Shown one piece after another: positions 1 to 64,000 of a stretch of DNA of 64,000 nucleotides. Each line of letters begins with the position of its first letter. The first letter of the stretch is position 1. Source of the stretch: Bacillus zhangzhouensis (GTDB lineage Bacteria > Bacillota > Bacilli > Bacillales > Bacillaceae); NCBI GenBank assembly GCA_025809375.1, contig CP099514.1, positions 1,054,001 through 1,118,000 of the forward strand, given 5' to 3'. Under the pieces are notes generated by a model. The model did not search any database, was not told the origin of the DNA, and was given only the letters and a program-made list of their open reading frames with translations. Both the position numbers and the translations under genes were made by a program.

Positions 1-16
1 AACAGTAAGAAGGTGA

Positions 17-55
17 GGGAAGCAATGGGGAATCCTTTTGCTTTCCTTTCTCTTT
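17..55 (+). terminator. Putative terminator of an upstream gene
   Basis: An imperfect hairpin pairs GGAAGCAA with TTGCTTTCC (one bulge) and is followed by a T-rich run. It would end a gene lying before the window. No coding sequence is recognisable in the first 140 bases. Confidence 0.4.
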
Positions 56-81
56 GATCAAACAATACTTTAAGGATAGGC

Positions 82-108
82 ACATATCCTGCTTATTTTC
101 ATATAGTA
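82..108 (+). promoter_or_regulatory. Putative sigma-K promoter of spoVIF
   Basis: AC at 82-83, a 16-base spacer and CATATAGTA at 100-108 fit the sigma-K pattern AC-N16/17-CATANNNTA. Mother-cell expression is expected for this sporulation gene, but the match is by eye only. Confidence 0.4.
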
Positions 109-140
109 AGGTGATTACTCCACAAAGAGGAGGCAAATGA

Positions 141-398
141 ATGGATAATAAATTCTTTAAAAGTGTAGAAAACAAAACCGGTGTGAATATGAATGATGTG
201 TTTAAACTTGCAGGATCTTTGCAAAATGCCAACTTTAAAGATGAGAATACCGTTCGAGGTGTCATTAAAAAAGTAGCGCAGCTTGCGAACAAACGTGTAC
301 CTAAAGAAATGGAAGACAAAATCGTTCAATCGATTACAAGTGGAAAAGAAAAGCTTGATTTCAATACAATTGCTAAAATGATGAATAACAAAAAATAA
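141..398 (+). CDS. spoVIF: Stage VI sporulation protein F
   Basis: An 85-residue protein that I recognise as SpoVIF (YjcC), a late mother-cell protein needed for proper spore coat assembly and resistance. The sequence is small, charged and without a signal peptide or membrane segment. It carries the family stretches GSLQNANFKDE near residues 25-35 and ITSGKEKLDF near residues 67-76. A strong ribosome site (AGAGGAGG) lies 7-8 bases before ATG 141. Position just before the divergent end of yjcD matches B. subtilis order. It is monocistronic, with a terminator immediately after the stop. The function is known from the B. subtilis orthologue. Confidence 0.88.
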   Translation: MDNKFFKSVENKTGVNMNDVFKLAGSLQNANFKDENTVRGVIKKVAQLANKRVPKEMEDKIVQSITSGKEKLDFNTIAKMMNNKK

Positions 399-436
399 AC
401 AACAGGCTCTCCGTTTAAAGGGGGGCCTGTTGTTTT
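398..436. terminator. Bidirectional terminator between spoVIF and yjcD
   Basis: AACAACAGGC pairs with GCCTGTTGTT and is followed by T5 on the + strand, with an A-rich side serving the minus strand. It sits exactly between the two convergent stops. Confidence 0.8.
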
Positions 437-2727
437 TGCGTAAATAATTCACGTTTTTTCTTTAGAAGAGGATACAAAAAACGAGAAAGATGAGCCGTTT
501 TTCCTCGTCTAAATGAAGGAACAGACAGATAAAGAAATTGTTCAGCTCTTGTCATGGCAACGTATAATAAACGGCGCTCTTCTTCCAGCGCTTCTTCATC
601 ACCTTTTCTGAGTTCATCCAGTGAGAAATCATGAGGCAGTGCTCCGTCGACCACACAAGTGATGTATACTGTCTGGAATTCAAGTCCTTTTGCGCGGTGG
701 ATTGTCATGAGCTGAACACCGGGTTCAGCTGTTTTTTCCTTTTCGGCAGACTTCATATGTTCGGCATGTGCAACAAAGGCTTCAATCGTTTCAAAGCGTT
801 TGGCGGCTGTTTTCACATCACGTACATCATCCGCCCCTTTTTCAAGTACATTCGTATCATTCACCCGTTTTTTTAAGTAATTACCGAGTCCCATCTTTTG
901 TTCAATAAATGTCACCGCATCCGATGGCTTTAACGTACGTAACGTTCGGAACAAAGGAACTATTGATTGCAGCTTTTTCTGTTGAAACGGCTGTATATCT
1001 GTCAGTTTTCCTAGCGCATCTACCATTGAACAATCCTCTGTAATGGTCAGTGCCTTTAGTGTATTCAGCGTTTGCTGTTTTAAAAAGAAAACCGGCAGCA
1101 GCTGTTTCATGGCGGCCACATCATCTGCATCCTGACTTAAGGAAAGAAAGGCGAGGAGTACCCGAACAATTCGTCTGCTGTAGAAAGCTTTAACGCCGGC
1201 ATCCGTCTCATACGGAATGGCTGATTGATGCAGCCGTTCATAAATTGCGCGGCCGCCTGTATTCGTGCGAAATAGCACGCAGAAGTCATTCGGCTTTGCA
1301 CCGCTTTTCATTTTTTCCTGAATATCTGCGACAATCATCGTCGCTTCCTCTTCTTCATCATATGGATAAAAAAGCGTCGGCGGAATTTTCTCCGCCCGTA
1401 CGGCTTTTAACGTCTTCTCATAACGATGCTGATTTTTCTTAATCATCGCATCTGCACTTGCGACAATCGTATGGTGAGACCGGTAATTCGTATGTAAATG
1501 GACGATCTGAGCAGAAGGATAGTCCTTTTTAAATTCAAGTATGAAAGCAGGATTGCTCCCTCTAAAGGCGTAAATGGCTTGATCATCATCACCTACACAA
1601 AATAACTGCTGTGATTCTCCGGCTAAAAGCTTAATCAATTGATATTGAACTGGATTAATATCCTGAAATTCATCCACTAAAATATACTGGAAGCGTTCTT
1701 GGTACCGTTTCAGCAGTTCAGGCTGTTCTGTCAGCATATGTAAGCAGGCAATCGCCATATCATCAAAGTCAAATTGCTGATGGTCTCGTTTTTGCTGTTC
1801 ATATGATTGATAGATCGTCCACATGTGTTTTTCCTTTTCATCTTTCAAATTAGGAAGTTCCCCTGGTAAAAAGGCATTTTTCCAGTAACCGATGGATTGC
1901 AGCACTTGATCAGTAGGATAGTCTTTCTCATCAAGTCCTTCATTCACAATGGCTTTTCGAATGTATTGCTCCTTTTGCCAGTCAAACTTGATCAGATGCT
2001 GGCCATTCCATTTGCTTGTGTCATCATGAAGCAGCATTTTATAAAAAAGACTGTGGAAGGTGCCTGTCACTACTTGACTGGCTTGTGAAGGATGAAGCTG
2101 GTATTGCTTGCTCAGTCTTTCTTTCATCTCATTGCTCGCTTTTGTGGTAAACGTCACGAGTAATATATGGTGAGCAGGAATATGATGATGGGACATGAGA
2201 TAAGCCGCTCTAGCCGTCAGGACTCTTGTTTTCCCGCTCCCGGCACCAGCCAGCACAAGCATCGGACCATTTAAATGTGTGACAGCTTGAAGCTGCGGTG
2301 TGCTAAAGGTGATATGCGGGAAGAGGTCGATCGTCTGAACATGTTCATTCTCTTCTAAATGTAAAGAGTCGCTCAATTGAATCGACCTTGGTTCCTGCCA
2401 GTCATATGATTCGTTCGTTTGCGAGATGATCTGTCTGCCAGCCGGAAAACGGAAGCCGCCAAGTTCTTTATAGGAAAACATTTCCTTCTGTTCAGCCGTT
2501 TGATTATGCTCTGTTTGTTCTTCAGCTTTTTCACAAATCTCTTGCTGAGTCATGTGCTTATGAATAAAGGCAGGTTCATCATGTATATTTAATCTAAAAA
2601 AGACCGATTGTCCGCAATATGGACAGAATAATTGTCTTTTTTTTCCCTCATCATGGAGGAATTGATAATGTTCTCTCGAATACGTATGTAATGAGATCGT
2701 TCGATCATGTCGTCGTGCGCATTTCAA
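415..2727 (-). CDS. yjcD: UvrD/Rep-family ATP-dependent DNA helicase
   Basis: A superfamily 1 helicase of about 770 residues. The N-terminus has a CPYCGQ pair of cysteines, then a UvrD-like core: Q-motif and Walker A (GPMLVLAGAGSGKTRVLTAR), motif II ILVDEFQDINP, motif III GDDDQAIYAFRG, and C-terminal motifs TIHRAKGLEFQTVYI and EERRLLYVAMTRA. It should unwind DNA 3' to 5' in repair or replication restart; the exact role of YjcD is not known. I place the start at TTG 2727, because GGAGG lies 6 bases before it. An ATG at 2748 lies upstream of that site and has no ribosome site of its own. Gene order matches B. subtilis. Confidence 0.85.
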   Translation of the reverse strand: MKCARRHDRTISLHTYSREHYQFLHDEGKKRQLFCPYCGQSVFFRLNIHDEPAFIHKHMTQQEICEKAEEQTEHNQTAEQKEMFSYKELGGFRFPAGRQIISQTNESYDWQEPRSIQLSDSLHLEENEHVQTIDLFPHITFSTPQLQAVTHLNGPMLVLAGAGSGKTRVLTARAAYLMSHHHIPAHHILLVTFTTKASNEMKERLSKQYQLHPSQASQVVTGTFHSLFYKMLLHDDTSKWNGQHLIKFDWQKEQYIRKAIVNEGLDEKDYPTDQVLQSIGYWKNAFLPGELPNLKDEKEKHMWTIYQSYEQQKRDHQQFDFDDMAIACLHMLTEQPELLKRYQERFQYILVDEFQDINPVQYQLIKLLAGESQQLFCVGDDDQAIYAFRGSNPAFILEFKKDYPSAQIVHLHTNYRSHHTIVASADAMIKKNQHRYEKTLKAVRAEKIPPTLFYPYDEEEEATMIVADIQEKMKSGAKPNDFCVLFRTNTGGRAIYERLHQSAIPYETDAGVKAFYSRRIVRVLLAFLSLSQDADDVAAMKQLLPVFFLKQQTLNTLKALTITEDCSMVDALGKLTDIQPFQQKKLQSIVPLFRTLRTLKPSDAVTFIEQKMGLGNYLKKRVNDTNVLEKGADDVRDVKTAAKRFETIEAFVAHAEHMKSAEKEKTAEPGVQLMTIHRAKGLEFQTVYITCVVDGALPHDFSLDELRKGDEEALEEERRLLYVAMTRAEQFLYLSVPSFRRGKTAHLSRFLYPLLKKKRELFTQKQQAPL

Positions 2728-2853
2728 AGCTAGTCCTCCAATAGTCAATGAATCTTAAAATGAAACACATCTAATCATATCAAATGAGGCGGGTTTCAAA
2801 CAGTCATAATTAGGGAATAGTAGAATAGAAGAGAAGCAAAGGAGGCGGTCTTA

Positions 2854-3111
2854 ATGGGATATATAGCCCCGATTCAGCCGGATTTGTATGTTCAATATTT
2901 CAATCGTCCAGCTCCTCAGGATAAAGAAGACTATGCGAAAGTAACAAAGGTTACTCGCACCTTTCATGACAAGATATACAGAGAGCTTGAAAAAAAAGAG
3001 GACTTAGTGACAGAAGCGGAAACGAAAGTACAGCAAAAAAAGCGGGAACGCTTTGTACGAGATATGTTTATGGAGGAAGGCAAGGGTGTTCATATTGATA
3101 CGTATATATAA
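2854..3111 (+). CDS. yjcE: Conserved hypothetical protein, YjcE-like
   Basis: An 85-residue hydrophilic protein beginning MGYIAPIQPDLYVQYFNR, with a charged middle likely to be helical. There is no signal peptide or membrane segment, and no catalytic motif is visible. A textbook ribosome site (AAAGGAGG) precedes ATG 2854. Its position between yjcD and yjcF is that of yjcE in B. subtilis, which is the main reason for the symbol. Its terminator has been split by the insertion sequence that follows. Function unknown. Confidence 0.6.
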   Translation: MGYIAPIQPDLYVQYFNRPAPQDKEDYAKVTKVTRTFHDKIYRELEKKEDLVTEAETKVQQKKRERFVRDMFMEEGKGVHIDTYI

Positions 3112-3156
3112 ATGATTGCGCTTTCTCCCTATGGCGAACGATAAGGAAAAAGAAAA

Positions 3157-3173
3157 AGCCAGGGCATTCAAGA
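3157..3173 (+). terminator. Left arm of a terminator split by an insertion sequence
   Basis: AAAAAGCCAGGGCAT just left of the element is complementary to ATGCCCTGGCTTTT just right of it (4462-4476). Rejoined, they form a bidirectional terminator between yjcE and yjcF. Confidence 0.75.
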
Positions 3174-3269
3174 TGGGACTGACCCCATAAGATGAGACTA
3201 ATAAAAAACACCTTCAAGTTTGAAAACGGATCGTTGTGATCCGAAATAAAACATGGAGGTGTTTTTTCT

Positions 3270-3602
3270 ATGGGGACAAGAATAAGTTATCCGGTTGAAG
3301 TCAAACAGAAGGCTGTAGACATGAGATTGGCAGGCGTATCTATGAAAGAGATCATGGAGGAATTGAATATCAAGAATAAGACGCAGGTTCAGACATGGGT
3401 GAGGTGGCATAAGGCTGGGGATACACACCGGTTCGAACAGCCTGTTGGAAAACAATATACCTATGGAAAGGGGCCCGAGTACTCTTCCGAATTAGAGAGA
3501 CTACAGGCAGAAAATCGCTATCTGAGTCAACAGAATGAAGTTTTAAAAAAGTACAACGAATTGGAAAGGAAGTTGATAAGGAAACGTCAATCAAACTGGT
3601 AG
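3270..3602 (+). CDS. IS3-family transposase OrfA
   Basis: A 110-residue protein. Residues about 5-55 form a helix-turn-helix that binds the terminal repeats (RLAGVSMKEIMEELNIKNK, then QVQTWVRWHKAG). The C-terminal part, from about residue 77, looks like a leucine-zipper coiled coil (LERLQAENRYLSQQNEVLKK). The slippery heptamer A-AAA-AAG at 3545-3551 lies inside this gene. A -1 shift there joins it to the orfB frame and yields the fused OrfAB transposase. Alone, OrfA normally acts as a regulator of transposition. The start has a GGAGG site close upstream. Confidence 0.88.
   Translation: MGTRISYPVEVKQKAVDMRLAGVSMKEIMEELNIKNKTQVQTWVRWHKAGDTHRFEQPVGKQYTYGKGPEYSSELERLQAENRYLSQQNEVLKKYNELERKLIRKRQSNW
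3545..3551 (+). other. Programmed -1 frameshift signal
   Basis: A6G, read A-AAA-AAG in the orfA frame. After a -1 slip the reading frame is open continuously into orfB, continuing KKVQRIGKEVDKETS into the integrase part. This is the standard IS3 mechanism, inferred here from frame analysis. Confidence 0.75.
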
Positions 3603-3607
3603 AAGAA

Positions 3608-4420
3608 TTGTGCAAAACGATGACAGTACAGGACATTTGTGTCCACTTAGGTATCTCACGTAGTTCGTACTATAGATGGAAAAAGGATCGGACTCAGAAT
3701 CATTCTAAAAGACAGCTAGAGAAACAAATCGGCACGTTGTGCCGAGAGCACAAGTATCGATATGGATATCGAAAAATCACAGCCCTACTAAAAATGAGAA
3801 TGCGTATTAACCATAAAACTGTTCAACGTATTATGCAGAAAAACCAGTGGCAGTGCCGGGTTAAAATGAAAAAGCGTAAGAAGAATGGGCAGCCCTATGC
3901 CGTGGCCGGTAATGTACTGGATCGAAACTTTCAGTCTGATCGCCCTCTTGAAAAACTAGTAACGGACATCACATATTTGCCTTATGGACAGAAACCATTG
4001 TATCTTTCCAGTATATTGGATTTATATAATGGAGAAGTGATTGCTTTTACGATTGGTGATAAGCAGGACACAGACTTTATCTTAAACACACTTGATCAGC
4101 TCCCAGCACTGCCTGAGAACTGCGTGTTACATAGCGACCAAGGTTCTGTGTATACATCTTACGAGTATCAGAAAGCTGTTCATATAAAAGGCATTACCAT
4201 GAGCATGTCCCGTAAAGGGACACCCGCTGATAATGCCTCCATCGAATCGTTTCATTCCACGCTAAAGTCTGAAACGTTCTATCTTAACAGGATTGACCGA
4301 ACTACAACTTCCATCGTAGAACGCACTGTCAAAGATTACATTTATTATTATAACAACATTCGTATTCAAACGAAACTAAACAACCAATCACCGATAAACT
4401 ATCGGCAATTGGCTGTATAA
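3608..4420 (+). CDS. IS3-family transposase OrfB (DDE integrase domain)
   Basis: The catalytic half of the transposase, 270 residues from a TTG, or longer when made as the OrfAB fusion. It begins with an HTH_21-like region (ISRSSYYRWKKD, then YRYGYRKITALLK). The rve integrase core follows, and the three catalytic acids are visible in TDITYLPYG, LHSDQGSVYTS and DNASIESFHSTLKSE. The end YYNNIRIQTKLNNQSPINYR is typical. The frame is open upstream of the TTG, back to the slippery site inside orfA. No disabling mutation is seen. Confidence 0.88.
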   Translation: MCKTMTVQDICVHLGISRSSYYRWKKDRTQNHSKRQLEKQIGTLCREHKYRYGYRKITALLKMRMRINHKTVQRIMQKNQWQCRVKMKKRKKNGQPYAVAGNVLDRNFQSDRPLEKLVTDITYLPYGQKPLYLSSILDLYNGEVIAFTIGDKQDTDFILNTLDQLPALPENCVLHSDQGSVYTSYEYQKAVHIKGITMSMSRKGTPADNASIESFHSTLKSETFYLNRIDRTTTSIVERTVKDYIYYYNNIRIQTKLNNQSPINYRQLAV

Positions 4421-4461
4421 AGGTGTTTTGACCCTGTCTCAAAAACGGGGGTCAGTCCCAG

Positions 4462-4476
4462 ATGCCCTGGCTTTTC
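4462..4476 (-). terminator. Right arm of the terminator split by the insertion sequence
   Basis: ATGCCCTGGCTTTT, complementary to the arm left of the element at 3157-3169. On the minus strand it lies just past the yjcF stop, so yjcF has lost its normal hairpin. Confidence 0.7.
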
Positions 4477-4482
4477 TTTTGG

Positions 4483-4917
4483 TCAAATAGACAGTGTTTT
4501 TGTCATTTTGACATGTGTGATTCCTGCTTCTTCAAACGGTTCAGAAACCGCTTTGTAGCCTTTCTTTTCGTAGAAAGGAAGAGCTTTTACTTGGGCATGC
4601 ATAACCGCTTCCTTTGCCCCATTAGCCATCGCTTCTGTTTCTAGCGCCTCTAATAGTTGATGGCCAAGACCGAAGGAGCGCGCCTCTTTTAACACACAAA
4701 TTCGTTCGAGTTTTGCTTTTGACCCCTCAATGATCCGCAGTCTAGCGGCTGCCTGAGGCTTTTTGTCATCATTGTAAATGACAAAATGGATGGCATTGTC
4801 TTCTAGTTCATCTATTTCGATTTCTATTGGAACTTCTTGTTCTTTGACGAATACTTCTTTTCGAACGTAATATGCATCTTCTCGTTGTGTTTGTTCTGTT
4901 GCGATGACTGTTTTCAA
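4483..4917 (-). CDS. yjcF: GNAT-family N-acetyltransferase
   Basis: A 144-residue GNAT acetyltransferase. The acetyl-CoA-binding motif A is visible as LERICVLKEARSFGLGHQLLEALE near residues 70-93, preceded by an ARLR strand. The end contains LPFYEKKGYKAVSEPFEEAGITHVKM, the usual motif B region. The acceptor substrate is unknown. It is transcribed with yjcG, whose stop lies 6 bases upstream of its ATG, probably in a yjcG-yjcF operon as in B. subtilis. Its downstream terminator has been separated by the insertion sequence. Confidence 0.85.
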   Translation of the reverse strand: MKTVIATEQTQREDAYYVRKEVFVKEQEVPIEIEIDELEDNAIHFVIYNDDKKPQAAARLRIIEGSKAKLERICVLKEARSFGLGHQLLEALETEAMANGAKEAVMHAQVKALPFYEKKGYKAVSEPFEEAGITHVKMTKTLSI

Positions 4918-4923
4918 ATGTCT

Positions 4924-5439
4924 TTAACCCTCTTCTCCTAAAATAAATGTTTCATAGACGGTCCAAGAGCCGTTCTCTAATTGATATAAAAGGTGGAAGC
5001 GATCCACTGTTTCTTCATGGTCAATCTTTCTCAGCTTTAATGTGCCAAGTACGTCTGAATGCTCATCATCTGATAGTTTTTGAGCCACTGTCACATGCGG
5101 AACAAAGGCATATTCAGGTGTACCAGCAAGTGGATTTTCGTACAATCTTTGATTGAGCGCCATGATGTCCTCGTTCGGTTCTACTTTCATAAAAATGACG
5201 TTGTTTACAGGAGCGAATGAACTGAATTTTTTAATACGTAACGTAATAGGAGAAGCATTTTTTGCATAATCTCTTAACGTTGAGACGACCTCAGCCGCTT
5301 CTAAATCCGTTAATTCAAAAGGTGTTCTTAATGTTAAATGAGGCGGTATGAGTGCATAGTTCGGATCATAACGCTTCCGGTAAGAGTTCGCAATATCTTG
5401 CAATTTTTTTGATGGAAATATAACAACTCCGTATTTCAT
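4924..5439 (-). CDS. yjcG: 2H-family phosphoesterase (LigT/2'-5' RNA ligase-like)
   Basis: A 171-residue protein of the 2H phosphoesterase superfamily. Two HxT motifs, PPHLTLR near residue 37 and VPHVTV near residue 115, supply the paired catalytic histidines. Related enzymes open or join 2',5' or cyclic phosphodiester bonds in RNA or nucleotides; the YjcG substrate is unknown. Two consecutive ATG codons occur. The second, at 5439, is better spaced from the AGGAGGG site and gives the B. subtilis length. Confidence 0.88.
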
Positions 5440-5491
5440 CATGTTCCCTCCTGAATAAGAAAGTATTTATTATTGTTTATTATAACAAAAT

Positions 5492-6232
5492 TCAGTTGAT
5501 TAACGAATATGGGAGCATTCTTTTTAACGAAGGCGCAATGAGTGGCTGCCAAAACGTCCATTTATGATCCCCTTCAAATGTCTCAAATAAATAATCCGCA
5601 CCAGATTGTTCAAGAAGGACCTTTAAATCTGCGTTCGGCTGAACAAAATCAAGTACCTGGCCATCTGTTGTTTTCACAGCGGTTTCCTCCAGCCCAATTT
5701 GATGGATAATGGCATAATGAGAAAGGGCTGTCGACTGTTTGACGGCTTCTAGAACCGACTCGTCAACGTAAGGGGACTGCAAAATCAGCCCGCCAAATAA
5801 AGTAGGATAATCAATGGCTGTCATGAGGGAAATCGTCGCACCCAGCGAATCACCAATAAACGTACGTCCTGATCCAATTTGATAGGTTGGATAGTGTTCA
5901 TCAATAAAGGGAACAAGTTCATTTGCTAAAAAGCGTTTATACGCTTCAAACTTTGTACCGTCTGGATGATACATGTTCCGTCTTTCTGTGACATTTTCAT
6001 AAGGGACACCAATGATAATCGAGCGTTCCATTTCTTTGTTTTGCATTAATTCTTCAGCCTGTCTGCCTACTTTGCCTAGACGGAAATAATCATGACCATC
6101 CTGGGCAATGATGACATGATATGTATAAAGGGGGGAGTAATTGACTGGCAAATAGATCAAAATGGTCATGTCCGCCCCAAGTTCTTTTGACTGTAAGGTT
6201 TCTTCTTGAATGATTCCTGTTTTCTTCACCAT
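5492..6232 (-). CDS. yjcH: Putative esterase, alpha/beta hydrolase fold
   Basis: A 246-residue esterase of the enterochelin-esterase/Esterase D group. The nucleophile elbow is FIGDSLGATIS and the C-terminal acid/histidine region is FEGDHKWTFWQP. No signal peptide is visible, so it should act in the cytoplasm. The reading frame is open to 6325, but ATG 6232 has a clear GGAGG eight bases upstream and matches the family N-terminus (MVKKTGIIQEETLQ). The gene lies upstream of yjcG-yjcF on the same strand and divergent from the metI leader. Substrate unknown. Confidence 0.85.
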   Translation of the reverse strand: MVKKTGIIQEETLQSKELGADMTILIYLPVNYSPLYTYHVIIAQDGHDYFRLGKVGRQAEELMQNKEMERSIIIGVPYENVTERRNMYHPDGTKFEAYKRFLANELVPFIDEHYPTYQIGSGRTFIGDSLGATISLMTAIDYPTLFGGLILQSPYVDESVLEAVKQSTALSHYAIIHQIGLEETAVKTTDGQVLDFVQPNADLKVLLEQSGADYLFETFEGDHKWTFWQPLIAPSLKRMLPYSLIN

Positions 6233-6395
6233 AATCCATTCCTCCAGCAAACCAAATTCATCATAAAGTGAAACGTTTCCATTCATTGTAACATGAAAAA
6301 CAGCGTTGTTTCTATATGCTAACATGCAATCAAACCGTAAAACATCGATTCTGTTATAAAATACAGAAAATTTTTATTAATCATGACATTTCCCC

Positions 6396-6424
6396 TTGAA
6401 AAATGAGATTTAATGGGTTACAGT
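6396..6424 (+). promoter_or_regulatory. Sigma-A promoter of the metI leader
   Basis: TTGAAA at 6396-6401, a 17-base spacer, and TACAGT at 6419-6424. It lies about 30 bases before the SAM aptamer. Confidence 0.65.
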
Positions 6425-6453
6425 ATTAAGAATTAGAACAGACAGACAACACA

Positions 6454-6616
6454 TTCTTATCGTGAGAGGTGGAGGGACTGGCCCTTTGAAACCTCAGCAA
6501 CCGGTATGCATCACTTCATGTGATGTACCAAGGTGCTAAATCCAGCAAGCAGCTTTTTTGCTTGGAAGATAAGAGGAAGCGATTAAACCCCTTCTTCTTA
6601 TGAAGAAGGGGTTTTC
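6454..6616 (+). promoter_or_regulatory. SAM-I (S-box) riboswitch with terminator, controlling metIC
   Basis: The aptamer (6454-6577) closes with TTCTTATC / GATAAGAGGA. It holds the S-box hallmarks AGAGGTGGAGGGACTGGCCC, then GAAACCTCAGCAACCGG, and an AAGGTGC before the last helix. An intrinsic terminator follows: AAACCCCTTCTTC at 6585-6597 pairs with GAAGAAGGGGTTTT at 6602-6615. With SAM bound, transcription stops before metI. This is the established logic of the family; the expression platform is read directly. Confidence 0.95.
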
Positions 6617-6653
6617 TGTTTTGAAATCAGATTTTTACTTAGGATGGTGTCAA

Positions 6654-7772
6654 ATGACAGAACATGTGGAAACGAAATTAGCGCAGATTGGAAACCGTAG
6701 CGAAGAGGTGACTGGTACTGTCAGTCCTCCCGTTTATCTTTCGACAGCATACAGACATAGAGGCATAGGGGAATCTACTGGATTTGATTACATTCGAACG
6801 AAAAACCCAACAAGACAGCTCATAGAGGATGCAATTGCTTCACTCGAAGAAGGGACGGCCGGTTTTGCCTTCAGTTCGGGAATGGCTGCGATCCAAACGA
6901 TCATGGCTCTATTTGAAAGCGGAGATGAACTCATCGTCTCATCAGACCTATATGGCGGTACATACCGTTTGTTTGAAAACGAATGGAAAAAGTACGGCTT
7001 ACGTTTTCTTTATGATGATTTTACAGATGAAGACTGTTTACGTTCTAAAATCACGCCAAACACAAAAGCGGTCTTTATTGAAACACCGACAAATCCACTG
7101 ATGCAGGAAGCGAATATTCTAAAAATATCGAATGTTGCAAAAGAATATGGCGCTTTGGTGATTGTCGATAATACTTTTTACACACCAGTCTTACAAAAGC
7201 CGATTACGCTTGGAGCGGACATTGTCATTCATAGCGCAACCAAATATTTAGGCGGACATAATGACGTTCTTGCAGGGCTTGTCATCACAAAAGGAGAGCA
7301 GCTGTCTGAAGACATGTTCCAGCATCAAAACGCGATTGGAGCGGTTCTATCACCATTTGACTCATGGCTTTTAATGAGAGGAATGAAAACACTGGCTCTT
7401 AGAATGCGCCAGCACGAGGCGAATGCGAAGGAGCTGGCACAGTTTTTAGAGAAACAGCCAGAAATTCAAGATGTGCTTTATCCAGGAAAGGGAGGCATGC
7501 TGTCATTCCGAGTAGCTAAAGAGGACTGGGTCAATCCATTTTTGAAGCAGCTAAAAACCATTTGTTTTGCTGAAAGCCTTGGCGGAGTCGAAAGCTTCAT
7601 TACGTATCCTGCAACGCAAACGCACATGGATATTCCAGAAGAGATTCGCATTGCAAACGGTGTATGTAACAAGCTGCTCCGTTTCTCTGTTGGCATCGAG
7701 CATGTAGATGACCTGAAAGCAGACCTGAAACAGGCACTAACAAAAGTAAAAGAGGAGGTACATGTCAAATGA
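6654..7772 (+). CDS. metI: Cystathionine gamma-synthase / O-acetylhomoserine thiolyase
   Basis: A PLP enzyme of the Cys/Met metabolism family, 372 residues. It joins an activated homoserine ester to cysteine (cystathionine) or sulfide on the way to methionine. The PLP lysine is in IHSATKYLGGHNDVLAG, and other family signatures are SSGMAAIQ and VIVDNTFYTP. The open frame starts at 6600, but that ATG is inside the riboswitch terminator; ATG 6654 has AGGATGG upstream. The stop overlaps the metC start (ATGA), so the two are translationally coupled. Controlled by the S-box upstream. Confidence 0.93.
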   Translation: MTEHVETKLAQIGNRSEEVTGTVSPPVYLSTAYRHRGIGESTGFDYIRTKNPTRQLIEDAIASLEEGTAGFAFSSGMAAIQTIMALFESGDELIVSSDLYGGTYRLFENEWKKYGLRFLYDDFTDEDCLRSKITPNTKAVFIETPTNPLMQEANILKISNVAKEYGALVIVDNTFYTPVLQKPITLGADIVIHSATKYLGGHNDVLAGLVITKGEQLSEDMFQHQNAIGAVLSPFDSWLLMRGMKTLALRMRQHEANAKELAQFLEKQPEIQDVLYPGKGGMLSFRVAKEDWVNPFLKQLKTICFAESLGGVESFITYPATQTHMDIPEEIRIANGVCNKLLRFSVGIEHVDDLKADLKQALTKVKEEVHVK

Positions 7773-8947
7773 CCACACACGATTGGACACTCGAAACACA
7801 ACTCATTCATCATGCGTTTAAAACAGACTGTTCAACAGGTGCAGTCAGTGTACCGATTCAGCACGCGTCCACATTTCATCAAAGCAGCTTCGATGAATTT
7901 GGCCAATATGACTACTCGAGATCGGGAACTCCTACACGTCAAGCATTAGAGGATACGATTGCTGCGCTAGAAGGAGGAACGAGAGGGCTTGCCTTTGCAT
8001 CAGGCATGGCTGCTATTTCAACCGCTTTTCTTCTATTATCAAAGGGAGATCACGTTCTCGTCACAAGAGATGTGTATGGCGGGACTTACCGAATGATCAC
8101 CCAAGTTCTTTCGAGATTTGGGATTGAGCATACCTTCGTGGACATGACGGATTTGAATGAAGTCAAAAGAGGCATTCAATCGAATACAAAGGTCATTTAC
8201 ATGGAAACACCGTCAAATCCAACACTAGGGATTACAGATATTGAAGGTGTCGTCCAGCTTGCCAAAGAGCATGACTGTCTGACTTTCTTAGATAATACGT
8301 TTTTAACACCTGCTCTTCAGCGTCCGCTGGACCTTGGTGTTGACGTTGTATTGCACAGCGCAACGAAATTTTTAAGTGGCCATAGTGATGTGCTCTCAGG
8401 CTTAGCCGTAGTAAAAGATGAGAAGCTGGGAGAGGAACTCTACTCGCTGCAAAACTCCTTCGGTGCGGTCCTTGGCGTGCAGGATTGCTGGCTCGTGTTA
8501 AGAGGGTTAAAAACCCTTCAAGTCAGATTAGAAAAATCAAGCCAAACGGCCTTCGAACTAGCTTCATTTCTCAAAGAACATTCTGCGGTGAAAAAAGTGT
8601 ACTACCCAGGTTTAGATGACCATGCGGGTGCAGATATTCAGCGAAAGCAGGCAAACGGGGCAGGTGCTGTTCTCTCATTTGAACTAGAAAACCAAGCGGC
8701 AGTCAAAGAATTGGTGGATGCCGTCACATTACCTGTATTCGCCGTCAGCCTCGGCGCCGTCGAATCGATTTTGTCATACCCAGCCAAAATGTCACATGCG
8801 GCTATGCCAAAAGAAGAAAGAGAAAAAAGAGGGATTACCGATGGGCTTCTTCGTTTAAGTGTCGGAGTCGAAAACGGAGAAGACCTCAAACGTGACTTCA
8901 AACAAGCACTCGATCAACTAAAGCCCGTCTTTGTGAAACAATCATAA
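7769..8947 (+). CDS. metC: Cystathionine beta-lyase
   Basis: A 392-residue PLP enzyme paralogous to the preceding MetI. It cleaves cystathionine to homocysteine, pyruvate and ammonia. The PLP lysine motif is LHSATKFLSGHSDVLSG near residue 196, with the ASGMAAIS and YGGTYRM signatures upstream. The ATGA overlap with metI and lack of an internal promoter point to one S-box-controlled metIC transcript. The split of function between the two paralogues follows B. subtilis order (metI first, metC second). Confidence 0.92.
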   Translation: MTTHDWTLETQLIHHAFKTDCSTGAVSVPIQHASTFHQSSFDEFGQYDYSRSGTPTRQALEDTIAALEGGTRGLAFASGMAAISTAFLLLSKGDHVLVTRDVYGGTYRMITQVLSRFGIEHTFVDMTDLNEVKRGIQSNTKVIYMETPSNPTLGITDIEGVVQLAKEHDCLTFLDNTFLTPALQRPLDLGVDVVLHSATKFLSGHSDVLSGLAVVKDEKLGEELYSLQNSFGAVLGVQDCWLVLRGLKTLQVRLEKSSQTAFELASFLKEHSAVKKVYYPGLDDHAGADIQRKQANGAGAVLSFELENQAAVKELVDAVTLPVFAVSLGAVESILSYPAKMSHAAMPKEEREKRGITDGLLRLSVGVENGEDLKRDFKQALDQLKPVFVKQS

Positions 8948-8954
8948 GGAAGAA

Positions 8955-8985
8955 GAAAAAAGCCGGCACGACCGCCGGCTTTTTG
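8955..8985 (+). terminator. Terminator of metIC
   Basis: AGCCGGC pairs with GCCGGCT across CACGACC, followed by T5. Confidence 0.8.
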
Positions 8986-9005
8986 ATCTTTTTTGAACAA
9001 AACCA

Positions 9006-9035
9006 TTGACGTCTTATTTGTTATGGTTATATAAT
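9006..9035 (+). promoter_or_regulatory. Promoter of the tRNA-Val gene
   Basis: TTGACG at 9006-9011, an 18-base spacer and a perfect TATAAT at 9030-9035, about 40 bases before the tRNA. Confidence 0.75.
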
Positions 9036-9078
9036 AGATACTGTCAGTAACAGAAAGCCCAGCACTGATACATAACTC

Positions 9079-9151
9079 GATTCCGTAGCTCAGCTGGGAG
9101 AGCGCTACCTTGACAGGGTAGAGGTCGCTGGTTCGAGCCCAGTCGGAATCA
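9079..9151 (+). tRNA. tRNA-Val (anticodon GAC)
   Basis: A 73-base cloverleaf. The acceptor GATTCCG pairs with CGGAATC, discriminator A at 9151. The D-loop is AGCTCAGCTGGGAGAGC, the anticodon loop is TTGACAG within a CTACC/GGTAG stem, and the T-arm contains GGTTCGAGCCC. The anticodon GAC reads valine GUC and GUU. CCA is not encoded. It has its own promoter and terminator, so it is a single-gene unit. The DNA immediately after it is a patchwork of gene remnants, which fits use of tRNA genes as integration sites. Confidence 0.95.
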
Positions 9152-9157
9152 TTGTTG

Positions 9158-9192
9158 AAACCCTTGCCTAGCAAGGGTTTTTTGTTTTTTTG
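9158..9192 (+). terminator. Terminator of tRNA-Val
   Basis: AAACCCTTGC pairs with GCAAGGGTTT, followed by a long T tract. Confidence 0.85.
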
Positions 9193-9235
9193 ACAACGAA
9201 TGTTTGTTCTGTTTTTTTAAAATTGGGGACGAACT

Positions 9236-9463
9236 TTATCTGCCAGATTGTTTCTCAGTTTTTTTAGGATCAAAATGATTAAAGTGTTCTGCGGTGTTAA
9301 ATTCTAATTTGTTTGTGACATGACCATAAATATCATGTATTTGTAGAAAATTCAATTGGAAAATTAGCAATTGGTGTTCGACCGTTCTATGTCTCCCTAT
9401 ACCAGCTTTAATGAAGTGGATTTCAAAATTTTTACAAAAAAGTATATACTCGTGAATGTACAA
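9236..9463 (-). other. Unidentified 75-codon minus-strand reading frame
   Basis: An open frame whose last half (HDIYGHVTNKLEFNTAEHFNHFDPKKTEKQ) has a natural-looking amino acid mix but no family I can name. No ribosome site precedes its first ATG. It lies among toxin remnants, so it may be the tail of a decayed gene. It may equally be chance. Confidence 0.25.
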
Positions 9464-9484
9464 AACTACACCGGGAGAGTATAA

Positions 9485-9822
9485 ATTTGTTAACCAACCA
9501 ATTATGCCTTATTCCTGAGGGCAATGAAAAGCAGGTGCGTAAGACATTAATAAATGAATTGAAGTTTTATAAAGAATTAAAAGGTAAACAAGAGAAAACG
9601 AGTTGCTAATTTAGTTCTGGGTGATCCTAAGAGTGTTGATAAAATATAAAAGTGGTTATCTGAGCCCAACAGTAGACCTATATTACCATTAAAATACAAG
9701 GGTGATGGAGAGGTAATTGGCAGAAGTGTTTCGAGAAATTCAGAAGTAGTCGAGAATGTGACAAATGCAAAAATTATACTGAAAAAAGATGAGAATGGCG
9801 GTTTTAACAGGATACCCTGTTA
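9485..9822 (+). pseudogene. Decayed C-terminal end of a polymorphic (CDI/LXG-type) RNase A-like toxin
   Basis: No intact start exists. The frame ending at 9822 reads RVANLVLGDPKSVDKI, a TAA at 9647-9649 (probably from CAA), then KWLSEPNSRPILPLKY. It continues GRSVSRNSEVVENVTNAKIILKKDENGGFN. The last part matches the tail of bacterial RNase A-like toxin domains, which end in a Tyr-Pro motif (T-G/A-x-P). Here that ending (TGYPVK) is in a shifted frame after about 9805, so a small deletion broke it. The segment before 9605 (KTLINELKFYKELKGKQEK) is in yet another frame. The immunity-type gene directly downstream supports the identity. The parent toxin class is inferred. Confidence 0.65.
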
Positions 9823-9843
9823 AATAGAAAGAAGGATGATAAA

Positions 9844-10143
9844 ATGAATGAGAGTTACAGTTATTTAGAGGAGTTAGAAGATTTTTTAGGTGGGACATTT
9901 CATCAGGATATCGATTCATCAGAAGAAGCGTTAGAGGAGTTTATTCATGAAGCTACTAAAGAATGTCTGCTGTCTACTATAAAGGATTGTCAGGTTTTTT
10001 TGAATGGTACTTTAACAATTGAAGAAAAAGAAACCTTTATCGAAAATAATGCAGAAATCTTTTTTCCGGCGATCTCATTAAACCCTATACAGTGGTTTAA
10101 TAAAATAATAGAGGAAATGAAAGAAGCAGTGAAAATGAAGTAA
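9844..10143 (+). CDS. CdiI-family immunity protein (CdiI_2-like)
   Basis: A 99-residue acidic protein with no signal peptide. Its opening LEELEDFLGGTFHQDIDSSEEALEEFI near residues 8-34 is the hallmark of the CdiI_2 immunity family (LE-xx-GGYFHQD-). These proteins sit behind RNase A-like toxin tails and neutralise them. AAAGAAGG precedes ATG 9844. The cognate toxin fragment ends 22 bases upstream and is broken, so this looks like an orphan immunity gene that could still protect against neighbours. A terminator follows. Family assignment is by motif only. Confidence 0.75.
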   Translation: MNESYSYLEELEDFLGGTFHQDIDSSEEALEEFIHEATKECLLSTIKDCQVFLNGTLTIEEKETFIENNAEIFFPAISLNPIQWFNKIIEEMKEAVKMK

Positions 10144-10150
10144 CAAAATC

Positions 10151-10186
10151 AACCTTGATTGGCTAATGCCTTTCAAGGTTTTTTGT
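10151..10186 (+). terminator. Terminator of the immunity gene
   Basis: AACCTTGA pairs with TCAAGGTT, followed by T6. Confidence 0.75.
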
Positions 10187-10434
10187 GTTTATTGGTCATC
10201 TGGCATTGAGCACTTTAAGTGCCTTGTACTTGGCTGGCACTCTGGCCAGTTCTTTCTAGGGATTAACTAAATGACTGTTCATAAAGGAGAAATTACAGTT
10301 TGAGGTGGTTCTTTAAGACAAAACTGGTTCAGTCATTGCGGTTGAATGTTTTTGTCAAAAATGAATAAAGATAGACTAGACACAAAAACGAACATTGATA
10401 TCGAAATGAATCATGTGATGAGGAGGAAATACAA

Positions 10435-11616
10435 ATGCAAAAGCTTTGCAGGGAAGTCTGGATTGAAGTCAATCTTGACGCGGTTAAAAGAAATATCGAA
10501 GCCATTCAAGCGCATATTCCAAGGAAAAGTAAGATTATGGCTGTCGTGAAGGCGAATGCTTATGGACACGGTTCAGTGGAGGTAGCGCGGCAGGCATTAG
10601 AAAGCGGTGCGACAGAGCTTGCAGTTGCTAGCTTAGAAGAAGGCATTGTATTACGAAGAGCAAAAATTGAAGCACCGATTCTGGTCCTAGGATTTACCCC
10701 GCTCAACTGTGTGAAAAGGGCTGCAACCTGGAGAATTGACCTCTCCGGCCTTCGAGAAGACTGGATTGTTCAAGCAAATGAAATCTTAGCAGATGAAGAA
10801 AGTCAGCATCGCCTTGGGATTCATGTCAATGTCGATACGGGGATGGGACGATTAGGTGTACGGACGAAGGAAGAGCTGTTAGAGGTGGTGGAGGCGCTTG
10901 AAAAGAGTGAAAATCTGAGATGGGATGGAATATTTACGCATTTCTCCACTGCGGATGAGCCTGACCCTGATTTCACGCTGCTTCAGCACAGCATTTTTAT
11001 TGATTTTCTTCGTTTCTTAAAAAAACAAGGCATTACACTGCCCACGGTACATATGAACAATACAGCGGCTGCCATCGCATTTCCTGAATTTAGCGCAGAT
11101 ATGATTCGACTCGGTATCGGGCTATATGGACTATACCCCTCGCAATACATTGAGAGTTTAGACGCTGTTAAGCTAGAGCCCGCTCTCAGTTTAAAAGCAA
11201 GGATTGCGTTCGTGAAGGAAATGGTGACAAAGCCGAGAACCGTCAGTTATGGTGCAACCTATGTAGCAAAACCTGATGAAGTCATTGCAACCATACCGAT
11301 TGGTTATGCAGATGGGTACTCACGCGCCTTATCAAACCGAGGATTTATGCTTTTCCGCGGAAAACGAATGCCGATTGCTGGCCGAGTCACAATGGATATG
11401 ACCATGATCAGTTTAGGAGAAATGAAAGCAAAGCAAGGCGAAGAAGTCGTTATTTACGGCCGTCAAAAGGGTGGAGAAATTTCTGTCGATGAAATCGCTG
11501 AAATGCTCAATACGATCAACTACGAAGTCGTCGCAACATTAAGCCGCCGCGTTCCAAGGTTTTATCGTCGAGGCGGGAAGATAATTAAAATATCGATGCC
11601 AGTGATGTACGTGTAA
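10435..11616 (+). CDS. Alanine racemase (second paralogue, YncD-like)
   Basis: A 393-residue fold-type III PLP enzyme that interconverts L- and D-alanine for peptidoglycan. The PLP lysine lies in VVKANAYGHG near residue 39. The catalytic tyrosine region is FTHFSTADEPD to RLGIGLYGLYPS, and the C-terminal beta domain carries AGRVTMDMTM. A GAGGAGG site precedes ATG 10435. B. subtilis has two racemases, Alr and AlrB (YncD), at other loci. The position here, in the accessory stretch after tRNA-Val, differs, so I leave the symbol open. It may serve sporulation or growth; the sequence does not decide. Confidence 0.9.
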   Translation: MQKLCREVWIEVNLDAVKRNIEAIQAHIPRKSKIMAVVKANAYGHGSVEVARQALESGATELAVASLEEGIVLRRAKIEAPILVLGFTPLNCVKRAATWRIDLSGLREDWIVQANEILADEESQHRLGIHVNVDTGMGRLGVRTKEELLEVVEALEKSENLRWDGIFTHFSTADEPDPDFTLLQHSIFIDFLRFLKKQGITLPTVHMNNTAAAIAFPEFSADMIRLGIGLYGLYPSQYIESLDAVKLEPALSLKARIAFVKEMVTKPRTVSYGATYVAKPDEVIATIPIGYADGYSRALSNRGFMLFRGKRMPIAGRVTMDMTMISLGEMKAKQGEEVVIYGRQKGGEISVDEIAEMLNTINYEVVATLSRRVPRFYRRGGKIIKISMPVMYV

Positions 11617-11725
11617 GGGGAAAAAACAGGTGCATATTTATTCTAGTGTACAATGATGAAATTTAAATTATGTTACAAATATGTCGATAAAAGGAGGAAT
11701 AATTAAGGTATGGAGGAAAGAAACG

Positions 11726-12905
11726 ATGAAAAAGGTTTATTTTTAGTGCTTTTAACTGATGGTAACAATTCATCCGTTAAAAGCTCATGTAGCTGAAACA
11801 AATGGGTGGACGAAGCGAGCAGACTTACCGGAAGAGAGACTTCATTCTAGTTCCGCAGTAGTAGATGGGAAGATTTTTGTTTTTGGGGGAAGTAGTGAAA
11901 AATCATATAGTAATAAAAATACCTACATGTATGATCCTCACAAAAATGAGTGGAGCTCAAAAGCTGACATGCCTTGAGAAAGAACAGATAGTACGGCAGT
12001 GGCCATAGGTAAAAAAGTATATGTCATTGGAGGAGCATATCAAGATAGCACAAATACGATTGATATTTATGATGCAGAATTAGATACATGGGCAAAAACA
12101 CCAATTAATATACCATACTATGCTGTGACAAAAGGTGACATAAGTGCGAGTGTTGTAAATGATAAGATTTATATTCTTGCAACGAATAAAAGTCCTTATC
12201 AAGAACATAATTTTTATAGTTATGATACAAATACGGACAAATGGGAACAATTAAAAATGTTTCCTCAGCAACTTACTGGTATGTCTATGTCAGAAGTCAT
12301 TAATGCCACAGGTGGAGAAAGAACTAGTTAGTAATCTTCATAATGCCCTCGTATATGAATATAACATTGAAACAAATCAATGGGTACAAACCAAATCAAA
12401 GTTGAATTTTTATCTGCTAGGGCTGCATTTACAACATATCAGGGAAAATTGTTCATGGCTGGAGGTCAGTATGACGACAGTTCCAGTCCATTATTACCAT
12501 ACACTCAGTTTTATGATGCTAAAACGAATTCTGTGAAAAGAAGCTCGATCAATTACCTGAAGCTAGAGTAGGTTCAAGTGCTGTAACGATTGAGGATAAC
12601 ATATATATCATAGGTGGACGAAATTTCAAGCAAGATTATCATTCAAAATCGATTAAAAGTGATTACAAATCAGTGATCTCTATCTCATTAAAAGACTTGC
12701 AAATTGCTGAAGGTGAAACAAAACCGCTCAATGAAAGAAATCAACGATTTTCTTAACTGGTATAAAGAAAGAAGCTTTGGAATTGGAATGAACTTCTATG
12801 AAATCAATGATGAACACAATAAAGGTCCTTTCACAAGTAAGAAGGATTATGTCGTGTACCAAAATATCTTAATGTTTTTATATCAAGCAATACTGATATT
12901 CACAA
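11726..12905 (+). pseudogene. Secreted Kelch-repeat protein, pseudogene
   Basis: A signal-peptide-like start (MKKVYF, then LVLL and HPLKAHVAETN in shifted frames) is followed by Kelch repeats: SSAVVDGKIFVFGGSSEK, VAIGKKVYVIGGAYQD, TYQGKLFMAGGQYDD and VTIEDNIYIIGGRNF. The gene is broken repeatedly. There is a stop/frameshift in the signal peptide, TGA at 11975-11977 (probably from CGA), and frameshifts near 12310, 12400, 12540 and 12740. The last readable part is EINDFLNWYKERSFGIGMNFYE. A GGAGG site survives before 11726. Its closeness to the flagellin genes may be coincidence. Confidence 0.85.
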
Positions 12906-12910
12906 ATTGT

Positions 12911-12948
12911 AAAGCTGCTGATAAGAGATCAGCAGCTTTTATTTTTAT
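12911..12948 (+). terminator. Terminator after the Kelch pseudogene
   Basis: AAAGCTGCTGAT pairs with ATCAGCAGCTTT across AAGAG, followed by a T-rich run. Confidence 0.8.
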
Positions 12949-13008
12949 AAAATTGTAAAAATTAGGATTAACGTCATGAAAAAACAAGATATTTTTTTAA
13001 AAATCTGC

Positions 13009-13036
13009 TAAACATCCTATAACCACATCCGATAAT
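13009..13036 (+). promoter_or_regulatory. Sigma-D promoter of the first flagellin gene
   Basis: TAAA at 13009-13012, a 16-base spacer, and CCGATAAT at 13029-13036, close to the motility sigma factor consensus TAAA-N14/16-CCGATAT. Confidence 0.8.
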
Positions 13037-13079
13037 AAAATTGTCAGGGTTGATAAGCCCTAGAATAAAGGACTTTTTT

Positions 13080-13095
13080 CAGACAAGGACGTCTG
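13080..13095 (+). promoter_or_regulatory. CsrA-binding-type hairpin in the first flagellin leader
   Basis: CAGAC-AAGGAC-GTCTG presents GGA in a hexaloop, the CsrA target pattern. The ribosome site ACATGGAGGT about 20 bases later holds a second GGA. In B. subtilis, CsrA bound at two such sites blocks hag translation until FliW releases it. Confidence 0.65.
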
Positions 13096-13126
13096 TCAGG
13101 TCCTATATACATGGAGGTAATAGGAA

Positions 13127-14044
13127 ATGAGAATTAACCACAATATTGCAGCACTTAACACATTAAACCGCTTGTCTGCAAACAACGGTGCGAGCCAAAA
13201 GAACATGGAGAAACTTTCTTCTGGTCTTAAAATCAACCGTGCAGGAGATGACGCAGCAGGTCTTGCAATCTCTGAAAAAATGCGTGGGCAAATCCGCGGA
13301 TTAGAAATGGCTTCTAAAAACGCACAGGATGGTATCTCTCTTATCCAAACAGCTGAAGGTGCATTGACTGAAACTCATTCAATCCTTCAACGTGTTCGTG
13401 AACTAGTGGTTCAAGCTGGAAACACTGGTACACAAGATAAAGATACGGATCTTCAATCTATTCAAGATGAGATTAAAGCTCTACAAGAAGAAGTAGATGG
13501 TATCTCAAATCGTACAGAGTTTAACGGTAAGAAATTGTTAGATGGTACATTTAAAGCTCCTGTTGATCCTGCAGCACCAGCTGCTGGAGATAAGTCTTTA
13601 GTATTCCAAATTGGTGCTAATGCAACTCAACAGATTAGTGTTAATATCGAGGATATGGGTGCTGATGCAATTGGTACTAAAGCTGCTGGTGTAATTGTTA
13701 CAGGTCAAAGTGTTAAAGACATTGATGTGACTAAATTTGCAGATGTAGCTGCTGGTGATGCTGGCGGTTTTGATGAGCAATTAAAAATTGTTGATTCTGC
13801 AATCAACCAAGTATCTTCTCAACGTGCTAAGCTTGGTGCGGTACAAAACCGATTAGAGCACACAATCAATAACCTTGGTGCTTCTTCTGAAAACTTAACA
13901 GCTGCTGAGTCTCGTATCCGTGACGTTGACATGGCGAAAGAAATGAGTGAGTTCACGAAGAACAACATTCTTTCTCAAGCTTCTCAAGCAATGCTTGCAC
14001 AAGCGAATCAACAGCCACAAAACGTACTTCAATTACTACGTTAA
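13127..14044 (+). CDS. Flagellin, first tandem copy
   Basis: A 305-residue short flagellin. Conserved D0/D1 ends flank a reduced variable middle. The N-terminus is MRINHNIAALNTLNRLSANNG and the C-terminus is SQAMLAQANQQPQNVLQLLR, both needed for filament packing and type III export. The middle (residues about 143-225) is Ala/Pro/Asp-rich and differs from the second copy. It is the filament subunit secreted through the flagellar export apparatus. It has its own sigma-D promoter, CsrA-type leader and terminator. None of the usual hag neighbours (csrA, fliW, fliD) are here, so this is a locus outside the main flagellar cluster. Which copy is the major subunit is unknown. Confidence 0.93.
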   Translation: MRINHNIAALNTLNRLSANNGASQKNMEKLSSGLKINRAGDDAAGLAISEKMRGQIRGLEMASKNAQDGISLIQTAEGALTETHSILQRVRELVVQAGNTGTQDKDTDLQSIQDEIKALQEEVDGISNRTEFNGKKLLDGTFKAPVDPAAPAAGDKSLVFQIGANATQQISVNIEDMGADAIGTKAAGVIVTGQSVKDIDVTKFADVAAGDAGGFDEQLKIVDSAINQVSSQRAKLGAVQNRLEHTINNLGASSENLTAAESRIRDVDMAKEMSEFTKNNILSQASQAMLAQANQQPQNVLQLLR

Positions 14045-14049
14045 TGAAA

Positions 14050-14072
14050 GGCCCCTTTATGGGGCTTTTTTT
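14050..14072 (+). terminator. Terminator of the first flagellin gene
   Basis: GGCCCC-TTTAT-GGGGC followed by T7. Confidence 0.85.
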
Positions 14073-14221
14073 ATGCTCTTTTTTCTTCGCTTTTTCTCCT
14101 TTTCCTGACTTATGATTCTTAAATCCCCTTGAAAAATGATGAAAATGACCTTTAAATTTGGAATGCTCTAGCGAAACGATCATAATGAATAAGACTTATT
14201 CCTTATTTATTCCTTTTTTGT

Positions 14222-14249
14222 TAAACATTTTCTATTAAAGTTCGATAAA
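14222..14249 (+). promoter_or_regulatory. Sigma-D promoter of the second flagellin gene
   Basis: TAAA at 14222-14225, 16 bases, and TCGATAAA at 14242-14249. One base further from consensus than the first copy's promoter. Confidence 0.7.
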
Positions 14250-14289
14250 TGGATTGTAAGGCTTACAGCAAAATTCTAATTTAGAACTT

Positions 14290-14307
14290 TTAGACATGGA
14301 TGTCTAA
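14290..14307 (+). promoter_or_regulatory. CsrA-binding-type hairpin in the second flagellin leader
   Basis: TTAGAC-ATGGAT-GTCTAA, a perfect 6-bp stem with GGA in the loop. The ribosome site ACATGGAGGT lies downstream. Same design as in the first leader but with different stem bases, so the structure rather than the sequence is kept. Confidence 0.7.
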
Positions 14308-14336
14308 TTGGTTCAAACACATGGAGGTCATTTAAT

Positions 14337-15257
14337 ATGAGAATTAACCACAATATCGCAGCACTTAACACATTGAATCGTCTTTCTACTAACAACGGTT
14401 CAAGCCAAAAGAACATGGAGAAACTTTCTTCTGGTCTTCGCATTAACCGCGCAGGGGATGACGCAGCAGGTCTTGCGATCTCTGAAAAAATGAGAAGTCA
14501 AATCCGCGGATTAGAAATGGCTACTAAAAACTCTCAAGATGGTATCTCTCTTATTCAGACGGCTGAAGGTGCACTGACAGAATCTCATGCGATACTTCAA
14601 CGTATTCGTGAGCTTGTTGTTCAAGCAGGGAACACAGGTACACAACAGGAAGAGGATTTAGCATCAATTCAAGATGAAATCTCAAACTTGCAAGATGAGA
14701 TTACAAGCATTTCTACTCGTACAGAGTTTAACGGGAAGAAATTATTAGACGGGACTTATTCATCTAAGGGTGCTGAAGAAGGTGGTGAGGCACAAAGCCT
14801 TGTATTCCAAATCGGTGCAAACGCAACACAACAAATTACACTTAACATTGAAAACATGGGTGCCTCAGTTTTAGGTACAGATGGAACTGCTGAAGGTGAA
14901 GAGGGAGCCGGTTCTGTTGCTGGAATCGATGTGACTAAATTTATTAAGGCAAGTGGTGAAGATGGCGAGGAAGCGGCTGGATTTGATGCACAACTTGGTA
15001 TTATTGAAACAGCCATTAAGCAAGTGTCTGCTCAGCGATCTAAGCTTGGTGCAGTACAAAACCGTCTAGAGCACACAATCAATAACCTTAGCGCTTCTGC
15101 TGAAAACTTAACAGCTGCTGAGTCTCGTATCCGTGACGTTGATATGGCGAAAGAAATGAGTGAGTTCACAAAGAACAACATTCTTTCTCAAGCGTCTCAA
15201 GCGATGCTTGCACAAGCGAACCAACAGCCACAAAACGTACTTCAGTTATTACGTTAA
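14337..15257 (+). CDS. Flagellin, second tandem copy
   Basis: A 306-residue flagellin nearly identical to the first copy in its first ~110 and last ~50 residues. The middle is acidic and glycine-rich (SKGAEEGGEAQS, GTDGTAEGEEGAGS, ASGEDGEEAAG). The DNA of the last 150 bases is almost the same as in the first gene, pointing to gene conversion or a recent duplication with diversification of the surface-exposed part. It has a separate sigma-D promoter, CsrA-type hairpin and terminator, so the two copies can be regulated independently. Filaments may be mixed. Intact, with a GGAGGT site before ATG 14337. Confidence 0.93.
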   Translation: MRINHNIAALNTLNRLSTNNGSSQKNMEKLSSGLRINRAGDDAAGLAISEKMRSQIRGLEMATKNSQDGISLIQTAEGALTESHAILQRIRELVVQAGNTGTQQEEDLASIQDEISNLQDEITSISTRTEFNGKKLLDGTYSSKGAEEGGEAQSLVFQIGANATQQITLNIENMGASVLGTDGTAEGEEGAGSVAGIDVTKFIKASGEDGEEAAGFDAQLGIIETAIKQVSAQRSKLGAVQNRLEHTINNLSASAENLTAAESRIRDVDMAKEMSEFTKNNILSQASQAMLAQANQQPQNVLQLLR

Positions 15258-15258
15258 T

Positions 15259-15287
15259 CAAAAGCCCCCGTTGAGGGGCTTTTTTTA
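15259..15287 (+). terminator. Terminator of the second flagellin gene
   Basis: AAAGCCCC pairs with GGGGCTTT, followed by T7. The convergent monooxygenase gene ends immediately after. Confidence 0.8.
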
Positions 15288-15289
15288 TG

Positions 15290-16759
15290 TCAATTTGAAT
15301 TTAGCAATTGATGTAATTGAAAGTCAGGAACTGCTTCATGGAAGAAAGCTCGATTTAATTCCTCATTCTCGTGAGCCCATCGATGCCACCAGCGGCAGAC
15401 ATCACCAGTGAAGTCAGCTTGAATCATGTTTTGCAGCTGCTCAAGGTTGATAATGTTTCTCGGTTCTATTAAGAATGAATGCATACTATGATACGCCTCA
15501 AGACATTGAGGCTGTTTTGTTTGAACGGCATATTGTACATAATGATTTAAAAATTCTTGTACAAATGTCAAATGGGGAATGGGGGTTCCTTTTAACTTGA
15601 CGCCTTCCCATGCCATATCCGCAATTGCACAAAGCCACCATCCAAGCTCATTAGCGTGCTGCATTTGTTGCAAGGTATTTCGTTCAAAAGACATAAGCTC
15701 ATTTTCTTGTGCTTGTTTGAGCATACGCTCAAGTGTCTGTGCCTCAAGAGCTGCCTTTGTCATTCCCTGACCATGTATTGGATCTAATGTGCACAAGGCA
15801 TCACCCATTACCAATAAACCGCTTGGCCAATCTTCCATTTGTTCATAGTGGTTTCTGACACAAGCCGGAACTCTAAATCCTTTTGGTTCCGTACAGGGAA
15901 TTAAATGAGTGATGGCTTCTGCTATAGAGGGATGGGTAAGTGCTGAGGTCTCTAAATCAAACTGATCAGCGTCCGTTGTTGGATAATAAGAGCCGCCAGC
16001 TGCAGAGAGAAGAACCGCTGCTAAATTATGATCTACTCGTTCAAACAGTCCTGTTGGAATTTGCTTATTTGGCTGTCCAACTATGACCATTGGTTCCAGA
16101 TTCGGTGCCTCAGGTGGTATTCGGTAGTATCTTGTGCTATAGCCAAGAGATACGATCAATTCATCTGTCCTCGGCAAGGTTCGTCCTGCACTTTTCAGCC
16201 ATTTTGGCAATTTAGACATTCTTCCAGACGTATCGATAACTAAGTCTGCTTCCATTTGGTGAATGATTCCTGGCTTTATTCTCCGATCTTTGACCTGTAA
16301 TCCACTCACTTGATTTGTTTCTTCCTTAAATTGAAGAGAGATCGCTTCATGTTTTTCTAAAAATTGAACACGTTCTTCACCTAACATTCTTTGCATCAGC
16401 ACCCACTCTAGCAAGGCACGTCGTGTGACAGCTGTTTCTTCAGTATCGGTGAGTGCTAATTCGCCGTCTTTTGTTATAAACCGAGAGGTCTGAAGCCATG
16501 TGTTGTACCCGCCCAATTCCAGTAATTCTTTTGTATAACCAGGAAATAGACGTTCAAATATTTGTTTGCCTAGTGGCAGCATTCTATGTGGATGAAAGGC
16601 TTGAGGTGTGCCAAGACGATTCTCAGGAGAGTCTGGCAGTTCGTCCTTTTCAATAATCAATACGTCAATATAGAACCTTGATAAAACCTTTGCAGCGAGC
16701 ATTCCCGTTATTCCGCCTCCGATGACGATCGCCCGTTCATACTTCGTGGGTTGTGTCAC
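15290..16759 (-). CDS. FAD-dependent monooxygenase / oxidoreductase
   Basis: A flavoprotein of about 489 residues in the p-hydroxybenzoate-hydroxylase-like group. The dinucleotide-binding motif GGGITGMLAAKVL is at the N-terminus and the second FAD motif GDALCTLDPIHGQGMTKA is near residue 335. It resembles hydroxylases that modify aromatic or polyketide-type substrates; the substrate is unknown. GGAGG lies 8 bases before GTG 16759, so I choose that start over the long open frame to 16870. It stands alone, convergent with the second flagellin gene, with no biosynthetic partners beside it. Confidence 0.75.
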   Translation of the reverse strand: MTQPTKYERAIVIGGGITGMLAAKVLSRFYIDVLIIEKDELPDSPENRLGTPQAFHPHRMLPLGKQIFERLFPGYTKELLELGGYNTWLQTSRFITKDGELALTDTEETAVTRRALLEWVLMQRMLGEERVQFLEKHEAISLQFKEETNQVSGLQVKDRRIKPGIIHQMEADLVIDTSGRMSKLPKWLKSAGRTLPRTDELIVSLGYSTRYYRIPPEAPNLEPMVIVGQPNKQIPTGLFERVDHNLAAVLLSAAGGSYYPTTDADQFDLETSALTHPSIAEAITHLIPCTEPKGFRVPACVRNHYEQMEDWPSGLLVMGDALCTLDPIHGQGMTKAALEAQTLERMLKQAQENELMSFERNTLQQMQHANELGWWLCAIADMAWEGVKLKGTPIPHLTFVQEFLNHYVQYAVQTKQPQCLEAYHSMHSFLIEPRNIINLEQLQNMIQADFTGDVCRWWHRWAHENEELNRAFFHEAVPDFQLHQLLNSN

Positions 16760-16972
16760 AACATGCGCCTCCAGTGAATATATAAAATGGTTACATGACC
16801 ATTTCATCATATGTTGATTTTCTAAGTATAGCAAAATTTCGTTTTGTTGAATATAGAAAGGAAATGGCATACTTTTTACTCGTACATATTAAAAATAATA
16901 ATCAAATTTAAAAGGTATCTCTAAACAAACATTACTTGTTAGTATGGATCATATGAAAGGAATGTCTTTTAG

Positions 16973-17070
16973 AACTAGCTACTTGTGACGGAGTTTAGTG
17001 ATATTGTAGAGCGGCTGACGATGGTTAGCAATGAAATGAAAGAATTTATGCAAAAGGTGATGTCAACGTA
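16973..17070 (+). other. Possible remnant of a small gene
   Basis: A short open frame reads TSYL then VTEFSDIVERLTMVSNEMKEFMQKVMST and stops right before a good terminator. It looks like the last helix of a longer protein whose body is gone. No start or ribosome site is convincing. Confidence 0.25.
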
Positions 17071-17100
17071 AAAAACGAATCCGTAAAGGGTTCGTTTTTT
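17071..17100 (+). terminator. Terminator hairpin
   Basis: AAAAACGAATCC pairs with GGGTTCGTTTTTT. It may act for both directions, since the minus-strand gene ends just after. Confidence 0.75.
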
Positions 17101-17110
17101 TGCCAGCTCG

Positions 17111-17482
17111 TTATTTTCTGTTTTTTTTATCAAAGCGATAATCGTATGTTTCACCTTTGACCACATTTAAAAACTCATGTCCAATTTGAACGAGCTGTGC
17201 ATTTTTCCATTTGATCAGAGGATCTTTATCAGGGTACTTCCAGTAGATTGTTTTCTTGTGATGGGTCATTTTGTTTTCAATTTCTGCTCTGACTGCATTT
17301 TCCTTTAGCTTTCCTCCGCTATGTCGATAAGTGTTAATGGTATAGGTTCCATCAGGTGATGACATAGAGCGAATGAATGTTCCGTGAGATACGCCTTGAA
17401 GAGAGAAGCATTTCCAGTAAATAATTCCGGTGAAGCTAAGACATAAGATGGCAAAGATGATGGTGGTTTTCTTTTTAAACAT
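17111..17482 (-). CDS. DUF5412-like membrane-anchored protein
   Basis: A 123-residue protein with one hydrophobic N-terminal segment (residues about 7-25), then a short extracytoplasmic domain. Motifs SPDGTYTINTYRHSGG, then AVRAEI, KTIYWKY and a final YDYRFDKK fit the DUF5412 family as I remember it. ATG 17482 has GGAGG five bases upstream; an in-frame ATG twelve bases earlier lacks one. Function unknown. Confidence 0.65.
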   Translation of the reverse strand: MFKKKTTIIFAILCLSFTGIIYWKCFSLQGVSHGTFIRSMSSPDGTYTINTYRHSGGKLKENAVRAEIENKMTHHKKTIYWKYPDKDPLIKWKNAQLVQIGHEFLNVVKGETYDYRFDKKNRK

Positions 17483-17723
17483 GAATTCCTCCAAGTGTAG
17501 ATCACAATATTCTAATATATGAAAGAGAATACAAAAAGATTCATATAGTCCAAAGGTTCTATTCGTTTCAATTATCGGTTATTTTTTCTCAAAATTCAAC
17601 AGTTAGCCCGTAAAGATAAGCAAAATTTAAGGATACCTTCAGAAAAACAAGTGATTCAAAAACACTTTACAAAAGAATTTGGGATCAGTAGACTTATGCT
17701 CATATAGAAATGGGGCAGATGGA

Positions 17724-18347
17724 ATGAATCAAAGCATAGATACGTATCAAAATTATGAAGAGCTATCCACTCATGAAAGAAAAGGGATCGACTATCAGAT
17801 TCTTCATCAGCGGAAAGGGGATCAGCTTCTCGTCCTATCACCTCATGCGGGAGGAATTGAATCTGGCGTGAGCGAGCTGATCCATGAATTAGCAAGCGAT
17901 TATTCTATGTATTTATTCGAGGGTCTTAAAGTGAAAGGCAATCATGTCCTTCATATTACGAGCACACGTTTTGATGAGCCGATTTGTCTTTCGCAAGTGC
18001 ATACACATGATTATACATTTGCAGTCCACGGCTATGGAGAAACAGACATCCTTCAAACTTTAGTTGGCGGCACCGACAGAGAAAAAGCTGCTGAAACAGT
18101 GAAGCGTCTCACACAAAATGGCTTTCACGCCTTACTTTTATCTGAATCCGATCAGTTTGCTGGAACACATCCTCAAAATATTAATAATCAATGCCTCACA
18201 GGGAAAAGCGTTCAAATTGAAATCAGTCAAGCTCAGAGAAGAGCATTCTTTCAAGACTTTAGACGGAGCCGTAGGCGTGAGACACAAAACGAACAATTTT
18301 ATCAATACACAAATGTACTCAAACAAGTGTTAAGACTTTATGAATAA
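17724..18347 (+). CDS. yjqB: PBSX-associated gamma-polyglutamate hydrolase family protein
   Basis: A 207-residue protein of the YjqB/PghP family (zinc-dependent gamma-PGA hydrolases found near phages). Visible motifs are LSPHAGGIESGVSEL (metal-binding His and Glu), VHTHDYTFAVHGYGE, and a C-terminal region that includes NINNQC. It probably cuts capsular gamma-polyglutamate. In B. subtilis, yjqB lies at the left edge of the PBSX prophage, next to xkdA, as here. The chosen ATG 17724 follows GGGGCAG; an upstream in-frame ATG at 17679 has no site. It overlaps the xkdA end by 10 bases, convergently. Confidence 0.75.
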   Translation: MNQSIDTYQNYEELSTHERKGIDYQILHQRKGDQLLVLSPHAGGIESGVSELIHELASDYSMYLFEGLKVKGNHVLHITSTRFDEPICLSQVHTHDYTFAVHGYGETDILQTLVGGTDREKAAETVKRLTQNGFHALLLSESDQFAGTHPQNINNQCLTGKSVQIEISQAQRRAFFQDFRRSRRRETQNEQFYQYTNVLKQVLRLYE

Positions 18348-18922
18348 ACTTCTGACGTCACGTGTGCTGACGCTTTTGTTTGATACACAGCTTCATTTTC
18401 TGCGACCTTGCCGGCTCTCGTTAAATAAGAAGTAAATTCTTTTTGAAATCGAATCCCGGCTCTTCGCTGTTCAAATAGGGAAAGCCGTTTTTCAGCAAAA
18501 GCCTGAGTGACATGAAATGTTTGAGCAATATGCAAAATGGCTTGCTGCCTAAGGTTTGGAAGTGTCATTTGTAGCAGCATAAAAGTCGGAACACAAAAGT
18601 GATACATGAATTGTTTTGCTTGAAACTCTTGCAGCTCTCGAAAGAGCTTGTGCATGTGAAAGTGGTTGCCTGTGTGCTTCAGCACATGACAAAGCTCGTG
18701 GGCAAAATCCTGCCATTGTTCCTCTGATGATAGAGATCTATTTAATATAATACTGTAAAGACCTTGATGTTTGATCATCATGCTGCCAGTATCCTCGTAG
18801 TGTACCCATATATGAAATTCAGAAGCGATCTTTTGCATGTCTCTATAAGCAGGACCGTTTATTTGTAATTTGGCATATAACCGCTTAATCTCTTCTTCTA
18901 AATGGGTTAAAAAACCAGTCAT
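18338..18922 (-). CDS. xkdA: ImmA/IrrE-family metallopeptidase, PBSX XkdA
   Basis: A 194-residue protein with the zinc-protease motif HELCHVLKH near residue 80 (ImmA/IrrE type). Relatives cleave phage repressors or stress regulators. I identify it as XkdA, the leftmost PBSX gene, from its position beside yjqB and before xlyA. GGAGG is 7 bases before ATG 18922. In PBSX it is divergent from the xre repressor, but no xre follows here. Whether it has any substrate left is unclear. Confidence 0.75.
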   Translation of the reverse strand: MTGFLTHLEEEIKRLYAKLQINGPAYRDMQKIASEFHIWVHYEDTGSMMIKHQGLYSIILNRSLSSEEQWQDFAHELCHVLKHTGNHFHMHKLFRELQEFQAKQFMYHFCVPTFMLLQMTLPNLRQQAILHIAQTFHVTQAFAEKRLSLFEQRRAGIRFQKEFTSYLTRAGKVAENEAVYQTKASAHVTSEVYS

Positions 18923-18970
18923 TTCAAAACCTCCAAGCAAACGTATGTTCTGTTTTTGACGTAAAAGAAA

Positions 18971-18985
18971 AGTCCATATAGGACT
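18971..18985. promoter_or_regulatory. Perfect 15-base palindrome upstream of xkdA
   Basis: AGTCCATATAGGACT is an exact inverted repeat about 50 bases before the xkdA start, in the xkdA-xlyA divergent gap (18923-19224). It could be an operator; no regulator is identified. Confidence 0.4.
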
Positions 18986-19224
18986 AATATAGCTAATGAA
19001 GATATTACTTACTTTTAATATCGGCTTATTTTTAACAATTTTAACATAAAATCGAGGGAAAATGGAATTAATTCCTGTTTTTTTCTTCATTTTTGCATTT
19101 TCCACTAGTGGATTGAATTCAAATTTTACCAAAGTCTTATCACTAAAACAAACACATGATGTCTTACGAATGCCACCGATTGATGAGAAAGATCCATTCA
19201 ATTTAGCAAAAGGGAGTGCAGAAC

Positions 19225-20124
19225 ATGGTAGACATTTATCAAGATTTTATTCCAGTTGGAAACGGAAACCGTCCAGGATACGCCATGACACCGATGTATG
19301 TGACGGTGCATAACACAGCAAACACGTCAAAGGGAGCGGATGCGAAAAGTCATGCGGCATATGTGAAACGCTCAACGACATTGGAAAGCTGGCACTTTAC
19401 AGTGGATGATCATGAAATCTTTCAGCATCTGCCGTTAAATGAAAATGGCTGGCATGCAGGGGACGGACATGGAGATGGCAACCGAAAATCGATTGGAATT
19501 GAAATTTGTGAAAACGAAGATGGCAACTTTCAACAAGCTGTCAAACATGCGCAATGGCTTATTCAAAAGCTTTTAAAAGAACATCACATTCCACTAGCCA
19601 ATGTGGTTACGCATCAGCATTGGTCAGGCAAAACGTGTCCACGTCTGCTGCTAGGTACATGGGATGAATTTAAAAGAGGAATTGCAACTGCAGGTGATGC
19701 GGAGACGGTCAGCACGTATGTCGTCAAAAGCGGGGATACGTTAACGAGTATTTCCAAAGCACATGGTGTCACGGTGAGTGATTTACAGACTTGGAATCAC
19801 ATTAGTGATCCGAACATGATTCGGGTTGGACAAGTTCTCAAAATTTACCATACAGAAGGAAAGCTCAGTTATGAACTACCGGATGGGGTGTTAAAGGTGA
19901 CTTCCCCTCTAACGAAGGGAGAGCATGTACGTCTCGTCCAAAAAGCGCTTGCTGCTGTTTATTTTTATCCTGATAAAACGGCTGCAGATAAAGGCATCGA
20001 TGGTGTTTACGGAGAAAAAACGGCGAATGCCGTAGCGCGTTTTCAGCTGGTAAACGGGCTGAAAAGTGATGGGATATACGGTCCTAAAACGAAGGAGAAG
20101 CTGCTTAAACGGTTAAATCAGTGA
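19225..20124 (+). CDS. xlyA: N-acetylmuramoyl-L-alanine amidase, PBSX endolysin
   Basis: A 299-residue cell wall amidase. Residues about 10-150 form an Amidase_2 domain with zinc ligands in VTVHNTANTS and VTHQHWSGKTCPR, plus SWHFTVDD. A LysM domain follows (TYVVKSGDTLTSISKAHGVTVSDLQTWN), and a peptidoglycan-binding repeat (GIDGVYGEKTANAVARFQ) ends the protein. Domain order and adjacency to spoIISCBA identify it with XlyA, at the right end of PBSX in B. subtilis. No holin gene is beside it. ATG 19225 has GGGAG eight bases upstream. It overlaps convergently with the small spoIISC-like gene. Confidence 0.85.
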   Translation: MVDIYQDFIPVGNGNRPGYAMTPMYVTVHNTANTSKGADAKSHAAYVKRSTTLESWHFTVDDHEIFQHLPLNENGWHAGDGHGDGNRKSIGIEICENEDGNFQQAVKHAQWLIQKLLKEHHIPLANVVTHQHWSGKTCPRLLLGTWDEFKRGIATAGDAETVSTYVVKSGDTLTSISKAHGVTVSDLQTWNHISDPNMIRVGQVLKIYHTEGKLSYELPDGVLKVTSPLTKGEHVRLVQKALAAVYFYPDKTAADKGIDGVYGEKTANAVARFQLVNGLKSDGIYGPKTKEKLLKRLNQ

Positions 20125-20244
20125 GTGTTTCTGTTTGTATGATTGGATGGCTGTTTCACTTTTTTCAATTAATCGCCTAGTATATGGGGATGGCTGGTAT
20201 TCGGCAAACTGAACATATCTCAGTTGTTTGATTTTCTTTTTCAT
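20113..20244 (-). CDS. spoIISC: SpoIISC-like antitoxin, small
   Basis: A 43-residue basic protein starting MKKKIKQLRYVQFAEYQ, with a GAGGTG ribosome site. Its core (PSPYTRRLIEKSETAIQSYK) aligns with the end of the SpoIISB protein encoded just upstream (VSPHTERIFKKNEQLLDEYK), so the two are paralogues. B. subtilis has a second small antitoxin, SpoIISC, in this place that helps neutralise SpoIISA. Its last 12 bases overlap the xlyA end on the other strand. It is easy to miss because of its length. Confidence 0.75.
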   Translation of the reverse strand: MKKKIKQLRYVQFAEYQPSPYTRRLIEKSETAIQSYKQKHSLI

Positions 20245-20307
20245 GTTGGCACCTCAATCGTTGCAGCGTATAGTGTATTGTATGCAAGTCTATGTAAAAA
20301 TGGAATC

Positions 20308-20333
20308 AGGACGCGGATTTCGTTCCGCGTCCT
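20308..20333. other. Hairpin between spoIISB and spoIISC
   Basis: AGGACGCGGA pairs perfectly with TCCGCGTCCT. On the minus strand no T-run follows, so it may attenuate or protect the transcript rather than end it fully. Confidence 0.5.
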
Positions 20334-20342
20334 TTAGTGTAA

Positions 20343-20513
20343 TCAAGCCTTTTTATTTTTATACTCATCCAGAAGCTGTTCATTCTTTTTAAAAATTCGC
20401 TCAGTATGGGGGCTTACCTTATAACCGGCCATACTGATATGGCGTTTTTTCTTTAAGATTTTAAAAGGGTTTTTCTTAGGATTGTTGTTGTCCCCTTGAA
20501 GTGCGTGGTCCAT
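20343..20513 (-). CDS. spoIISB: SpoIISB antitoxin
   Basis: A 56-residue basic, probably disordered protein with the SpoIISB core PFKILKKK, then YKVSPHTERIFKKNEQLLDEYKNKKA. It has the same length as in B. subtilis. It binds the cytosolic domain of SpoIISA and blocks its killing activity. ATG 20513 lies inside the end of spoIISA (38-base overlap), with AGGAAGGTGATG upstream. Toxin and antitoxin are therefore translated in a coupled way. Confidence 0.88.
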   Translation of the reverse strand: MDHALQGDNNNPKKNPFKILKKKRHISMAGYKVSPHTERIFKKNEQLLDEYKNKKA

Positions 20514-21258
20514 CTTCATCACCTTCCTCTTCGTCAGGCAAGATTAGGTCATAAATTGTTGTAAGTGATGTCATTAATAAATAGTCGAACTCCGTGACAA
20601 TCTCATCGGAGGTGAGCTTAATGACAAAATGAGCATCTGCTACAGAAAATGGAATGAGTACCAATTTGCCGAAATCATCGTAATATACTTCCTGCCTGTC
20701 AAGCTTCGCCTGAATGAGAGCCCGCTGGTCAAGTGCCCGAAGCAGGTCATCTTTTTGTTCCTGCGTATCGTATGGACAAAGCACCGCTTGAATATTCATC
20801 TTGTCGGCAAAAGAATAAATCAGCCGCTCAATTCCCTCTATATAAGCCTCTACACTTCCATAATATACATGGATCGGTTCATTTTTCAATAGGTATTGGT
20901 ACGTTTTTAGTTTATTGAGGTAAGAATGAAGCAGATCGTTATTTTGTTCAAGGAGTTGATGGGTGTCGGTTTCCAGTTCATGATTTCCGAGTTTCTTAAT
21001 ATAGGAGCTAAGAAAGATGAAAGCATCGGTTAGTGCGAAAAAAACGGCAATGATCAAGTAGTGCATCCAATCGGTGAAGATAGAAGAAGGGTCATTTGTC
21101 CAGTACACAACAGCACCTGCTACATAAATCCAATACCACGTTTTACGAATGGCAAGCATCTTTTCTTTTACTTTTTGTTCAAAGCGCCATACCGCAAATA
21201 CATACACAGCAAGAGCACCTAGCAATAACCATACAGTCAATTGAAAAAATAATAGCAT
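20476..21258 (-). CDS. spoIISA: SpoIISA membrane toxin
   Basis: A 260-residue membrane toxin. Three hydrophobic segments (about residues 3-22, 43-57 and 66-86) are followed by a cytosolic GAF-like domain containing LKTYQYLLKNEPIHVYYGSVEAYIEGIE and IKLTSDEIVTEFDYLL. Free SpoIISA damages the membrane and kills cells, acting in sporulation and stress. GGGAG is eight bases before ATG 21258; an in-frame ATG at 21273 has no site. Compared with B. subtilis it has an extra tail (GPRTSRGQQQS) created by the overlap with spoIISB. Confidence 0.9.
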   Translation of the reverse strand: MLLFFQLTVWLLLGALAVYVFAVWRFEQKVKEKMLAIRKTWYWIYVAGAVVYWTNDPSSIFTDWMHYLIIAVFFALTDAFIFLSSYIKKLGNHELETDTHQLLEQNNDLLHSYLNKLKTYQYLLKNEPIHVYYGSVEAYIEGIERLIYSFADKMNIQAVLCPYDTQEQKDDLLRALDQRALIQAKLDRQEVYYDDFGKLVLIPFSVADAHFVIKLTSDEIVTEFDYLLMTSLTTIYDLILPDEEEGDEDGPRTSRGQQQS

Positions 21259-21372
21259 GTTCTTCTCTCCCATAGACAGATGTACTTGTTTTATTTCTAT
21301 GGATATGATTGGAAACCCTGCTTCATGAAAAAATGGCTTGCAGGAAAAGGGTATTTAAGTGTGCAGATAAAT

Positions 21373-21402
21373 AAAAAAGACCTGTCAGAACAGGTCTTTT
21401 TT
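21373..21402 (-). terminator. Terminator of the ykaA-pit operon
   Basis: AAAAAAGACCTG pairs with CAGGTCTTTTTT. Confidence 0.85.
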
Positions 21403-21403
21403 A

Positions 21404-22402
21404 TTAGAGAATCGCATTTAACACAAAGTATATAAGAGCTCCTAGAGTTCCTGAAATCGGTAATGTAATCACCCAAGTGACAAGCATACGTTTTGCCGTA
21501 CCCCAGTTTACCCCTTTGACTCTGTGTGCAGAACCTACACCTAGAATAGAAGATGAGATAACGTGAGTGGTACTAACAGGTAAGTGAATAAACGTCGCAC
21601 CGAAGATAATAGCTGCACCCGTTAAGTCCGCAGATACTCCGTTTACTGGGCGAATTTTCATAATTTTACCGCCGACTGTTTTGATAATCTTCCAGCCGCC
21701 AATAGAAGTACCGAGTCCCATTGCAAGCGCACAAGAGAATTGTACCCAGAAAGGGATGTCGTCTGTTGTATGCAAATTACCTGCAATTAAAGCCATCGTA
21801 ATAATTCCCATCGCTTTTTGCGCATCGTTTGTTCCATGGGTATACGATTGCAGTGCAGCCGTTAAAATTTGAACGCGTCGGAATTGTTTATTTGTTTTTG
21901 CGAGATTGTTGTTTCTAAATATAAATTTAATAATGGTATACACGATATATCCTAATACGAAAGCTAGGATAGGTGAAAGCAAAAGTGCTTGAATGATTTT
22001 AATGAATCCCGAATAGTTTAAAGCGCCAAAACCGGCAGAGGCAATAACCGCTCCTGCAATCGATCCGATTAGTGCATGTGAAGAACTACTCGGAATCCCG
22101 TAATACCAAGTAAGCAAGTTCCATGTGATGGCGGCAATTAAAGCAGCCAAGATCACAACAGAACCGTTTTGAAGTGTAAATGGATCTGCGATGTCTTTTG
22201 TAATGGATTTTGCCACACCTGTAAATGTCATTGCTCCTAAGAAGTTCATGAACGCTGCCATGATAATCGCATGTCTAGGCTTTAATGCCTTCGTTGAAAC
22301 TGAAGTCGCAATGGCATTTGCTGTATCGTGGAACCCGTTAATGAAATCAAAAGCAAGTGCACAAATGACAATAAGTATGGTAAGGATGAGTAATGTGTCC
22401 AT
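21404..22402 (-). CDS. pit: Low-affinity inorganic phosphate transporter
   Basis: A 332-residue PiT-family phosphate/cation symporter in the membrane. The two duplicated signature segments are visible: FDFINGFHDTANAIAT near residue 20 and SYTHGTNDAQKAMGII near residue 190. Many hydrophobic segments surround them. It is the second gene of an operon with ykaA, 15 bases apart, as in B. subtilis. Confidence 0.92.
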   Translation of the reverse strand: MDTLLILTILIVICALAFDFINGFHDTANAIATSVSTKALKPRHAIIMAAFMNFLGAMTFTGVAKSITKDIADPFTLQNGSVVILAALIAAITWNLLTWYYGIPSSSSHALIGSIAGAVIASAGFGALNYSGFIKIIQALLLSPILAFVLGYIVYTIIKFIFRNNNLAKTNKQFRRVQILTAALQSYTHGTNDAQKAMGIITMALIAGNLHTTDDIPFWVQFSCALAMGLGTSIGGWKIIKTVGGKIMKIRPVNGVSADLTGAAIIFGATFIHLPVSTTHVISSSILGVGSAHRVKGVNWGTAKRMLVTWVITLPISGTLGALIYFVLNAIL

Positions 22403-22417
22403 GTTTAACTAACCCCG

Positions 22418-23035
22418 TTACGCATTCTTCATAATGATTGTTTCTAGATTGTTGGCAACACTTTGACAGGAATCAGCGATTTCTTCAAGTGTTTCGTAAA
22501 TTTCTTTGTATTGAATCACTTTAATTGGATCTGTTTCTTTTCCAAACAAGTTCTTTAATGATTTACGATGAAGATTGTCACAATTATGCTCAATCTCTTT
22601 AATCTTGATTGCGTGCGGATGAATATCTTTTAAGCGATTTTCAGCTAGTAAATCCATTGTGATTAAAATTTCTTTCGCACACTCTCTGATGTAGTGGCTG
22701 AATTTGTCGATATGTTCGTCAGAGCTTGTGATTGAGTAAATTTCTAATGTTGCTGAAAAATGCTCAATTCCATCTAAAACATCATCGAGGCTATTCGTCA
22801 ATTGAAGAATGTCTTCACGTTCAATCGGTGTAATAAAGGCTTTGTTCAGCTCTTTAATCATGGTATGAACATGATTATCACCTTTTGTCTCATATTCCTT
22901 CAATGTGTCAGAAAATTCTTTGAGAGTGGTTTGATTTGTGACTTTATAGCTAACAAAATACTCAGCAGTTTCATCTAAATTTTTAGCAATTTCCGTTAAT
23001 AAGACGGAAAACTTGTCTTTTTTCCTTTTTAACAT
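22418..23035 (-). CDS. ykaA: DUF47 / PhoU-like protein, partner of Pit
   Basis: A 205-residue all-helical protein of the DUF47 (PhoU-related) family. Acidic metal-binding motifs of the E-x3-D type occur in ETKGDNHVHTMIKELNKAF and EHNCDNLHRKSL. Members sit upstream of PiT transporters and probably modulate them. GGAGGG is eight bases before ATG 23035; the longer open frame to 23071 has no ribosome site. Confidence 0.88.
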   Translation of the reverse strand: MLKRKKDKFSVLLTEIAKNLDETAEYFVSYKVTNQTTLKEFSDTLKEYETKGDNHVHTMIKELNKAFITPIEREDILQLTNSLDDVLDGIEHFSATLEIYSITSSDEHIDKFSHYIRECAKEILITMDLLAENRLKDIHPHAIKIKEIEHNCDNLHRKSLKNLFGKETDPIKVIQYKEIYETLEEIADSCQSVANNLETIIMKNA

Positions 23036-23241
23036 GTAAAAACCCTCCATTGTATAAATGAGACAATGCACACATCAAATAATTATATATTCTTTTGTCG
23101 AAAAAAAACAGGTGTAGTCGAAAATTTCTTCACTTTTTCTATTTCATCTTATTCTGACCTAAAGATATGATCTCAACACACCTTTTTCTAAAAGGGGAAA
23201 AGCAACGAAAAAAGCGGGCCATATTTGGCGCCGCTTAAAGG

Positions 23242-23699
23242 CTAAGAAGCTGAATGAATCAGCTTAAACCGTTCACAAACAAGAAGCATATCCTCTTTGA
23301 AATCTAATCCGTATGATTGGAGTGCTTCTGTGAAAAAATCTTTATGTTCTCTGTACCAATAGTCATAAGATAGATCGCCTTCTCCTTCTGCGTGTGCAAA
23401 TGATTCGGGGACTTCATCCATTAGCATGACATTTACATGGGTAATTTCAATGATGGCTTTTGGTTCTTCCTGGCTGTCTAAAATGACTGCATATTGTCCG
23501 GCTTTTGGAAGCGGCTCCTGTTCCTTTTCATAAAACAGTTGTCCAGAACAAGTGGCTGTTTTTTCCCTTGCTTGACAAGATCAAATAAATGATCTGGATC
23601 TGATCCAAATGCCCACGCCGAAACAAACGCGTCAGCAGGTGTTTTTTCTGATTTCTCTTTCCAATAGTCTTCCCAAAATAATCTGCTTTTGTTGTTCAT
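23242..23699 (-). pseudogene. ASCH-domain protein with a single-base frameshift
   Basis: Two minus-strand frames form one protein: MNNKSRLFWEDYWKEKSE to VKQGKK, then ATCSGQLFYEKEQEPLPKAGQ through ITHVNVMLMDEVPESFAHAEGEGD to the end. They join if one A is restored to an A6 run (T6 on the + strand at 23559-23564). The product would be about 150 residues with ASCH features (EGEGDLSYDYWYREH, MLLVCERFKL), a fold thought to bind RNA or nucleotides. Loss of one base in a homopolymer could be a real mutation, phase variation or a sequencing error. Confidence 0.8.
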
Positions 23700-23924
23700 C
23701 GTTTTCCCCCTCTTTGTTGTTTTTATTATACCTTGAAATCGAATCGTTGGATTAATGTGTCTTTATACCTAATCATTGAGCATGCCATATGTTTTGAAAA
23801 ATAATATTCAATTTGGATAATATAGGAATATAGGATGAAAATTTTTGAAATTTAAGAATAATCTATTGTATTCTGGTTAAGAAGTCGGTAAGGTCGAAGT
23901 AAGAATATGGAAGGGGTGTTGTTC

Positions 23925-25676
23925 ATGAAACGCATGTCTCTAACTGTTTTGTCCATATGTCTGTTTGTTTTTTCGTTTTTTTTCCCTGTCAGCCAAGTCA
24001 ATGCGAATGAATCTCATGGGAGTAAAGTAGCTGTTGGTAAAGACGGCATGGTGGCTACTGCTCACCCGCTGGCATCAGAAGTAGGTGCTGATGTATTGAA
24101 GAAAGGTGGAAACGCAGTGGATGCTGCTGTTGCCATCCAGTACGCACTGAATGTGACAGAGCCAATGATGTCTGGAATAGGCGGCGGTGGTTTTATGATG
24201 GTTTATGATGGGAAGACGAAAGAAACATCGATCATCAATAGTAGAGAACGAGCACCACAGGGCGCAACACCTGACATGTTTTTAACGGATGAGGGAAAAG
24301 TCATCCCATTTGCTAAGCGGTCTACACACGGTCATGCGGTCGGTATTCCAGGGACAGTAAAAGGTCTTGAGGCAGCATTGGATAAGTGGGGGACCCGTTC
24401 GATGAAGGAATTGATTGAGCCTTCCATTCAGCTTGCAGAGGATGGATTTGAAATTGATTCTGTCCTGGCACAAGCCATTGAAGATCATCAAGGAAAGCTG
24501 AAAAAAACAGCAGCAGCGCCAATCTTTCTTCCAGATGATCAGCCGCTCAAGGAAGGCGATCTGCTTGTACAGCCAGATCTTGCAAAAACATTTAAACTCA
24601 TCGCGAAAAAAGGAAGCAAAGCAATTTATGAAGGAAAAGTAGCAAAGGCAGTTGCAAATACAGTCCAAGATTTTGGCGGAACGATGACAACTGATGACAT
24701 TGGTCATTATGAGGTCAAGACTGACAAGCCTATCTGGGGGGACTATAAAGGATACCAGCTTGCAAGTATGCCTCCTCCAAGCTCGGGCGGTGTGTTTATG
24801 CTGCAAATACTCAAAATACTAGATCGCTTCAATCTATCTCAATATGACCCCAAATCATTCGAAAAATATCAGCTGCTTGCTGAAACAATGCATCTCTCCT
24901 ATGCTGACCGTGCTGCATATGCAGGCGACCCCGAATTCGTAGATGTTCCACTAAAAGGACTACTAGACGATGATTACATTTCAAAAAGAGCCTCTCTCAT
25001 TCAATTAGATCACATGAATAAAAACCCGAAAGAAGGAAATCCATGGGCGTATGAGGATGAAAAAAATCCATCCCCAATTGTCCCGCAGCCAGAAGATAAA
25101 ACCATTGGCGAAACCACTCATTTTACTGTTGCCGATCAGTGGGGAAATGTCGTGTCATTCACAACAACCATTGAACAGTTATTTGGTACAGGGATTCTTG
25201 TTCCAGGATATGGATTTTTCTTAAACAATGAACTAACAGATTTTGATGCAAGACCAGGCGGAGCAAATGAAGTCCAGCCGAATAAACGTCCATTATCCAG
25301 TATGACCCCGACTATCATATTCAAAGATAACGAGCCGGTCATGACTGTTGGCTCTCCTGGAGGAACGACCATTATTGCTTCTGTTTCACAAACGATCCTG
25401 AACTTGCTTGAATACGACATGGAGCTGCAAGACGCGGTGGAAGAGCCGCGGATTTATACAAACAGTACAACTTCTTATCGTTACGAAGTAGGTGTTCCCC
25501 TTGATGTGAGAACGAAGCTAAATGATCTGGGTCACCGTTTTGGCAGTTCACCTATCGATATAGGAAATGTGCAAGCCTTACTAATTGATCGAAAAGCAGG
25601 GACATTTACTGGAGTAGCTGACTCCTCGAGAAATGGAACCGCTGTTGGTGTCAATTTAAAGCGATCTGCCGATTAA
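23925..25676 (+). CDS. ggt: Gamma-glutamyltranspeptidase
   Basis: A secreted 583-residue enzyme. It has a signal peptide (hydrophobic residues 4-22, cleavage near VNA-NE). The large subunit carries GGNAVDAAVAIQYALNV and GIGGGGFMM. The autoprocessing site is at the threonine of GETTHFTVADQWGN near residue 398, which becomes the N-terminal nucleophile of the small subunit. The glycine loop SPGGTTI follows. It hydrolyses glutathione and gamma-glutamyl compounds, including polyglutamate. The ATG at 23925 has GGAAGGGG upstream. In B. subtilis ggt is elsewhere, so this is a local rearrangement. Confidence 0.92.
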   Translation: MKRMSLTVLSICLFVFSFFFPVSQVNANESHGSKVAVGKDGMVATAHPLASEVGADVLKKGGNAVDAAVAIQYALNVTEPMMSGIGGGGFMMVYDGKTKETSIINSRERAPQGATPDMFLTDEGKVIPFAKRSTHGHAVGIPGTVKGLEAALDKWGTRSMKELIEPSIQLAEDGFEIDSVLAQAIEDHQGKLKKTAAAPIFLPDDQPLKEGDLLVQPDLAKTFKLIAKKGSKAIYEGKVAKAVANTVQDFGGTMTTDDIGHYEVKTDKPIWGDYKGYQLASMPPPSSGGVFMLQILKILDRFNLSQYDPKSFEKYQLLAETMHLSYADRAAYAGDPEFVDVPLKGLLDDDYISKRASLIQLDHMNKNPKEGNPWAYEDEKNPSPIVPQPEDKTIGETTHFTVADQWGNVVSFTTTIEQLFGTGILVPGYGFFLNNELTDFDARPGGANEVQPNKRPLSSMTPTIIFKDNEPVMTVGSPGGTTIIASVSQTILNLLEYDMELQDAVEEPRIYTNSTTSYRYEVGVPLDVRTKLNDLGHRFGSSPIDIGNVQALLIDRKAGTFTGVADSSRNGTAVGVNLKRSAD

Positions 25677-25689
25677 AACCATTTCCCGG

Positions 25690-25730
25690 GAAAAGAAGCG
25701 CCTCTTCAAGATGGCGTTTCTTTTTTTGTT
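25690..25730 (+). terminator. Terminator of ggt
   Basis: AGAAGCGCC pairs with GGCGTTTCT across TCTTCAAGAT, followed by T7. Confidence 0.75.
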
Positions 25731-25736
25731 TAAATA

Positions 25737-26235
25737 AAAAACTGAGTTGACACACTGTGAATAGTTTGAATATCTAATCACATCAATCATACATAGTTGA
25801 TCGGACAACCGAAGGCTTTTGGCAATTTGAAGTACAGAACTGTGATGTATTCAGGCGGCTAAAGGTCTTTTTTGCGTATGAAACGGCAAGGTTGGTGTCA
25901 CTATTATTGGATAACATGGGAGCGGGATAACGTGAATTACGTTATGGTCAGCAGGAACTGAGCCGTTAGCTGTGTTAGGCGTTTTATATACTGCCTATTC
26001 TTATGCTTTCTAGTATCACAGGACTGAACCAGCCGACAAGCATCGTCATAGTGAAAATCAACTGAAGATAGGGGCTTGGCAGATGGCACATATCTGCAGT
26101 TTCTGATACTAAAGGAAAGCTTTTTTTAAAGCCTGATCCTCATATCCGGAAAGTCTATGACAGGGTGGGGCTATCTCGAATATTCGGAGGGCACTGCATG
26201 ATATTCAGATGAATGAGTGTATGAGATTGAAAGAG
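25737..26235. other. Decayed intergenic stretch, no intact gene
   Basis: About 500 bases without an open frame of useful length. Short protein-like pieces appear in different frames, for example LFLKPDPHIRKVYDRVGLSRIFGG at about 26120-26195 and VLYTAYSYAF near 25985, interrupted by stops. It looks like a pseudogene too far decayed to name. Confidence 0.35.
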
Positions 26236-26288
26236 AAAGAGAAGTTCTTTGGAAAAGGGCTTTGCCTTTCTCTTTTTTTGATAAAAGA

Positions 26289-26302
26289 TGAAAACGCTTA
26301 AA
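26289..26302 (+). promoter_or_regulatory. Candidate cre (CcpA) site
   Basis: TGAAAACGCTTAAA differs from the cre consensus TGWAANCGNTNWCA at one position. It lies 17 bases before the promoter -35, so carbon control of the dehydrogenase operon is plausible. Confidence 0.45.
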
Positions 26303-26318
26303 AATGAGAGAGAAATGC

Positions 26319-26347
26319 TTGACTTCGATGACACTTAAACGTATGAT
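26319..26347 (+). promoter_or_regulatory. Sigma-A promoter of the dehydrogenase operon
   Basis: TTGACT, a 17-base spacer, and TATGAT. No -24/-12 (GG-N10-GC) element of the sigma-L kind used by the B. subtilis aco operon is seen. Confidence 0.7.
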
Positions 26348-26394
26348 TATTACAAATGTAACATATAAGAACAAATGTAAAGGGGAGAGAAGAA

Positions 26395-27378
26395 ATGCAA
26401 AAACAAATCACTTTGCCTGAACAGATTAGTCATGAGAAATTAGCAGATTTATATAAACAAATGTGGTTAGTAAGATATTTTGATGAAAAGGTCGATCAAT
26501 TCTTTGCAAAAGGACTTATCCATGGCACCACTCATTTATGTGTTGGACAGGAAGCGTCAGCTGTTGGATCGATTGCCGTGTTAAAGGATGAAGATAAGAT
26601 CGTCAGCACACACCGAGGACATGGTCACTGTATTGCAAAAGGGGCAGAGGTCAATAAAATGATGGCTGAATTGTTTGGACGTGAAACCGGCTATTGTAAA
26701 GGAAAAGGCGGCTCCATGCATATCGCGGACTTAGAAAAAGGAAATCTTGGGGCAAATGGAATTGTTGGCGGCGGTATCCCGCTGGCAACAGGTGCAGCGC
26801 TCACATCTAAAATGAAGCAGGAAGGTTTTGTTGTTCTTTGTTTCTTCGGAGATGGTGCCACAAATGAAGGCAGCTTCCATGAAGCATTAAACCTTGCGTC
26901 TATTTGGGATTTACCGGTTGTGTTTATTTGTGAAAACAACCAGTACGGCATGTCTGGCTCTGTGAAAGAAATGATCAACATTGAAGATATTTCTACAAGA
27001 GCAGAAAGCTACGGAATGCCAGGAAAAACGGTTGATGGAAATGACATGGTCGAAATTATGAACACAGTAGATGAAGCAGTCAGCCGTGCGAGAGCGGGAG
27101 AAGGTCCATCACTTATTGAAATGAAAACGTACCGCTGGAAGGGCCACTCTAAGAGTGATGCGAAAAAATACCGTACACGTGAAGAAGAGACAGAGTGGAG
27201 ACAAAAAGATGGAATTAAACGCTTTAAGTCTCTCTTGATTGAACTGAATGTTTTGACAGAAGAGCAGGCAGCAAGCTTACAGGAAGAAGCAAAGCAGGAA
27301 ATTGAAGCGTCTGTAGAATTCGCCAAAAACAGTAAAGAACCGTCAATTGACACACTATTAGAGGATGTATACGCCTAA
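26395..27378 (+). CDS. acoA: Acetoin/2-oxoacid dehydrogenase E1 alpha (TPP-dependent)
   Basis: A 327-residue TPP-dependent E1 alpha subunit. It has the THRGHGHCIAKGAEV region, the MHIADLEKGNLGANGIVGGG loop, and the TPP/Mg motif GDGATNEGSFHEALNLASIW followed by ENNQYG. The sequence is clearly closer to AcoA than to pyruvate dehydrogenase. With E1 beta it decarboxylates the substrate and passes the acyl group to E2 lipoyl. It is the first gene of a four-gene operon. Substrate (acetoin or another 2-oxo compound) is inferred from family resemblance. Confidence 0.8.
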   Translation: MQKQITLPEQISHEKLADLYKQMWLVRYFDEKVDQFFAKGLIHGTTHLCVGQEASAVGSIAVLKDEDKIVSTHRGHGHCIAKGAEVNKMMAELFGRETGYCKGKGGSMHIADLEKGNLGANGIVGGGIPLATGAALTSKMKQEGFVVLCFFGDGATNEGSFHEALNLASIWDLPVVFICENNQYGMSGSVKEMINIEDISTRAESYGMPGKTVDGNDMVEIMNTVDEAVSRARAGEGPSLIEMKTYRWKGHSKSDAKKYRTREEETEWRQKDGIKRFKSLLIELNVLTEEQAASLQEEAKQEIEASVEFAKNSKEPSIDTLLEDVYA

Positions 27379-27394
27379 TTAGGAGGGGAATCAC

Positions 27395-28390
27395 GTGACA
27401 AAAACAACAGTGAGAGAGATTTCGTATTTAGAAGCCGTTCGAGAGGCTATGAGTCAGGAAATGAGAGTAAACCAAGATGTCTTCATTTTAGGTGAAGATA
27501 TCGGCGTATATGGAGGTGCTTTTGGGGTCACGCGCGGCATGATTGAAGAATTCGGTCCAGAGCGCGTTCGCAATACACCTATCTCAGAGGCTGCTATTGC
27601 AGGCGGGGCAGTCGGAGCGGCTTTAACCGGGATGCGTCCGATTTTAGAGCTTCAATTCTCTGATTTTATGACAATCGCAATGGATCAGCTAGTGAACCAA
27701 GCAGCCAAAACACGATACATGTTTGGCGGAAAAGGGAAGGTGCCGCTCGTTGTAAGAACACCAGCAGGATCAGGAACGGGTGCAGCGGCGCAGCACTCAC
27801 AAAGCTTAGAAGCGTGGATGGCACATATTCCAGGACTCAAAGTGGTTCAGCCTTCAACAGCCTATGATGCAAAAGGACTGTTAAAAGCGGCAATGGATGA
27901 TGACAACCCTGTCATTTTCTACGAGCACAAGCTTTTATATAAAACAATCGGTGAAGTACCTGAAGAGCAATATTCAATTCCTCTAGGGAAAGCAGATGTG
28001 AAAAGAAGCGGGAAGGACGTCACGATTGTAGCAACAGCGATTATGGTACACAAAGCGTTAGAAGCGGCGAAGGAACTAGAAGCAGAGGGAATCGATGTTG
28101 AAATCATTGACCCAAGAACACTCGTCCCATTAGATGAAGAAACGATTATCGAATCTGTGAAGAAAACAGGTAAATGTATCGTCGTTCATGAAGCGGTAAA
28201 ACGAGGCGGCTATGGCGGAGAGATTGCAAGTATGGTAGCGGAAAGTGAAGCTTTTGACTATTTAGATGCTCCAATTAAACGACTTGGCGGTCTTGCGGTC
28301 CCAATACCATACAACCCGACGCTGGAAAAAGCGGTCATTCCACAAGTGCCAGATATTATTGAAGCAGCAAAAGAGCTTGTGCGCTCTTAA
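27395..28390 (+). CDS. acoB: Acetoin/2-oxoacid dehydrogenase E1 beta
   Basis: A 331-residue E1 beta subunit of the transketolase-like type. Motifs: [50 protein letters not shown], and the C-terminal [14 protein letters not shown]. It forms the active site with E1 alpha. It starts with GTG 27395, preceded by AGGAGGGG, 17 bases after the E1 alpha stop. Confidence 0.82.
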
Positions 28391-28407
28391 GTAAAGGGGA
28401 GAAGATC

Positions 28408-29730
28408 ATGCCAAAAGAGATATTTATGCCGAAGCTAAGCAGTACGATGGAAGTCGGCACCTTGCTTCAATGGTTTAAAGAAGAAGGAGATTCGGTTGAA
28501 ATCGGTGAGCCTCTTTTTGAAATTATGACAGACAAGATCAATATTGAGGTGGAAGCCTATGATGATGGTATTTTTCTAAAGAAATATTATGAAGCCGATG
28601 ATCAAATTCCAGTTAATGCTGTCATTGGATACATCGGAGAGGCAAATGAACAGGTGCCAAGCGAACCGCCAGCACAATCAGATGAAGATTCACCAGGCAG
28701 CAGCGAATTGTCTTCATCAGACACGGCTTCATCCAGTTCTACTGAAGCCGGAAAAACTGATGAAAAAGTACGTGCCACACCTGCAGCGAGAAAAATGGCA
28801 AAGGATCATCATGTAGCGATTCATGAGGTATCTGGCACAGGACCTAAAGGCAGGGTTCAAAAGCGTGACGTCGAGGCGGCCGTCCACTCTAGTGAGAAAG
28901 ATCAGCGCGTGTCACCGCTTGCAGAAAAAGTGGCTGCTCGTGAAGGAATCAATTTAGCCAATGTTGCTGGATCTGGTGCACACGGGAAAATTATGAAGAG
29001 TGATGTAACGGCAGCAGCTGTACAAACAGCAGAGTCTTCTCCAGTGAAAATACAAAAACTAGCTGGCATGAGAAAAGTGATCGCTGATCGCATGTCACAA
29101 AGTGCCTTTACAGCACCGCACGTGACATTAACAAGTGAAATCGATATGACAAAAGCAAAAGAAGTACGCAAACAGCTATTGCCAGCAATTGAAAAAGAGA
29201 CAGGCTACAGACTGTCGTTCACAGAAATTATCATTCATGCGGTCAGCAATGTACTCACGCGCCACTCACATATCAATATGACGTTTGAACAAAATGAGCT
29301 CCATTTCCATGACGATGTGCACATTGGTCTCGCTGTCGCTGTAAAAGATGGCTTAATGGTTCCAGTCATTTCTCATGCAAACCAAAAAGGATTAAAACAG
29401 CTGACAAAAGAGGCAAAAGAAATCGGCCGAAACGCACGTGACCAAAAACTGCTGCCAGACCAGCTGAAAGGGTCCACTTTTACCATTAGTAACTTAGGGA
29501 TGTATGCCATTGATACCTTTACCCCGATTATTAATCAGCCAGAAGTGGCGATTTTAGGGGTTGGGCGCATTCAAGAAAAACCTGTTGTAGTAGATGGAGA
29601 CATTCAGGTGCGGCCGATGATGGGCGTTAGTTTATCGTTTGATCACCGAGTGGTAGATGGCGCACCAGCGGCTGCCTTTTTAACAGATCTAAAAAAAGTG
29701 CTTGAACAACCATTTGAATTGCTAATGTAG
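28408..29730 (+). CDS. acoC: Dihydrolipoamide acyltransferase E2 with two E3-binding domains
   Basis: A 440-residue E2. The single lipoyl domain is residues 1-78 with the lipoylated Lys43 in MTDKINIE. A Ser/Glu-rich linker follows (80-120). Two peripheral-subunit-binding domains come in series: residues about 122-158 (RATPAARKMAKDHH to GRVQKRDVEAAV) and 167-204 (RVSPLAEKVAAREG to GKIMKSDVTAAA). The catalytic domain ends with the DHRVVDG motif (His413, Asp417). The B. subtilis AcoC I recall has a differently worded lipoyl region, so orthology is not certain. Ribosome site AAAGGGGAG. Confidence 0.78.
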   Translation: MPKEIFMPKLSSTMEVGTLLQWFKEEGDSVEIGEPLFEIMTDKINIEVEAYDDGIFLKKYYEADDQIPVNAVIGYIGEANEQVPSEPPAQSDEDSPGSSELSSSDTASSSSTEAGKTDEKVRATPAARKMAKDHHVAIHEVSGTGPKGRVQKRDVEAAVHSSEKDQRVSPLAEKVAAREGINLANVAGSGAHGKIMKSDVTAAAVQTAESSPVKIQKLAGMRKVIADRMSQSAFTAPHVTLTSEIDMTKAKEVRKQLLPAIEKETGYRLSFTEIIIHAVSNVLTRHSHINMTFEQNELHFHDDVHIGLAVAVKDGLMVPVISHANQKGLKQLTKEAKEIGRNARDQKLLPDQLKGSTFTISNLGMYAIDTFTPIINQPEVAILGVGRIQEKPVVVDGDIQVRPMMGVSLSFDHRVVDGAPAAAFLTDLKKVLEQPFELLM

Positions 29731-29733
29731 GAG

Positions 29734-31125
29734 ATGAATCGGATGACGAAAACGTATGATCTGACAGTCATTGGCGGAGGGCCTGGCGGGTATACTGCCG
29801 CCCTTCAAGCAGCTGAGCGTGGACGGAAGGTCGCATTGATTGAAGAGGATTTTCTAGGCGGTACTTGTTTAAACCGGGGCTGTATTCCTTCAAAGACACT
29901 GCTCAAACATGCAGAAGTCATTGAATCAATTGAGAAGGCGAAAAGCTGGGGAATTGAAACAGGTGATTTGATCCTTTCCTTTGATAAAATGAAAAAGCGC
30001 AAAGATGATGTCATTGAAAAGCTCAGAAGCGGAATTGCCTTTTTATTAAAGCAAGGAAAGATTGATGTATATAACGGCAGAGGTACAGCTGTTACAAAGC
30101 ATCGGATTGAGATTAAAAAACAAGATGGTTCAGAATCGATTGAAACGAAAGAGCTCATCATTGCCACTGGGTCTTCACCTGCCATTCCGCCAATACCGGG
30201 CCTTCAAGACATTCAATTTGACACAAGTGATACGATCTTTGACATCCCAGATATTCCTGCTTCTGTCATTATTATTGGCGGCGGTGTTATTGGACTTGAG
30301 CTGGCATGTATCTTCCAGAGTCTTCAATCAAAAGTCACGATTATTGAAGCGGCTTCGTCCATTATTCCGCAAGAGGAGGAGGAAGCATCTAAGCTGCTAG
30401 AAAGAGAATTAAAGAAAAAAGGCATTCATATCGCGAAGAAAACCACTGTGACAGAGGTGACAGAAAACGAAGGAATCAAAGCCGTTCATGCAGCAGACGA
30501 TAAAGGAGAGACGCATATCTTTACGGCTGAAAGACTGCTTGTTTGTGTAGGAAGAAGACCTAGCGTTTCTGCTGTCAGCCAGCTTGACCTTCAGTTGGAT
30601 GGTCCTTTTATCAAGGTGAACGACAAGATGCAGACAAGCGTGGAAGGTGTCTATGCAGTTGGGGATGTCGCTGGCGGCTATCAGCTTGCTCACGCAGCGA
30701 TGGCAGAGGCCGCTGTTGCGGTCAGTAATATTTGCGGTGTGTCTGAAAAAATGAATGCTGATATCATGCCTAGATGTATTTATACATTACCAGAGATAGC
30801 AAGTGTTGGTTTAACTGAAAAAGAGGCAAAAGCCAAAGGACTTAGCGTGCGGGCAGAACGATTTGATTTAGCAGCAAGTGGTAAAGCACTAGCGGCAGGC
30901 GAGCAAACAGGTTTTATTAAATTGGTATATGATACAGCCTATGGTGAAATGATTGGTGCGACGATGGTTGGCCCGCACGTCACAGAGATGATTTCAGAAG
31001 CTTCCTCCTTTATGTATTTAGAAGGAACAGCAGAAGAGATGGCGAAAATGATTCATCCGCATCCGACCATCTCAGAAGGTTTTTATGAAGCAGCACTTGA
31101 TATCGTGAGTAAGCTGAGAAAATAA
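29734..31125 (+). CDS. acoL: Dihydrolipoyl dehydrogenase E3
   Basis: A 463-residue flavoprotein that reoxidises the lipoyl group and makes NADH. N-terminal FAD motif GGGPGGYTAALQAAERG, redox disulfide in GGTCLNRGCIPSK, NAD motif IIIGGGVIGLELACIF, second FAD motif VYAVGDVAGGYQLAH, and the C-terminal dimer motif HPHPTISEG with the catalytic histidine. The open frame starts with ATG at 29734; an internal ATG at 29743 is possible (MTKTYDLTVIGG), and GGAGATGAATC fits that one better. It is the fourth gene of the operon. The dedicated acoR regulator of B. subtilis is absent. Confidence 0.88.
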   Translation: MNRMTKTYDLTVIGGGPGGYTAALQAAERGRKVALIEEDFLGGTCLNRGCIPSKTLLKHAEVIESIEKAKSWGIETGDLILSFDKMKKRKDDVIEKLRSGIAFLLKQGKIDVYNGRGTAVTKHRIEIKKQDGSESIETKELIIATGSSPAIPPIPGLQDIQFDTSDTIFDIPDIPASVIIIGGGVIGLELACIFQSLQSKVTIIEAASSIIPQEEEEASKLLERELKKKGIHIAKKTTVTEVTENEGIKAVHAADDKGETHIFTAERLLVCVGRRPSVSAVSQLDLQLDGPFIKVNDKMQTSVEGVYAVGDVAGGYQLAHAAMAEAAVAVSNICGVSEKMNADIMPRCIYTLPEIASVGLTEKEAKAKGLSVRAERFDLAASGKALAAGEQTGFIKLVYDTAYGEMIGATMVGPHVTEMISEASSFMYLEGTAEEMAKMIHPHPTISEGFYEAALDIVSKLRK

Positions 31126-31154
31126 TTACCAAACAAGGGATAGGGAGGAGATGC

Positions 31155-31705
31155 ATGTGCACGTCCAGCTTCATCAGAAAAGCGGCACTTGTGACAGGTA
31201 GCACAGATGGATTTGGAGAAGCCATCTGCCTTGGCTTTAGCCCGGGCAGGTGCACATGTTTTTTTACACACGTTTCATGATGAATCAAAGGATAAAACCA
31301 TTCGTGCAGATGATATCATCTGCTGAAATGGAGCTGGGCGACACTGGCTGTGAACTTATATGGTCTTTACTACTGCATCAAACCGTTGGCACCCTATATG
31401 TGTGAACGGCAGGAAGACAGTGTTGTCATTATTGGATCAGGATGGGTAATAACCGGCTCAGGCGGGCGGTATCAATATTATGCATCAAAAGCAGATGTTT
31501 TGAATTGATGCGATCGTATAGGAATTAGGCTCACATCATATACGCATCAATGTGATTGCCCCCCGCGTGATTGAATCTCAAATGCTTGATACACTCTATC
31601 CTACTGTAGAGGAGACTCTCACACGTGACGAGGGGAGTTAATCTGCACGGACAAATTATCCTGTTAGACGGAAGGAGATTGTATCAGCCGAAATATACTG
31701 AGGGA
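31155..31705 (+). pseudogene. Short-chain dehydrogenase/reductase, pseudogene
   Basis: Recognisable SDR pieces occur in shifting frames: KAALVTGSTDGFGEAI (Rossmann motif TGxxxGxG), NLYGLYYCIKPLAPYM, VVIIGSGWVITGSGG, the catalytic YYASK, and a final part around INVIAPRVIESQMLDTLYP and GQIILLDG. Several frameshifts, stops and an internal deletion of roughly 150 bases separate them. It is in the same direction as the dehydrogenase operon. It was probably part of the same catabolic locus. Confidence 0.8.
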
Positions 31706-31816
31706 AAAAGAGCGGAGAGTTCATCGCTCTTTTTGTCATTTTCATAACAATTGTTCCAATTGGAAACGAATGTTTGGTATACTGGTAATCATAGTATATT
31801 AAAAGGATGATGACAC

Positions 31817-32773
31817 ATGCTGAATTGGGAAGAAAGACGACAGCTCGTCAAAGTTGCTCATCTTTATTATACAGACGGGTGGACGCAGCAGGAAATTGCA
31901 AAAAAGCTCAATGTCTCAAGACCAGTCATTTCAAAGCTTTTACAAAAAGCAAAAGATGTAGGAATCGTTGAAGTGTACATTAAAGACGAAAGCATTCATA
32001 CGGTGGAACTTGAAAAGCAGCTAGAAACGACCTTTCAATTAACAGATGCCGTCGTTGTCCCAAGTGTTGGGACAATGTCTGAGATGGTGAAGCGGGCAGT
32101 CGGTCAAGCAGGTGCCTATTATTTGTCTAAAAACATGAAAGATGCGGAGAAAATCGGTATTTCATGGGGGACGACGCTTGCTGAGCTTGTAAAAGAATAT
32201 CCGTTTGAACGAAGAAACAATGTGAAGGTCATTCCTTTAGAGGGCGGAATGGGCAGGCAGGCAGTCGACATTCATGCCAATCAGCTTGCATATGAGCTGG
32301 CAAAGAAAATGAACGGCACGTGTTCCTACTTATATGCCCCTGCGATCTTAGAAACAGAAGAATTAAAAGAACGGCTTATGGCGATGCAGGACATAGAAGC
32401 TGTGCTTGAAGAAGGCAGAAATGTGGATATTGCCCTCATCGGTATTGGCAACCCGCACAAAGGGTCGACTTTAAAAACAGTCGGTTATTTAAAAGAAGAG
32501 GATTTATCTGGTTTAAGGCAATCTGGGGCTGTCGGTGATATTGGCTTTCGTTTCTTTGATGGAGACGGAAAACCTGTCCAAGATGAACTGAATCAAAAGG
32601 TTATTGGCTTATCGCTGGAACAATTAAAAAACGTCAAAACGGTCATTGCAGTTGTAGAAGGAACCCATAAAGCTGAGAGTATTTTAGGGGCTCTAAATGG
32701 CGGTTTCATCCAGGTACTGGTGACAGACGAACTAACAGCGGCAGCCATCTTAAAGGAAGCAGCCGTCCAATAA
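31817..32773 (+). CDS. SorC/DeoR-type transcriptional regulator
   Basis: A 318-residue regulator. The N-terminal helix-turn-helix is at residues about 18-42 (YTDGWTQQEIAKKLNVSRPVISKLLQKA), and a C-terminal sugar-phosphate-sensing domain follows (GISWGTTLAELV, GGMGRQAVDIHANQLAYELA, and a GIGNPHKGSTLK loop). Proteins of this family bind phosphorylated sugars and usually repress catabolic genes nearby. Likely targets are the upstream dehydrogenase operon or the SDR remnant, but that is inference. A weak AAGGATGATG site precedes ATG 31817. Confidence 0.82.
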   Translation: MLNWEERRQLVKVAHLYYTDGWTQQEIAKKLNVSRPVISKLLQKAKDVGIVEVYIKDESIHTVELEKQLETTFQLTDAVVVPSVGTMSEMVKRAVGQAGAYYLSKNMKDAEKIGISWGTTLAELVKEYPFERRNNVKVIPLEGGMGRQAVDIHANQLAYELAKKMNGTCSYLYAPAILETEELKERLMAMQDIEAVLEEGRNVDIALIGIGNPHKGSTLKTVGYLKEEDLSGLRQSGAVGDIGFRFFDGDGKPVQDELNQKVIGLSLEQLKNVKTVIAVVEGTHKAESILGALNGGFIQVLVTDELTAAAILKEAAVQ

Positions 32774-32837
32774 AAGGCTGGCAGCGTTCGAATGGGGATA
32801 ACAAGAGCAGCATCAAACGAGAAAGGAGCTGTGTATC

Positions 32838-33167
32838 TTGAAGCAAACCGAAATGGAAGCAAACCTACACTGTACTCGGTGCCAAGAAGAGACCCTCCAC
32901 AGCATCGTTTATGTGAATGATCAGATGAAAAGTGTTGAGTGTACAGAGTGTCATCAGAAGATCAGCGTGCAAGTCGACATCATGAAGGAATTTTACAAAG
33001 AAGTATACGAGAAAATAGCGACAAAGCCAAAGCGGATCACGCAGGAATATAAGTCGAACCTGAATGGATTTATCTCAAGGCTTCCAATCCGTGTGCTTAG
33101 TAAGCCATACCGGCTCATGAGATATTTAAACGAATCATACAAAGTGATCAAACAATATAAAAAATAA
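32838..33167 (+). CDS. Conserved hypothetical protein with a zinc-ribbon start
   Basis: A 109-residue protein starting at TTG 32838 with AAAGGAGC upstream. CTRC near residue 12 and CTEC near residue 35 form a likely zinc ribbon. The rest is basic, with FYKEVYEKIATKPKRITQEYKSN and a helical end. No signal peptide or membrane segment. I recognise it as a conserved Bacillus small protein but know no function. It lies on its own between the SorC regulator and steT. Confidence 0.65.
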   Translation: MKQTEMEANLHCTRCQEETLHSIVYVNDQMKSVECTECHQKISVQVDIMKEFYKEVYEKIATKPKRITQEYKSNLNGFISRLPIRVLSKPYRLMRYLNESYKVIKQYKK

Positions 33168-33197
33168 AGCAGAGACTTTTTAGCGCTCTGCTTTTTT
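33166..33197. terminator. Bidirectional terminator before steT
   Basis: AAGCAGAG pairs with CTCTGCTT across ACTTTTTAGCG; T-runs on both strands serve the two convergent genes. Confidence 0.8.
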
Positions 33198-34505
33198 GTG
33201 TGTGTTTTTCATATAATAATAAATAGGCAGTCCAGCCACCCCGATCAGCATGGAGATCAGGCAGCTTTTCCAGTCGGTGATCATGGTGCTGATCAAGACG
33301 AATAATGAACCGATAATCGCAATGATCGGTGTCAGCGGGTAAAGTGGTACACTGTACGCACGCTTCATTCCGCTGTTTTGTTTTCTCAGCTTAAAGACGG
33401 CGAAAAAGGCCATGACATAAAAGATGTAGATCATGAAAATCGACACCTCAGACAGCTTCTCCGGATTACTGACGATCATAAACACAATGGCGATCAACAT
33501 TTGCACAAATACAGCGATCCAAGGGGTTTTGAACGTAGGGTGAATACGCGAAACCGCGTTGGCGTAAGGAATCTGCTTTCGTTCTGCCATCGCAAAAATC
33601 ACACGTGGGAATGAAAGAACCTTGCCATTCAAACAGCCAAAGATGCTGATGATAATCCCAATACTAATGATTTTACCGCCAATCGGCCCAAAGAGCATGG
33701 TAGCAGCAGTGCTTGTGGCATTTTCACCTAGCTGAACGATTTGATCAGCTGAAAGCACGTGCAAAAGTGCGACATTAATCAAGAGATAACAAGCCGTCAC
33801 GATTAAAATTCCACCTGCCATCGCACGAGGAAGCAGTTTCTCAGGATTTTTCATTTCACCCCCAAGCGCAGCAAGTAAAATCCAGCCATCATAGGCAAAC
33901 AACGTAGCCAAAATCGCTGCACCGAAGTTCATTTGAGCGATATTATCGTTGACGGCCATCAAGATGTTTTCGTTACCTTTCCATATGCCAAACACAATAA
34001 TCGCAGCAATTGGGACAAGCTTTCCGATAGTAGTCAGCCCCTGAACAAATCCGCCGTATTTTGTTCCCATGATGTTAATGATACATAAGAATAAAACAGT
34101 GATAATGCCGATCGTTGTAGACCACAAATTCGAAAGAGAAAATAAATTGGCTAATAATGAACCAAAATAAAGACCAAGTGCACCAATGATGGCGGGTCCG
34201 TAAATAATAATCTGCACCCAGCCGCATAAGTAGCCCCAAAATTCACCATACACTTCTTCAAGATAGGCGTACAAACCGCCGGTTCTCGGGATTTGTGTAC
34301 CAATTTCAGCGACAGTCAGTCCGCCTGCAAGGGTTAAGATCCCACCTAGCAGCCAAGCAAATAATGCGATGTCTGAGCTCCCTGAATAGGAAAGGACGTT
34401 GCCTGGCTTCATAAAGACGCCTGACCCAATAATGGTCCCGATGACAAGAGATAGGGCGAAAAATAAGCCAATGTCTTGTTTTAACGCTGGTTGTTCTTTG
34501 TTCAT
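33180..34505 (-). CDS. steT: Serine/threonine exchanger, APC family (LAT-like)
   Basis: A 441-residue amino acid exchanger with 12 predicted membrane segments. The first segment holds LVIGTIIGSGVFMKPG, the APC substrate/unwound-helix motif, and the second region is GGLTVAEIGTQIPRTGG. The FAYDGWILLAALGGEMKNPEKLLPRA stretch near residue 210 is characteristic. It exchanges L-serine and L-threonine across the membrane in B. subtilis. Gene order (steT, then mhqA, then htrA) matches. Confidence 0.9.
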   Translation of the reverse strand: MNKEQPALKQDIGLFFALSLVIGTIIGSGVFMKPGNVLSYSGSSDIALFAWLLGGILTLAGGLTVAEIGTQIPRTGGLYAYLEEVYGEFWGYLCGWVQIIIYGPAIIGALGLYFGSLLANLFSLSNLWSTTIGIITVLFLCIINIMGTKYGGFVQGLTTIGKLVPIAAIIVFGIWKGNENILMAVNDNIAQMNFGAAILATLFAYDGWILLAALGGEMKNPEKLLPRAMAGGILIVTACYLLINVALLHVLSADQIVQLGENATSTAATMLFGPIGGKIISIGIIISIFGCLNGKVLSFPRVIFAMAERKQIPYANAVSRIHPTFKTPWIAVFVQMLIAIVFMIVSNPEKLSEVSIFMIYIFYVMAFFAVFKLRKQNSGMKRAYSVPLYPLTPIIAIIGSLFVLISTMITDWKSCLISMLIGVAGLPIYYYMKNTHKKAER

Positions 34506-34751
34506 TACACACGGCCTCCTGCATCACTTTCGTACGTTACTGTGACATGTATTTTGTTTATTGTAATACGATTTTAGGAAAACAAGAATTAAAAAAATTT
34601 TCTGATTTTCGTATTTTTATTAAAAATTGTTCATTTTATGGATATATTAGGGTGAATGTTGTGTTAAAAACGAACGATGGAAGATTGTTTTTGTTTTAAT
34701 GTTAATTTAATAACAGGTTACCGAACATCCAGTAAACGTGCGGCCAAATGG

Positions 34752-34780
34752 TTGACTTTTCTTGAAAAATAAACTACCTT
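34752..34780 (+). promoter_or_regulatory. Putative promoter of mhqA
   Basis: TTGACT at 34752-34757, a 17-base spacer, and a weak -10 (TACCTT). The MhqR box lies just downstream, where bound repressor would block elongation or initiation. Confidence 0.45.
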
Positions 34781-34793
34781 ATTCATAAGGATA

Positions 34794-34813
34794 TTATCTC
34801 GAATTCGAGATAA
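34794..34813. promoter_or_regulatory. MhqR operator (perfect palindrome)
   Basis: TTATCTCGAATTCGAGATAA is an exact 20-base inverted repeat, and matches the MhqR box described upstream of mhqA, mhqNOP and mhqED in B. subtilis (TATCTcgAaTtCGAGATa). It is 21 bases from the mhqA start. Thiol-reactive quinones should relieve repression. Confidence 0.9.
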
Positions 34814-34834
34814 TTTAAAATAGGAGTGAAAATA

Positions 34835-35791
34835 ATGAAAATCAATGGGATTCACCACGTATCTGCGTTAACAGCCAATGCTCAGAAAAATGTTGATTTC
34901 TACCGCCAAATCCTTGGCTTGAAACTTGTAAAGAAAACAGTCAATCAGGATGACCCGTCTATGTATCATTTATTTTATGGAGATGAGGTCGCTTCACCAG
35001 GAACAGAGCTAACATTCTTTGAAATTCCAATGCTTGCCCGCCGTTTGGAAGGGACAAATGCGATCACAAGCACAGGTCTTCTTGTTTCTTCTGAAGAGGC
35101 ACTCACGTTTTGGAAAAAGCGGTTTGAAGATAAACGCGTGCAGCAAGAAACAGCTTCCTTGAGAGGCGGAAGACCTGCTTTATGTTTTAAAGACCCAGAA
35201 GGGCAGCAGCTGTTTTTAACAGTAGAACCGAATACGCAAGAGGCAGGCTCACCGCCAGTGCATGGCGATATTCCGGCAGAGTTTGCGATTAGAGGTTTAG
35301 GCCCAGTTGAATTAACCGTTGCAGAAGCTGACAAGACGATCCGAGTTTTAACGGACATCCTCGGTTTCACTGAAAGAGCACGTGAACAATCAAATGATGG
35401 TGAAATCGTGACTATTTTTGAGTCAGGAAATGGCGGTGCTGGAACAGAAATTCATGTGATCGAAAAAACAGAGGGGCCTTTTGAACGTTCCGGCAGAGGA
35501 AGTGTGCATCACGTCGCATTTCGCGTGAAAGATGCAGAGGAGCTTGAAAAATGGTATGACAAAATATCAAAAGCAGGTTTTACGAACTCTGGTGTTGTGG
35601 AACGCTTTTACTTTAAAGCCCTTTACTTTAGAGAACCAAATGGTATTTTATTTGAAATTTCAACAGATGGCCCTGGGTTTACAGTTGATGAAGGGGTGGA
35701 TGAGCTTGGCGATCAATTAGCCCTTCCACCATTCTTAGAGCATAAACGAGCAGAAATTGAACAAAGATTAACGCCCATTCAGTCATCATAA
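34835..35791 (+). CDS. mhqA: Ring-cleaving dioxygenase, glyoxalase fold (quinone stress)
   Basis: A 318-residue vicinal-oxygen-chelate protein with two halves, each a glyoxalase/dioxygenase module: GIHHVSALTANAQKNVDFYRQILGL at the start and VHHVAFRVKDAEELEKWYDKI near residue 222. Metal ligands would be the first His of each half and a Glu near FEIS. It detoxifies hydroquinones and catechols by ring opening. The start is ATG 34835 with AGGAGTG upstream; GTG 34826 is in frame but too close to the site. It is the first gene after the MhqR box and is monocistronic. Confidence 0.88.
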   Translation: MKINGIHHVSALTANAQKNVDFYRQILGLKLVKKTVNQDDPSMYHLFYGDEVASPGTELTFFEIPMLARRLEGTNAITSTGLLVSSEEALTFWKKRFEDKRVQQETASLRGGRPALCFKDPEGQQLFLTVEPNTQEAGSPPVHGDIPAEFAIRGLGPVELTVAEADKTIRVLTDILGFTERAREQSNDGEIVTIFESGNGGAGTEIHVIEKTEGPFERSGRGSVHHVAFRVKDAEELEKWYDKISKAGFTNSGVVERFYFKALYFREPNGILFEISTDGPGFTVDEGVDELGDQLALPPFLEHKRAEIEQRLTPIQSS

Positions 35792-35793
35792 GA

Positions 35794-36003
35794 AAGCAGC
35801 TCAGTTTATGAGCTGCTCAGCGTGTAGACAAACCCTCGCATTCGGTGTCAGTCCTGCGCGCTAGTGCTCACGAATGTCCAATTCGCTCCGCGCCAGTGCT
35901 CGTCCTTCCTAGACTGCAAAGGTTTTCTATCACGCTGGAAAGAAGACAAAGGGCTAAAATAACCCTTTGTCAACAATCTAAGCAGCTCAGTTTATGAGCT
36001 GCT
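35794..36003. repeat. Composite hairpin repeat between mhqA and htrA
   Basis: A 24-base hairpin unit (AAGCAGCTCA-GTTTA-TGAGCTGCT) occurs twice, at 35794-35817 and 35980-36003. The insert between them is also structured. CAGCGTGTAGACAAACC at 35818 pairs imperfectly with GGTTTTCTATCACGCTG near 35915-35931, and GACAAAGGG / CCCTTTGTC forms a perfect 9-bp stem at 35944-35970. The pattern looks like a small non-coding element inserted with duplication of the terminator. Each outer hairpin can terminate transcription. Confidence 0.6.
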
Positions 36004-36009
36004 TTTTCA

Positions 36010-37317
36010 TTAGGAATTGACCTGCTTAGATTCAGATCGTGTTAATGTCACCTGCTTTATTTCTTGTTTTCCGTTTCGAATGAGGGTGATGCTCACGGTG
36101 TCTCCTACTTTTGCATTCGTGTATAGCTCATGACGTAATTCGCTGCCAGTTTTGATTTGTTTCCCGTTGATGGCGGTAATGACATCCTCTGACTTTAGGC
36201 CAGCTTTGGCGGCAGGTGAGCCTGCGGCGATTTCTTTGACGTACACGCCTTGATCGAGCTGACTGTTTTTGAGTCCGAGTGTTTCTTTCTGATACACATC
36301 TGGAACTTGTTCGAGATCCAGCATGCTGATGCCGATATATGGACGCTCAATTTTTCCTTTTGCGAGAAGCTGCTCAGCGATTGGTTTGACATCATTGATT
36401 GGAAGCGCGAATCCAATGCCTTCCACACCCGTTTCAGAGATTTTCATACTCGTGATCCCCACAACCTTTCCGTCTGTCGTCAGAAGCGGGCCACCGCTGT
36501 TACCTGGATTAATGGCTGCATCTGTTTGAATGACATTAATGCTGCTTTCACCTGCTGATGTATTTATGGAGACTGTTCGGTCGACACCGCTGACAATTCC
36601 TTGTGTGACCGTTCTTGATAGATCTTCACCAAGCGGGTTTCCGATCGCGATGACGGTTTCTCCCGCGCGCAGTGAGGAGGAATTGCCTAATTCCGCAACC
36701 TCCGTCACATGACTGCTGCTAATTTCCACAACGGCTAGGTCAGTCAGCGGATCAGCTCCAACCAGTTTTCCTTCAATGGTTTTGCCATCGTGTAAGGATA
36801 CGGTTAGTTTGTTAGCCCCTTCAATGACGTGGTTGTTTGTTAAAACATAGGCTTTATTGCCTGATTTTTTGAAAATCACTCCTGAGCCTGTACCGGTTTC
36901 TTCCTCTTGGCTGCTTTTGTTTTGCTGTGATTCATCGAAAGGTGTACTGAAATCGTCAAAGCTCATGTCTGTTTGAGTTTGTGCTTGGTAATTTGTAATG
37001 CCGACAATAGCTGGTGAAACATGTTCGACCATGCTAGAGATACTGCTTGATGTATTTGATGTTTGTACGGCTGTTTTACTTGACGAATTCGTGTGATTTG
37101 TCGATACTGTTTCTGTTTTTGCTGCCGAATCATTTGCGGTGCTGTCTGTTGAATGCTGAGCATACGGCGTAAGCACGTAGACACCTAACGCTAATGTACC
37201 GCCTACAACGCCGCTGACGAATGGCTTAAACCAGCCATTTGGCTTTTTCTGTTTTTGCGGTTGTTCAATTGTTTGACGTTCATGAGAAGATTGTTTGTCA
37301 TCTTTGTGATGTGCCAT
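36010..37317 (-). CDS. htrA: HtrA-type surface serine protease/chaperone
   Basis: A 435-residue membrane-anchored quality-control protease. The N-terminus is cytoplasmic and basic, and one membrane segment is around residues 34-53 (FVSGVVGGTLALGVYVL). A Ser/Thr-rich linker follows, then the trypsin-like domain with catalytic His in NNHVIEGA, Asp in DPLTDLAVVEI and Ser in NPGNSGGPLL. A PDZ domain ends the protein (GVYVKEIAAGSPAAKAGL). It degrades misfolded secreted proteins; in B. subtilis it is induced by CssRS. I choose ATG 37317, with GAGAG eight bases upstream, over a GTG nine bases earlier. Confidence 0.92.
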   Translation of the reverse strand: MAHHKDDKQSSHERQTIEQPQKQKKPNGWFKPFVSGVVGGTLALGVYVLTPYAQHSTDSTANDSAAKTETVSTNHTNSSSKTAVQTSNTSSSISSMVEHVSPAIVGITNYQAQTQTDMSFDDFSTPFDESQQNKSSQEEETGTGSGVIFKKSGNKAYVLTNNHVIEGANKLTVSLHDGKTIEGKLVGADPLTDLAVVEISSSHVTEVAELGNSSSLRAGETVIAIGNPLGEDLSRTVTQGIVSGVDRTVSINTSAGESSINVIQTDAAINPGNSGGPLLTTDGKVVGITSMKISETGVEGIGFALPINDVKPIAEQLLAKGKIERPYIGISMLDLEQVPDVYQKETLGLKNSQLDQGVYVKEIAAGSPAAKAGLKSEDVITAINGKQIKTGSELRHELYTNAKVGDTVSITLIRNGKQEIKQVTLTRSESKQVNS

Positions 37318-37481
37318 TCGAATCACTCTCTTTCATTGTTTTTTTCATGTATGTGTTCGAGGTGTTTTACCGTGGTGGATTTGACTTTATCGTAAGAAAA
37401 AAGTGTGGGATAAAAATGAAAACATTGTGGGAAATTGTTAAAATAAGTAGTAAACCTTAGCAAAATAGAGGAGATTAAACT

Positions 37482-38306
37482 GTGGAGACAATTGGAATGA
37501 TTGGATATGGAAGTATGGCTGATATGATGGTGCAAAAGTGGCTGGAAAATGGGGTACTAGATGCTCATCAAATCATGATTCATACAAGAAGTGAAACAGA
37601 ACGACTGCACCAGCTCAAAGAAAAGCATCAAAAAATCAACATTTGTTCATTAGAAGAACTTTCTGCGTCATGTGATATATTGTTTGTCTGCGTGCCGCCC
37701 CTTGCTGTACTAGATGTTTTGGATCAGCTGCCTTCTAAAGCGAGAGTGGTACATATTGTGTCAGTAGCAGCAGCAGTGACATTAGAAAAGTTACAAGCGC
37801 ATACAACACAGCCAGTATCCAGATACATCCCAACACTCACGTCAGCTGTTGGGACAGGTGTATCCCTTGTTGCGCATGGAGCCACCGCAGGACGTGAGGA
37901 AAAAGAGCGTTTGCACCGTCTGCTTTCAGCTTTTAGCATCGTCAGAGAAGTAGAAGAAGACAGATTTGATGCAGCGAGCAATTTGACAAGCTCATCTCCT
38001 GGTTTTATCGCTGCTCTTTTTGAAGAAATGGCGAAAGCGGCTGTGAGAAATAGTGATCTTTCCTTAGAGGAGGCAAATGAATTTTTAACGCATGCCCTTT
38101 TAGGGACAGGCCAGATCCTTGTAGAACGAGGCCTAACCTTTGCTCAAACTGTCAATAGAGTGGCGACAAAAGGGGGGATTACAGGAGAAGGTGCTAAGGT
38201 TATTCAACAGCAGGCTCCGCAGATGTTTGATGATTTATTTACACAAACCATAAAGAAATATGAGCAGCTGAAAACGCAGATCAACGAAGCGAATAAACAC
38301 CACTAA
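37482..38306 (+). CDS. proG: Pyrroline-5-carboxylate reductase
   Basis: A 274-residue NADPH-dependent reductase for the last step of proline synthesis. The N-terminus has the dinucleotide motif IGMIGYGSMADMMV, and the C-terminal helical domain contains LTSSSPGFIAALFEEMAKAA, the P5C-binding region. The start is GTG 37482, with AGAGGAG upstream. It is divergent from htrA as in B. subtilis. Together with proBA later in the window it completes the pathway. Confidence 0.85.
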   Translation: METIGMIGYGSMADMMVQKWLENGVLDAHQIMIHTRSETERLHQLKEKHQKINICSLEELSASCDILFVCVPPLAVLDVLDQLPSKARVVHIVSVAAAVTLEKLQAHTTQPVSRYIPTLTSAVGTGVSLVAHGATAGREEKERLHRLLSAFSIVREVEEDRFDAASNLTSSSPGFIAALFEEMAKAAVRNSDLSLEEANEFLTHALLGTGQILVERGLTFAQTVNRVATKGGITGEGAKVIQQQAPQMFDDLFTQTIKKYEQLKTQINEANKHH

Positions 38307-38331
38307 AGACATAGATAGTGGTGTTTTATTT
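38296..38331 (+). terminator. Terminator of proG
   Basis: AACACCACTA pairs with TAGTGGTGTT, followed by TTATTTG. It overlaps the proG stop. Confidence 0.7.
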
Positions 38332-38434
38332 GTTAAAAAAATCCTTTCTCAAGACACTTTTTGACCTGTATTATCTGAGTCTAATTTCCTTATTTTCAGA
38401 CATTGTATTGAAAAGTCAATCAAGTTCTCATATA

Positions 38435-38449
38435 ATTTTTTAGAAAATT
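38435..38449. promoter_or_regulatory. CodY-like box upstream of dppA
   Basis: ATTTTTTAGAAAATT differs from the CodY consensus AATTTTCWGAAAATT at two positions, and a further A/T-rich half-site follows. In B. subtilis the dpp operon is a classical CodY target, so repression by branched-chain amino acids and GTP is expected. Confidence 0.6.
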
Positions 38450-38495
38450 TAGAAAAATATACACAAATTTTATGTTTATTTAAAGGGGGATGGGG

Positions 38496-39320
38496 ATGAA
38501 GCTCTATGTATCTGTCGATATGGAGGGGATTACTGGTCTGGCTGATCATACATTTGTTGATTCACGCCAGCACAACTACGAGCGGGGCAGACGCATCATG
38601 ACGGGTGAAGTGAACGCCTGTGTAGAGGCGCTTGTTCAGCATGGTGCCACCTGCATTTTGGTGAATGACAGTCATTCTAAAATGAATAATCTTTTAATCG
38701 AAGAACTGCATGAAGAGGCAGTTCTCATATCAGGTGACGTAAAGCCTTATTCAATGGTGCAAGGATTGGATCAAACCTATGATGCAGCTGTTTTTTTAGG
38801 CTATCATGCAAGGGCATCAATGAAAGGTGTGATGTCCCACAGTATGATTTTTGGGGTCAGACATTTTTACATAAATGATCATCCAATTGGTGAAATGGGC
38901 TTTAATGCGTATGTTGCAGGCTACTATGGTGTTCCAGTGATTCTGGTTTGCGGGGATAATCAAGCGGCACTTGAGGCAGAAAAGCTGCTGCCTGGTGTGA
39001 AAACAGTGGCAGTGAAAGAGACCATATCAAGATCTGCTGTGAAATGCTTACCTCCTGCCAAAGTCAATAAACAAATCTCACAGCAAGTGGAAGCCGCGAT
39101 GAAACAGATTGATCAAATGACGCCGCTGACGCCCCCTGATCAGCCGCTGCTTAAGATTGAGTTTGCCAATTATGGACAAGCTGAATGGGCGAATTTAATG
39201 CCGGGAACTGCCATCATAGAAGGAACAACGATGGTGACGTACCAAGCAGACAATATTTTAGAAGCCTATCAAGCGATGCTTGTCATGACAGAGCTTGCCG
39301 CACGTACAACATTTTGTTAA
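38496..39320 (+). CDS. dppA: D-aminopeptidase, zinc-dependent
   Basis: A 274-residue M55-family D-aminopeptidase that splits D-Ala-D-Ala-type peptides. Zinc ligands are in VDMEGITG (Asp8, Glu10), LGYHARA and GVMSHSM, and the active-site region is NDSHSKMNNL. Decamer-forming cytosolic enzyme. The start ATG 38496 follows GGGGGA; ATG 38490 overlaps the site. First gene of the dpp operon. Confidence 0.9.
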   Translation: MKLYVSVDMEGITGLADHTFVDSRQHNYERGRRIMTGEVNACVEALVQHGATCILVNDSHSKMNNLLIEELHEEAVLISGDVKPYSMVQGLDQTYDAAVFLGYHARASMKGVMSHSMIFGVRHFYINDHPIGEMGFNAYVAGYYGVPVILVCGDNQAALEAEKLLPGVKTVAVKETISRSAVKCLPPAKVNKQISQQVEAAMKQIDQMTPLTPPDQPLLKIEFANYGQAEWANLMPGTAIIEGTTMVTYQADNILEAYQAMLVMTELAARTTFC

Positions 39321-39338
39321 GCGAGGGGGAGACAGCAG

Positions 39339-40274
39339 ATGGCCAGCTTTTTGCTCAAGCGTTTTATTGCGATGATTGCCACGGTCTTAACGATTACGAC
39401 TTTAACGTTTATTTTAATGAAGGTCATCCCAGGATCGCCTTTCAATGAAGAACGAAATACAAATGAAACCGTCCAGCGAAACCTCGAAAGCTACTATCAC
39501 TTAGACGAACCACTCTATGTTCAATATGTCATCTATTTAAAATCCATTGTTACCTTTGATTTTGGTCCTTCCATTAAAAAGCCTTCTGAAAGTGTCAATG
39601 ATCTATTGGCGAGAGGCTTCCCAGTCTCATTAGAACTTGGTCTTATCTCAATATTGATTGCTGTCATCTCTGGCATCCTGCTAGGGGTCATGGCTGCCCT
39701 CCGGCATAATGGTTTGATTGATTACATCGCCATGACCATTGCTGTTTTCGGTATATCCATTCCAAACTTTATTTTTGCTACTTTATTAATTCAGCAGCTT
39801 GCTGTCAATTTGAAGATCTTTCCTACAGCGATGTGGACAAGTCCAATGCATATGGTGCTGCCTACAATCGCCCTTGCTGTCGGCCCAATGGCCATTATCG
39901 CCAGGTTAACGAGGTCAAGCATGATTGAAGTGCTGTCGCAAGACTATATCCGTACTGCCAAAGCAAAAGGACTTTCTCCCTTTAAAATTGTATTTAAACA
40001 TGCGCTTCGGAATGCACTTTTACCCGTTGTGACCATTCTTGGAACACTTGTCGCAAGTATTTTAACAGGAAGTTTTGTCATTGAAAAAATATTTGCCATT
40101 CCTGGAATGGGAAAATACTTTGTCGAGAGTATTAACAACCGTGATTATCCTGTCATCATGGGAACCACTGTTTTTTATAGCATTATTTTAATCACACTTC
40201 TCTTCATTGTTGATGTGGCGTATCGACTCCTTGATCCAAGGATACAGCTGCATCAGAAAGGAGGAAAGGCATGA
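39339..40274 (+). CDS. dppB: Dipeptide ABC transporter permease
   Basis: A 311-residue inner-membrane permease with about six membrane segments. The EAA loop, which contacts the ATPase, is DYIRTAKAKGLSPFKIVFKHALRNALLPVV near residue 205. The N-terminal part has the OppB/DppB periplasmic region (LDEPLYVQYVIYLKSIVTFDFGPS). Its end overlaps the dppC start (ATGA), so coupled translation is likely. Confidence 0.9.
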   Translation: MASFLLKRFIAMIATVLTITTLTFILMKVIPGSPFNEERNTNETVQRNLESYYHLDEPLYVQYVIYLKSIVTFDFGPSIKKPSESVNDLLARGFPVSLELGLISILIAVISGILLGVMAALRHNGLIDYIAMTIAVFGISIPNFIFATLLIQQLAVNLKIFPTAMWTSPMHMVLPTIALAVGPMAIIARLTRSSMIEVLSQDYIRTAKAKGLSPFKIVFKHALRNALLPVVTILGTLVASILTGSFVIEKIFAIPGMGKYFVESINNRDYPVIMGTTVFYSIILITLLFIVDVAYRLLDPRIQLHQKGGKA

Positions 40275-41233
40275 GTATACACTTTCAGCATGATTCACCG
40301 AACAGGCATCCTGAAGTGCCGGACGAATGGTTTTCTCCTCGAGATCAAAAGAAAACGGAAGTCCATGCCATGAAAAGACCTTCTCTTTCCTATTGGGCAG
40401 ATACATGGAGACGGCTGAAGCAAAATAAGCTTGCGATGTTTAGTCTATCGGTTCTGATGTTTCTTTTTGTCATGGCAATCTTAGGCCCGTTGCTTGCGCC
40501 AAATAGTGTGACAGATCAGCGTCTTTCGATGCAAAATCTGCCGCCCTCGGCTGCTCACTGGTTCGGAACAGATGAGCTTGGGCGAGATGTGTTCACACGT
40601 ACTTGGTACGGAGCACGCATTTCGTTATTTGTGGGCGTCATGGCAGCCTTAATTGATGTTGCCATCGGTGTGATTTATGGGGGTATAGCCGGCTATAAGG
40701 GCGGCAAATACGATCATGTCATGATGCGGATTGTCGAGGTGCTCTACGGACTTCCTTATTTACTTGTCGTCATTTTATTGATGGTGCTCATGGGGCCAGG
40801 GCTTGTCACCATTATTGTAGCGCTCACTGTCACCGGATGGATTGGAATGGCAAGAATTGTGAGAGGTCAGGTTCTTCAGTTGAAAAGCCAGGAATATGTC
40901 CTTGCCTCAAAAACCTTTGGGGCCAAAAGCCTGCGGATCATTCGCCGCAACCTTCTGCCGAATACGATGGGGCCGATTATTGTCCAGATGACTTTGACTG
41001 TGCCGACTGCGATATTTGCTGAAGCGTTCCTCAGTTTTCTCGGTTTAGGTATTCAAGCGCCGTTTGCAAGCTGGGGCGTGATGGCCAATGATGCTTTGCC
41101 GACTGTGCTGTCAGACAATGGACATTGGTGGCGTTTATTTTTCCCGGCATTTTTTATTTCACTCACGATGTTTTGCTTTAACAATTTAGGTGATGGCTTG
41201 CAAGATGCGCTTGATCCAAAGATGAAGAGGTGA
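40271..41233 (+). CDS. dppC: Dipeptide ABC transporter permease
   Basis: A 320-residue permease partner of DppB, with an extra hydrophilic N-terminus, then about six membrane segments. The HWFGTDELGRDVFTRTWYGARISLFVG stretch near residue 96 is the DppC/OppC signature, and the EAA loop is EYVLASKTFGAKSLRIIRRNLLPN. The DEWFSPRD motif in the N-terminus is usual in this subfamily. Confidence 0.9.
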   Translation: MSIHFQHDSPNRHPEVPDEWFSPRDQKKTEVHAMKRPSLSYWADTWRRLKQNKLAMFSLSVLMFLFVMAILGPLLAPNSVTDQRLSMQNLPPSAAHWFGTDELGRDVFTRTWYGARISLFVGVMAALIDVAIGVIYGGIAGYKGGKYDHVMMRIVEVLYGLPYLLVVILLMVLMGPGLVTIIVALTVTGWIGMARIVRGQVLQLKSQEYVLASKTFGAKSLRIIRRNLLPNTMGPIIVQMTLTVPTAIFAEAFLSFLGLGIQAPFASWGVMANDALPTVLSDNGHWWRLFFPAFFISLTMFCFNNLGDGLQDALDPKMKR

Positions 41234-41240
41234 TGGTGCT

Positions 41241-42251
41241 GTGAAAAAAGTTCTACAAATCATCGATCTGCACGTCAGTTTTCGGACATACGGCGGTTCA
41301 GTTCAAGCGGTACGCGGAGTGAATGTCGATGTATATGAAAAAGAAACCTTGGCCATTGTGGGAGAATCAGGCTGCGGAAAAAGTGTGACATCACAAAGCA
41401 TTATGAGGCTTCTGCCTGCATACAGCGCACATGTCGATCAGGGAGAAATCTGGTTTCAAGACCGCAACTTGCTGTCATTATCTGAAAAAGAAATGCGCGC
41501 CATACGAGGTATCGATATTTCGATGATCTTCCAAGATCCGATGACGGCACTGAACCCAACGTTGACAATAGGAGATCAGCTGATGGAGGCGGCGAAGGAG
41601 CATCAAAAGCTGACGAAAAAAGAAGTGAAAGAAGCCGCCATACAGATGCTTGATTTGGTCGGCATTCCGCAGCCAAAGGAGAGATTAACGCAATACCCGC
41701 ACCAATTCAGCGGGGGAATGAGGCAGCGGCTCATGATTGCAATGGCGCTGATTTGTGAGCCAAAGGTGCTGATCGCAGATGAACCGACGACTGCGCTGGA
41801 TGTGACCATACAGGCACAAATTTTAGAGCTGTTTAAAGAGATTCAGAGGAAAACAGGTGTCACCATTATCTTAATCACACACGACTTAGGGGTCGTAGCC
41901 CAAGTTGCCGACCGGGTGGCGGTCATGTACGGAGGGAAAATGGTTGAAACCGGAACAAGCCAGGATATTTTTTACAGTCCGCAGCATCCTTATACAAAAG
42001 GTCTTCTGCAATCCGTTCCAAGACTTGATATGAAAGATGAACTTATCCCGATTGAAGGAAGTCCGCCTGATTTATTTGCTCCGCCAAAGGGTTGTCCGTA
42101 TACCGATCGCTGCCCGGCTGCCATGAAAGTGTGTGATCATATCATGCCGCACGAAACGCAGCGGTCACCTACTCATACAGTGCATTGCTGGCTCCAGGAT
42201 GAGCGAGCGAATCAAGCGATTCTATCTTCAACACAAAGGGGGAGTTTTTGA
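41241..42251 (+). CDS. dppD: Dipeptide ABC transporter ATP-binding protein
   Basis: A 336-residue ATPase: Walker [13 protein letters not shown], signature [15 protein letters not shown], Walker [13 protein letters not shown], and the C-terminal oligopeptide-binding extension with the cysteine cluster [16 protein letters not shown] (likely iron-sulfur or metal). It starts at GTG 41241. DppD has one ATPase partner in the cluster, YkfD, further downstream. The stop overlaps the dppE ATG. Confidence 0.9.
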
Positions 42252-43873
42252 TGAGAAAAAAAGGGTGGATCATTAGTGTTTGTTTGTTCATCATTATGCT
42301 GCTCGCAGGATGTACAGCCAATGAGCAAGCAGGTAAAGGATCATCAAGCAATAAGAATGAAAAGAAAGTATTAACCTTAAATAACGAAAACGAACCGACG
42401 TCATTTGACCCGCCGATTGGTTTTAATAATGTATCGTGGCAAGGTCTGAATAACCTAATGGAGGGATTAACGAGACTGAATGAAAAGCATGAACCATCTC
42501 CTGCAATGGCAGAAAAATGGGAGATGTCAGACGGTGGCAAAACGTACACATTTCATTTAAGAGACGGCATCAAGTGGTCGAATGGTGACCCCGTGAAAGC
42601 GAGTGACTTTGAATATGCTTGGAAGCGTCTGCTCGATCCGAAAACAGGCTCCTCTGCATCGTTCTTAGCTTACATGATTGAAGGCGGAGAGGCATTTAAC
42701 AGCGGCAAAGGAAAGAAAGAAGACGTAAAAGTCAGTGCTGAAAATGACAAAACGCTAAAGGTCACACTGGCATACCCGCAGAAATCGTTCTTAAATATGA
42801 CTGCAAACCCTGCCTTTTTCCCTGTCAATGAGAAGGTAGCTGAGAAGAACCCAAACTGGGCAAAGGATGCCGAGACGTTTGTTGGGAATGGACCGTTTCA
42901 GCTGACAGAATGGAAACATGATGAGAGCTTCATTATGGAAAAAAGTAAGACGTATTGGGACAAAAGAACAGTCAAGCTGGACCAAGTGAAGTGGCTGATG
43001 ATCAGTGATCGAAACACTGATTATCAAATGTATCAATCAGGAGATTTAGATACTGCCTTTGTGCCAGCAGAACAAAGTGAAAATCTGTTGAAAAATAAAG
43101 ATGTGCAAATTGAAGATCAGGCTGGACTGTTCTTTTATCGTCTGAATGTGAACATGGAACCTTTTCAAAATAAGAACATTCGCAAAGCCTTTCAAATGGC
43201 GGTAAATCCGCAAGATATCGTGGAGTATGTAACGAAGAATAAAGAGAAGCCAGCTCGCGCCTTCGTTTCACCGGGGATTTTAGATTCAAAGGGTGAGGAT
43301 TTCAGAGAAGCTGGTGGCGATCTTGTCAAACAAGATACGAGTGAAGCGGCCAAGCTATTAGAAAAAGGGCTGAAAGAAGAGAACTATTCGAAGCTGCCGC
43401 CCGTCACATTAACATATAGCACAAAGCCTGAGAACAAGAAAAAAGCTGAAGCTATCCAGCAACAATTAAAAGAAGCGCTGGGGGTGGACGTGAAGCTTGC
43501 AAATATGGAAGCCAATGTATTTGCAGAAGATCAAAAGGCACTGAAATTCCAATTCTCGCAAAGTTCATTTTTAGCAGACTATGCAGATCCCATCAATTTC
43601 CTAGAGAGTTTCCAATCAGGGAATGCGATGAACAGGACTGGATGGTCAAACGACACCTATGATCAGCTGATGAAAAAGGCGAGCCAGGAAGCAGATGAAC
43701 AAAAGAGAAACAGCATCCTTCATGATGCAGAGGCACTTCTCATTGAAGAAGCACCGATCATTCCAATTCATTTTTATAACCAAGTCCAATTACAAAAAGA
43801 AGGCGTAAAGGGAATTGTCCGCCACCCTGTTGGGTATATCGACTTGAAATGGGCGCAAGTAGATGGAGAGTAA
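42251..43873 (+). CDS. dppE: Dipeptide-binding lipoprotein
   Basis: A 540-residue substrate-binding lipoprotein of the SBP_bac_5 family. The signal peptide ends in the lipobox LLAGC (Cys21), which anchors it to the outer face of the membrane. Family signatures are NEPTSFDPPIG, RDGIKWSNGDPVKASDFEYAWKRLLDP and NGPFQLTEWKHDE. ATG 42251 overlaps the dppD stop and has GGGGGAG upstream. Likely binds dipeptides or murein tripeptides. Confidence 0.92.
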   Translation: MRKKGWIISVCLFIIMLLAGCTANEQAGKGSSSNKNEKKVLTLNNENEPTSFDPPIGFNNVSWQGLNNLMEGLTRLNEKHEPSPAMAEKWEMSDGGKTYTFHLRDGIKWSNGDPVKASDFEYAWKRLLDPKTGSSASFLAYMIEGGEAFNSGKGKKEDVKVSAENDKTLKVTLAYPQKSFLNMTANPAFFPVNEKVAEKNPNWAKDAETFVGNGPFQLTEWKHDESFIMEKSKTYWDKRTVKLDQVKWLMISDRNTDYQMYQSGDLDTAFVPAEQSENLLKNKDVQIEDQAGLFFYRLNVNMEPFQNKNIRKAFQMAVNPQDIVEYVTKNKEKPARAFVSPGILDSKGEDFREAGGDLVKQDTSEAAKLLEKGLKEENYSKLPPVTLTYSTKPENKKKAEAIQQQLKEALGVDVKLANMEANVFAEDQKALKFQFSQSSFLADYADPINFLESFQSGNAMNRTGWSNDTYDQLMKKASQEADEQKRNSILHDAEALLIEEAPIIPIHFYNQVQLQKEGVKGIVRHPVGYIDLKWAQVDGE

Positions 43874-43875
43874 TT

Positions 43876-43918
43876 AAAGGAACACGGACGCTTTGAACAA
43901 AAGCGTCTGTTCCTTTAA
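43876..43918 (+). other. Hairpin between dppE and ykfA
   Basis: AAAGGAACA..GGACGCTTT pairs with AAAGCGTC..TGTTCCTTT. There is no proper T-run (TTTAAATTC), so it may be a transcript-stabilising or partial termination signal that lowers ykf expression relative to dpp. Confidence 0.55.
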
Positions 43919-43983
43919 ATTCGTTCATGTGATGGAGAAGATGCCCATAGATTGAAAGAAACAAAGAGAAAGAGGGGATTGGC

Positions 43984-44925
43984 ATGAACCAGCTGCCAGC
44001 GGCACTTCAAACAGGGGATACGGTGGGGATTATTGCACCAGCAAGCCCGCCTGATGAATTGACATTAGCAAAAGGAATTGCCTTTTTAGAAAGCCTCGGG
44101 CTGAAGGTGAAAAAAGGGAAGTATCTGGGACGCCGATACGGATATTTAGCAGGGCGTGATCATGAAAGAGTGGAAGATCTTCATGGCATGTTTCAAGATC
44201 CAGAAGTTAAAGCAGTTATTTGTGCCTGCGGAGGGTACGGAACTGGAAGACTTGCGGAAGCCATTGACTATGATCTCATTCGCCGGAATCCAAAAATCTT
44301 TTGGGGTTATAGTGACATTACGTTTTTACATACGGCCATCCAGCAGCAGACAGGCCTTGTGACCTTTCATGGTCCAATGCTTTCCTCTGATGTGGGTCTT
44401 GAAGAGGTTCATCCGTATACGAAGGATACCTTTTTGCAGCTGTTCACGCCGAAGACCTTTACGTATACGCATCATTTTTCACCTCTTTATACCTTCTACC
44501 CCGGCACCGCTTCAGGTGACATCATAGGAGGGAATCTTGCCCTCATCGTGACAACACTTGGTACACCTTTTGAAATTGATGCGAAGGGAAAGCTGCTATT
44601 CATTGAAGATATTGACGAAGAACCGTATAAAATTGATCGCATGATGCAGCACCTCACCTCTGCTGGCAAATTGGATGATGCGGCTGGATTCATCATTGGA
44701 GACTTTCATCAATGTGAACCAAAAAAGAAAAACCAGTCTTTAACTTTGGAACAGCTGTGGGAAACCTATATTGTGCCGCAAAAGAAGCCTGCACTCGGCG
44801 GCTTTCGGATCGGTCATTCATCGCCGAACTTTGCCATTCCAATGGGTGTGCAGGCTACACTAGATGCGGCAGGGAAAAAACTGCACATTTCTCCAGGCGT
44901 TGCAGCGAAAGAGGTGATCAAATGA
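43984..44925 (+). CDS. ykfA: LD-carboxypeptidase, S66 family
   Basis: A 313-residue cytosolic S66 serine peptidase that trims the tetrapeptide of recycled murein. Motifs are VGIIAPASPP, the nucleophile region IFWGYSDITFLHTAI, and the histidine/Glu region FIIGDFHQC to GFRIGHSSPNFAIPMG. ATG 43984, with GAGGGGAT upstream. The ykfB start overlaps its stop. Function is inferred from B. subtilis ykf genes. Confidence 0.88.
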   Translation: MNQLPAALQTGDTVGIIAPASPPDELTLAKGIAFLESLGLKVKKGKYLGRRYGYLAGRDHERVEDLHGMFQDPEVKAVICACGGYGTGRLAEAIDYDLIRRNPKIFWGYSDITFLHTAIQQQTGLVTFHGPMLSSDVGLEEVHPYTKDTFLQLFTPKTFTYTHHFSPLYTFYPGTASGDIIGGNLALIVTTLGTPFEIDAKGKLLFIEDIDEEPYKIDRMMQHLTSAGKLDDAAGFIIGDFHQCEPKKKNQSLTLEQLWETYIVPQKKPALGGFRIGHSSPNFAIPMGVQATLDAAGKKLHISPGVAAKEVIK

Positions 44926-46001
44926 AAATCGTGGATATTCATACATGCAGAACGAGTGTACCGCTAAAAAAGCCTTTCAAAACCGCTTTAAGAACGGTGT
45001 ATGACGCAGCATCTCTGATCGTCATTATCACATATGATCAAGGTGACGTCAGCTATGGAGAGGCAGTTCCAACATCGGTGATTACAGGAGAAACGCTGGA
45101 AAGCATCGACTATGCCATCTGTGAAGTGATCAGGCCCATTTTGCTCGGAGTTTCCTTGGCAGAGTATGAACAAATCTTTTCTGCTATGAACCGCGTGCTC
45201 GCAAGCAACACAAGCGCAAAGGCTGCAATTGATATGGCCATTTATGATGGCTTAGCAAAGCAGGCAGAACTTCCGCTTTATCAATACCTTGGCGGATATC
45301 GTCATCAGCTCGAAACCGATTATACGGTCAGTGTAAACCGTCCACTTGAGATGGCAGAAGATGCGAAACAATACGCTGCTGAAGGCTTTCAGACGTTAAA
45401 GATCAAAGTAGGAAAAGATGACATACACACGGATATTCAGCGGATCAAGCGGATTCGAGAAAAAGTCGGGCCGGACATCCAGATCAGGCTCGACGCAAAC
45501 CAGGGCTGGATGTGGAAGGAAGCGATCACAGCCATTCGAAAAATGGAAGAGCTGAATATTGAACTAGTAGAACAGCCAGTGCCGAAAGAAGATATTGAAG
45601 GCCTGCGCCGTGTGACAGAAGCAACTGATACATTGATTATGGCAGACGAAAGCATTTTTAGTTTTCATGATGCAATCAAGGTGCTTGAAACGAGAAGCTG
45701 TGATCTCATCAATTTAAAATTAATGAAATCAGGCGGCATAAAAGAAGCATTAAAAATCAATGCCCTGGCCGAAGCATACGGTGTTCAGTGCATGGTTGGC
45801 AGTATGATTGAGTCAAAGCTTGGTATTACAGCCGCCGCACATTTCGCCGCAAGCCAGCCGAATATCACCCGCTGTGATTTTGATGCCCCGCTTATGCTGA
45901 AAGAGGACATGATAGACGGGGGAATCGTGTACAAAGGTAAAGATATATTTTTACCGCTGCATCATGGGTTAGGCATTCAAGGGGTGAAAGGAGTCTCATG
46001 A
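44922..46001 (+). CDS. ykfB: L-Ala-D/L-Glu epimerase
   Basis: A 359-residue enolase-superfamily enzyme that converts L-Ala-D-Glu from murein to L-Ala-L-Glu. Catalytic lysines are in LKIKVGKD and INLKLMKSGG; metal ligands are in IRLDANQGW, LVEQPV and MADESIF. The start is ATG 44922, overlapping the ykfA stop as ATGA; an open frame extends further upstream inside ykfA but has no signal. Confidence 0.92.
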   Translation: MKIVDIHTCRTSVPLKKPFKTALRTVYDAASLIVIITYDQGDVSYGEAVPTSVITGETLESIDYAICEVIRPILLGVSLAEYEQIFSAMNRVLASNTSAKAAIDMAIYDGLAKQAELPLYQYLGGYRHQLETDYTVSVNRPLEMAEDAKQYAAEGFQTLKIKVGKDDIHTDIQRIKRIREKVGPDIQIRLDANQGWMWKEAITAIRKMEELNIELVEQPVPKEDIEGLRRVTEATDTLIMADESIFSFHDAIKVLETRSCDLINLKLMKSGGIKEALKINALAEAYGVQCMVGSMIESKLGITAAAHFAASQPNITRCDFDAPLMLKEDMIDGGIVYKGKDIFLPLHHGLGIQGVKGVS

Positions 46002-46918
46002 TGATATATGAATCAAAGGTTCCAGTCGCTAACGTATGGACAGCGCCGCAGTCTCCGAGAGAAATCGATCGAAAGGTACTTCAGGACTCCATCAACATCC
46101 AAGAGTGGATTGACCAGCAAACATATGAAGAGAAATTGGCTTTATGTGAAGAAAATTTGATTCAGTCTCAAGTACTGCTCGGCGAACGAGTGATTGGATT
46201 AGAAGAGACAGATGGCTGGATGAAAGTCGTCATACCGCAACAGGCCAGCCGGAAACATCCGCAAGGCTATCCAGGCTTTATACCTACTGAGCAATTAAAC
46301 GAAGTAACAGAGGGAAGTGCGTCAGCGGCATCTCTTATTGTTTGTCAGAAAAAAGCCGCGCTATATCAAAACGGGGAACCCGATATGGAGATTAGTTTTT
46401 TAACAGAGCTGCCAGCAGTCAAAGAGACCGGTGATCAATATCATGTAGTCACCCCAGTAGGTTTAAGAGAAATCAAGAAAGAGGATGTACGCCCAGTTTC
46501 ACATGCTTACTCTTTGACCGGTAAAGATGTCGTAGACGCAGGCAAACATTTTATTGGCCTTTCTTATTTATGGGGAGGCATGAGCAGCTTTGGCTATGAT
46601 TGTTCAGGCTTTGCTTACAGCATGTACAAAGCGTGCGGATATCTTTTGCCGAGAGACGCAAGTGACCAAGCAGTTCAAGGAACGCCGGTTACATCAAGCC
46701 ATTTAGAACCAGGCGACTTGCTGTTTTTTGCAAATGAAAACGGAAAGGGAGCGGTCCGCCATGTAGGGATTTACGCTGGGAATGGGATGATGCTTCATTC
46801 GCCTAAAACAGGCAGACAAATTGAGCTGCTTGCCCTTTCTGGCACTTCATATGAAAAAGAATGGGCAGGTGCGAGGCGTTATTTACCAAGCGAGAGGAGG
46901 AGCGATCATGACTGTTGA
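45998..46918 (+). CDS. ykfC: Gamma-D-glutamyl-L-diamino acid endopeptidase (NlpC/P60)
   Basis: A 306-residue enzyme with two SH3b-like modules (residues about 40-165) and a C-terminal NlpC/P60 domain. Catalytic Cys lies in GYDCSGFAYSMYKA, His in RHVGIYAGNGMMLHS. It cleaves L-Ala-gamma-D-Glu-diaminopimelate peptides in the cytoplasm, releasing L-Ala-D-Glu for YkfB. ATG 45998 or 46001 may be used; AGGAG lies 4 and 7 bases before them. The first overlaps the ykfB stop. Confidence 0.9.
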   Translation: MMIYESKVPVANVWTAPQSPREIDRKVLQDSINIQEWIDQQTYEEKLALCEENLIQSQVLLGERVIGLEETDGWMKVVIPQQASRKHPQGYPGFIPTEQLNEVTEGSASAASLIVCQKKAALYQNGEPDMEISFLTELPAVKETGDQYHVVTPVGLREIKKEDVRPVSHAYSLTGKDVVDAGKHFIGLSYLWGGMSSFGYDCSGFAYSMYKACGYLLPRDASDQAVQGTPVTSSHLEPGDLLFFANENGKGAVRHVGIYAGNGMMLHSPKTGRQIELLALSGTSYEKEWAGARRYLPSERRSDHDC

Positions 46919-47876
46919 ACCACTTTTACAAGTAAACAACCTCAAAAAACATTTTCATTTATCAAAAGGAAGAACCTTAAAAGCGCTGGATGGCGTCTCT
47001 TTTCAGCTGAAACAAGGTGAAACCTTTGGTCTCGTTGGTGAATCGGGCTGCGGCAAATCCACACTTGGAAAAGTACTCATGCGTCTTTATGAACCAACAG
47101 ATGGTGAAGCCTTATATGAAGGGAAAAGTCTTCACGATCTTTCTAAAAAAGAATCATTTGATTTCAACCGGCAAATGCAAATGGTCTTTCAAGATCCATA
47201 TTCCTCCTTAAATCCAAGACTGTCAGTAAAAGATATTGTGCTTGAGCCAATGGAGATTCATCAGCTTTACGGCAGTCAAAAGAAAAGGATTGCCCGCGTG
47301 AAAGAACTGCTCGAAGCCGTAGGATTAAGCGATGATTTTGCCACCCGCTATCCCCATGAATTTAGCGGAGGCCAGAGGCAGAGAATCGGCATTGCAAGAG
47401 CACTTGCCTTAGCGCCAAAGTTTATTGTGGCAGATGAGCCGATTTCTGCACTAGACGTCTCCGTTCAAGCACAGGTCGTGAATCTGCTGAAGAAACTGCA
47501 AAAAGAGGAAGGATTAACTTTTCTTTTTATTGCACATGACTTGTCGATGGTGAAATATATCAGTGACCGGATTGGTGTCATGTATTTAGGTCATCTCGTC
47601 GAATTGACAACGAGTGATGCATTATATCAAACACCGCTTCATCCATATACACAAGCCTTACTGTCTGCTATCCCTATTCCAGATCCTGACATAGAAGGCA
47701 AGCGCAAAAGGTTCATTTTAAAAGGAGAAATTCCAAGTCCTGTGAACCCGCCAAGCGGCTGTGTATTTCGAACAAGATGTCCTGCCGCAATGGATGTGTG
47801 TGCTGAAAAAAAGCCAACATTACAAGCAGTGGAAGAAGGACATGAAGTCGCCTGTCATTTATACAATAGAAAATAG
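46908..47876 (+). CDS. ykfD: Oligopeptide ABC transporter ATP-binding protein
   Basis: A 322-residue ATPase: Walker [13 protein letters not shown], signature FSGGQRQRIGIARAL, Walker B FIVADEPISALD, and the OppF-type C-terminal cysteine cluster (GCVFRTRCPAAMDVCAEKK). It is the likely second nucleotide-binding subunit for DppBC alongside DppD. The start ATG 46908 overlaps the ykfC end and follows GAGGAGG. Confidence 0.9.
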   Translation: MTVEPLLQVNNLKKHFHLSKGRTLKALDGVSFQLKQGETFGLVGESGCGKSTLGKVLMRLYEPTDGEALYEGKSLHDLSKKESFDFNRQMQMVFQDPYSSLNPRLSVKDIVLEPMEIHQLYGSQKKRIARVKELLEAVGLSDDFATRYPHEFSGGQRQRIGIARALALAPKFIVADEPISALDVSVQAQVVNLLKKLQKEEGLTFLFIAHDLSMVKYISDRIGVMYLGHLVELTTSDALYQTPLHPYTQALLSAIPIPDPDIEGKRKRFILKGEIPSPVNPPSGCVFRTRCPAAMDVCAEKKPTLQAVEEGHEVACHLYNRK

Positions 47877-47877
47877 G

Positions 47878-47925
47878 AAAAAACCTAGCAAGTAGACAAG
47901 CTGTTCTACACGCTGGCTTTTTTAT
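47878..47925. terminator. Terminator between ykfD and ykgA
   Basis: CCTAGCAAGTAGA pairs imperfectly with TCTACACGCTGG, with A/T runs on both sides. The arm CAGCGTGTAGA also occurs in the repeat at 35818, so this hairpin belongs to the same dispersed family. Confidence 0.7.
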
Positions 47926-48787
47926 TGGATGAACGACGAATAGGCAATGTGCAGCATCTGAAAGAGCCGCCAGATTTAATAATTTCAGAAAAGTCGACTT
48001 CAATAACGGTGTACCCGTGAGCGCTTAATGCAGCATTTGTTTCTGGGTTGCTGGGCAGGCTGATCACTTTTTTCTGCCCAATGGATAAAACATTTGGTCC
48101 AAGTGTGAATTGCTCTTGTTCGCTGATTTCAATCAAATCATAATACGTTTTGAGCAGCTGGAGATCCTTTTGCTTAAACGCTTCAGGATAAATGATGATC
48201 TCGTTATGAGACAGAATATTCATCACACAATCAAGATGCAAAATGTGAGGAGGAAGGTGAACCGGAATGATGTCGTGATCCGGCAGTTCCTTTTTGAGCT
48301 GGTAGATAGCGGCTGGACTAGTTCTTTTGCTCGTGCCAACAAACACACGGTTCTGATCCACAAGCACATCGCCGCCTTCAATCGTTCCGTCTGTCAAAGT
48401 GACAGCTGACCACCCTTTTGCTTGTGCCCATTCTTTTAGGTATTGTTCTTCCCCTTGCCGAACCGGAGCGGCCATACTTGAAACAAACAGTGTATGTCCA
48501 ATCGTAAACCCAATATCCCGAGTGAAGACTTGCTCAGGGAAACGGTCATTCGCCGGAATCAGGATGGGCCGTACTTGATTCTCTTTAAGGGTTTGGATCA
48601 ATTGCTTATGCTGAGCGACTGCTTTCATTTGAGAAATATTTTCTTTCGCAAAATGTTTCTGGGTTTCGTTAATAATTTGTTTGATTTCCATATAAATAGG
48701 ACTGCATAAAAGAACTTCTTCTAAATCGTCGTATTCACTCATGCATTGCGGCATTTTGTATAATTGCTCTGCTCTCATAGAATCCAT
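47906..48787 (-). CDS. ykgA: Amidinotransferase / dimethylarginase-like protein
   Basis: A 293-residue protein of the guanidino-group modifying superfamily. Conserved features are FTRDIGFTIG, IEGGDVLVD, the catalytic His of HILHLDCVMNIL, and the C-terminal catalytic Cys in GGSFRCCTLPI. Related enzymes hydrolyse dimethylarginine or transfer amidino groups; the substrate here is unknown. AAGGAGG lies before ATG 48787. Long upstream frame (to 48940) has no site. Confidence 0.8.
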   Translation of the reverse strand: MDSMRAEQLYKMPQCMSEYDDLEEVLLCSPIYMEIKQIINETQKHFAKENISQMKAVAQHKQLIQTLKENQVRPILIPANDRFPEQVFTRDIGFTIGHTLFVSSMAAPVRQGEEQYLKEWAQAKGWSAVTLTDGTIEGGDVLVDQNRVFVGTSKRTSPAAIYQLKKELPDHDIIPVHLPPHILHLDCVMNILSHNEIIIYPEAFKQKDLQLLKTYYDLIEISEQEQFTLGPNVLSIGQKKVISLPSNPETNAALSAHGYTVIEVDFSEIIKSGGSFRCCTLPIRRSSNKKASV

Positions 48788-48966
48788 CAAATGGCCTCCT
48801 TGTTCATTCATAGTTCTATTATTCCTTCTTCTAGCCATGGTTGAAACATTTCCGAAAGAAAATCTCTCACATAAGACTAAAGCAAAAAGTTTAGACAAAC
48901 CTAAAAGAATAGTGTTTAATAAAAATCGTTCCGCATCCATGAAAACAGCAAAAAGGAGCTATGATG

Positions 48967-49488
48967 ATGAGTGAAGAAAATTTCAAATACTGCAAGGAAT
49001 CGAAAGTTGTTAAAACCAGCAGGGTATTCCCTCTTGATACGAATAACCACGAAACGTTATTTGGCGGAAAATTAATGAGTTATATAGATGACATTGCCTC
49101 TATTTCGGCAGCAAGGCACAGCCGCAGTGAAACGGTCACAGCTTCTATGGATTCTGTTGACTTTTTAGAGCCGATTGGACAAAAGGAATCAGTATGCTTG
49201 GAATCTTATGTCACATGGGTTGGCACGTCTTCTATGGAAGTGTTCGTCAAAGTCATTAAAGAAAACTTGATGTCTGGAGAACGCAGACTCGCAGCGACTT
49301 CATTTCTGACATTTGTCTCATTAGATGAAAACGGAAAGCCTAAACGAGTCCCGCAGGTGATGCCGGAAACAGAGGAAGAGATCATGCTTCATCAAACAGC
49401 GAAACAGCGGGCAGAGGAAAGAAAAAGCCGCCGAAAGCATAGTAAGGCGCTTGCTGACGCACTTGGGACAGATAAGCCTTGGGCGTAA
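48967..49488 (+). CDS. ykhA: Acyl-CoA thioesterase, hotdog fold
   Basis: A 173-residue hotdog thioesterase, close to the cytosolic acyl-CoA hydrolases. The motif DTNNHETLFGGKLMSYIDDIASISAARH holds the catalytic Asn/Asp region, and SMDSVDFLEPI follows. It hydrolyses acyl-CoA. Three consecutive ATG codons at 48961, 48964 and 48967 follow AAGGAG; I favour the third for spacing. Divergent from ykgA. Confidence 0.88.
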   Translation: MSEENFKYCKESKVVKTSRVFPLDTNNHETLFGGKLMSYIDDIASISAARHSRSETVTASMDSVDFLEPIGQKESVCLESYVTWVGTSSMEVFVKVIKENLMSGERRLAATSFLTFVSLDENGKPKRVPQVMPETEEEIMLHQTAKQRAEERKSRRKHSKALADALGTDKPWA

Positions 49489-49516
49489 AAATCACCCTTT
49501 AAGCGGTGATTTTTTT
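49487..49516 (+). terminator. Terminator of ykhA
   Basis: AAAAATCACC pairs with GGTGATTTTTTT. Confidence 0.85.
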
Positions 49517-49602
49517 CTGGAATGGTATCCTGCATGGCAAGATAGTGTGTGGTAAGATAAAGCTATCTTGTGATGCAAGGTACTGGAATCGGAGGGAGAA
49601 TT

Positions 49603-49929
49603 ATGACAACATCCACACAAATGCTAAAAGGAATTTTAGAAGGCTGCCTGCTGTCGATTATTTCTGAGGGTGAAATTTATGGGTATGAAATGACGAAGAA
49701 GCTCGCGTATTATGGGTTTGATCAAATAAGTGAAGGCAGTATCTATCCGATTTTGCTGCGTATGCAAAAGGAGCAGCTGGTGACCACCGTCACAAAAGCG
49801 TCAGCAAGCGGGCCGAAAAGGAAATACTATACACTCACACAAGCGGGAGAACGAGCGCTGACAGAGTTTATTGCCCGCTGGGAAGAGCTTTCAAAACATG
49901 TAAACCGCTTATTACAAAAAGGGAAGTGA
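49603..49929 (+). CDS. PadR-family transcriptional regulator
   Basis: A 108-residue winged-helix repressor. PadR signatures are MLKGILEGCLLSIIS, GYEMTKKLAYYGFDQISEGSIYPILLRMQKEQLV, and SGPKRKYYTLTQAGERAL. GGAGGGAG is upstream of ATG 49603. Its partner, a membrane protein with a HAAS-like start, follows at once, the usual arrangement in which PadR controls its own membrane gene. The pair is not at this place in B. subtilis 168. Confidence 0.88.
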   Translation: MTTSTQMLKGILEGCLLSIISEGEIYGYEMTKKLAYYGFDQISEGSIYPILLRMQKEQLVTTVTKASASGPKRKYYTLTQAGERALTEFIARWEELSKHVNRLLQKGK

Positions 49930-49930
49930 G

Positions 49931-50686
49931 ATTATCGTATCAAAAGAAACACGACACATTCTACTAGAGCTGCAACTTTATCTCATATCAAAGGGAAAAA
50001 ATCAGGATGAGATTGATGAGCTGATGGATGAACTGACAGCACATGCGGTTGAAGCTGAGAAAGACGGGAAAACAGGGGAGGATGTGTTCGGCGGAGATCC
50101 GCGGAGCTTTGCTGATGAACTCTCAAATGAGCTGTCGGGAAATCATAAAGACTGGGTTCCGTTTGTCAGTGCTTTTTTAATTGGATCACTTTTTTACATG
50201 ATGTTAGCAGATGCCATCAGTCAAAGTTTATCGTATTCTTGGTATGCACTTATTGGTTATCTGCTGATTATAGTGGCCAATGTGATCATGACCATTGTGA
50301 TGTTTAGAGCTTCTGCCTTTCAGACAAGCAGGAGGGCATTCTTTTCCTTTTGGATATTAGGTGTTTTTCAGATGACAGCCCTGATCACAGTGAAATTATT
50401 GGACCAAAAACTTGGTACACCTTTATTTGTGCTGACCTCGAGCCAAAGATGGGGATTCATTCTTCTTTTGCTGCTGTGTATTGTCTTATTGAATGCCATA
50501 TTAAAAGCGAATATGGTGTCGCTCATTCCGCTGATCTTCTTCGGTCCGCAGCTCCTATTCGAGTGGCTCGGATGGACATCACCTCTCATGCTTCTTTTCA
50601 CAAGTCTGCTATCCATTGTCATTTTAGTTTTGCTCACGATTGTGTTTTTACGGAAAACAAACAAGAAAAATGAACACACAATGTAA
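49931..50686 (+). CDS. PadR-associated membrane protein with HAAS-like N-terminus
   Basis: A protein of about 250 residues. A helical cytosolic N-terminus (VSKETRHILLELQLYLISKGKNQDEIDELMDELTAHAVEAE) is followed by roughly six hydrophobic segments. The first ATG is 50024, but the open frame with good protein character starts at 49931, right after the PadR stop. No ATG, GTG or TTG lies in that part: the natural GTG before TCA-AAA appears as GTA. It may start at ATT 49931, or the start may be damaged. The function is unknown; the domain is common in PadR-linked sensors. Confidence 0.6.
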   Translation: MIVSKETRHILLELQLYLISKGKNQDEIDELMDELTAHAVEAEKDGKTGEDVFGGDPRSFADELSNELSGNHKDWVPFVSAFLIGSLFYMMLADAISQSLSYSWYALIGYLLIIVANVIMTIVMFRASAFQTSRRAFFSFWILGVFQMTALITVKLLDQKLGTPLFVLTSSQRWGFILLLLLCIVLLNAILKANMVSLIPLIFFGPQLLFEWLGWTSPLMLLFTSLLSIVILVLLTIVFLRKTNKKNEHTM

Positions 50687-50796
50687 ATAGAAAAAATCTT
50701 TTGCGATGTATTTTTCTTTTTCTAAAAAAATGTAGAAATGGAATTGTGTTTTTCATTACAATAGGGAGAGGACAAAAATGAAAAGGGGTTCTGTTT

Positions 50797-51285
50797 TTGG
50801 ATATTGTATGGGGATATGTACTTGTTTTTGTATTGGCTGCTTTGCCTTTTTTTGAAGTGATTGGTGTCGTTCCATTCGCAATCTTAAGTGGGCTGCATCC
50901 TGTGACAACGGCTGTGATTGGATTCATCGGCAATTTTTTCACAGTCTTGCTTGTCATTGTGTTTGTGGACTGGTTTAAAGCATGGCGGTTAAAGAGAAAA
51001 AAAGAGAAAGGTAATGAAAAAGAAGATAAAAAGCAGCTGCGGGTGAGAAAAATTTGGGAACGATACGGTCTGCCTGGATTAGCGCTCATTGGTCCTTTTA
51101 TCATCGGCAGTCATTTGGCGGCCTTGATGTGCATGAGCTTCGGAACGAAAAGAAAGCAAGTCGCGGTGTGGATGACCGTCAGTTTAATGATGTGGACAGC
51201 GCTGGCAGCAAGTTTAACCGGTGCGGGCTTCCATTACTTTGCCCCAGATTCAAATGGATTGTTCGGAGATATTTTTAGCAAGTAA
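50797..51285 (+). CDS. Putative small multidrug export family membrane protein
   Basis: A 162-residue protein with about four membrane segments. LPFFEVIGVVPFAILSGLHPVTTAVIGFIGNF and RYGLPGLALIGPFIIGSHLAALMCMSFG fit the Sm_multidrug_ex family (PF06695). A basic cytosolic loop (KAWRLKRKKEKGNEKEDKK) separates the two halves. It starts at TTG 50797, with AAAAGGGG upstream. Transport activity is inferred only from the family name. Confidence 0.72.
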   Translation: MDIVWGYVLVFVLAALPFFEVIGVVPFAILSGLHPVTTAVIGFIGNFFTVLLVIVFVDWFKAWRLKRKKEKGNEKEDKKQLRVRKIWERYGLPGLALIGPFIIGSHLAALMCMSFGTKRKQVAVWMTVSLMMWTALAASLTGAGFHYFAPDSNGLFGDIFSK

Positions 51286-51309
51286 AAAGAAGGATCATTA
51301 ATGACACAT

Positions 51310-51677
51310 CAAACAAGGACAGTGCTTGAAGGAACATGATGCGTCATTTTTATATGATGAGCCGTTCCAAGATGAAGAAGTGATGAAGTATTTATCCTTT
51401 TTTGAAGGATAAATAGCAGACAAAAGAGTGGATTGCATGGAATTTAAAAAAATGACCGAATGTACCACACCTCTCTATGGATCATCGAAGATAAAGCGGA
51501 ATTGTCTTGTGAAACATTGAAGGACAAACGGAGCTTGAGATCGGCTATATGCTAGAGAAAACGGTGTGGGCGAATGGCTATGCTGCTGAGTCCGCAAAAG
51601 GGATGGTCAGCTTCATTGTTCCTGAGAATGAAGCGTCGGTGAAGGTCGCTTTAAAAATGGGCAGTAATAAAAAATAA
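51310..51677 (+). pseudogene. GNAT acetyltransferase remnant (ykkB-like)
   Basis: Pieces of a GNAT protein in different frames: HDASFLYDEPFQDEEVMKYLSFFEG, EWIAWNLKK, HTSLWIIEDKAE, then IEGQTELEIGYMLEKTVWANGYAAESAKG and FIVPENEASVKVALKMG at the end. The motif A/B regions are recognisable but broken by stops and deletions. Its place just before ykkC is that of ykkB in B. subtilis. Confidence 0.75.
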
Positions 51678-51877
51678 ATGGATCGTCATATATGCTCGCG
51701 AAACAGCCCGCAAATCTTCTTTATCAGTTGACCTGTTTCTAACACTTCGTATACGGCTGTCCCATAAAATTTCTTTCGAAAAATGAACATGTATATTTGC
51801 ATGTGGAAAGCAAAGCGGTAGACCGGTATTTCGGGGTGTGATACAATTTTGACATACAGAATCTGCTCTAATTGGTT

Positions 51878-52010
51878 TTCTAGGGTTCCGTGCGGGTGGC
51901 GCAGTCTGGACCGAGAGAAAACACATAGGGTCTAGACAATAGACCGTATGGACACGGAGGGATAAAAGCCCGGGAGATTTGATCAAACGATCGATTTCCG
52001 GGCTTTTTTT
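51878..52010 (+). promoter_or_regulatory. Guanidine-I (ykkC) riboswitch with terminator
   Basis: The aptamer region holds the conserved ykkC features: TTCTAGGGTTCCG, GGTGGC, CTGGACCGAGAG, AAACACATAGGG, then ATGGACACGGAGGGATAAAAGCCCGG. An intrinsic terminator, GCCCGGGA pairing with TTCCGGGC plus T7 (51968-52010), follows and is disrupted when guanidine binds. It switches on the exporter genes ykkCD. Confidence 0.93.
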
Positions 52011-52044
52011 GTTGGTTGGAATCGTTCAGAAAGGAAGGAATCAG

Positions 52045-52374
52045 ATGAAATGGGGAAATGTTTTGATTGCGGCGATCTTTGAAGTCGGCTGGGTGATGGG
52101 GTTGAAATATGCGGACTCTCTATTGGAATGGGGCGCAACCATCGTTTGTATTGTCGTCAGCTTTTATTTACTCCTGAAAGCCACGACTGAACTTCCAGTT
52201 GGCACACTTTACGCTGTTTTTACCGGGCTCGGTACAGCAGGTACTGTCATAGTAGGTATGGTAATGGGGGAGCCGGTACAGCTAGTGAAATTACTTTTAA
52301 TCATGGTGCTTTTAAGCGGTGTATTAGGGCTCAAACTGACCACAGGTGAAAAGAAAGGAGAGACTGAATCATGA
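52045..52374 (+). CDS. ykkC: Guanidinium exporter subunit, SMR family
   Basis: A 109-residue small multidrug resistance protein with four membrane segments. The conserved Glu of the first segment is in [16 protein letters not shown], and the [17 protein letters not shown] signature lies in the third. It works as a heterodimer with YkkD, exporting guanidinium in exchange for protons. ATG 52045 follows AAAGGAAGG, after the riboswitch terminator. Stop overlaps the ykkD start. Confidence 0.93.
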
Positions 52375-52685
52375 GCTGGCTTTTACTCATTGGGGCAGGC
52401 ATTTTAGAAATGCTTTGTGTCACTATGATGAATCAATTCCAGAAAGACCGGCATGGCAAATGGATTGTATTCATTGCAGCTGGATTTTCGCTGTCCTTTC
52501 TCATGCTCTCTCTTGCGATGAATACAATCCCAATGGGAACGGCGTACGCCGTTTGGACTGGCATTGGAGCCGCTGGAGGAGCCATTGTCGGAATGCTGTT
52601 TTATGGTGAGTCGAAGGACGCAAAACGTATTTTCTTTATCGCGCTGATTTTATCTGCGGCGGTCGGGTTAAAAATCATTGAATAA
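52371..52685 (+). CDS. ykkD: Guanidinium exporter subunit, SMR family
   Basis: A 104-residue SMR protein with four membrane segments. It carries the essential Glu in [16 protein letters not shown] and the [25 protein letters not shown] signature. It pairs with YkkC. The ATGA overlap with ykkC makes the two translationally coupled. Riboswitch-controlled. Confidence 0.93.
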
Positions 52686-52717
52686 AAAAGGATGGCATCA
52701 ATCTGCCAGCCTTTTTG
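52684..52717. terminator. Terminator of ykkCD, also for the convergent gene
   Basis: AAAAAGGATGGCA pairs with TGCCAGCCTTTTT, giving T5 and, on the other strand, an A-run-based signal. Confidence 0.75.
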
Positions 52718-52903
52718 TTACATCGAATGACGGTTGGAATCGTTTTCATTTTTGCGGTAAAGCTGACTCACTAGAAGAAAACAGACACCAAATGTGAGCA
52801 AAGGAATAAGTCTCTCACCGGCCATAAAAAGATAAATTCCTGTGATCAAACATACGATGCCGAGCCAAAAGCTCACTTTACCAAACAAAGTCATGCTTTT
52901 CAT
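52718..52903 (-). CDS. Small hypothetical membrane protein
   Basis: A 61-residue protein with two membrane segments (FWLGIVCLITGIYLFMA and LIPLLTFGVCFLLVSQ) and a basic tail. I choose ATG 52903, since AAAGGAG lies about eight bases upstream; the open frame reaches 52939. Family unknown. Confidence 0.55.
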   Translation of the reverse strand: MKSMTLFGKVSFWLGIVCLITGIYLFMAGERLIPLLTFGVCFLLVSQLYRKNENDSNRHSM

Positions 52904-53064
52904 CTCCACCACTCCTTTTGTCATAAAAGGTCTACTCACATTATATCATGCTAGGTACGGAATTGAATGAATATTCAATAAAAAATAGGCTCTACATTGC
53001 TTTTTCTCTTTCCAGTCCAGTATAATATTTCATTAGAATGAAAATGTAAATGAGGTCATGATAC

Positions 53065-53967
53065 ATGAGAACATTGATACATGAGAAACTTGAATTACAC
53101 AGACAAAAGCACGAACAAAAAGGCAGATTACTTGTCAGCTGCCCGGATCAGCCTGGTATTGTATCAGCTGTTTCTTCCTTTTTATTTGAGCACGGAGCGA
53201 ATATCATTGAATCCAGCCAATACACAACCGATCATGAAAGCGGCCGTTTCTTTTTAAGAATTGAATTTGATTGGAAAGACATCTCGGCGAATATGAATCA
53301 ATTGAAAAATAGCTTTGAGACAATCGCAGCCTCATTTCAAATGACGTGGAGCATGTCGCGTGCAAGTGAGCTTAAAAAGCTGGCAATCTTTGTGTCAAAA
53401 GAGCTTCATTGTCTGCATGAGCTTCTATGGGAATGGCAAAGCGGAAATTTAATGGCTGAAATCGCAGTTGTGATCAGCAATCATGAAACGGCAAAAGATA
53501 CAGTAGAAGCGCTTGGAATCCCATTCCATTTTGTAAAGGCGAACAAAGATATTCGCAAACAGGCTGAAAAAGAGCAGCTGGCCCTATTAGAAGAGTACGA
53601 CATTGATGTGGTTGTGCTTGCTAGATACATGCAAATTTTAACGCCTGGATTCATTGAAGAGCATCCGAACAAAATCATTAATATTCATCATTCCTTCCTG
53701 CCGGCGTTTATTGGTGCAAACCCATACAAGCGGGCATATGAGCGGGGAGTCAAATTAATTGGTGCGACCTCTCATTATGTCACCAATGATTTAGACGAAG
53801 GGCCGATCATTGAACAGGATATTGAGCGTGTAGATCACCGTGATGATGCGGAAGCACTAAAAAATATTGGCAGGACAATTGAGCGCAGTGTGCTCGCACG
53901 TGCTGTCAAATGGCACCTTGAAGATCGAATTATTGTTCATGAGAATAAAACGATTGTCTTTAATTGA
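53065..53967 (+). CDS. purU: Formyltetrahydrofolate deformylase
   Basis: A 300-residue hydrolase that frees formate from 10-formyl-THF. An N-terminal ACT domain (LLVSCPDQPGIVSAVSSFLFEHGANI) precedes the formyl-transferase-like domain with the catalytic Asn-His-Asp set around INIHHSFLPAFIGANPYKRAYERGVKLIGATSHYVT and DEGPIIEQD. GAGGTC is upstream of ATG 53065. Matches PurU (YkkE) in order and length. Confidence 0.92.
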   Translation: MRTLIHEKLELHRQKHEQKGRLLVSCPDQPGIVSAVSSFLFEHGANIIESSQYTTDHESGRFFLRIEFDWKDISANMNQLKNSFETIAASFQMTWSMSRASELKKLAIFVSKELHCLHELLWEWQSGNLMAEIAVVISNHETAKDTVEALGIPFHFVKANKDIRKQAEKEQLALLEEYDIDVVVLARYMQILTPGFIEEHPNKIINIHHSFLPAFIGANPYKRAYERGVKLIGATSHYVTNDLDEGPIIEQDIERVDHRDDAEALKNIGRTIERSVLARAVKWHLEDRIIVHENKTIVFN

Positions 53968-53971
53968 ACGC

Positions 53972-54000
53972 TTGACTTTTCTTTAGCAATTGGTGATAAT
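53972..54000 (+). promoter_or_regulatory. Promoter of the proBA leader
   Basis: TTGACT at 53972-53977, a 17-base spacer, and GATAAT at 53995-54000. It begins four bases after the purU stop. Confidence 0.7.
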
Positions 54001-54006
54001 AAAAAA

Positions 54007-54258
54007 AAATTGACGAGCGTTGAAAAGGAATAGTAAGCAGGAACTGGTGCGTAAAGAGAGCAAATGATGTGCTGAAACATTTGCCGCAGACAGCTGCTGA
54101 ACCTGCCCTTTGAGCCTTAGAGGAAAAATCTAAGCGCGTGCCTGGCGTTACAGGAGTTGAGTGGAATAAGCAGATCGCATGCTTATTCAATGAAGGTGGT
54201 ACCACGGAAAGTCCCTTTTCGTCCTTTACATAAGGAGAAAAAGGGATTTTTTTTGTTT
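54007..54258 (+). promoter_or_regulatory. Proline T-box leader with terminator
   Basis: The T-box sequence AAGGTGGTACCACGG is at 54193-54207. The specifier codon CCT (Pro) sits at 54102-54104 in GAACCTGCC. The terminator is GTCCCTTTT paired with AAAAGGGA plus T8 (54211-54256). Uncharged tRNA-Pro binding would stabilise the antiterminator and turn on proBA, as known in B. subtilis. Confidence 0.92.
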
Positions 54259-54289
54259 TGTGCCTAAGGTATAGCGGAGGGAATCAAGG

Positions 54290-55387
54290 ATGAAAAAGCA
54301 AAGGATCGTCATAAAAATTGGCAGCAGTTCATTAACAGAGCAAAAAGGAGCCATTGATGAACAAAAGATCAGGGATCATGTAAGAGCCATAGCAAAGCTC
54401 AAAGAAGCACGTCATGAAATCATTTTAATTTCGTCGGGAGCCGTTGCAGCAGGATTTGGCAGCTTAGGCTATCCATCAAGACCTGTGACCTTAAAAGGGA
54501 AACAGGCAGCTGCCGCCGTTGGACAGAGCTTGTTAATGCAGAAATATACAGAGCTTTTTTCACAGTTTCACATGACACCCGCTCAAATGCTTTTAACACG
54601 TAATGACTTTTCAGATCGAACAAGATATCGAAATGCTTACGCAACGATGATGGAGCTGCTGGAAAGAAAAATTTTGCCGATCATCAACGAAAATGATTCA
54701 GTCTCCATCGAGGAGCTTACCTTTGGGGATAATGACATGCTGTCAGCTCTTGTCAGCGGACTAATCCATGCAGACCAATTGATCATATTAACAGACATCA
54801 ATGGCATTTATGATGCCAATCCAAATGAGCATCCTGAGGCGAAGCGGTTTGATGTCCTGACCCACATTTCAGAAGAATTGTTTTCATATGCAAAGAGCAC
54901 GGGTTCAAAGGTTGGCACAGGCGGAATGAAATCGAAGCTGTCTGCTGCACAAACGGCACTTTCACTTGGTGTGAAAGTCTTCATTGGCACAGGCACTGGG
55001 GAAGACAAGCTGCTTCGCATTCTTGCGGGTCAAGGCGACGGAACGTATATCGGTGAACAGGACTTATCAGCCGTGAATAACCGCCGTCAATGGATTCAAT
55101 TCCACTCGCCAGTCTCTGGAAAGATCATGATTGATGCAGGAGCGGAAGCGGCGATTTTGCATAATGGCAGAAGCCTTCTTCCAGCAGGAGTCATTGATGT
55201 TGCTGGTGACTTTTCTAAAGGAGAAGTCGTAGAAGTCGTTGGTCCAAATGGATTAGTTGGTAAGGGACAAACCTTGTACGCATCCGATGAGCTTCTCGGC
55301 ATTAAAGGAATGCGAAGTGACGAGCTTTCAAAAGAGAAGCCTGAGGTCATACACCGGGATCACTGGGTACAGCATGTACAAAACTGA
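54290..55387 (+). CDS. proB: Glutamate 5-kinase
   Basis: A 365-residue enzyme for the first step of proline synthesis. The amino acid kinase domain includes [55 protein letters not shown] and [23 protein letters not shown] domain closes the protein (residues about 280-355). Proline feedback inhibition is known for the family. It is followed 12 bases later by proA in one transcript. Confidence 0.93.
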
Positions 55388-55399
55388 GGAGGGAATACG

Positions 55400-56647
55400 A
55401 TGAATGAAGTTCTTGAAAAAGCAAAAAAAGCAAATGCAGCCAAAGAGCAGCTGCTTCTAAAAACGACGAAACAAAAAAATGCTGCCCTGCACGCCATTGC
55501 GAGTGCACTAAAAGCATCTTCAGCTTATTTAATAGAGGAGAACCAAAAGGATGTTCAGGCTGCTGAGGAAAAGCAGTTCACGCCATCTGTCATTGACCGG
55601 ATCACACTCACAGAAGAGAGAATTGAAGCAATTGCAGACGCGACCCTTCAACTCATTCAGCTAAAAGACCCAATTGGTGAAACGTTAGAAACCATACAAA
55701 AAGAAAACGGTCTGTTCATTGAAAAGGTCCGTGTACCGCTTGGAACGGTTGGAATGATTTATGAAGCAAGACCAAACGTGACAGTCGATGCTGCGACCCT
55801 TTGCTTGAAAACTGGGAATGCTGTTATTCTGCGTGGAAGCTCATCTGCTATTCATAGTAATAAAGCGATTGTAAAGGTGATTCATGAAGCGCTTCATACG
55901 ACAGATATTCCAGTAGACAGTGTGCAATTGATTGAAGATACAGGCCGTGAAACGGCGAAAACGCTGTTCACCTTAAATGAATATCTAGATGTCCTCATTC
56001 CGCGCGGCGGGAAGAATTTAATTGATCTTGTAGTGAGAGAGTCGACTGTGCCAGTGCTTGAGACAGGTGCAGGAAATTGTCATATCTACATTGATGAAAC
56101 AGCGAAAAACGAAATGGCTGAGCGGATTGTGCTGAATGCAAAAATACAAAGACCATCTGTTTGTAATGCGATTGAGAGCATTGTCATTCATGAAACATGG
56201 GCAAAAACATATGGCGCTTCGTTAATTGAAGCTCTTCAATCAAATGGGGTAGAAATACGCGGTGATGAAGCCGTTTGCGCACTTGTTTCTAGTGCTGCAT
56301 TAGCGACAACAGAGGACTATGCAACAGAGTTTTTAGCACCGATTGTCAGTATTAAAATAGTAGAAAACATAGAAGAAGCGATTCAGCATATTCAAACATA
56401 TAGCTCCAAACACTCTGAAGCGATCATTACGGAAAATGATGAGCATGCAGCCCTTTTCTTAACAACTGTCGATGCTGCCGCTGTCTATCATAATGCCTCT
56501 ACTCGTTTCACAGATGGCTTTGAATTTGGCTATGGAGCGGAAATAGGTATTAGTACACAAAAACTTCATGCAAGAGGGCCAATGGGTCTGCCAGCCTTAA
56601 CGTCTGAAAAATTTGTCATTCGTGGTCAAGGACAAATAAGAGAATAA
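55400..56647 (+). CDS. proA: Gamma-glutamyl phosphate reductase
   Basis: A 415-residue NADPH-dependent reductase (aldehyde dehydrogenase-like fold). It turns gamma-glutamyl phosphate into the semialdehyde, which cyclises to P5C. The catalytic Cys is in [14 protein letters not shown], with [20 protein letters not shown] and the [10 protein letters not shown] stretch upstream. GAGGAGGG lies before ATG 55400. Confidence 0.93.
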
Positions 56648-56651
56648 TATC

Positions 56652-56688
56652 AAAGAGAGTTTTGAAACAACAGACTCTCTTTTTCTCT
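56652..56688 (+). terminator. Terminator of proBA
   Basis: AAAGAGAGT pairs with ACTCTCTTTT across TTTGAAACAACAG. Confidence 0.8.
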
Positions 56689-56768
56689 TTCATTTTTGTA
56701 TTTCTTCGGTCAAGTATGATAAAATATGGTAATGTTTTATATTTTGAGAAGATTGGAGAAGGCAGCGT

Positions 56769-57905
56769 ATGGCGAAAATCATTCCCTCTTCGGATATTGG
56801 AGTGAAAATCAACAAGTGGTATGAATTAATCCGCAGATTTGATTCAGAACAAGCAGAACAGTTAAAACAGGAAATTCGCACCTCTCTTGATTCAATGGAA
56901 GAAGATCAGAATTTGCTTCTCTATTTTTCTTTAATGGAATTTAGACATGAAGTCATGCTCGATTATTTAAAGCCATTAAAGGAAGGAAAGGTTCGCGCCA
57001 ACTTTTCCGAGCTTTCGAAAGAAATAGATGAGCATCAAACGCATGTCACAGGCATGCTTGAATACTACTATCATTTTTTCAGAGGCATGTATGAATTCGG
57101 ACGAAGGGAGTACATTGCTGCCATATCGTCTTATCAAAAGGCAGAGCACAAGCTTTCTTTTGTATCAGATGATATCGAACGTGCGGAATTTCATTTTAAA
57201 ATGTCAGAAATATATTATCACATGAAACAAACACATATCTCGATGCACCATGCTAAACTAGCGCTGGATGTTTATGTTCAGCATGAATTGTATGCGCTTC
57301 GCACCATTCAGTGTGAATTTATTGTGGCCGGTAACTACGATGATATGAGAAGGCATGAAAAAGCATTACCACATCTCGAAAGAGCACTCGCGAGATCAAA
57401 AAAGTTTCAGAATGTGCGTTTTATTGCCTCCTCTTTGTTTAATATGGGCAACAGTTATTACCGAATGGGAGACTTGGGCCGCGCACTTGAATTAATGAAA
57501 GAATCCATCTCGTTATTTGATCAAAATCAATCCGATCATCTTCGTCGATCTATAGATCCTCTTTATACAGCCGCTCAGATATTATACAAACAAGGAAAAC
57601 ACGAAGAAGCATTACACTATAGAGAAGAATGTATGAAGCGAGCAGAAGTTCTTCAAGATGACATTCACATTCAGAAAACCATATTTCTAGAAGCATTGTA
57701 TTTAAGGCAAGATGCCGAGCATATCAAACGGATTTTCCATTTTTTAGAGTCTGCCTATGCATATCCAGATATAGAGGAGCTGGCATTAGATACCGCAAAG
57801 TATTATAATGAAATGGGAGATTATGAAAAATCTTCCATGTTCTATGGGGAAGCGGAACATGCTCGAATCTATATTCAGAGAGGGGATTGTTTATATGAAT
57901 TTTAA
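56769..57905 (+). CDS. Rap-type response regulator aspartate phosphatase
   Basis: A 378-residue Rap protein. The N-terminal three-helix bundle includes VGVKINKWYELIRRFD near residue 11. Tetratricopeptide repeats follow from about residue 100 (ALPHLERALARSKKFQNVRFIASSLFNMGNSYYRMGDLGRALELMKESISLF). Rap proteins dephosphorylate Spo0F or block ComA-type regulators and are themselves inhibited by an imported Phr peptide. The phr gene overlaps its 3' end. Which target it has cannot be told from sequence; it is none of the B. subtilis Raps that I could place confidently. Confidence 0.88.
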   Translation: MAKIIPSSDIGVKINKWYELIRRFDSEQAEQLKQEIRTSLDSMEEDQNLLLYFSLMEFRHEVMLDYLKPLKEGKVRANFSELSKEIDEHQTHVTGMLEYYYHFFRGMYEFGRREYIAAISSYQKAEHKLSFVSDDIERAEFHFKMSEIYYHMKQTHISMHHAKLALDVYVQHELYALRTIQCEFIVAGNYDDMRRHEKALPHLERALARSKKFQNVRFIASSLFNMGNSYYRMGDLGRALELMKESISLFDQNQSDHLRRSIDPLYTAAQILYKQGKHEEALHYREECMKRAEVLQDDIHIQKTIFLEALYLRQDAEHIKRIFHFLESAYAYPDIEELALDTAKYYNEMGDYEKSSMFYGEAEHARIYIQRGDCLYEF

Positions 57906-58029
57906 AAAATGGGCAGTCGTCTGTGCAAGCATCACCATCATGGCATTGTGGCTGGCAGCAGCAAATGCCGACCCAGATAACAGAAACCATACGTTAGAAC
58001 GACCGCATCCGCAGCATGACATGATTTAA
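57895..58029 (+). CDS. Phr signalling peptide precursor
   Basis: A 44-residue precursor overlapping the rap end by 11 bases. It has a signal peptide (MNFKKWAVVCASITIMALWLA) with cleavage near ANA-DP, then a short polar tail (DPDNRNHTLERPHPQHDMI). Phr peptides are exported, cut to 5-6 residues and re-imported by Opp to inhibit the cognate Rap. The mature part may be NRNHT (like ARNQT of PhrA) or the C-terminal five residues. GAGGGGA precedes ATG 57895. Terminator follows. Confidence 0.82.
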   Translation: MNFKKWAVVCASITIMALWLAAANADPDNRNHTLERPHPQHDMI

Positions 58030-58055
58030 AAGCCCTTGTTAAAGGGCTTTTTTTT
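58028..58055 (+). terminator. Terminator of rap-phr
   Basis: AAAGCCCTT pairs with AAGGGCTTT, followed by T6. Confidence 0.85.
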
Positions 58056-58133
58056 ACTGCCTAAATACGATTCTGCGGGACATGCTCATAAAAAGGATTC
58101 GGGGAGGAAAACTTAAAAAAGAATATTTATTGA

Positions 58134-58162
58134 TTGACTTCGCCATTTTAATTGTGTACAAT
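58134..58162 (+). promoter_or_regulatory. Promoter of ohrA
   Basis: TTGACT at 58134-58139, a 17-base spacer and TACAAT at 58157-58162. The -10 is part of the OhrR operator. Confidence 0.8.
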
Positions 58163-58171
58163 TTAATTGTA
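58157..58171. promoter_or_regulatory. OhrR operator
   Basis: TACAATTTAATTGTA, a 15-base inverted repeat identical in form to the known B. subtilis ohrA operator (TACAATT-AATTGTA). It covers the -10, so OhrR excludes polymerase until oxidised by organic hydroperoxides. Confidence 0.9.
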
Positions 58172-58205
58172 GAAAATATTATTGGAGAGAAAGAGGGTTA
58201 TATTC

Positions 58206-58634
58206 ATGTCAGACGTTTTATTTACAGCAACGGTATCAGCTGTCGGAGGAAGAGAAGGAAAGGTTGTTTCAACAGATGGTGTACTTGAGCATGATGTAGC
58301 AATGCCTGGAACACCAAGAGCAAAAAAACTTGAAAAAGCAACAAATCCAGAGCAATTATTTGCAGCAGGCTACTCTGCATGTTTTGATTCAGCCCTTCAA
58401 TTGGTAGCGCGACAAGAGCGTATCCGTTTTGAAAGTGAAGTAACAGCACATGTCAGTTTATCAAAAGACAGTTCAGATGGCGGCTTCAAACTAGGCGTTC
58501 AATTAGAAGTAAAAGGAACTGGCATTGAGCAGTCAGCATTAGAAGAACTTGTTCATAAAGCACATGGTGTTTGCCCATATTCAAAAGCAACTCAAGGAAA
58601 CATAGAAGTAGAACTAGTAGCTGTCGCTCAATAA
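58206..58634 (+). CDS. ohrA: Organic hydroperoxide resistance protein (peroxidase)
   Basis: A 142-residue OsmC/Ohr-fold thiol peroxidase. The two reactive cysteines are in AGYSACFDSALQ (Cys59, roughly) and GVCPYSKA. It reduces organic peroxides using lipoyl or thiol partners. ATG 58206 is preceded by AGAGGG. It is under direct OhrR control through the operator overlapping its promoter. Convergent with ohrR. Confidence 0.92.
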   Translation: MSDVLFTATVSAVGGREGKVVSTDGVLEHDVAMPGTPRAKKLEKATNPEQLFAAGYSACFDSALQLVARQERIRFESEVTAHVSLSKDSSDGGFKLGVQLEVKGTGIEQSALEELVHKAHGVCPYSKATQGNIEVELVAVAQ

Positions 58635-58645
58635 TAGACATCAAT

Positions 58646-58678
58646 AAAAGGCTGAGGGAATGTTCCCTCAGCCTTTTG
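58646..58678. terminator. Bidirectional terminator between ohrA and ohrR
   Basis: AAAAGGCTGAGGGAA pairs with TTCCCTCAGCCTTTT, a perfect 15-base stem with a two-base loop. Confidence 0.9.
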
Positions 58679-59114
58679 GCTGTGTTAAATATTGCAAAAG
58701 CTCATGTAAAGAGGCGCGGAGTGTTTTTAGCTCTTCTTCCGATCTGCCTGTCCCAGACAGCATGTGAAATGGAATCGCAGTGGCCTTCTCTTTTAGCTGT
58801 TTTCCATAGTCTGTTAAACGAATTTGCACAGACCGCTCATCCTCTTTTGAACGTTCTCGGATAATGAGTCCGTTTTGCTCCATTCGTTTCAGCATGGGTG
58901 TGAGTGTACCGGAGTCTAAATAGAGAAGCTCTCCCATCGTTTTCACATTTAATGTTCCATGCTCCCACAATAAAAGCAGTGCCAAATATTGCGGATACGT
59001 AATGTTTAATTCTTCTAATAACGGTTTATACTGTTTCGTCATCTCTCGTGAACTTGCGTATAACAAGAAACAAAGCTGATTTTCCAGCTTCATATGTTCA
59101 AATTCATTTGTCAT
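58668..59114 (-). CDS. ohrR: MarR-family peroxide-sensing repressor
   Basis: A 148-residue MarR-type repressor. The single sensing cysteine is in ENQLCFLLYASSREMTKQY, and the winged helix-turn-helix covers VKTMGELLYLDSGTLTPMLKRMEQNGLIIR. A one-Cys OhrR is inactivated by S-thiolation after oxidation. ATG 59114 has a GGTGA-like site; an in-frame GTG/ATG at 59126 is possible. Its target operator is at ohrA. Confidence 0.92.
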   Translation of the reverse strand: MTNEFEHMKLENQLCFLLYASSREMTKQYKPLLEELNITYPQYLALLLLWEHGTLNVKTMGELLYLDSGTLTPMLKRMEQNGLIIRERSKEDERSVQIRLTDYGKQLKEKATAIPFHMLSGTGRSEEELKTLRASLHELLQYLTQPKG

Positions 59115-59275
59115 GTCAGTCACCAACTATTTTTTGTCATACTTATCATTGTATAAGATTTTCTTCCTTTTTAAAATAAATACAGACGAAAAATGAAAAA
59201 TTCTTCAATGTGCGATAAATGTTTGAGAATGGAATAGAACGTGAAAAGGATCAATAGATAAAGGAGGAGATGAAG

Positions 59276-59692
59276 ATGAAACCATTATTCACAGCAAAAG
59301 TAAAGGCGCACCATGGAAGAGCTGGACATGTTCGTTCAGAAGATGGTGTGCTCGATCATAACATTGTCATGCCTAACGCAAAGAAAGATGGAGAGACTGG
59401 TACAAACCCAGAGCAATTATTTGCAGCAGGCTATGCAGCTTGTTTCGGAGGAGCACTTGAACAAGTAGCCAAGAAGCAAGGAGTAGAAATAGAATCGGAT
59501 GTAGAAGGACATGTCAGTCTTTTAAAAGATGAAAGCGACGGCGGCTTTAAGCTGGGCGTAAAGCTGATTGTGTCTGCGAAAGGCTATGATCATGACAAAG
59601 TGAAAGAGCTTGTCCGTGCTGCACATGAATTCTGCCCATATTCAAAAGCAACAAGAGGGAACATTGAAGTAGATCTTGAAGTAACGGAGTAA
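59276..59692 (+). CDS. ohrB: Organic hydroperoxide resistance protein, second copy
   Basis: A 138-residue paralogue of OhrA with the same reactive cysteines (AGYAACFGGALEQVA and EFCPYSKA). In B. subtilis it is part of the general stress (sigma-B) regulon rather than OhrR; I see no clear sigma-B site here. AAGGAGG is eight bases before ATG 59276, so I prefer it over the ATG at 59270. Confidence 0.9.
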   Translation: MKPLFTAKVKAHHGRAGHVRSEDGVLDHNIVMPNAKKDGETGTNPEQLFAAGYAACFGGALEQVAKKQGVEIESDVEGHVSLLKDESDGGFKLGVKLIVSAKGYDHDKVKELVRAAHEFCPYSKATRGNIEVDLEVTE

Positions 59693-59703
59693 AATAATCG
59701 TAA

Positions 59704-59745
59704 AGACAAAGGGCTTAAAAACCATTTAGCCCTTTGTTAACAATC
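59704..59745. repeat. Dispersed hairpin repeat, second copy
   Basis: GACAAAGGGCT pairs with AGCCCTTTGT, followed by AACAATC. The same wording (GACAAAGGGCT ... CCCTTTGTCAACAATCT) occurs at 35944-35979. The two copies share stem and flank but differ in loop. Confidence 0.55.
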
Positions 59746-59748
59746 CGC

Positions 59749-59777
59749 AACACCTGCTTGTCAGCAGGTGTCTTTTT
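59749..59777. terminator. Bidirectional terminator between ohrB and guaD
   Basis: ACACCTGC pairs with GCAGGTGT, followed by T7 on the + strand, just past the guaD stop. Confidence 0.8.
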
Positions 59778-60248
59778 TTAATATTCTTTCTTTTTATCGT
59801 ATGCTTCCCATGCTTCAAATGGCGCAAGGGTTTTTTGAGGTGTCAGCTTGTAAAATGGTATATTTCTTGATTCGTATTCTTTGTTGATTTCTTCATAAAT
59901 AAACGAGTCATCAAAACCAGAATCCGCTGCATCCTGATGTCCAGCAGCAAAATACACAGCTTTTGGTCTAGCCCAGTAAATAGCGCCAAGGCACATCGGA
60001 CAAGGCTCGCAGCTTGTGTATAAAAGACAATCTTCTAATTGGTATGTATGTAGAGTTTGACACGCTTTTCGAATGGCTGTGACTTCGGCATGTGCGGTTG
60101 GATCGTTACTCGTTGTCACATTGTTGCTTCCCTCTGCAATAATCTGGCCATCCTTGACAATGACTGCTCCAAAAGGGCCGCCAGTACCACTATTGACTCC
60201 TTCTACTGCAAGATCGATTGCGCGTTGTAAAAAATCTTCGTGATTCAT
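59778..60248 (-). CDS. guaD: Guanine deaminase
   Basis: A 156-residue cytidine-deaminase-fold enzyme that turns guanine to xanthine. The zinc site is in AHAEVTAIRKAC (His/Glu) and SCEPCPMCLGAIYWARP (Cys pair). C-terminal swapping residues (FYKLTPQKTLAPFEAWEAY) fit the B. subtilis structure family. GGGAGG precedes ATG 60248. Confidence 0.92.
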   Translation of the reverse strand: MNHEDFLQRAIDLAVEGVNSGTGGPFGAVIVKDGQIIAEGSNNVTTSNDPTAHAEVTAIRKACQTLHTYQLEDCLLYTSCEPCPMCLGAIYWARPKAVYFAAGHQDAADSGFDDSFIYEEINKEYESRNIPFYKLTPQKTLAPFEAWEAYDKKKEY

Positions 60249-60349
60249 TGTCTTCCTCCCTTTGTTTCGACTGACTTCTCTAGTATAAACGAATCATGCT
60301 AGAAAAGAAATCATCATAGTAGAAGATCGAACAGGCCAATTTACGCATA

Positions 60350-60378
60350 AAAAACCCCTGCCACGGTTAAGCAGGGGG
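60350..60378 (-). terminator. Terminator of metE
   Basis: On the minus strand CCCCTGC pairs with GCAGGGG and is followed by T6. Confidence 0.8.
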
Positions 60379-60390
60379 GGAGACATACAA

Positions 60391-62679
60391 TTATGCGTGC
60401 TGCGCCAGCTTTTTACGAGCGACTTCAGCAGCTGTGACCATGTTTTTCAAAGCAGCAATGGTTTCAGGCTCTTGTCTAGTTTTTAGACCACAATCCGGAT
60501 TCACCCAGAAGCGATCTGCCGGACAAACGTTCAGCGCATCATCAATGATTTTGCTCATTTCTTCAACAGATGGAACGCGCGGGCTATGGATGTCATAAAC
60601 GCCTAGTCCAAGTCCTTTCAAATACGGGTGCTTTTCTAAGTAATCGAGGAATTCGCCATGACTGCGTGAATGTTCAATTGTAATCACGTCAGCATCCAAG
60701 TCTTCGATCGTATCGACAATATCTTCGAAGTTACTGTAGCACATATGTGTATGAATTTGTATGTCATTTTGAACGGATGATGTGGATAAACGGAATGACT
60801 CTGCGGCCCAGTTTAAATATTCTGCCCAATCACTTTCTTTGAGCGGAAGTCCTTCTCTTAGCGCAGGCTCATCCACTTGGATGACTTGAATACCTGCTGC
60901 CTCTAACGCTTCTACCTCTTTACGCAAAGCGAAAGCGATTTGGAAAGCAATGTCTTTCCTAGAGATATCCGTTCTTGGGAAAGACCAGTTTAAGATGGTG
61001 ACAGGTCCTGTCAGCATTCCCTTGACTTTCTTCTCTGTTAAACTTTGTGCGTAAACCGTCTCTTTCACTGTCATTGGTTCTGTAAACTCTACATCTCCAT
61101 AAATGATTGGCGGCTTCACGCAGCGTGATCCATAGGATTGCACCCAAGCAAATTTCGTAAAGGCAAATCCGGCCAGCTTTTCGCCGAAGTATTCCACCAT
61201 GTCTGTACGTTCAAATTCTCCATGTACAAGCACATCCAGGCCAATTTCTTCTTGAATATCAATCCATCGTTTTGTTTCTTTCTTTATAAATTCATCATAC
61301 TCTGCATCTGTCCACTCCTTTTTACGCCACTTTTGACGAGCACTGCGCACTTCAGCAGACTGCGGGAAGCTGCCAATTGTTGTTGTTGGAAGAAGCGGGA
61401 GCTCAAGAGATTCGTTTTGGATACGCAGGCGTTCTTCAAAGGACGCTGGGCGTTTAAAATCCTTTGATGAAAGATTGTTGCGTTCAGCTGTTAGATCCGC
61501 ATTGGTTCCTTTTGCGAACTCTTTTAAGGTAAGAAGTGCTTGTGCTGCTTCGTTAATATCGGCATCAATGGCAGCTGCTCCTTTTGTTAAACCTTCTTTT
61601 AGTAGTGTCAATTCAGCCAGCTTTTCAGTGGCATAAGACAGTCCGTTTAATAGTTTTTCTTCAAGCTGTTCGCTTGGGTGTTTGGCAACTGGTACATGCA
61701 GTAAGCTGCTTGATGGCTGCAGCCACACTTCTTTTGGCTGAACGTCAGCAATGAATTCAGAAATAAAGGATAATCTTTCACCAAGATCTGATCTCCAAAT
61801 ATTTCTTCCATCAATGACGCCTGCTGCTAAAATTTTATCTTTCGGGAAGCCGTGCTCTTTCACTTGATCAAGGTTGCGCCCTTGATCATGGACAAAATCA
61901 AGACCGATTGCTTCAACAGGATATGTGATAAGCTCTTCATACGCATCTACTGAATCAAAGTATGTTTGTAGAAGAATGTTCAACCCAGGTACGGCTTCTT
62001 TGACCGTTTGATAGATTTCTTTTACGGCTTTTACATCTTCACTGGAAGCTGTGACAAGTGCAGGTTCATCAATTTGAACCCATTTAACGCCGGCTTCTTC
62101 CAGTTCTTTTAAAAGCTGAGTATAAAGCGGCACTAGACGCTGCTGGATTTCTTTCACTTCATTTGCTTCATAACCTTTAGAAAGTGAGACAAATGTATAA
62201 AGACCAAGTACAACCGGTTTTGTTTCAACACCAAATACCCTTTTCACCTTTTCGTAAGCTTCAAGCGGTTTGTTGTGTGTGAGTGTAAATTCTGTGCTTT
62301 TTTCGTATTCTGGAACGATGTAGTGATAGTTTGTATTAAACCATTTTGTCATTTCACTTGAGACAGCATCTTTAGTACCTCTTGCCATCGCGAAGTATGT
62401 ATCTAGCGGGTCTTTTAAGCTGCGGAAGCGCTCTGGAATCCAATTGAACATAACAGCAGTATCCAGCACGTGATCATAGAAGGTAAAGTCTCCAGAAGGA
62501 ACAACATCAATTTGTTGATCGATTTGTGTTTTAATGGCAGTTAAAAATTGTTCATCCAAAGTGCTTAAGAGGGTTTCGCGGTCTGTTTGACCTTTCCAGT
62601 AAGACTCAAGTGCTTTTTTCCATTCTCTGTTTAAACCAATTCGCGGAAAGCCTAGATTACTTGTTTTAACAATTGTCAA
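60391..62679 (-). CDS. metE: Cobalamin-independent methionine synthase
   Basis: A 762-residue zinc enzyme that transfers a methyl group from 5-methyl-THF-triglutamate to homocysteine. The N-terminal half starts [25 protein letters not shown]. The C-terminal catalytic half has [25 protein letters not shown], and the zinc ligands in [13 protein letters not shown] and [14 protein letters not shown] 62679 is the start, with GGAGG eight bases upstream and the usual family length; the open frame extends into the leader. It is controlled by a B12 riboswitch, unlike B. subtilis metE. Confidence 0.94.
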
Positions 62680-62700
62680 TTCCAATTCCTCCTCTAAATA

Positions 62701-62748
62701 TAAAAAGACATTTACGCTCATGATCAAGATTGATGAGGTAAATGTCTG
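62701..62748 (-). terminator. Leader terminator of metE
   Basis: On the minus strand AGACATTTAC pairs with GTAAATGTCT, followed by T5. It lies between the B12 aptamer and the metE ribosome site and is the likely expression platform. Confidence 0.8.
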
Positions 62749-62814
62749 GTTTAAAAGACAAAATGTGTGTGCGAAATAAGGCGTGAGTATCACTGACGCT
62801 TTTTCCGACATCTC

Positions 62815-62990
62815 CTATCAACCGTAGGGGGGATATGTGATAGAGCGGCTGGTATCCTGGCTGGTGAATCTGCATGCTTTTCATCCTTCCCATCCTGATG
62901 ACAGTGGATTTATGAGAAAAGTTCTCCTCACTCACAGTGGCGGGACGGCGCCCAATTTTCACCGGTCTTCCCAATTAAAATTCAACGTGT
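62815..62990 (-). promoter_or_regulatory. Cobalamin (B12) riboswitch upstream of metE
   Basis: Read on the minus strand: GGGAAGACCGGTGAAAATTG, GGGCGCCGTCCCGCCACTGTGAG, a variable arm, then CCAGCCAGGATACCAGCCG (B12 box). These are the conserved elements of the B12 riboswitch in the right order and spacing. It is followed by a terminator and metE. Coenzyme B12 should stop metE expression. No S-box motif is present. Confidence 0.93.
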
Positions 62991-63032
62991 GATCGAATGA
63001 CCGACTCTTAAACTATGAATTTATTGTGTTCG

Positions 63033-63061
63033 ATTATATAACGTTCACTTCATTTCGTCAA
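63033..63061 (-). promoter_or_regulatory. Promoter of the metE leader
   Basis: On the minus strand TTGACG (63061-63056), a 17-base spacer and TATAAT (63038-63033), about 40 bases before the riboswitch. Confidence 0.8.
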
Positions 63062-63085
63062 AGTAAATTTTGAATAATTTTAATT

Positions 63086-63121
63086 AAAAAAATCCTGAGA
63101 AAATTCTATCTATTCTCAGGA
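63086..63121 (-). terminator. Terminator of ispA
   Basis: On the minus strand TCCTGAGAATAG pairs with TTCTCAGGA and is followed by T7. Confidence 0.85.
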
Positions 63122-63132
63122 CCTTATTTACG

Positions 63133-64000
63133 TTATAGAGATAAAAGATCTGCTTCCAATGTTTTTTCTAAAAGGACATCAGGCGCAGTTAAATATAAAA
63201 ATCCATTCCCTACAAGGGTTTTCGACTGCTTTAATGGAAGGGTTCTTCTGACAAGCTGAGCATAGACCTCAGGCTCTGTCAGCTTGCGCTGGAACGCTTC
63301 TTCTTCGGCATTTTTGATAATGGCTAGTGCACCGCTTACGTGAGGGGCAGCCATTGAAGTCCCTGTGAGTCTGCCATATTTATGGTTAGGGAGAGTGGAT
63401 AAAATGTCTTCTCCTGGAGCAACGAGGTCGATTTCTTTATTGGCATTAGAAAAGTCAGAGGATTTTCTAGCAAGGGAAACAGAACCGACGGCAATGACTT
63501 CATTGTATGCTGCTGGATAGGAGAACTCTTCCGTACGCTCGTCTCCGTCTCCTTCATTTCCTGCTGCACACACAACAAGCACACCGCTTTTTACCGCATT
63601 CTGAATGGCTTCCTGCAGAGCTGGCTCATTGCTTGGACCACCGAGAGACATGGAGATAATATCAGCCTTCTGCTCTGCGGCATAGTTGATGCCATCAATG
63701 ATCCATTCATATTTTCCGCTTCCATTTTCACCGCTAAGAACTTTCACGATAAGCAGCTTGGCTTCAGGGGCAACCCCTAAAATTCCGCCATTTTGATCTG
63801 TTGCTGCAATCGTTCCTGCTACATGGGTACCATGTCCATTGTAGTCTTTTACATTTTCAGCATCTCCATTGTCATCATCGGTGAAGTTCTTCCCTCCGAT
63901 AATCTGATCTTTTAAATCGGGATGCTCTGTGTCACAGCCTGTATCAAGGACAGCAATGGTTATGCCTTTTCCTTTGAAGCCACTTGACCAAAGTTCGGGT
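63133..64000 (-). CDS. ispA: Intracellular serine protease (subtilase), partial
   Basis: The C-terminal ~288 residues of an intracellular subtilisin; the start lies beyond the window. The catalytic triad is visible: Asp in IAVLDTGCDTEHPDL, His in YNGHGTHVAGTIAA, Ser in GTSMAAPHVSGALA. The oxyanion Asn is in VVCAAGNEGDGD. No secretion signal can be judged. The C-terminal tail (APDVLLEKTLEADLLSL) is typical of the ISP group. Position after metE matches B. subtilis. Confidence 0.9.
   Translation of the reverse strand, partial: PELWSSGFKGKGITIAVLDTGCDTEHPDLKDQIIGGKNFTDDDNGDAENVKDYNGHGTHVAGTIAATDQNGGILGVAPEAKLLIVKVLSGENGSGKYEWIIDGINYAAEQKADIISMSLGGPSNEPALQEAIQNAVKSGVLVVCAAGNEGDGDERTEEFSYPAAYNEVIAVGSVSLARKSSDFSNANKEIDLVAPGEDILSTLPNHKYGRLTGTSMAAPHVSGALAIIKNAEEEAFQRKLTEPEVYAQLVRRTLPLKQSKTLVGNGFLYLTAPDVLLEKTLEADLLSL

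What the first reader, a model, noticed from the sequence alone, without database searches (positions are those of the whole stretch)
62701..63061. metE is under a B12 riboswitch, not a SAM riboswitch
The minus-strand leader has the CACTG core, the B12 box (GCCAGGATACCAGCC-like) and a downstream terminator, while no S-box element is present. In B. subtilis metE is an S-box gene. Here two effectors are split: SAM acts on metIC, B12 on metE. This predicts that the organism owns a B12-dependent MetH and a B12 uptake system, and stops making MetE when B12 is available.
Basis: partly seen in the sequence, partly recalled or inferred. Interest (0 to 1): 0.75.

Follow-up and report, generated by a model that had tools for sequence, protein, structure and literature searches.

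The report
Vitamin B12 riboswitch decaying without MetH
The RNA switch that would shut off one methionine-making enzyme when vitamin B12 is present is really there, but this bacterium has lost the B12-using enzyme that gave the switch its purpose, and the switch's B12-sensing part appears to be accumulating damage, as in three relatives.

Summary
Observation confirmed: a full-length cobalamin riboswitch (RF00174, 86 bits, cut-off 31.5) lies at 62830-63021(-) before metE, with promoter, predicted antiterminator and terminator, and no S-box. Such leaders are ordinary (5 of 17 other Bacilli loci scanned).

The central prediction fails. The only metH match is a deletion scar behind an S-box-yitJ gene, and PF02310 (B12-binding) has no match. 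A btuFCD-like importer, an adenosyltransferase and QueG remain.

Of 44 genus genomes, 21 have full metH and all carry RF00174 on metE; of 23 without, 4 do, this one included. Those 4 have different metH scars, from at least 3 losses, and the lowest metE-aptamer scores of their 17-genome clade: 66.8-99.6 bits against 107.8-114.4. The aptamer changes faster on metH-less branches (0.26 vs 0.12 of the fourfold-site rate); the expression platform does not on average (0.17 vs 0.17). Here the aptamer ratio is 0.91.

Most likely the aptamer is a relic losing its brake on metE, resembling mutations selected in metH-deleted M. tuberculosis cultures. Loss of B12 binding is inferred, not shown.

The parts
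63033..63061 (-). promoter TTGACG-17-TATAAT of the metE leader
   Evidence: both hexamers identical in the 17 genomes aligned
62830..63021 (-). cobalamin riboswitch aptamer (RF00174), 86 bits; altered relative to 13 metH-bearing relatives (107.8-114.4 bits)
62953..62954 (-). two changed core positions, invariant in the other 16 genomes aligned, that disrupt the CCGG/CCGG stem of the aptamer (P4, helix name recalled)
62815..62843 (-). putative anti-antiterminator CUAUCA:UGAUAG next to the aptamer's 3' end; its extra ACC:GGU pairs of relatives are lost here
   Evidence: (predicted folds)
62807..62823 (-). antiterminator 5' arm GGUUGAUAGGAGAUGUC
   Evidence: conserved in the alignment
62728..62746 (-). 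antiterminator 3' arm, shared with the terminator 5' arm
62702..62746 (-). intrinsic terminator (stem predicted -14.6 kcal/mol, then UUUUU)
62688..62695 (-). ribosome-binding site AGAGGAGG
   Evidence: sequence
60391..62679 (-). metE, cobalamin-independent methionine synthase, 762 aa, TTG start
   Evidence: TIGR01371 1124 bits; relatives in 44 of 44 genus genomes

Best explanation
The metE leader was built as a B12-off transcription switch. Ligand-bound aptamer favours the anti-antiterminator, hence the terminator and no MetE; without ligand the antiterminator forms and metE is read. In this lineage metH was deleted, so the switch lost its purpose and, if it still worked, would starve the cell of methionine whenever B12 enters through the retained importer. 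The aptamer has since been drifting at close to the fourfold-site rate, hitting core pairs, while the terminator and antiterminator, which must stay balanced for metE to be read at all, are kept. The most likely present state is a weakened or dead B12 sensor with metE largely B12-insensitive. Shown here: the element, the scar, a BtuF orthologue and QueG in all 17 close relatives, at least three losses of metH by parsimony, and on average a faster aptamer but not platform after loss. Inferred: the switching mechanism, loss of B12 binding, ON as the default state, and metH loss preceding aptamer decay.
For: metH scar and no PF02310 match. Importer, adenosyltransferase, QueG. Genus tally, 44 genomes, coordinates matched by eye: RF00174 next to metE in 21 of 21 with full metH and 4 of 23 without. 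In the 17 close relatives the scores separate completely: 13 metH+ at 107.8-114.4, 4 metH- at 66.8-99.6. Private aptamer changes (one genome differs, 16 agree; 195 columns): 6 in 13 metH+ genomes, 33 in 4 metH- genomes (10 here); platform 15 and 10 (0 here). On a fixed tree, aptamer change relative to fourfold sites is 0.264 vs 0.116 (likelihood ratio p 3e-5), platform 0.170 vs 0.166 (p 0.93). Sister pairs, one-sided: this genome 11 vs 1 (p 0.010), G025 9 vs 2 (p 0.020). Core changes away from Rfam capitals, counted by me: 10 in metH-, 1 in metH+ genomes (p 1.3e-4). S-box control, compared by eye: the yitJ S-box scores 94.1-97.8 in the 4 metH- and 93.8-96.6 in the 13 metH+ genomes. The metH remnant here has changed at 6 of 123 aligned first/second codon positions, the aptamer at 11 of 195 columns; intact metH genes show 0-2 private first/second-position changes in their first 270 bases.
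Against: Only 3-4 losses, so the tests lean on few events; the likelihood ratio treats fractional estimated changes as counts and ignores overdispersion. G013 and G019 individually (0.26, 0.17) are within the range of some metH+ branches (0.28, 0.34). In G025 the platform also changed faster than in its sister (6 vs 1, p 0.044), G013 and G019 have more platform changes than G020 and G035, and G019's terminator is weaker (-10.8 kcal/mol; but so are those of metH+ G035 and G042, -10.7 and -9.8). So specificity to the aptamer is an average. G019 shows no more non-standard pairs (8) than metH+ genomes (6-8). The aptamer here still scores 54 bits above the cut-off and its B12 box is unchanged relative to the clade. 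Binding was not measured. NCBIfam's B12-specific models for BtuF, BtuC and BtuD match below their cut-offs, so the importer's substrate rests on orthology and the adjacent adenosyltransferase. PF02310 was not run on a metH-bearing close relative as a positive control.
Confidence: 0.68

Rival explanations
1. The switch still works. B12 represses metE although MetH is gone, and the organism lives where B12 is scarce or methionine is available; B12 would inhibit its growth in minimal medium.
For: 86-bit full-length match, clade-typical B12 box and intact platform. Precedent: M. tuberculosis CDC1551, naturally metH-defective, is said to keep a functional switch, and clinical metH-defective isolates show no equivalent switch SNPs (PMC10924821 and PMC4428469, passages).
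Against: Core stem disrupted, 12 of 50 scored pairs non-standard vs 6-8 in metH+ relatives; aptamer ratio 0.91 of the fourfold-site rate.
Confidence: 0.2
2. Reverse order: the aptamer broke first, MetE became constitutive, metH became dispensable and was then deleted.
For: The same end state is expected; remnant and aptamer have drifted by similar amounts (6 of 123 vs 11 of 195).
Against: None of the 21 metH-bearing genomes has a metE aptamer below 107.8 bits, although such intermediates would be expected; two of the four losers (G019, G025) are only mildly decayed.
Confidence: 0.2
3. The changed aptamer is adapting to another corrinoid or ligand rather than decaying.
For: The platform is kept; natural cobalamin switches differ in corrinoid selectivity (PMC9600662, passages).
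Against: Changes are scattered, several break pairs, and they differ among the four genomes; no B12-dependent methionine synthase was found to match.
Confidence: 0.05
4. Assembly or sequencing error in metH or the leader.
For: None found.
Against: Single contig, 99.99% completeness listed; the scar ends differ in four genomes, with stops and frameshifts; MetE and YitJ frames are open.
Confidence: 0.02

Closest known systems
Cobalamin riboswitch of metE in Bacilli (RF00174), alone or in tandem with an S-box (B. clausii, Priestia megaterium; passages)
   Same: Same family, same gene, same OFF logic by platform anatomy
   Different: No tandem S-box here; the partner metH is a scar; the aptamer has lost core pairing
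Mycobacterium tuberculosis metE B12 riboswitch with defective metH (CDC1551 and laboratory metH deletants)
   Same: metE under a B12 switch in a cell lacking MetH; riboswitch mutations arise under B12 in culture (17 of 22 colonies; PMC10924821, passages)
   Different: There only 1 of 30 mouse-lung colonies was mutated and natural metH-defective isolates keep the switch unchanged (PMC4428469, passages); here natural lineages carry changed aptamers in at least three losses
Engineered B. subtilis carrying only the P. megaterium SAM-Cbl-riboswitch metE locus (PMC9600662, passages)
   Same: No metH, B12-switched metE; [quoted passage not shown]
   Different: Constructed strain with an intact switch; here a natural lineage with an altered one
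B. subtilis-like metE under an S-box, no metH (7 genus genomes scanned; B. subtilis itself lacks metH and a metE B12 switch)
   Same: metH-less Bacillus relying on MetE
   Different: No B12 element on metE there; S-box instead

Membership tests
RF00174 cobalamin riboswitch | score above the gathering threshold over the full model | tested here: met
   86 vs 31.5 bits, 1-189/189
RF00174 cobalamin riboswitch | conserved B12 box and paired core | tested here: inconclusive
   B12 box as in the rest of the clade (one departure from the Rfam letters, shared by the relatives shown); the CCGG/CCGG core stem is disrupted and a neighbouring pair (columns 256-264) is lost
RF00174 cobalamin riboswitch | binds AdoCbl or another corrinoid | not testable with these tools
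   needs in-line probing or a reporter
B12-off transcription-terminating metE switch | mutually exclusive terminator and antiterminator between aptamer and start codon | tested here: met
   predicted only: in folds of the RNA up to the terminator loop, GGUUGAUAGG pairs with CC(C)UCAUCAAUC in 15 of 17 genomes (not G035, G042), and the inner AGAUGUC:GACAUUU pairing also forms in this genome, G024 and G025; the terminator stem folds in the 16 genomes where the script located it (not located in G023)
B12-off transcription-terminating metE switch | B12-dependent MetH in the same genome that replaces MetE | tested here: not met
   only a metH scar; no PF02310 match
S-box (RF00162) metE leader | SAM aptamer in the leader | tested here: not met
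   no match in 62600-63200 at E up to 10
Tandem SAM-Cbl NOR gate of metE | both aptamers in one leader | tested here: not met
   only RF00174; both seen before metE in 6 of the 17 other loci scanned

The most novel reading that the evidence does not exclude
Natural, repeated suppressor evolution. In the B. pumilus group, each loss of metH turned B12 (still imported, probably for QueG) into a metE-silencing poison, and selection, not only drift, broke the metE aptamer in at least three lineages while largely keeping the expression platform. That would be the wild counterpart of the suppressor mutations found in metH-deleted laboratory strains.
Probability: 0.3. Interest if true: 0.65.

Novelty: new member of a known kind. 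Interest (0 to 1): 0.5.

Why it matters
Here one clade of 17 genomes offers sister pairs in which the enzyme that gives the switch its purpose (MetH) is present or recently lost, so the fate of an orphaned riboswitch can be followed, and whether it dies by drift or by selection against B12 toxicity can be tested with reporters in laboratory B. subtilis. It also warns against inferring a working MetH, or B12 repression, from a riboswitch hit alone: the hit here passes its threshold by 54 bits while its partner gene is a scar.

Tried and rejected
Chance match of the riboswitch: rejected. A hidden S-box in the leader: rejected. A second, intact metH elsewhere: not found in this genome by PF02965, PF02310 and the YitJ/homocysteine-methyltransferase search; for the other three metH-less close relatives only PF02965 and the YitJ search were run. 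Loss of B12 uptake as the explanation: not supported; a BtuF orthologue (61-64% identity to the BtuF behind the RF00174 of G005) is in 17 of 17 close relatives, but the whole operon was read only in this genome; the stretches of four others fetched were not examined. A general decay of riboswitches in these genomes: not seen in the S-box control, judged by eye. A single shared metH loss: contradicted by the tree and the different scars, except that G013 and G019 may share one; regain of metH by transfer was not tested. Thermodynamic folding of the whole leader was uninformative (z -0.70).

Literature: the listings (20 of 24 papers; 15 of 27; 15 of 47; 6 of 6; none found; 12 of 38) showed no report of natural metE-riboswitch decay in metH-less Bacillus; the library holds open-licence papers only, so absence there is weak. 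Five papers were seen as passages found by term, not read whole: PMC9481103, PMC9600662, PMC4428469, PMC10924821, PMC5994023 (the last has no mention of methionine or cobalamin in its main text). Sudarsan 2006, Rodionov 2004 and Warner 2007 were not read (recalled, or cited by the papers seen). YxjG/YxjH naming, helix numbering and the view that QueG is a B12 enzyme are recalled.

Full report
What is there. cmscan of the window finds one RF00174 cobalamin aptamer at 62830-63021 on the minus strand, 86 bits, full model length. With relaxed thresholds nothing else credible lies in 62600-63200, in particular no S-box. Upstream is TTGACG-17-TATAAT. Downstream the sequence offers two helices that share one arm: an antiterminator (GGUUGAUAGGAGAUGUC with GACAUUUACCUCAUCAAUC) and a terminator (GACAUUUACCUCAU with AUGAGCGUAAAUGUC, then UUUUU). 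In predicted folds of the RNA up to the terminator loop, the outer antiterminator pairing (GGUUGAUAGG with CC(C)UCAUCAAUC) appears in 15 of 17 genomes; G035 and G042, both metH-bearing, fold the competing hairpin instead. The inner AGAUGUC:GACAUUU part forms in three (this genome, G024, G025). The terminator stem folds in the 16 genomes where the script located it. A CUAUCA:UGAUAG hairpin beside the aptamer could block the antiterminator. This is the anatomy of a B12-off, terminator-type switch; it was predicted, not measured. The gene is metE (TIGR01371, 1124 bits).

How unusual. Of the 80 metE loci found I scanned 17 further Bacilli loci (Paenibacillus, some other Bacilli and non-Bacilli were left out). 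Five have a cobalamin aptamer alone before metE, six have it together with an S-box, two have only a nearby S-box, and in the other four nothing was reported directly before metE (three of these have an S-box about 2 kb upstream). In the genus, the metE loci of the seven metH-less genomes scanned have an S-box. PMC9481103 and PMC9600662 (passages) describe the tandem form and its logic: B12 means MetH can work, so MetE is shut off.

The missing partner. PF02965 finds one metH match in this genome, 47 model positions with two stops. It lies behind an S-box and a yitJ-like gene (bifunctional homocysteine methyltransferase/MTHFR, 613 aa). Compared with the metH-bearing sister G024, about the first 180 bases of metH and two pieces near its 3' end remain, and the middle is gone. 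PF02310 has no match in the genome, while 12 of 14 control genomes ring; no metH-bearing close relative was used as a control for that search. A btuF-btuC-btuD-like operon ending in a PduO-type adenosyltransferase remains. The adenosyltransferase passes its NCBIfam cut-off, but the B12-specific BtuF, BtuC and BtuD models match below theirs, so B12 as substrate rests on orthology to the BtuF behind an RF00174 in G005 and on the gene order. QueG is present. The genome's only RF00174 is the one before metE. A MetE-like 380-aa paralogue lies behind an S-box at C1:3155592. In B. subtilis, strains in a metE-deleted background depended on a supplied methionine synthase in medium without methionine (PMC9600662, passages), so I do not expect the paralogue to replace MetE, but this was not tested.

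The comparative test. All 44 genus genomes searched have metE. Matching coordinates by eye, 25 have RF00174 directly upstream of metE: 17 close relatives (MetE at least 92% identical) and 8 others (70-77%). Full-length metH (PF02965 over about 250 positions, frame 1142-1159 aa) occurs in 21 genomes, all of them among these 25. The four exceptions are this genome, G025, G019 (contig length and aptamer score equal those of B. pumilus GM3FR) and G013. The other 19 genomes have neither. In the 17-genome clade the metE aptamer scores 107.8-114.4 bits in the 13 metH-bearing genomes and 99.6, 97.6, 86 and 66.8 in the four without; the 8 more distant metH-bearing genomes have 108.4-115.1.

Independence. 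A tree of four loci (12,110 columns) puts this genome beside metH-bearing G024 and G025 beside metH-bearing G004; G013 and G019 are sisters. The four scars have different ends. By parsimony that is three losses, or four; regain of metH by transfer was not tested.

Rates. Private changes in the aptamer: 0-1 in each of 13 metH-bearing genomes (6 in all), 10, 10, 7 and 6 in the four others; in the platform 15 and 10, with 0 in this genome. With branch lengths fitted on the fixed tree, aptamer change relative to 481 fourfold-degenerate sites is 0.91 here, 0.74 in G025, 0.26 in G013, 0.17 in G019 and 0.06 on the stem of G013+G019 (counted as metH-less, which is conservative), together 0.264; the 26 other branches give 0.116 (p 3e-5). 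The platform gives 0.170 and 0.166 (p 0.93). Against a clean story: some metH-bearing branches reach 0.28-0.34, and one very short one 1.83 with about one change. G025's platform changed more than its sister's (6 vs 1, p 0.044), and G013 and G019 have more platform changes than G020 and G035. Sister tests for the aptamer, one-sided: 11 vs 1 (p 0.010) and 9 vs 2 (p 0.020). The S-boxes of the same genomes show no consistent drop by eye; the yitJ S-box, for example, scores 94.1-97.8 in the four and 93.8-96.6 in the thirteen.

What changed. At the 65 positions that Rfam prints as capitals, metH-bearing genomes depart from their own majority at three columns; two of these changes go towards the Rfam letter, one (in G035) away. 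The four metH-less genomes carry ten changes away from it: two here, six in G013, one each in G019 and G025 (counted by me from the list; test). Here the two lie in the CCGG/CCGG stem, and 12 of 50 scored pairs are non-standard, against 6-8 in metH-bearing genomes, 11 in G013, 9 in G025 and 8 in G019. The metH remnant of this genome has changed at 6 of 123 first and second codon positions and the aptamer at 11 of 195 columns: the sensor drifts at about the speed of the pseudogene.

Interpretation. Shown: an orphaned metE B12 element whose sensor on average evolves fast after metH loss, in at least three losses, with a BtuF orthologue and QueG retained. Inferred: that the sensor no longer binds well and metE is largely B12-blind. 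Published work makes this a plausible escape: metH-deleted M. tuberculosis is inhibited by B12 and yields metE-riboswitch mutants (17 of 22 colonies on B12 plates, though only 1 of 30 from mouse lungs; PMC10924821, passages), while natural metH-defective isolates showed no such changes (PMC4428469, passages). The pumilus-group case would be a natural instance. Drift explains the ratios without selection (on the metH-less branches none exceeds 1); selection is not excluded. The platform's relative constancy fits either view, because losing the antiterminator would silence metE.

Noticed in passing
G000:C1:2671500-2678500 (L257): The btuFCD-adenosyltransferase-like operon of this genome has no RF00174 (the genome's only one is before metE), unlike genome G005 whose btuF follows one; B12 uptake here appears not to be under B12 riboswitch control.
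   Followed up: partly
G000:C1:3155351-3156599: S-box followed by a 380-aa MetE-C-terminal-like paralogue (24% identity to MetE), resembling the yxjG/yxjH genes of B. subtilis (name recalled).
   Followed up: no
window 54011-54229 (+): T-box leader (124 bits) before ORFs at 54290 and 55400 that look like proB and proA by eye.
   Followed up: no
window 51869-51978 (+): Guanidine-I riboswitch (83.7 bits).
   Followed up: no
L048 2282-2837: Shouchella shacheensis metE has an S-box plus a low-scoring cobalamin aptamer (71.4 bits); possibly another decaying element, metH status not tested.
   Followed up: no
17 close relatives: S-box number varies: 7 in G035, 8 in this genome and G013, 9 in the other 14; which regulated genes differ was not examined.
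   Followed up: no
L011 11250-12713: A transposase-like ORF (487 aa, by eye, not searched) lies about 1.6 kb upstream of the S-box of the yitJ-metH scar in this genome.
   Followed up: no
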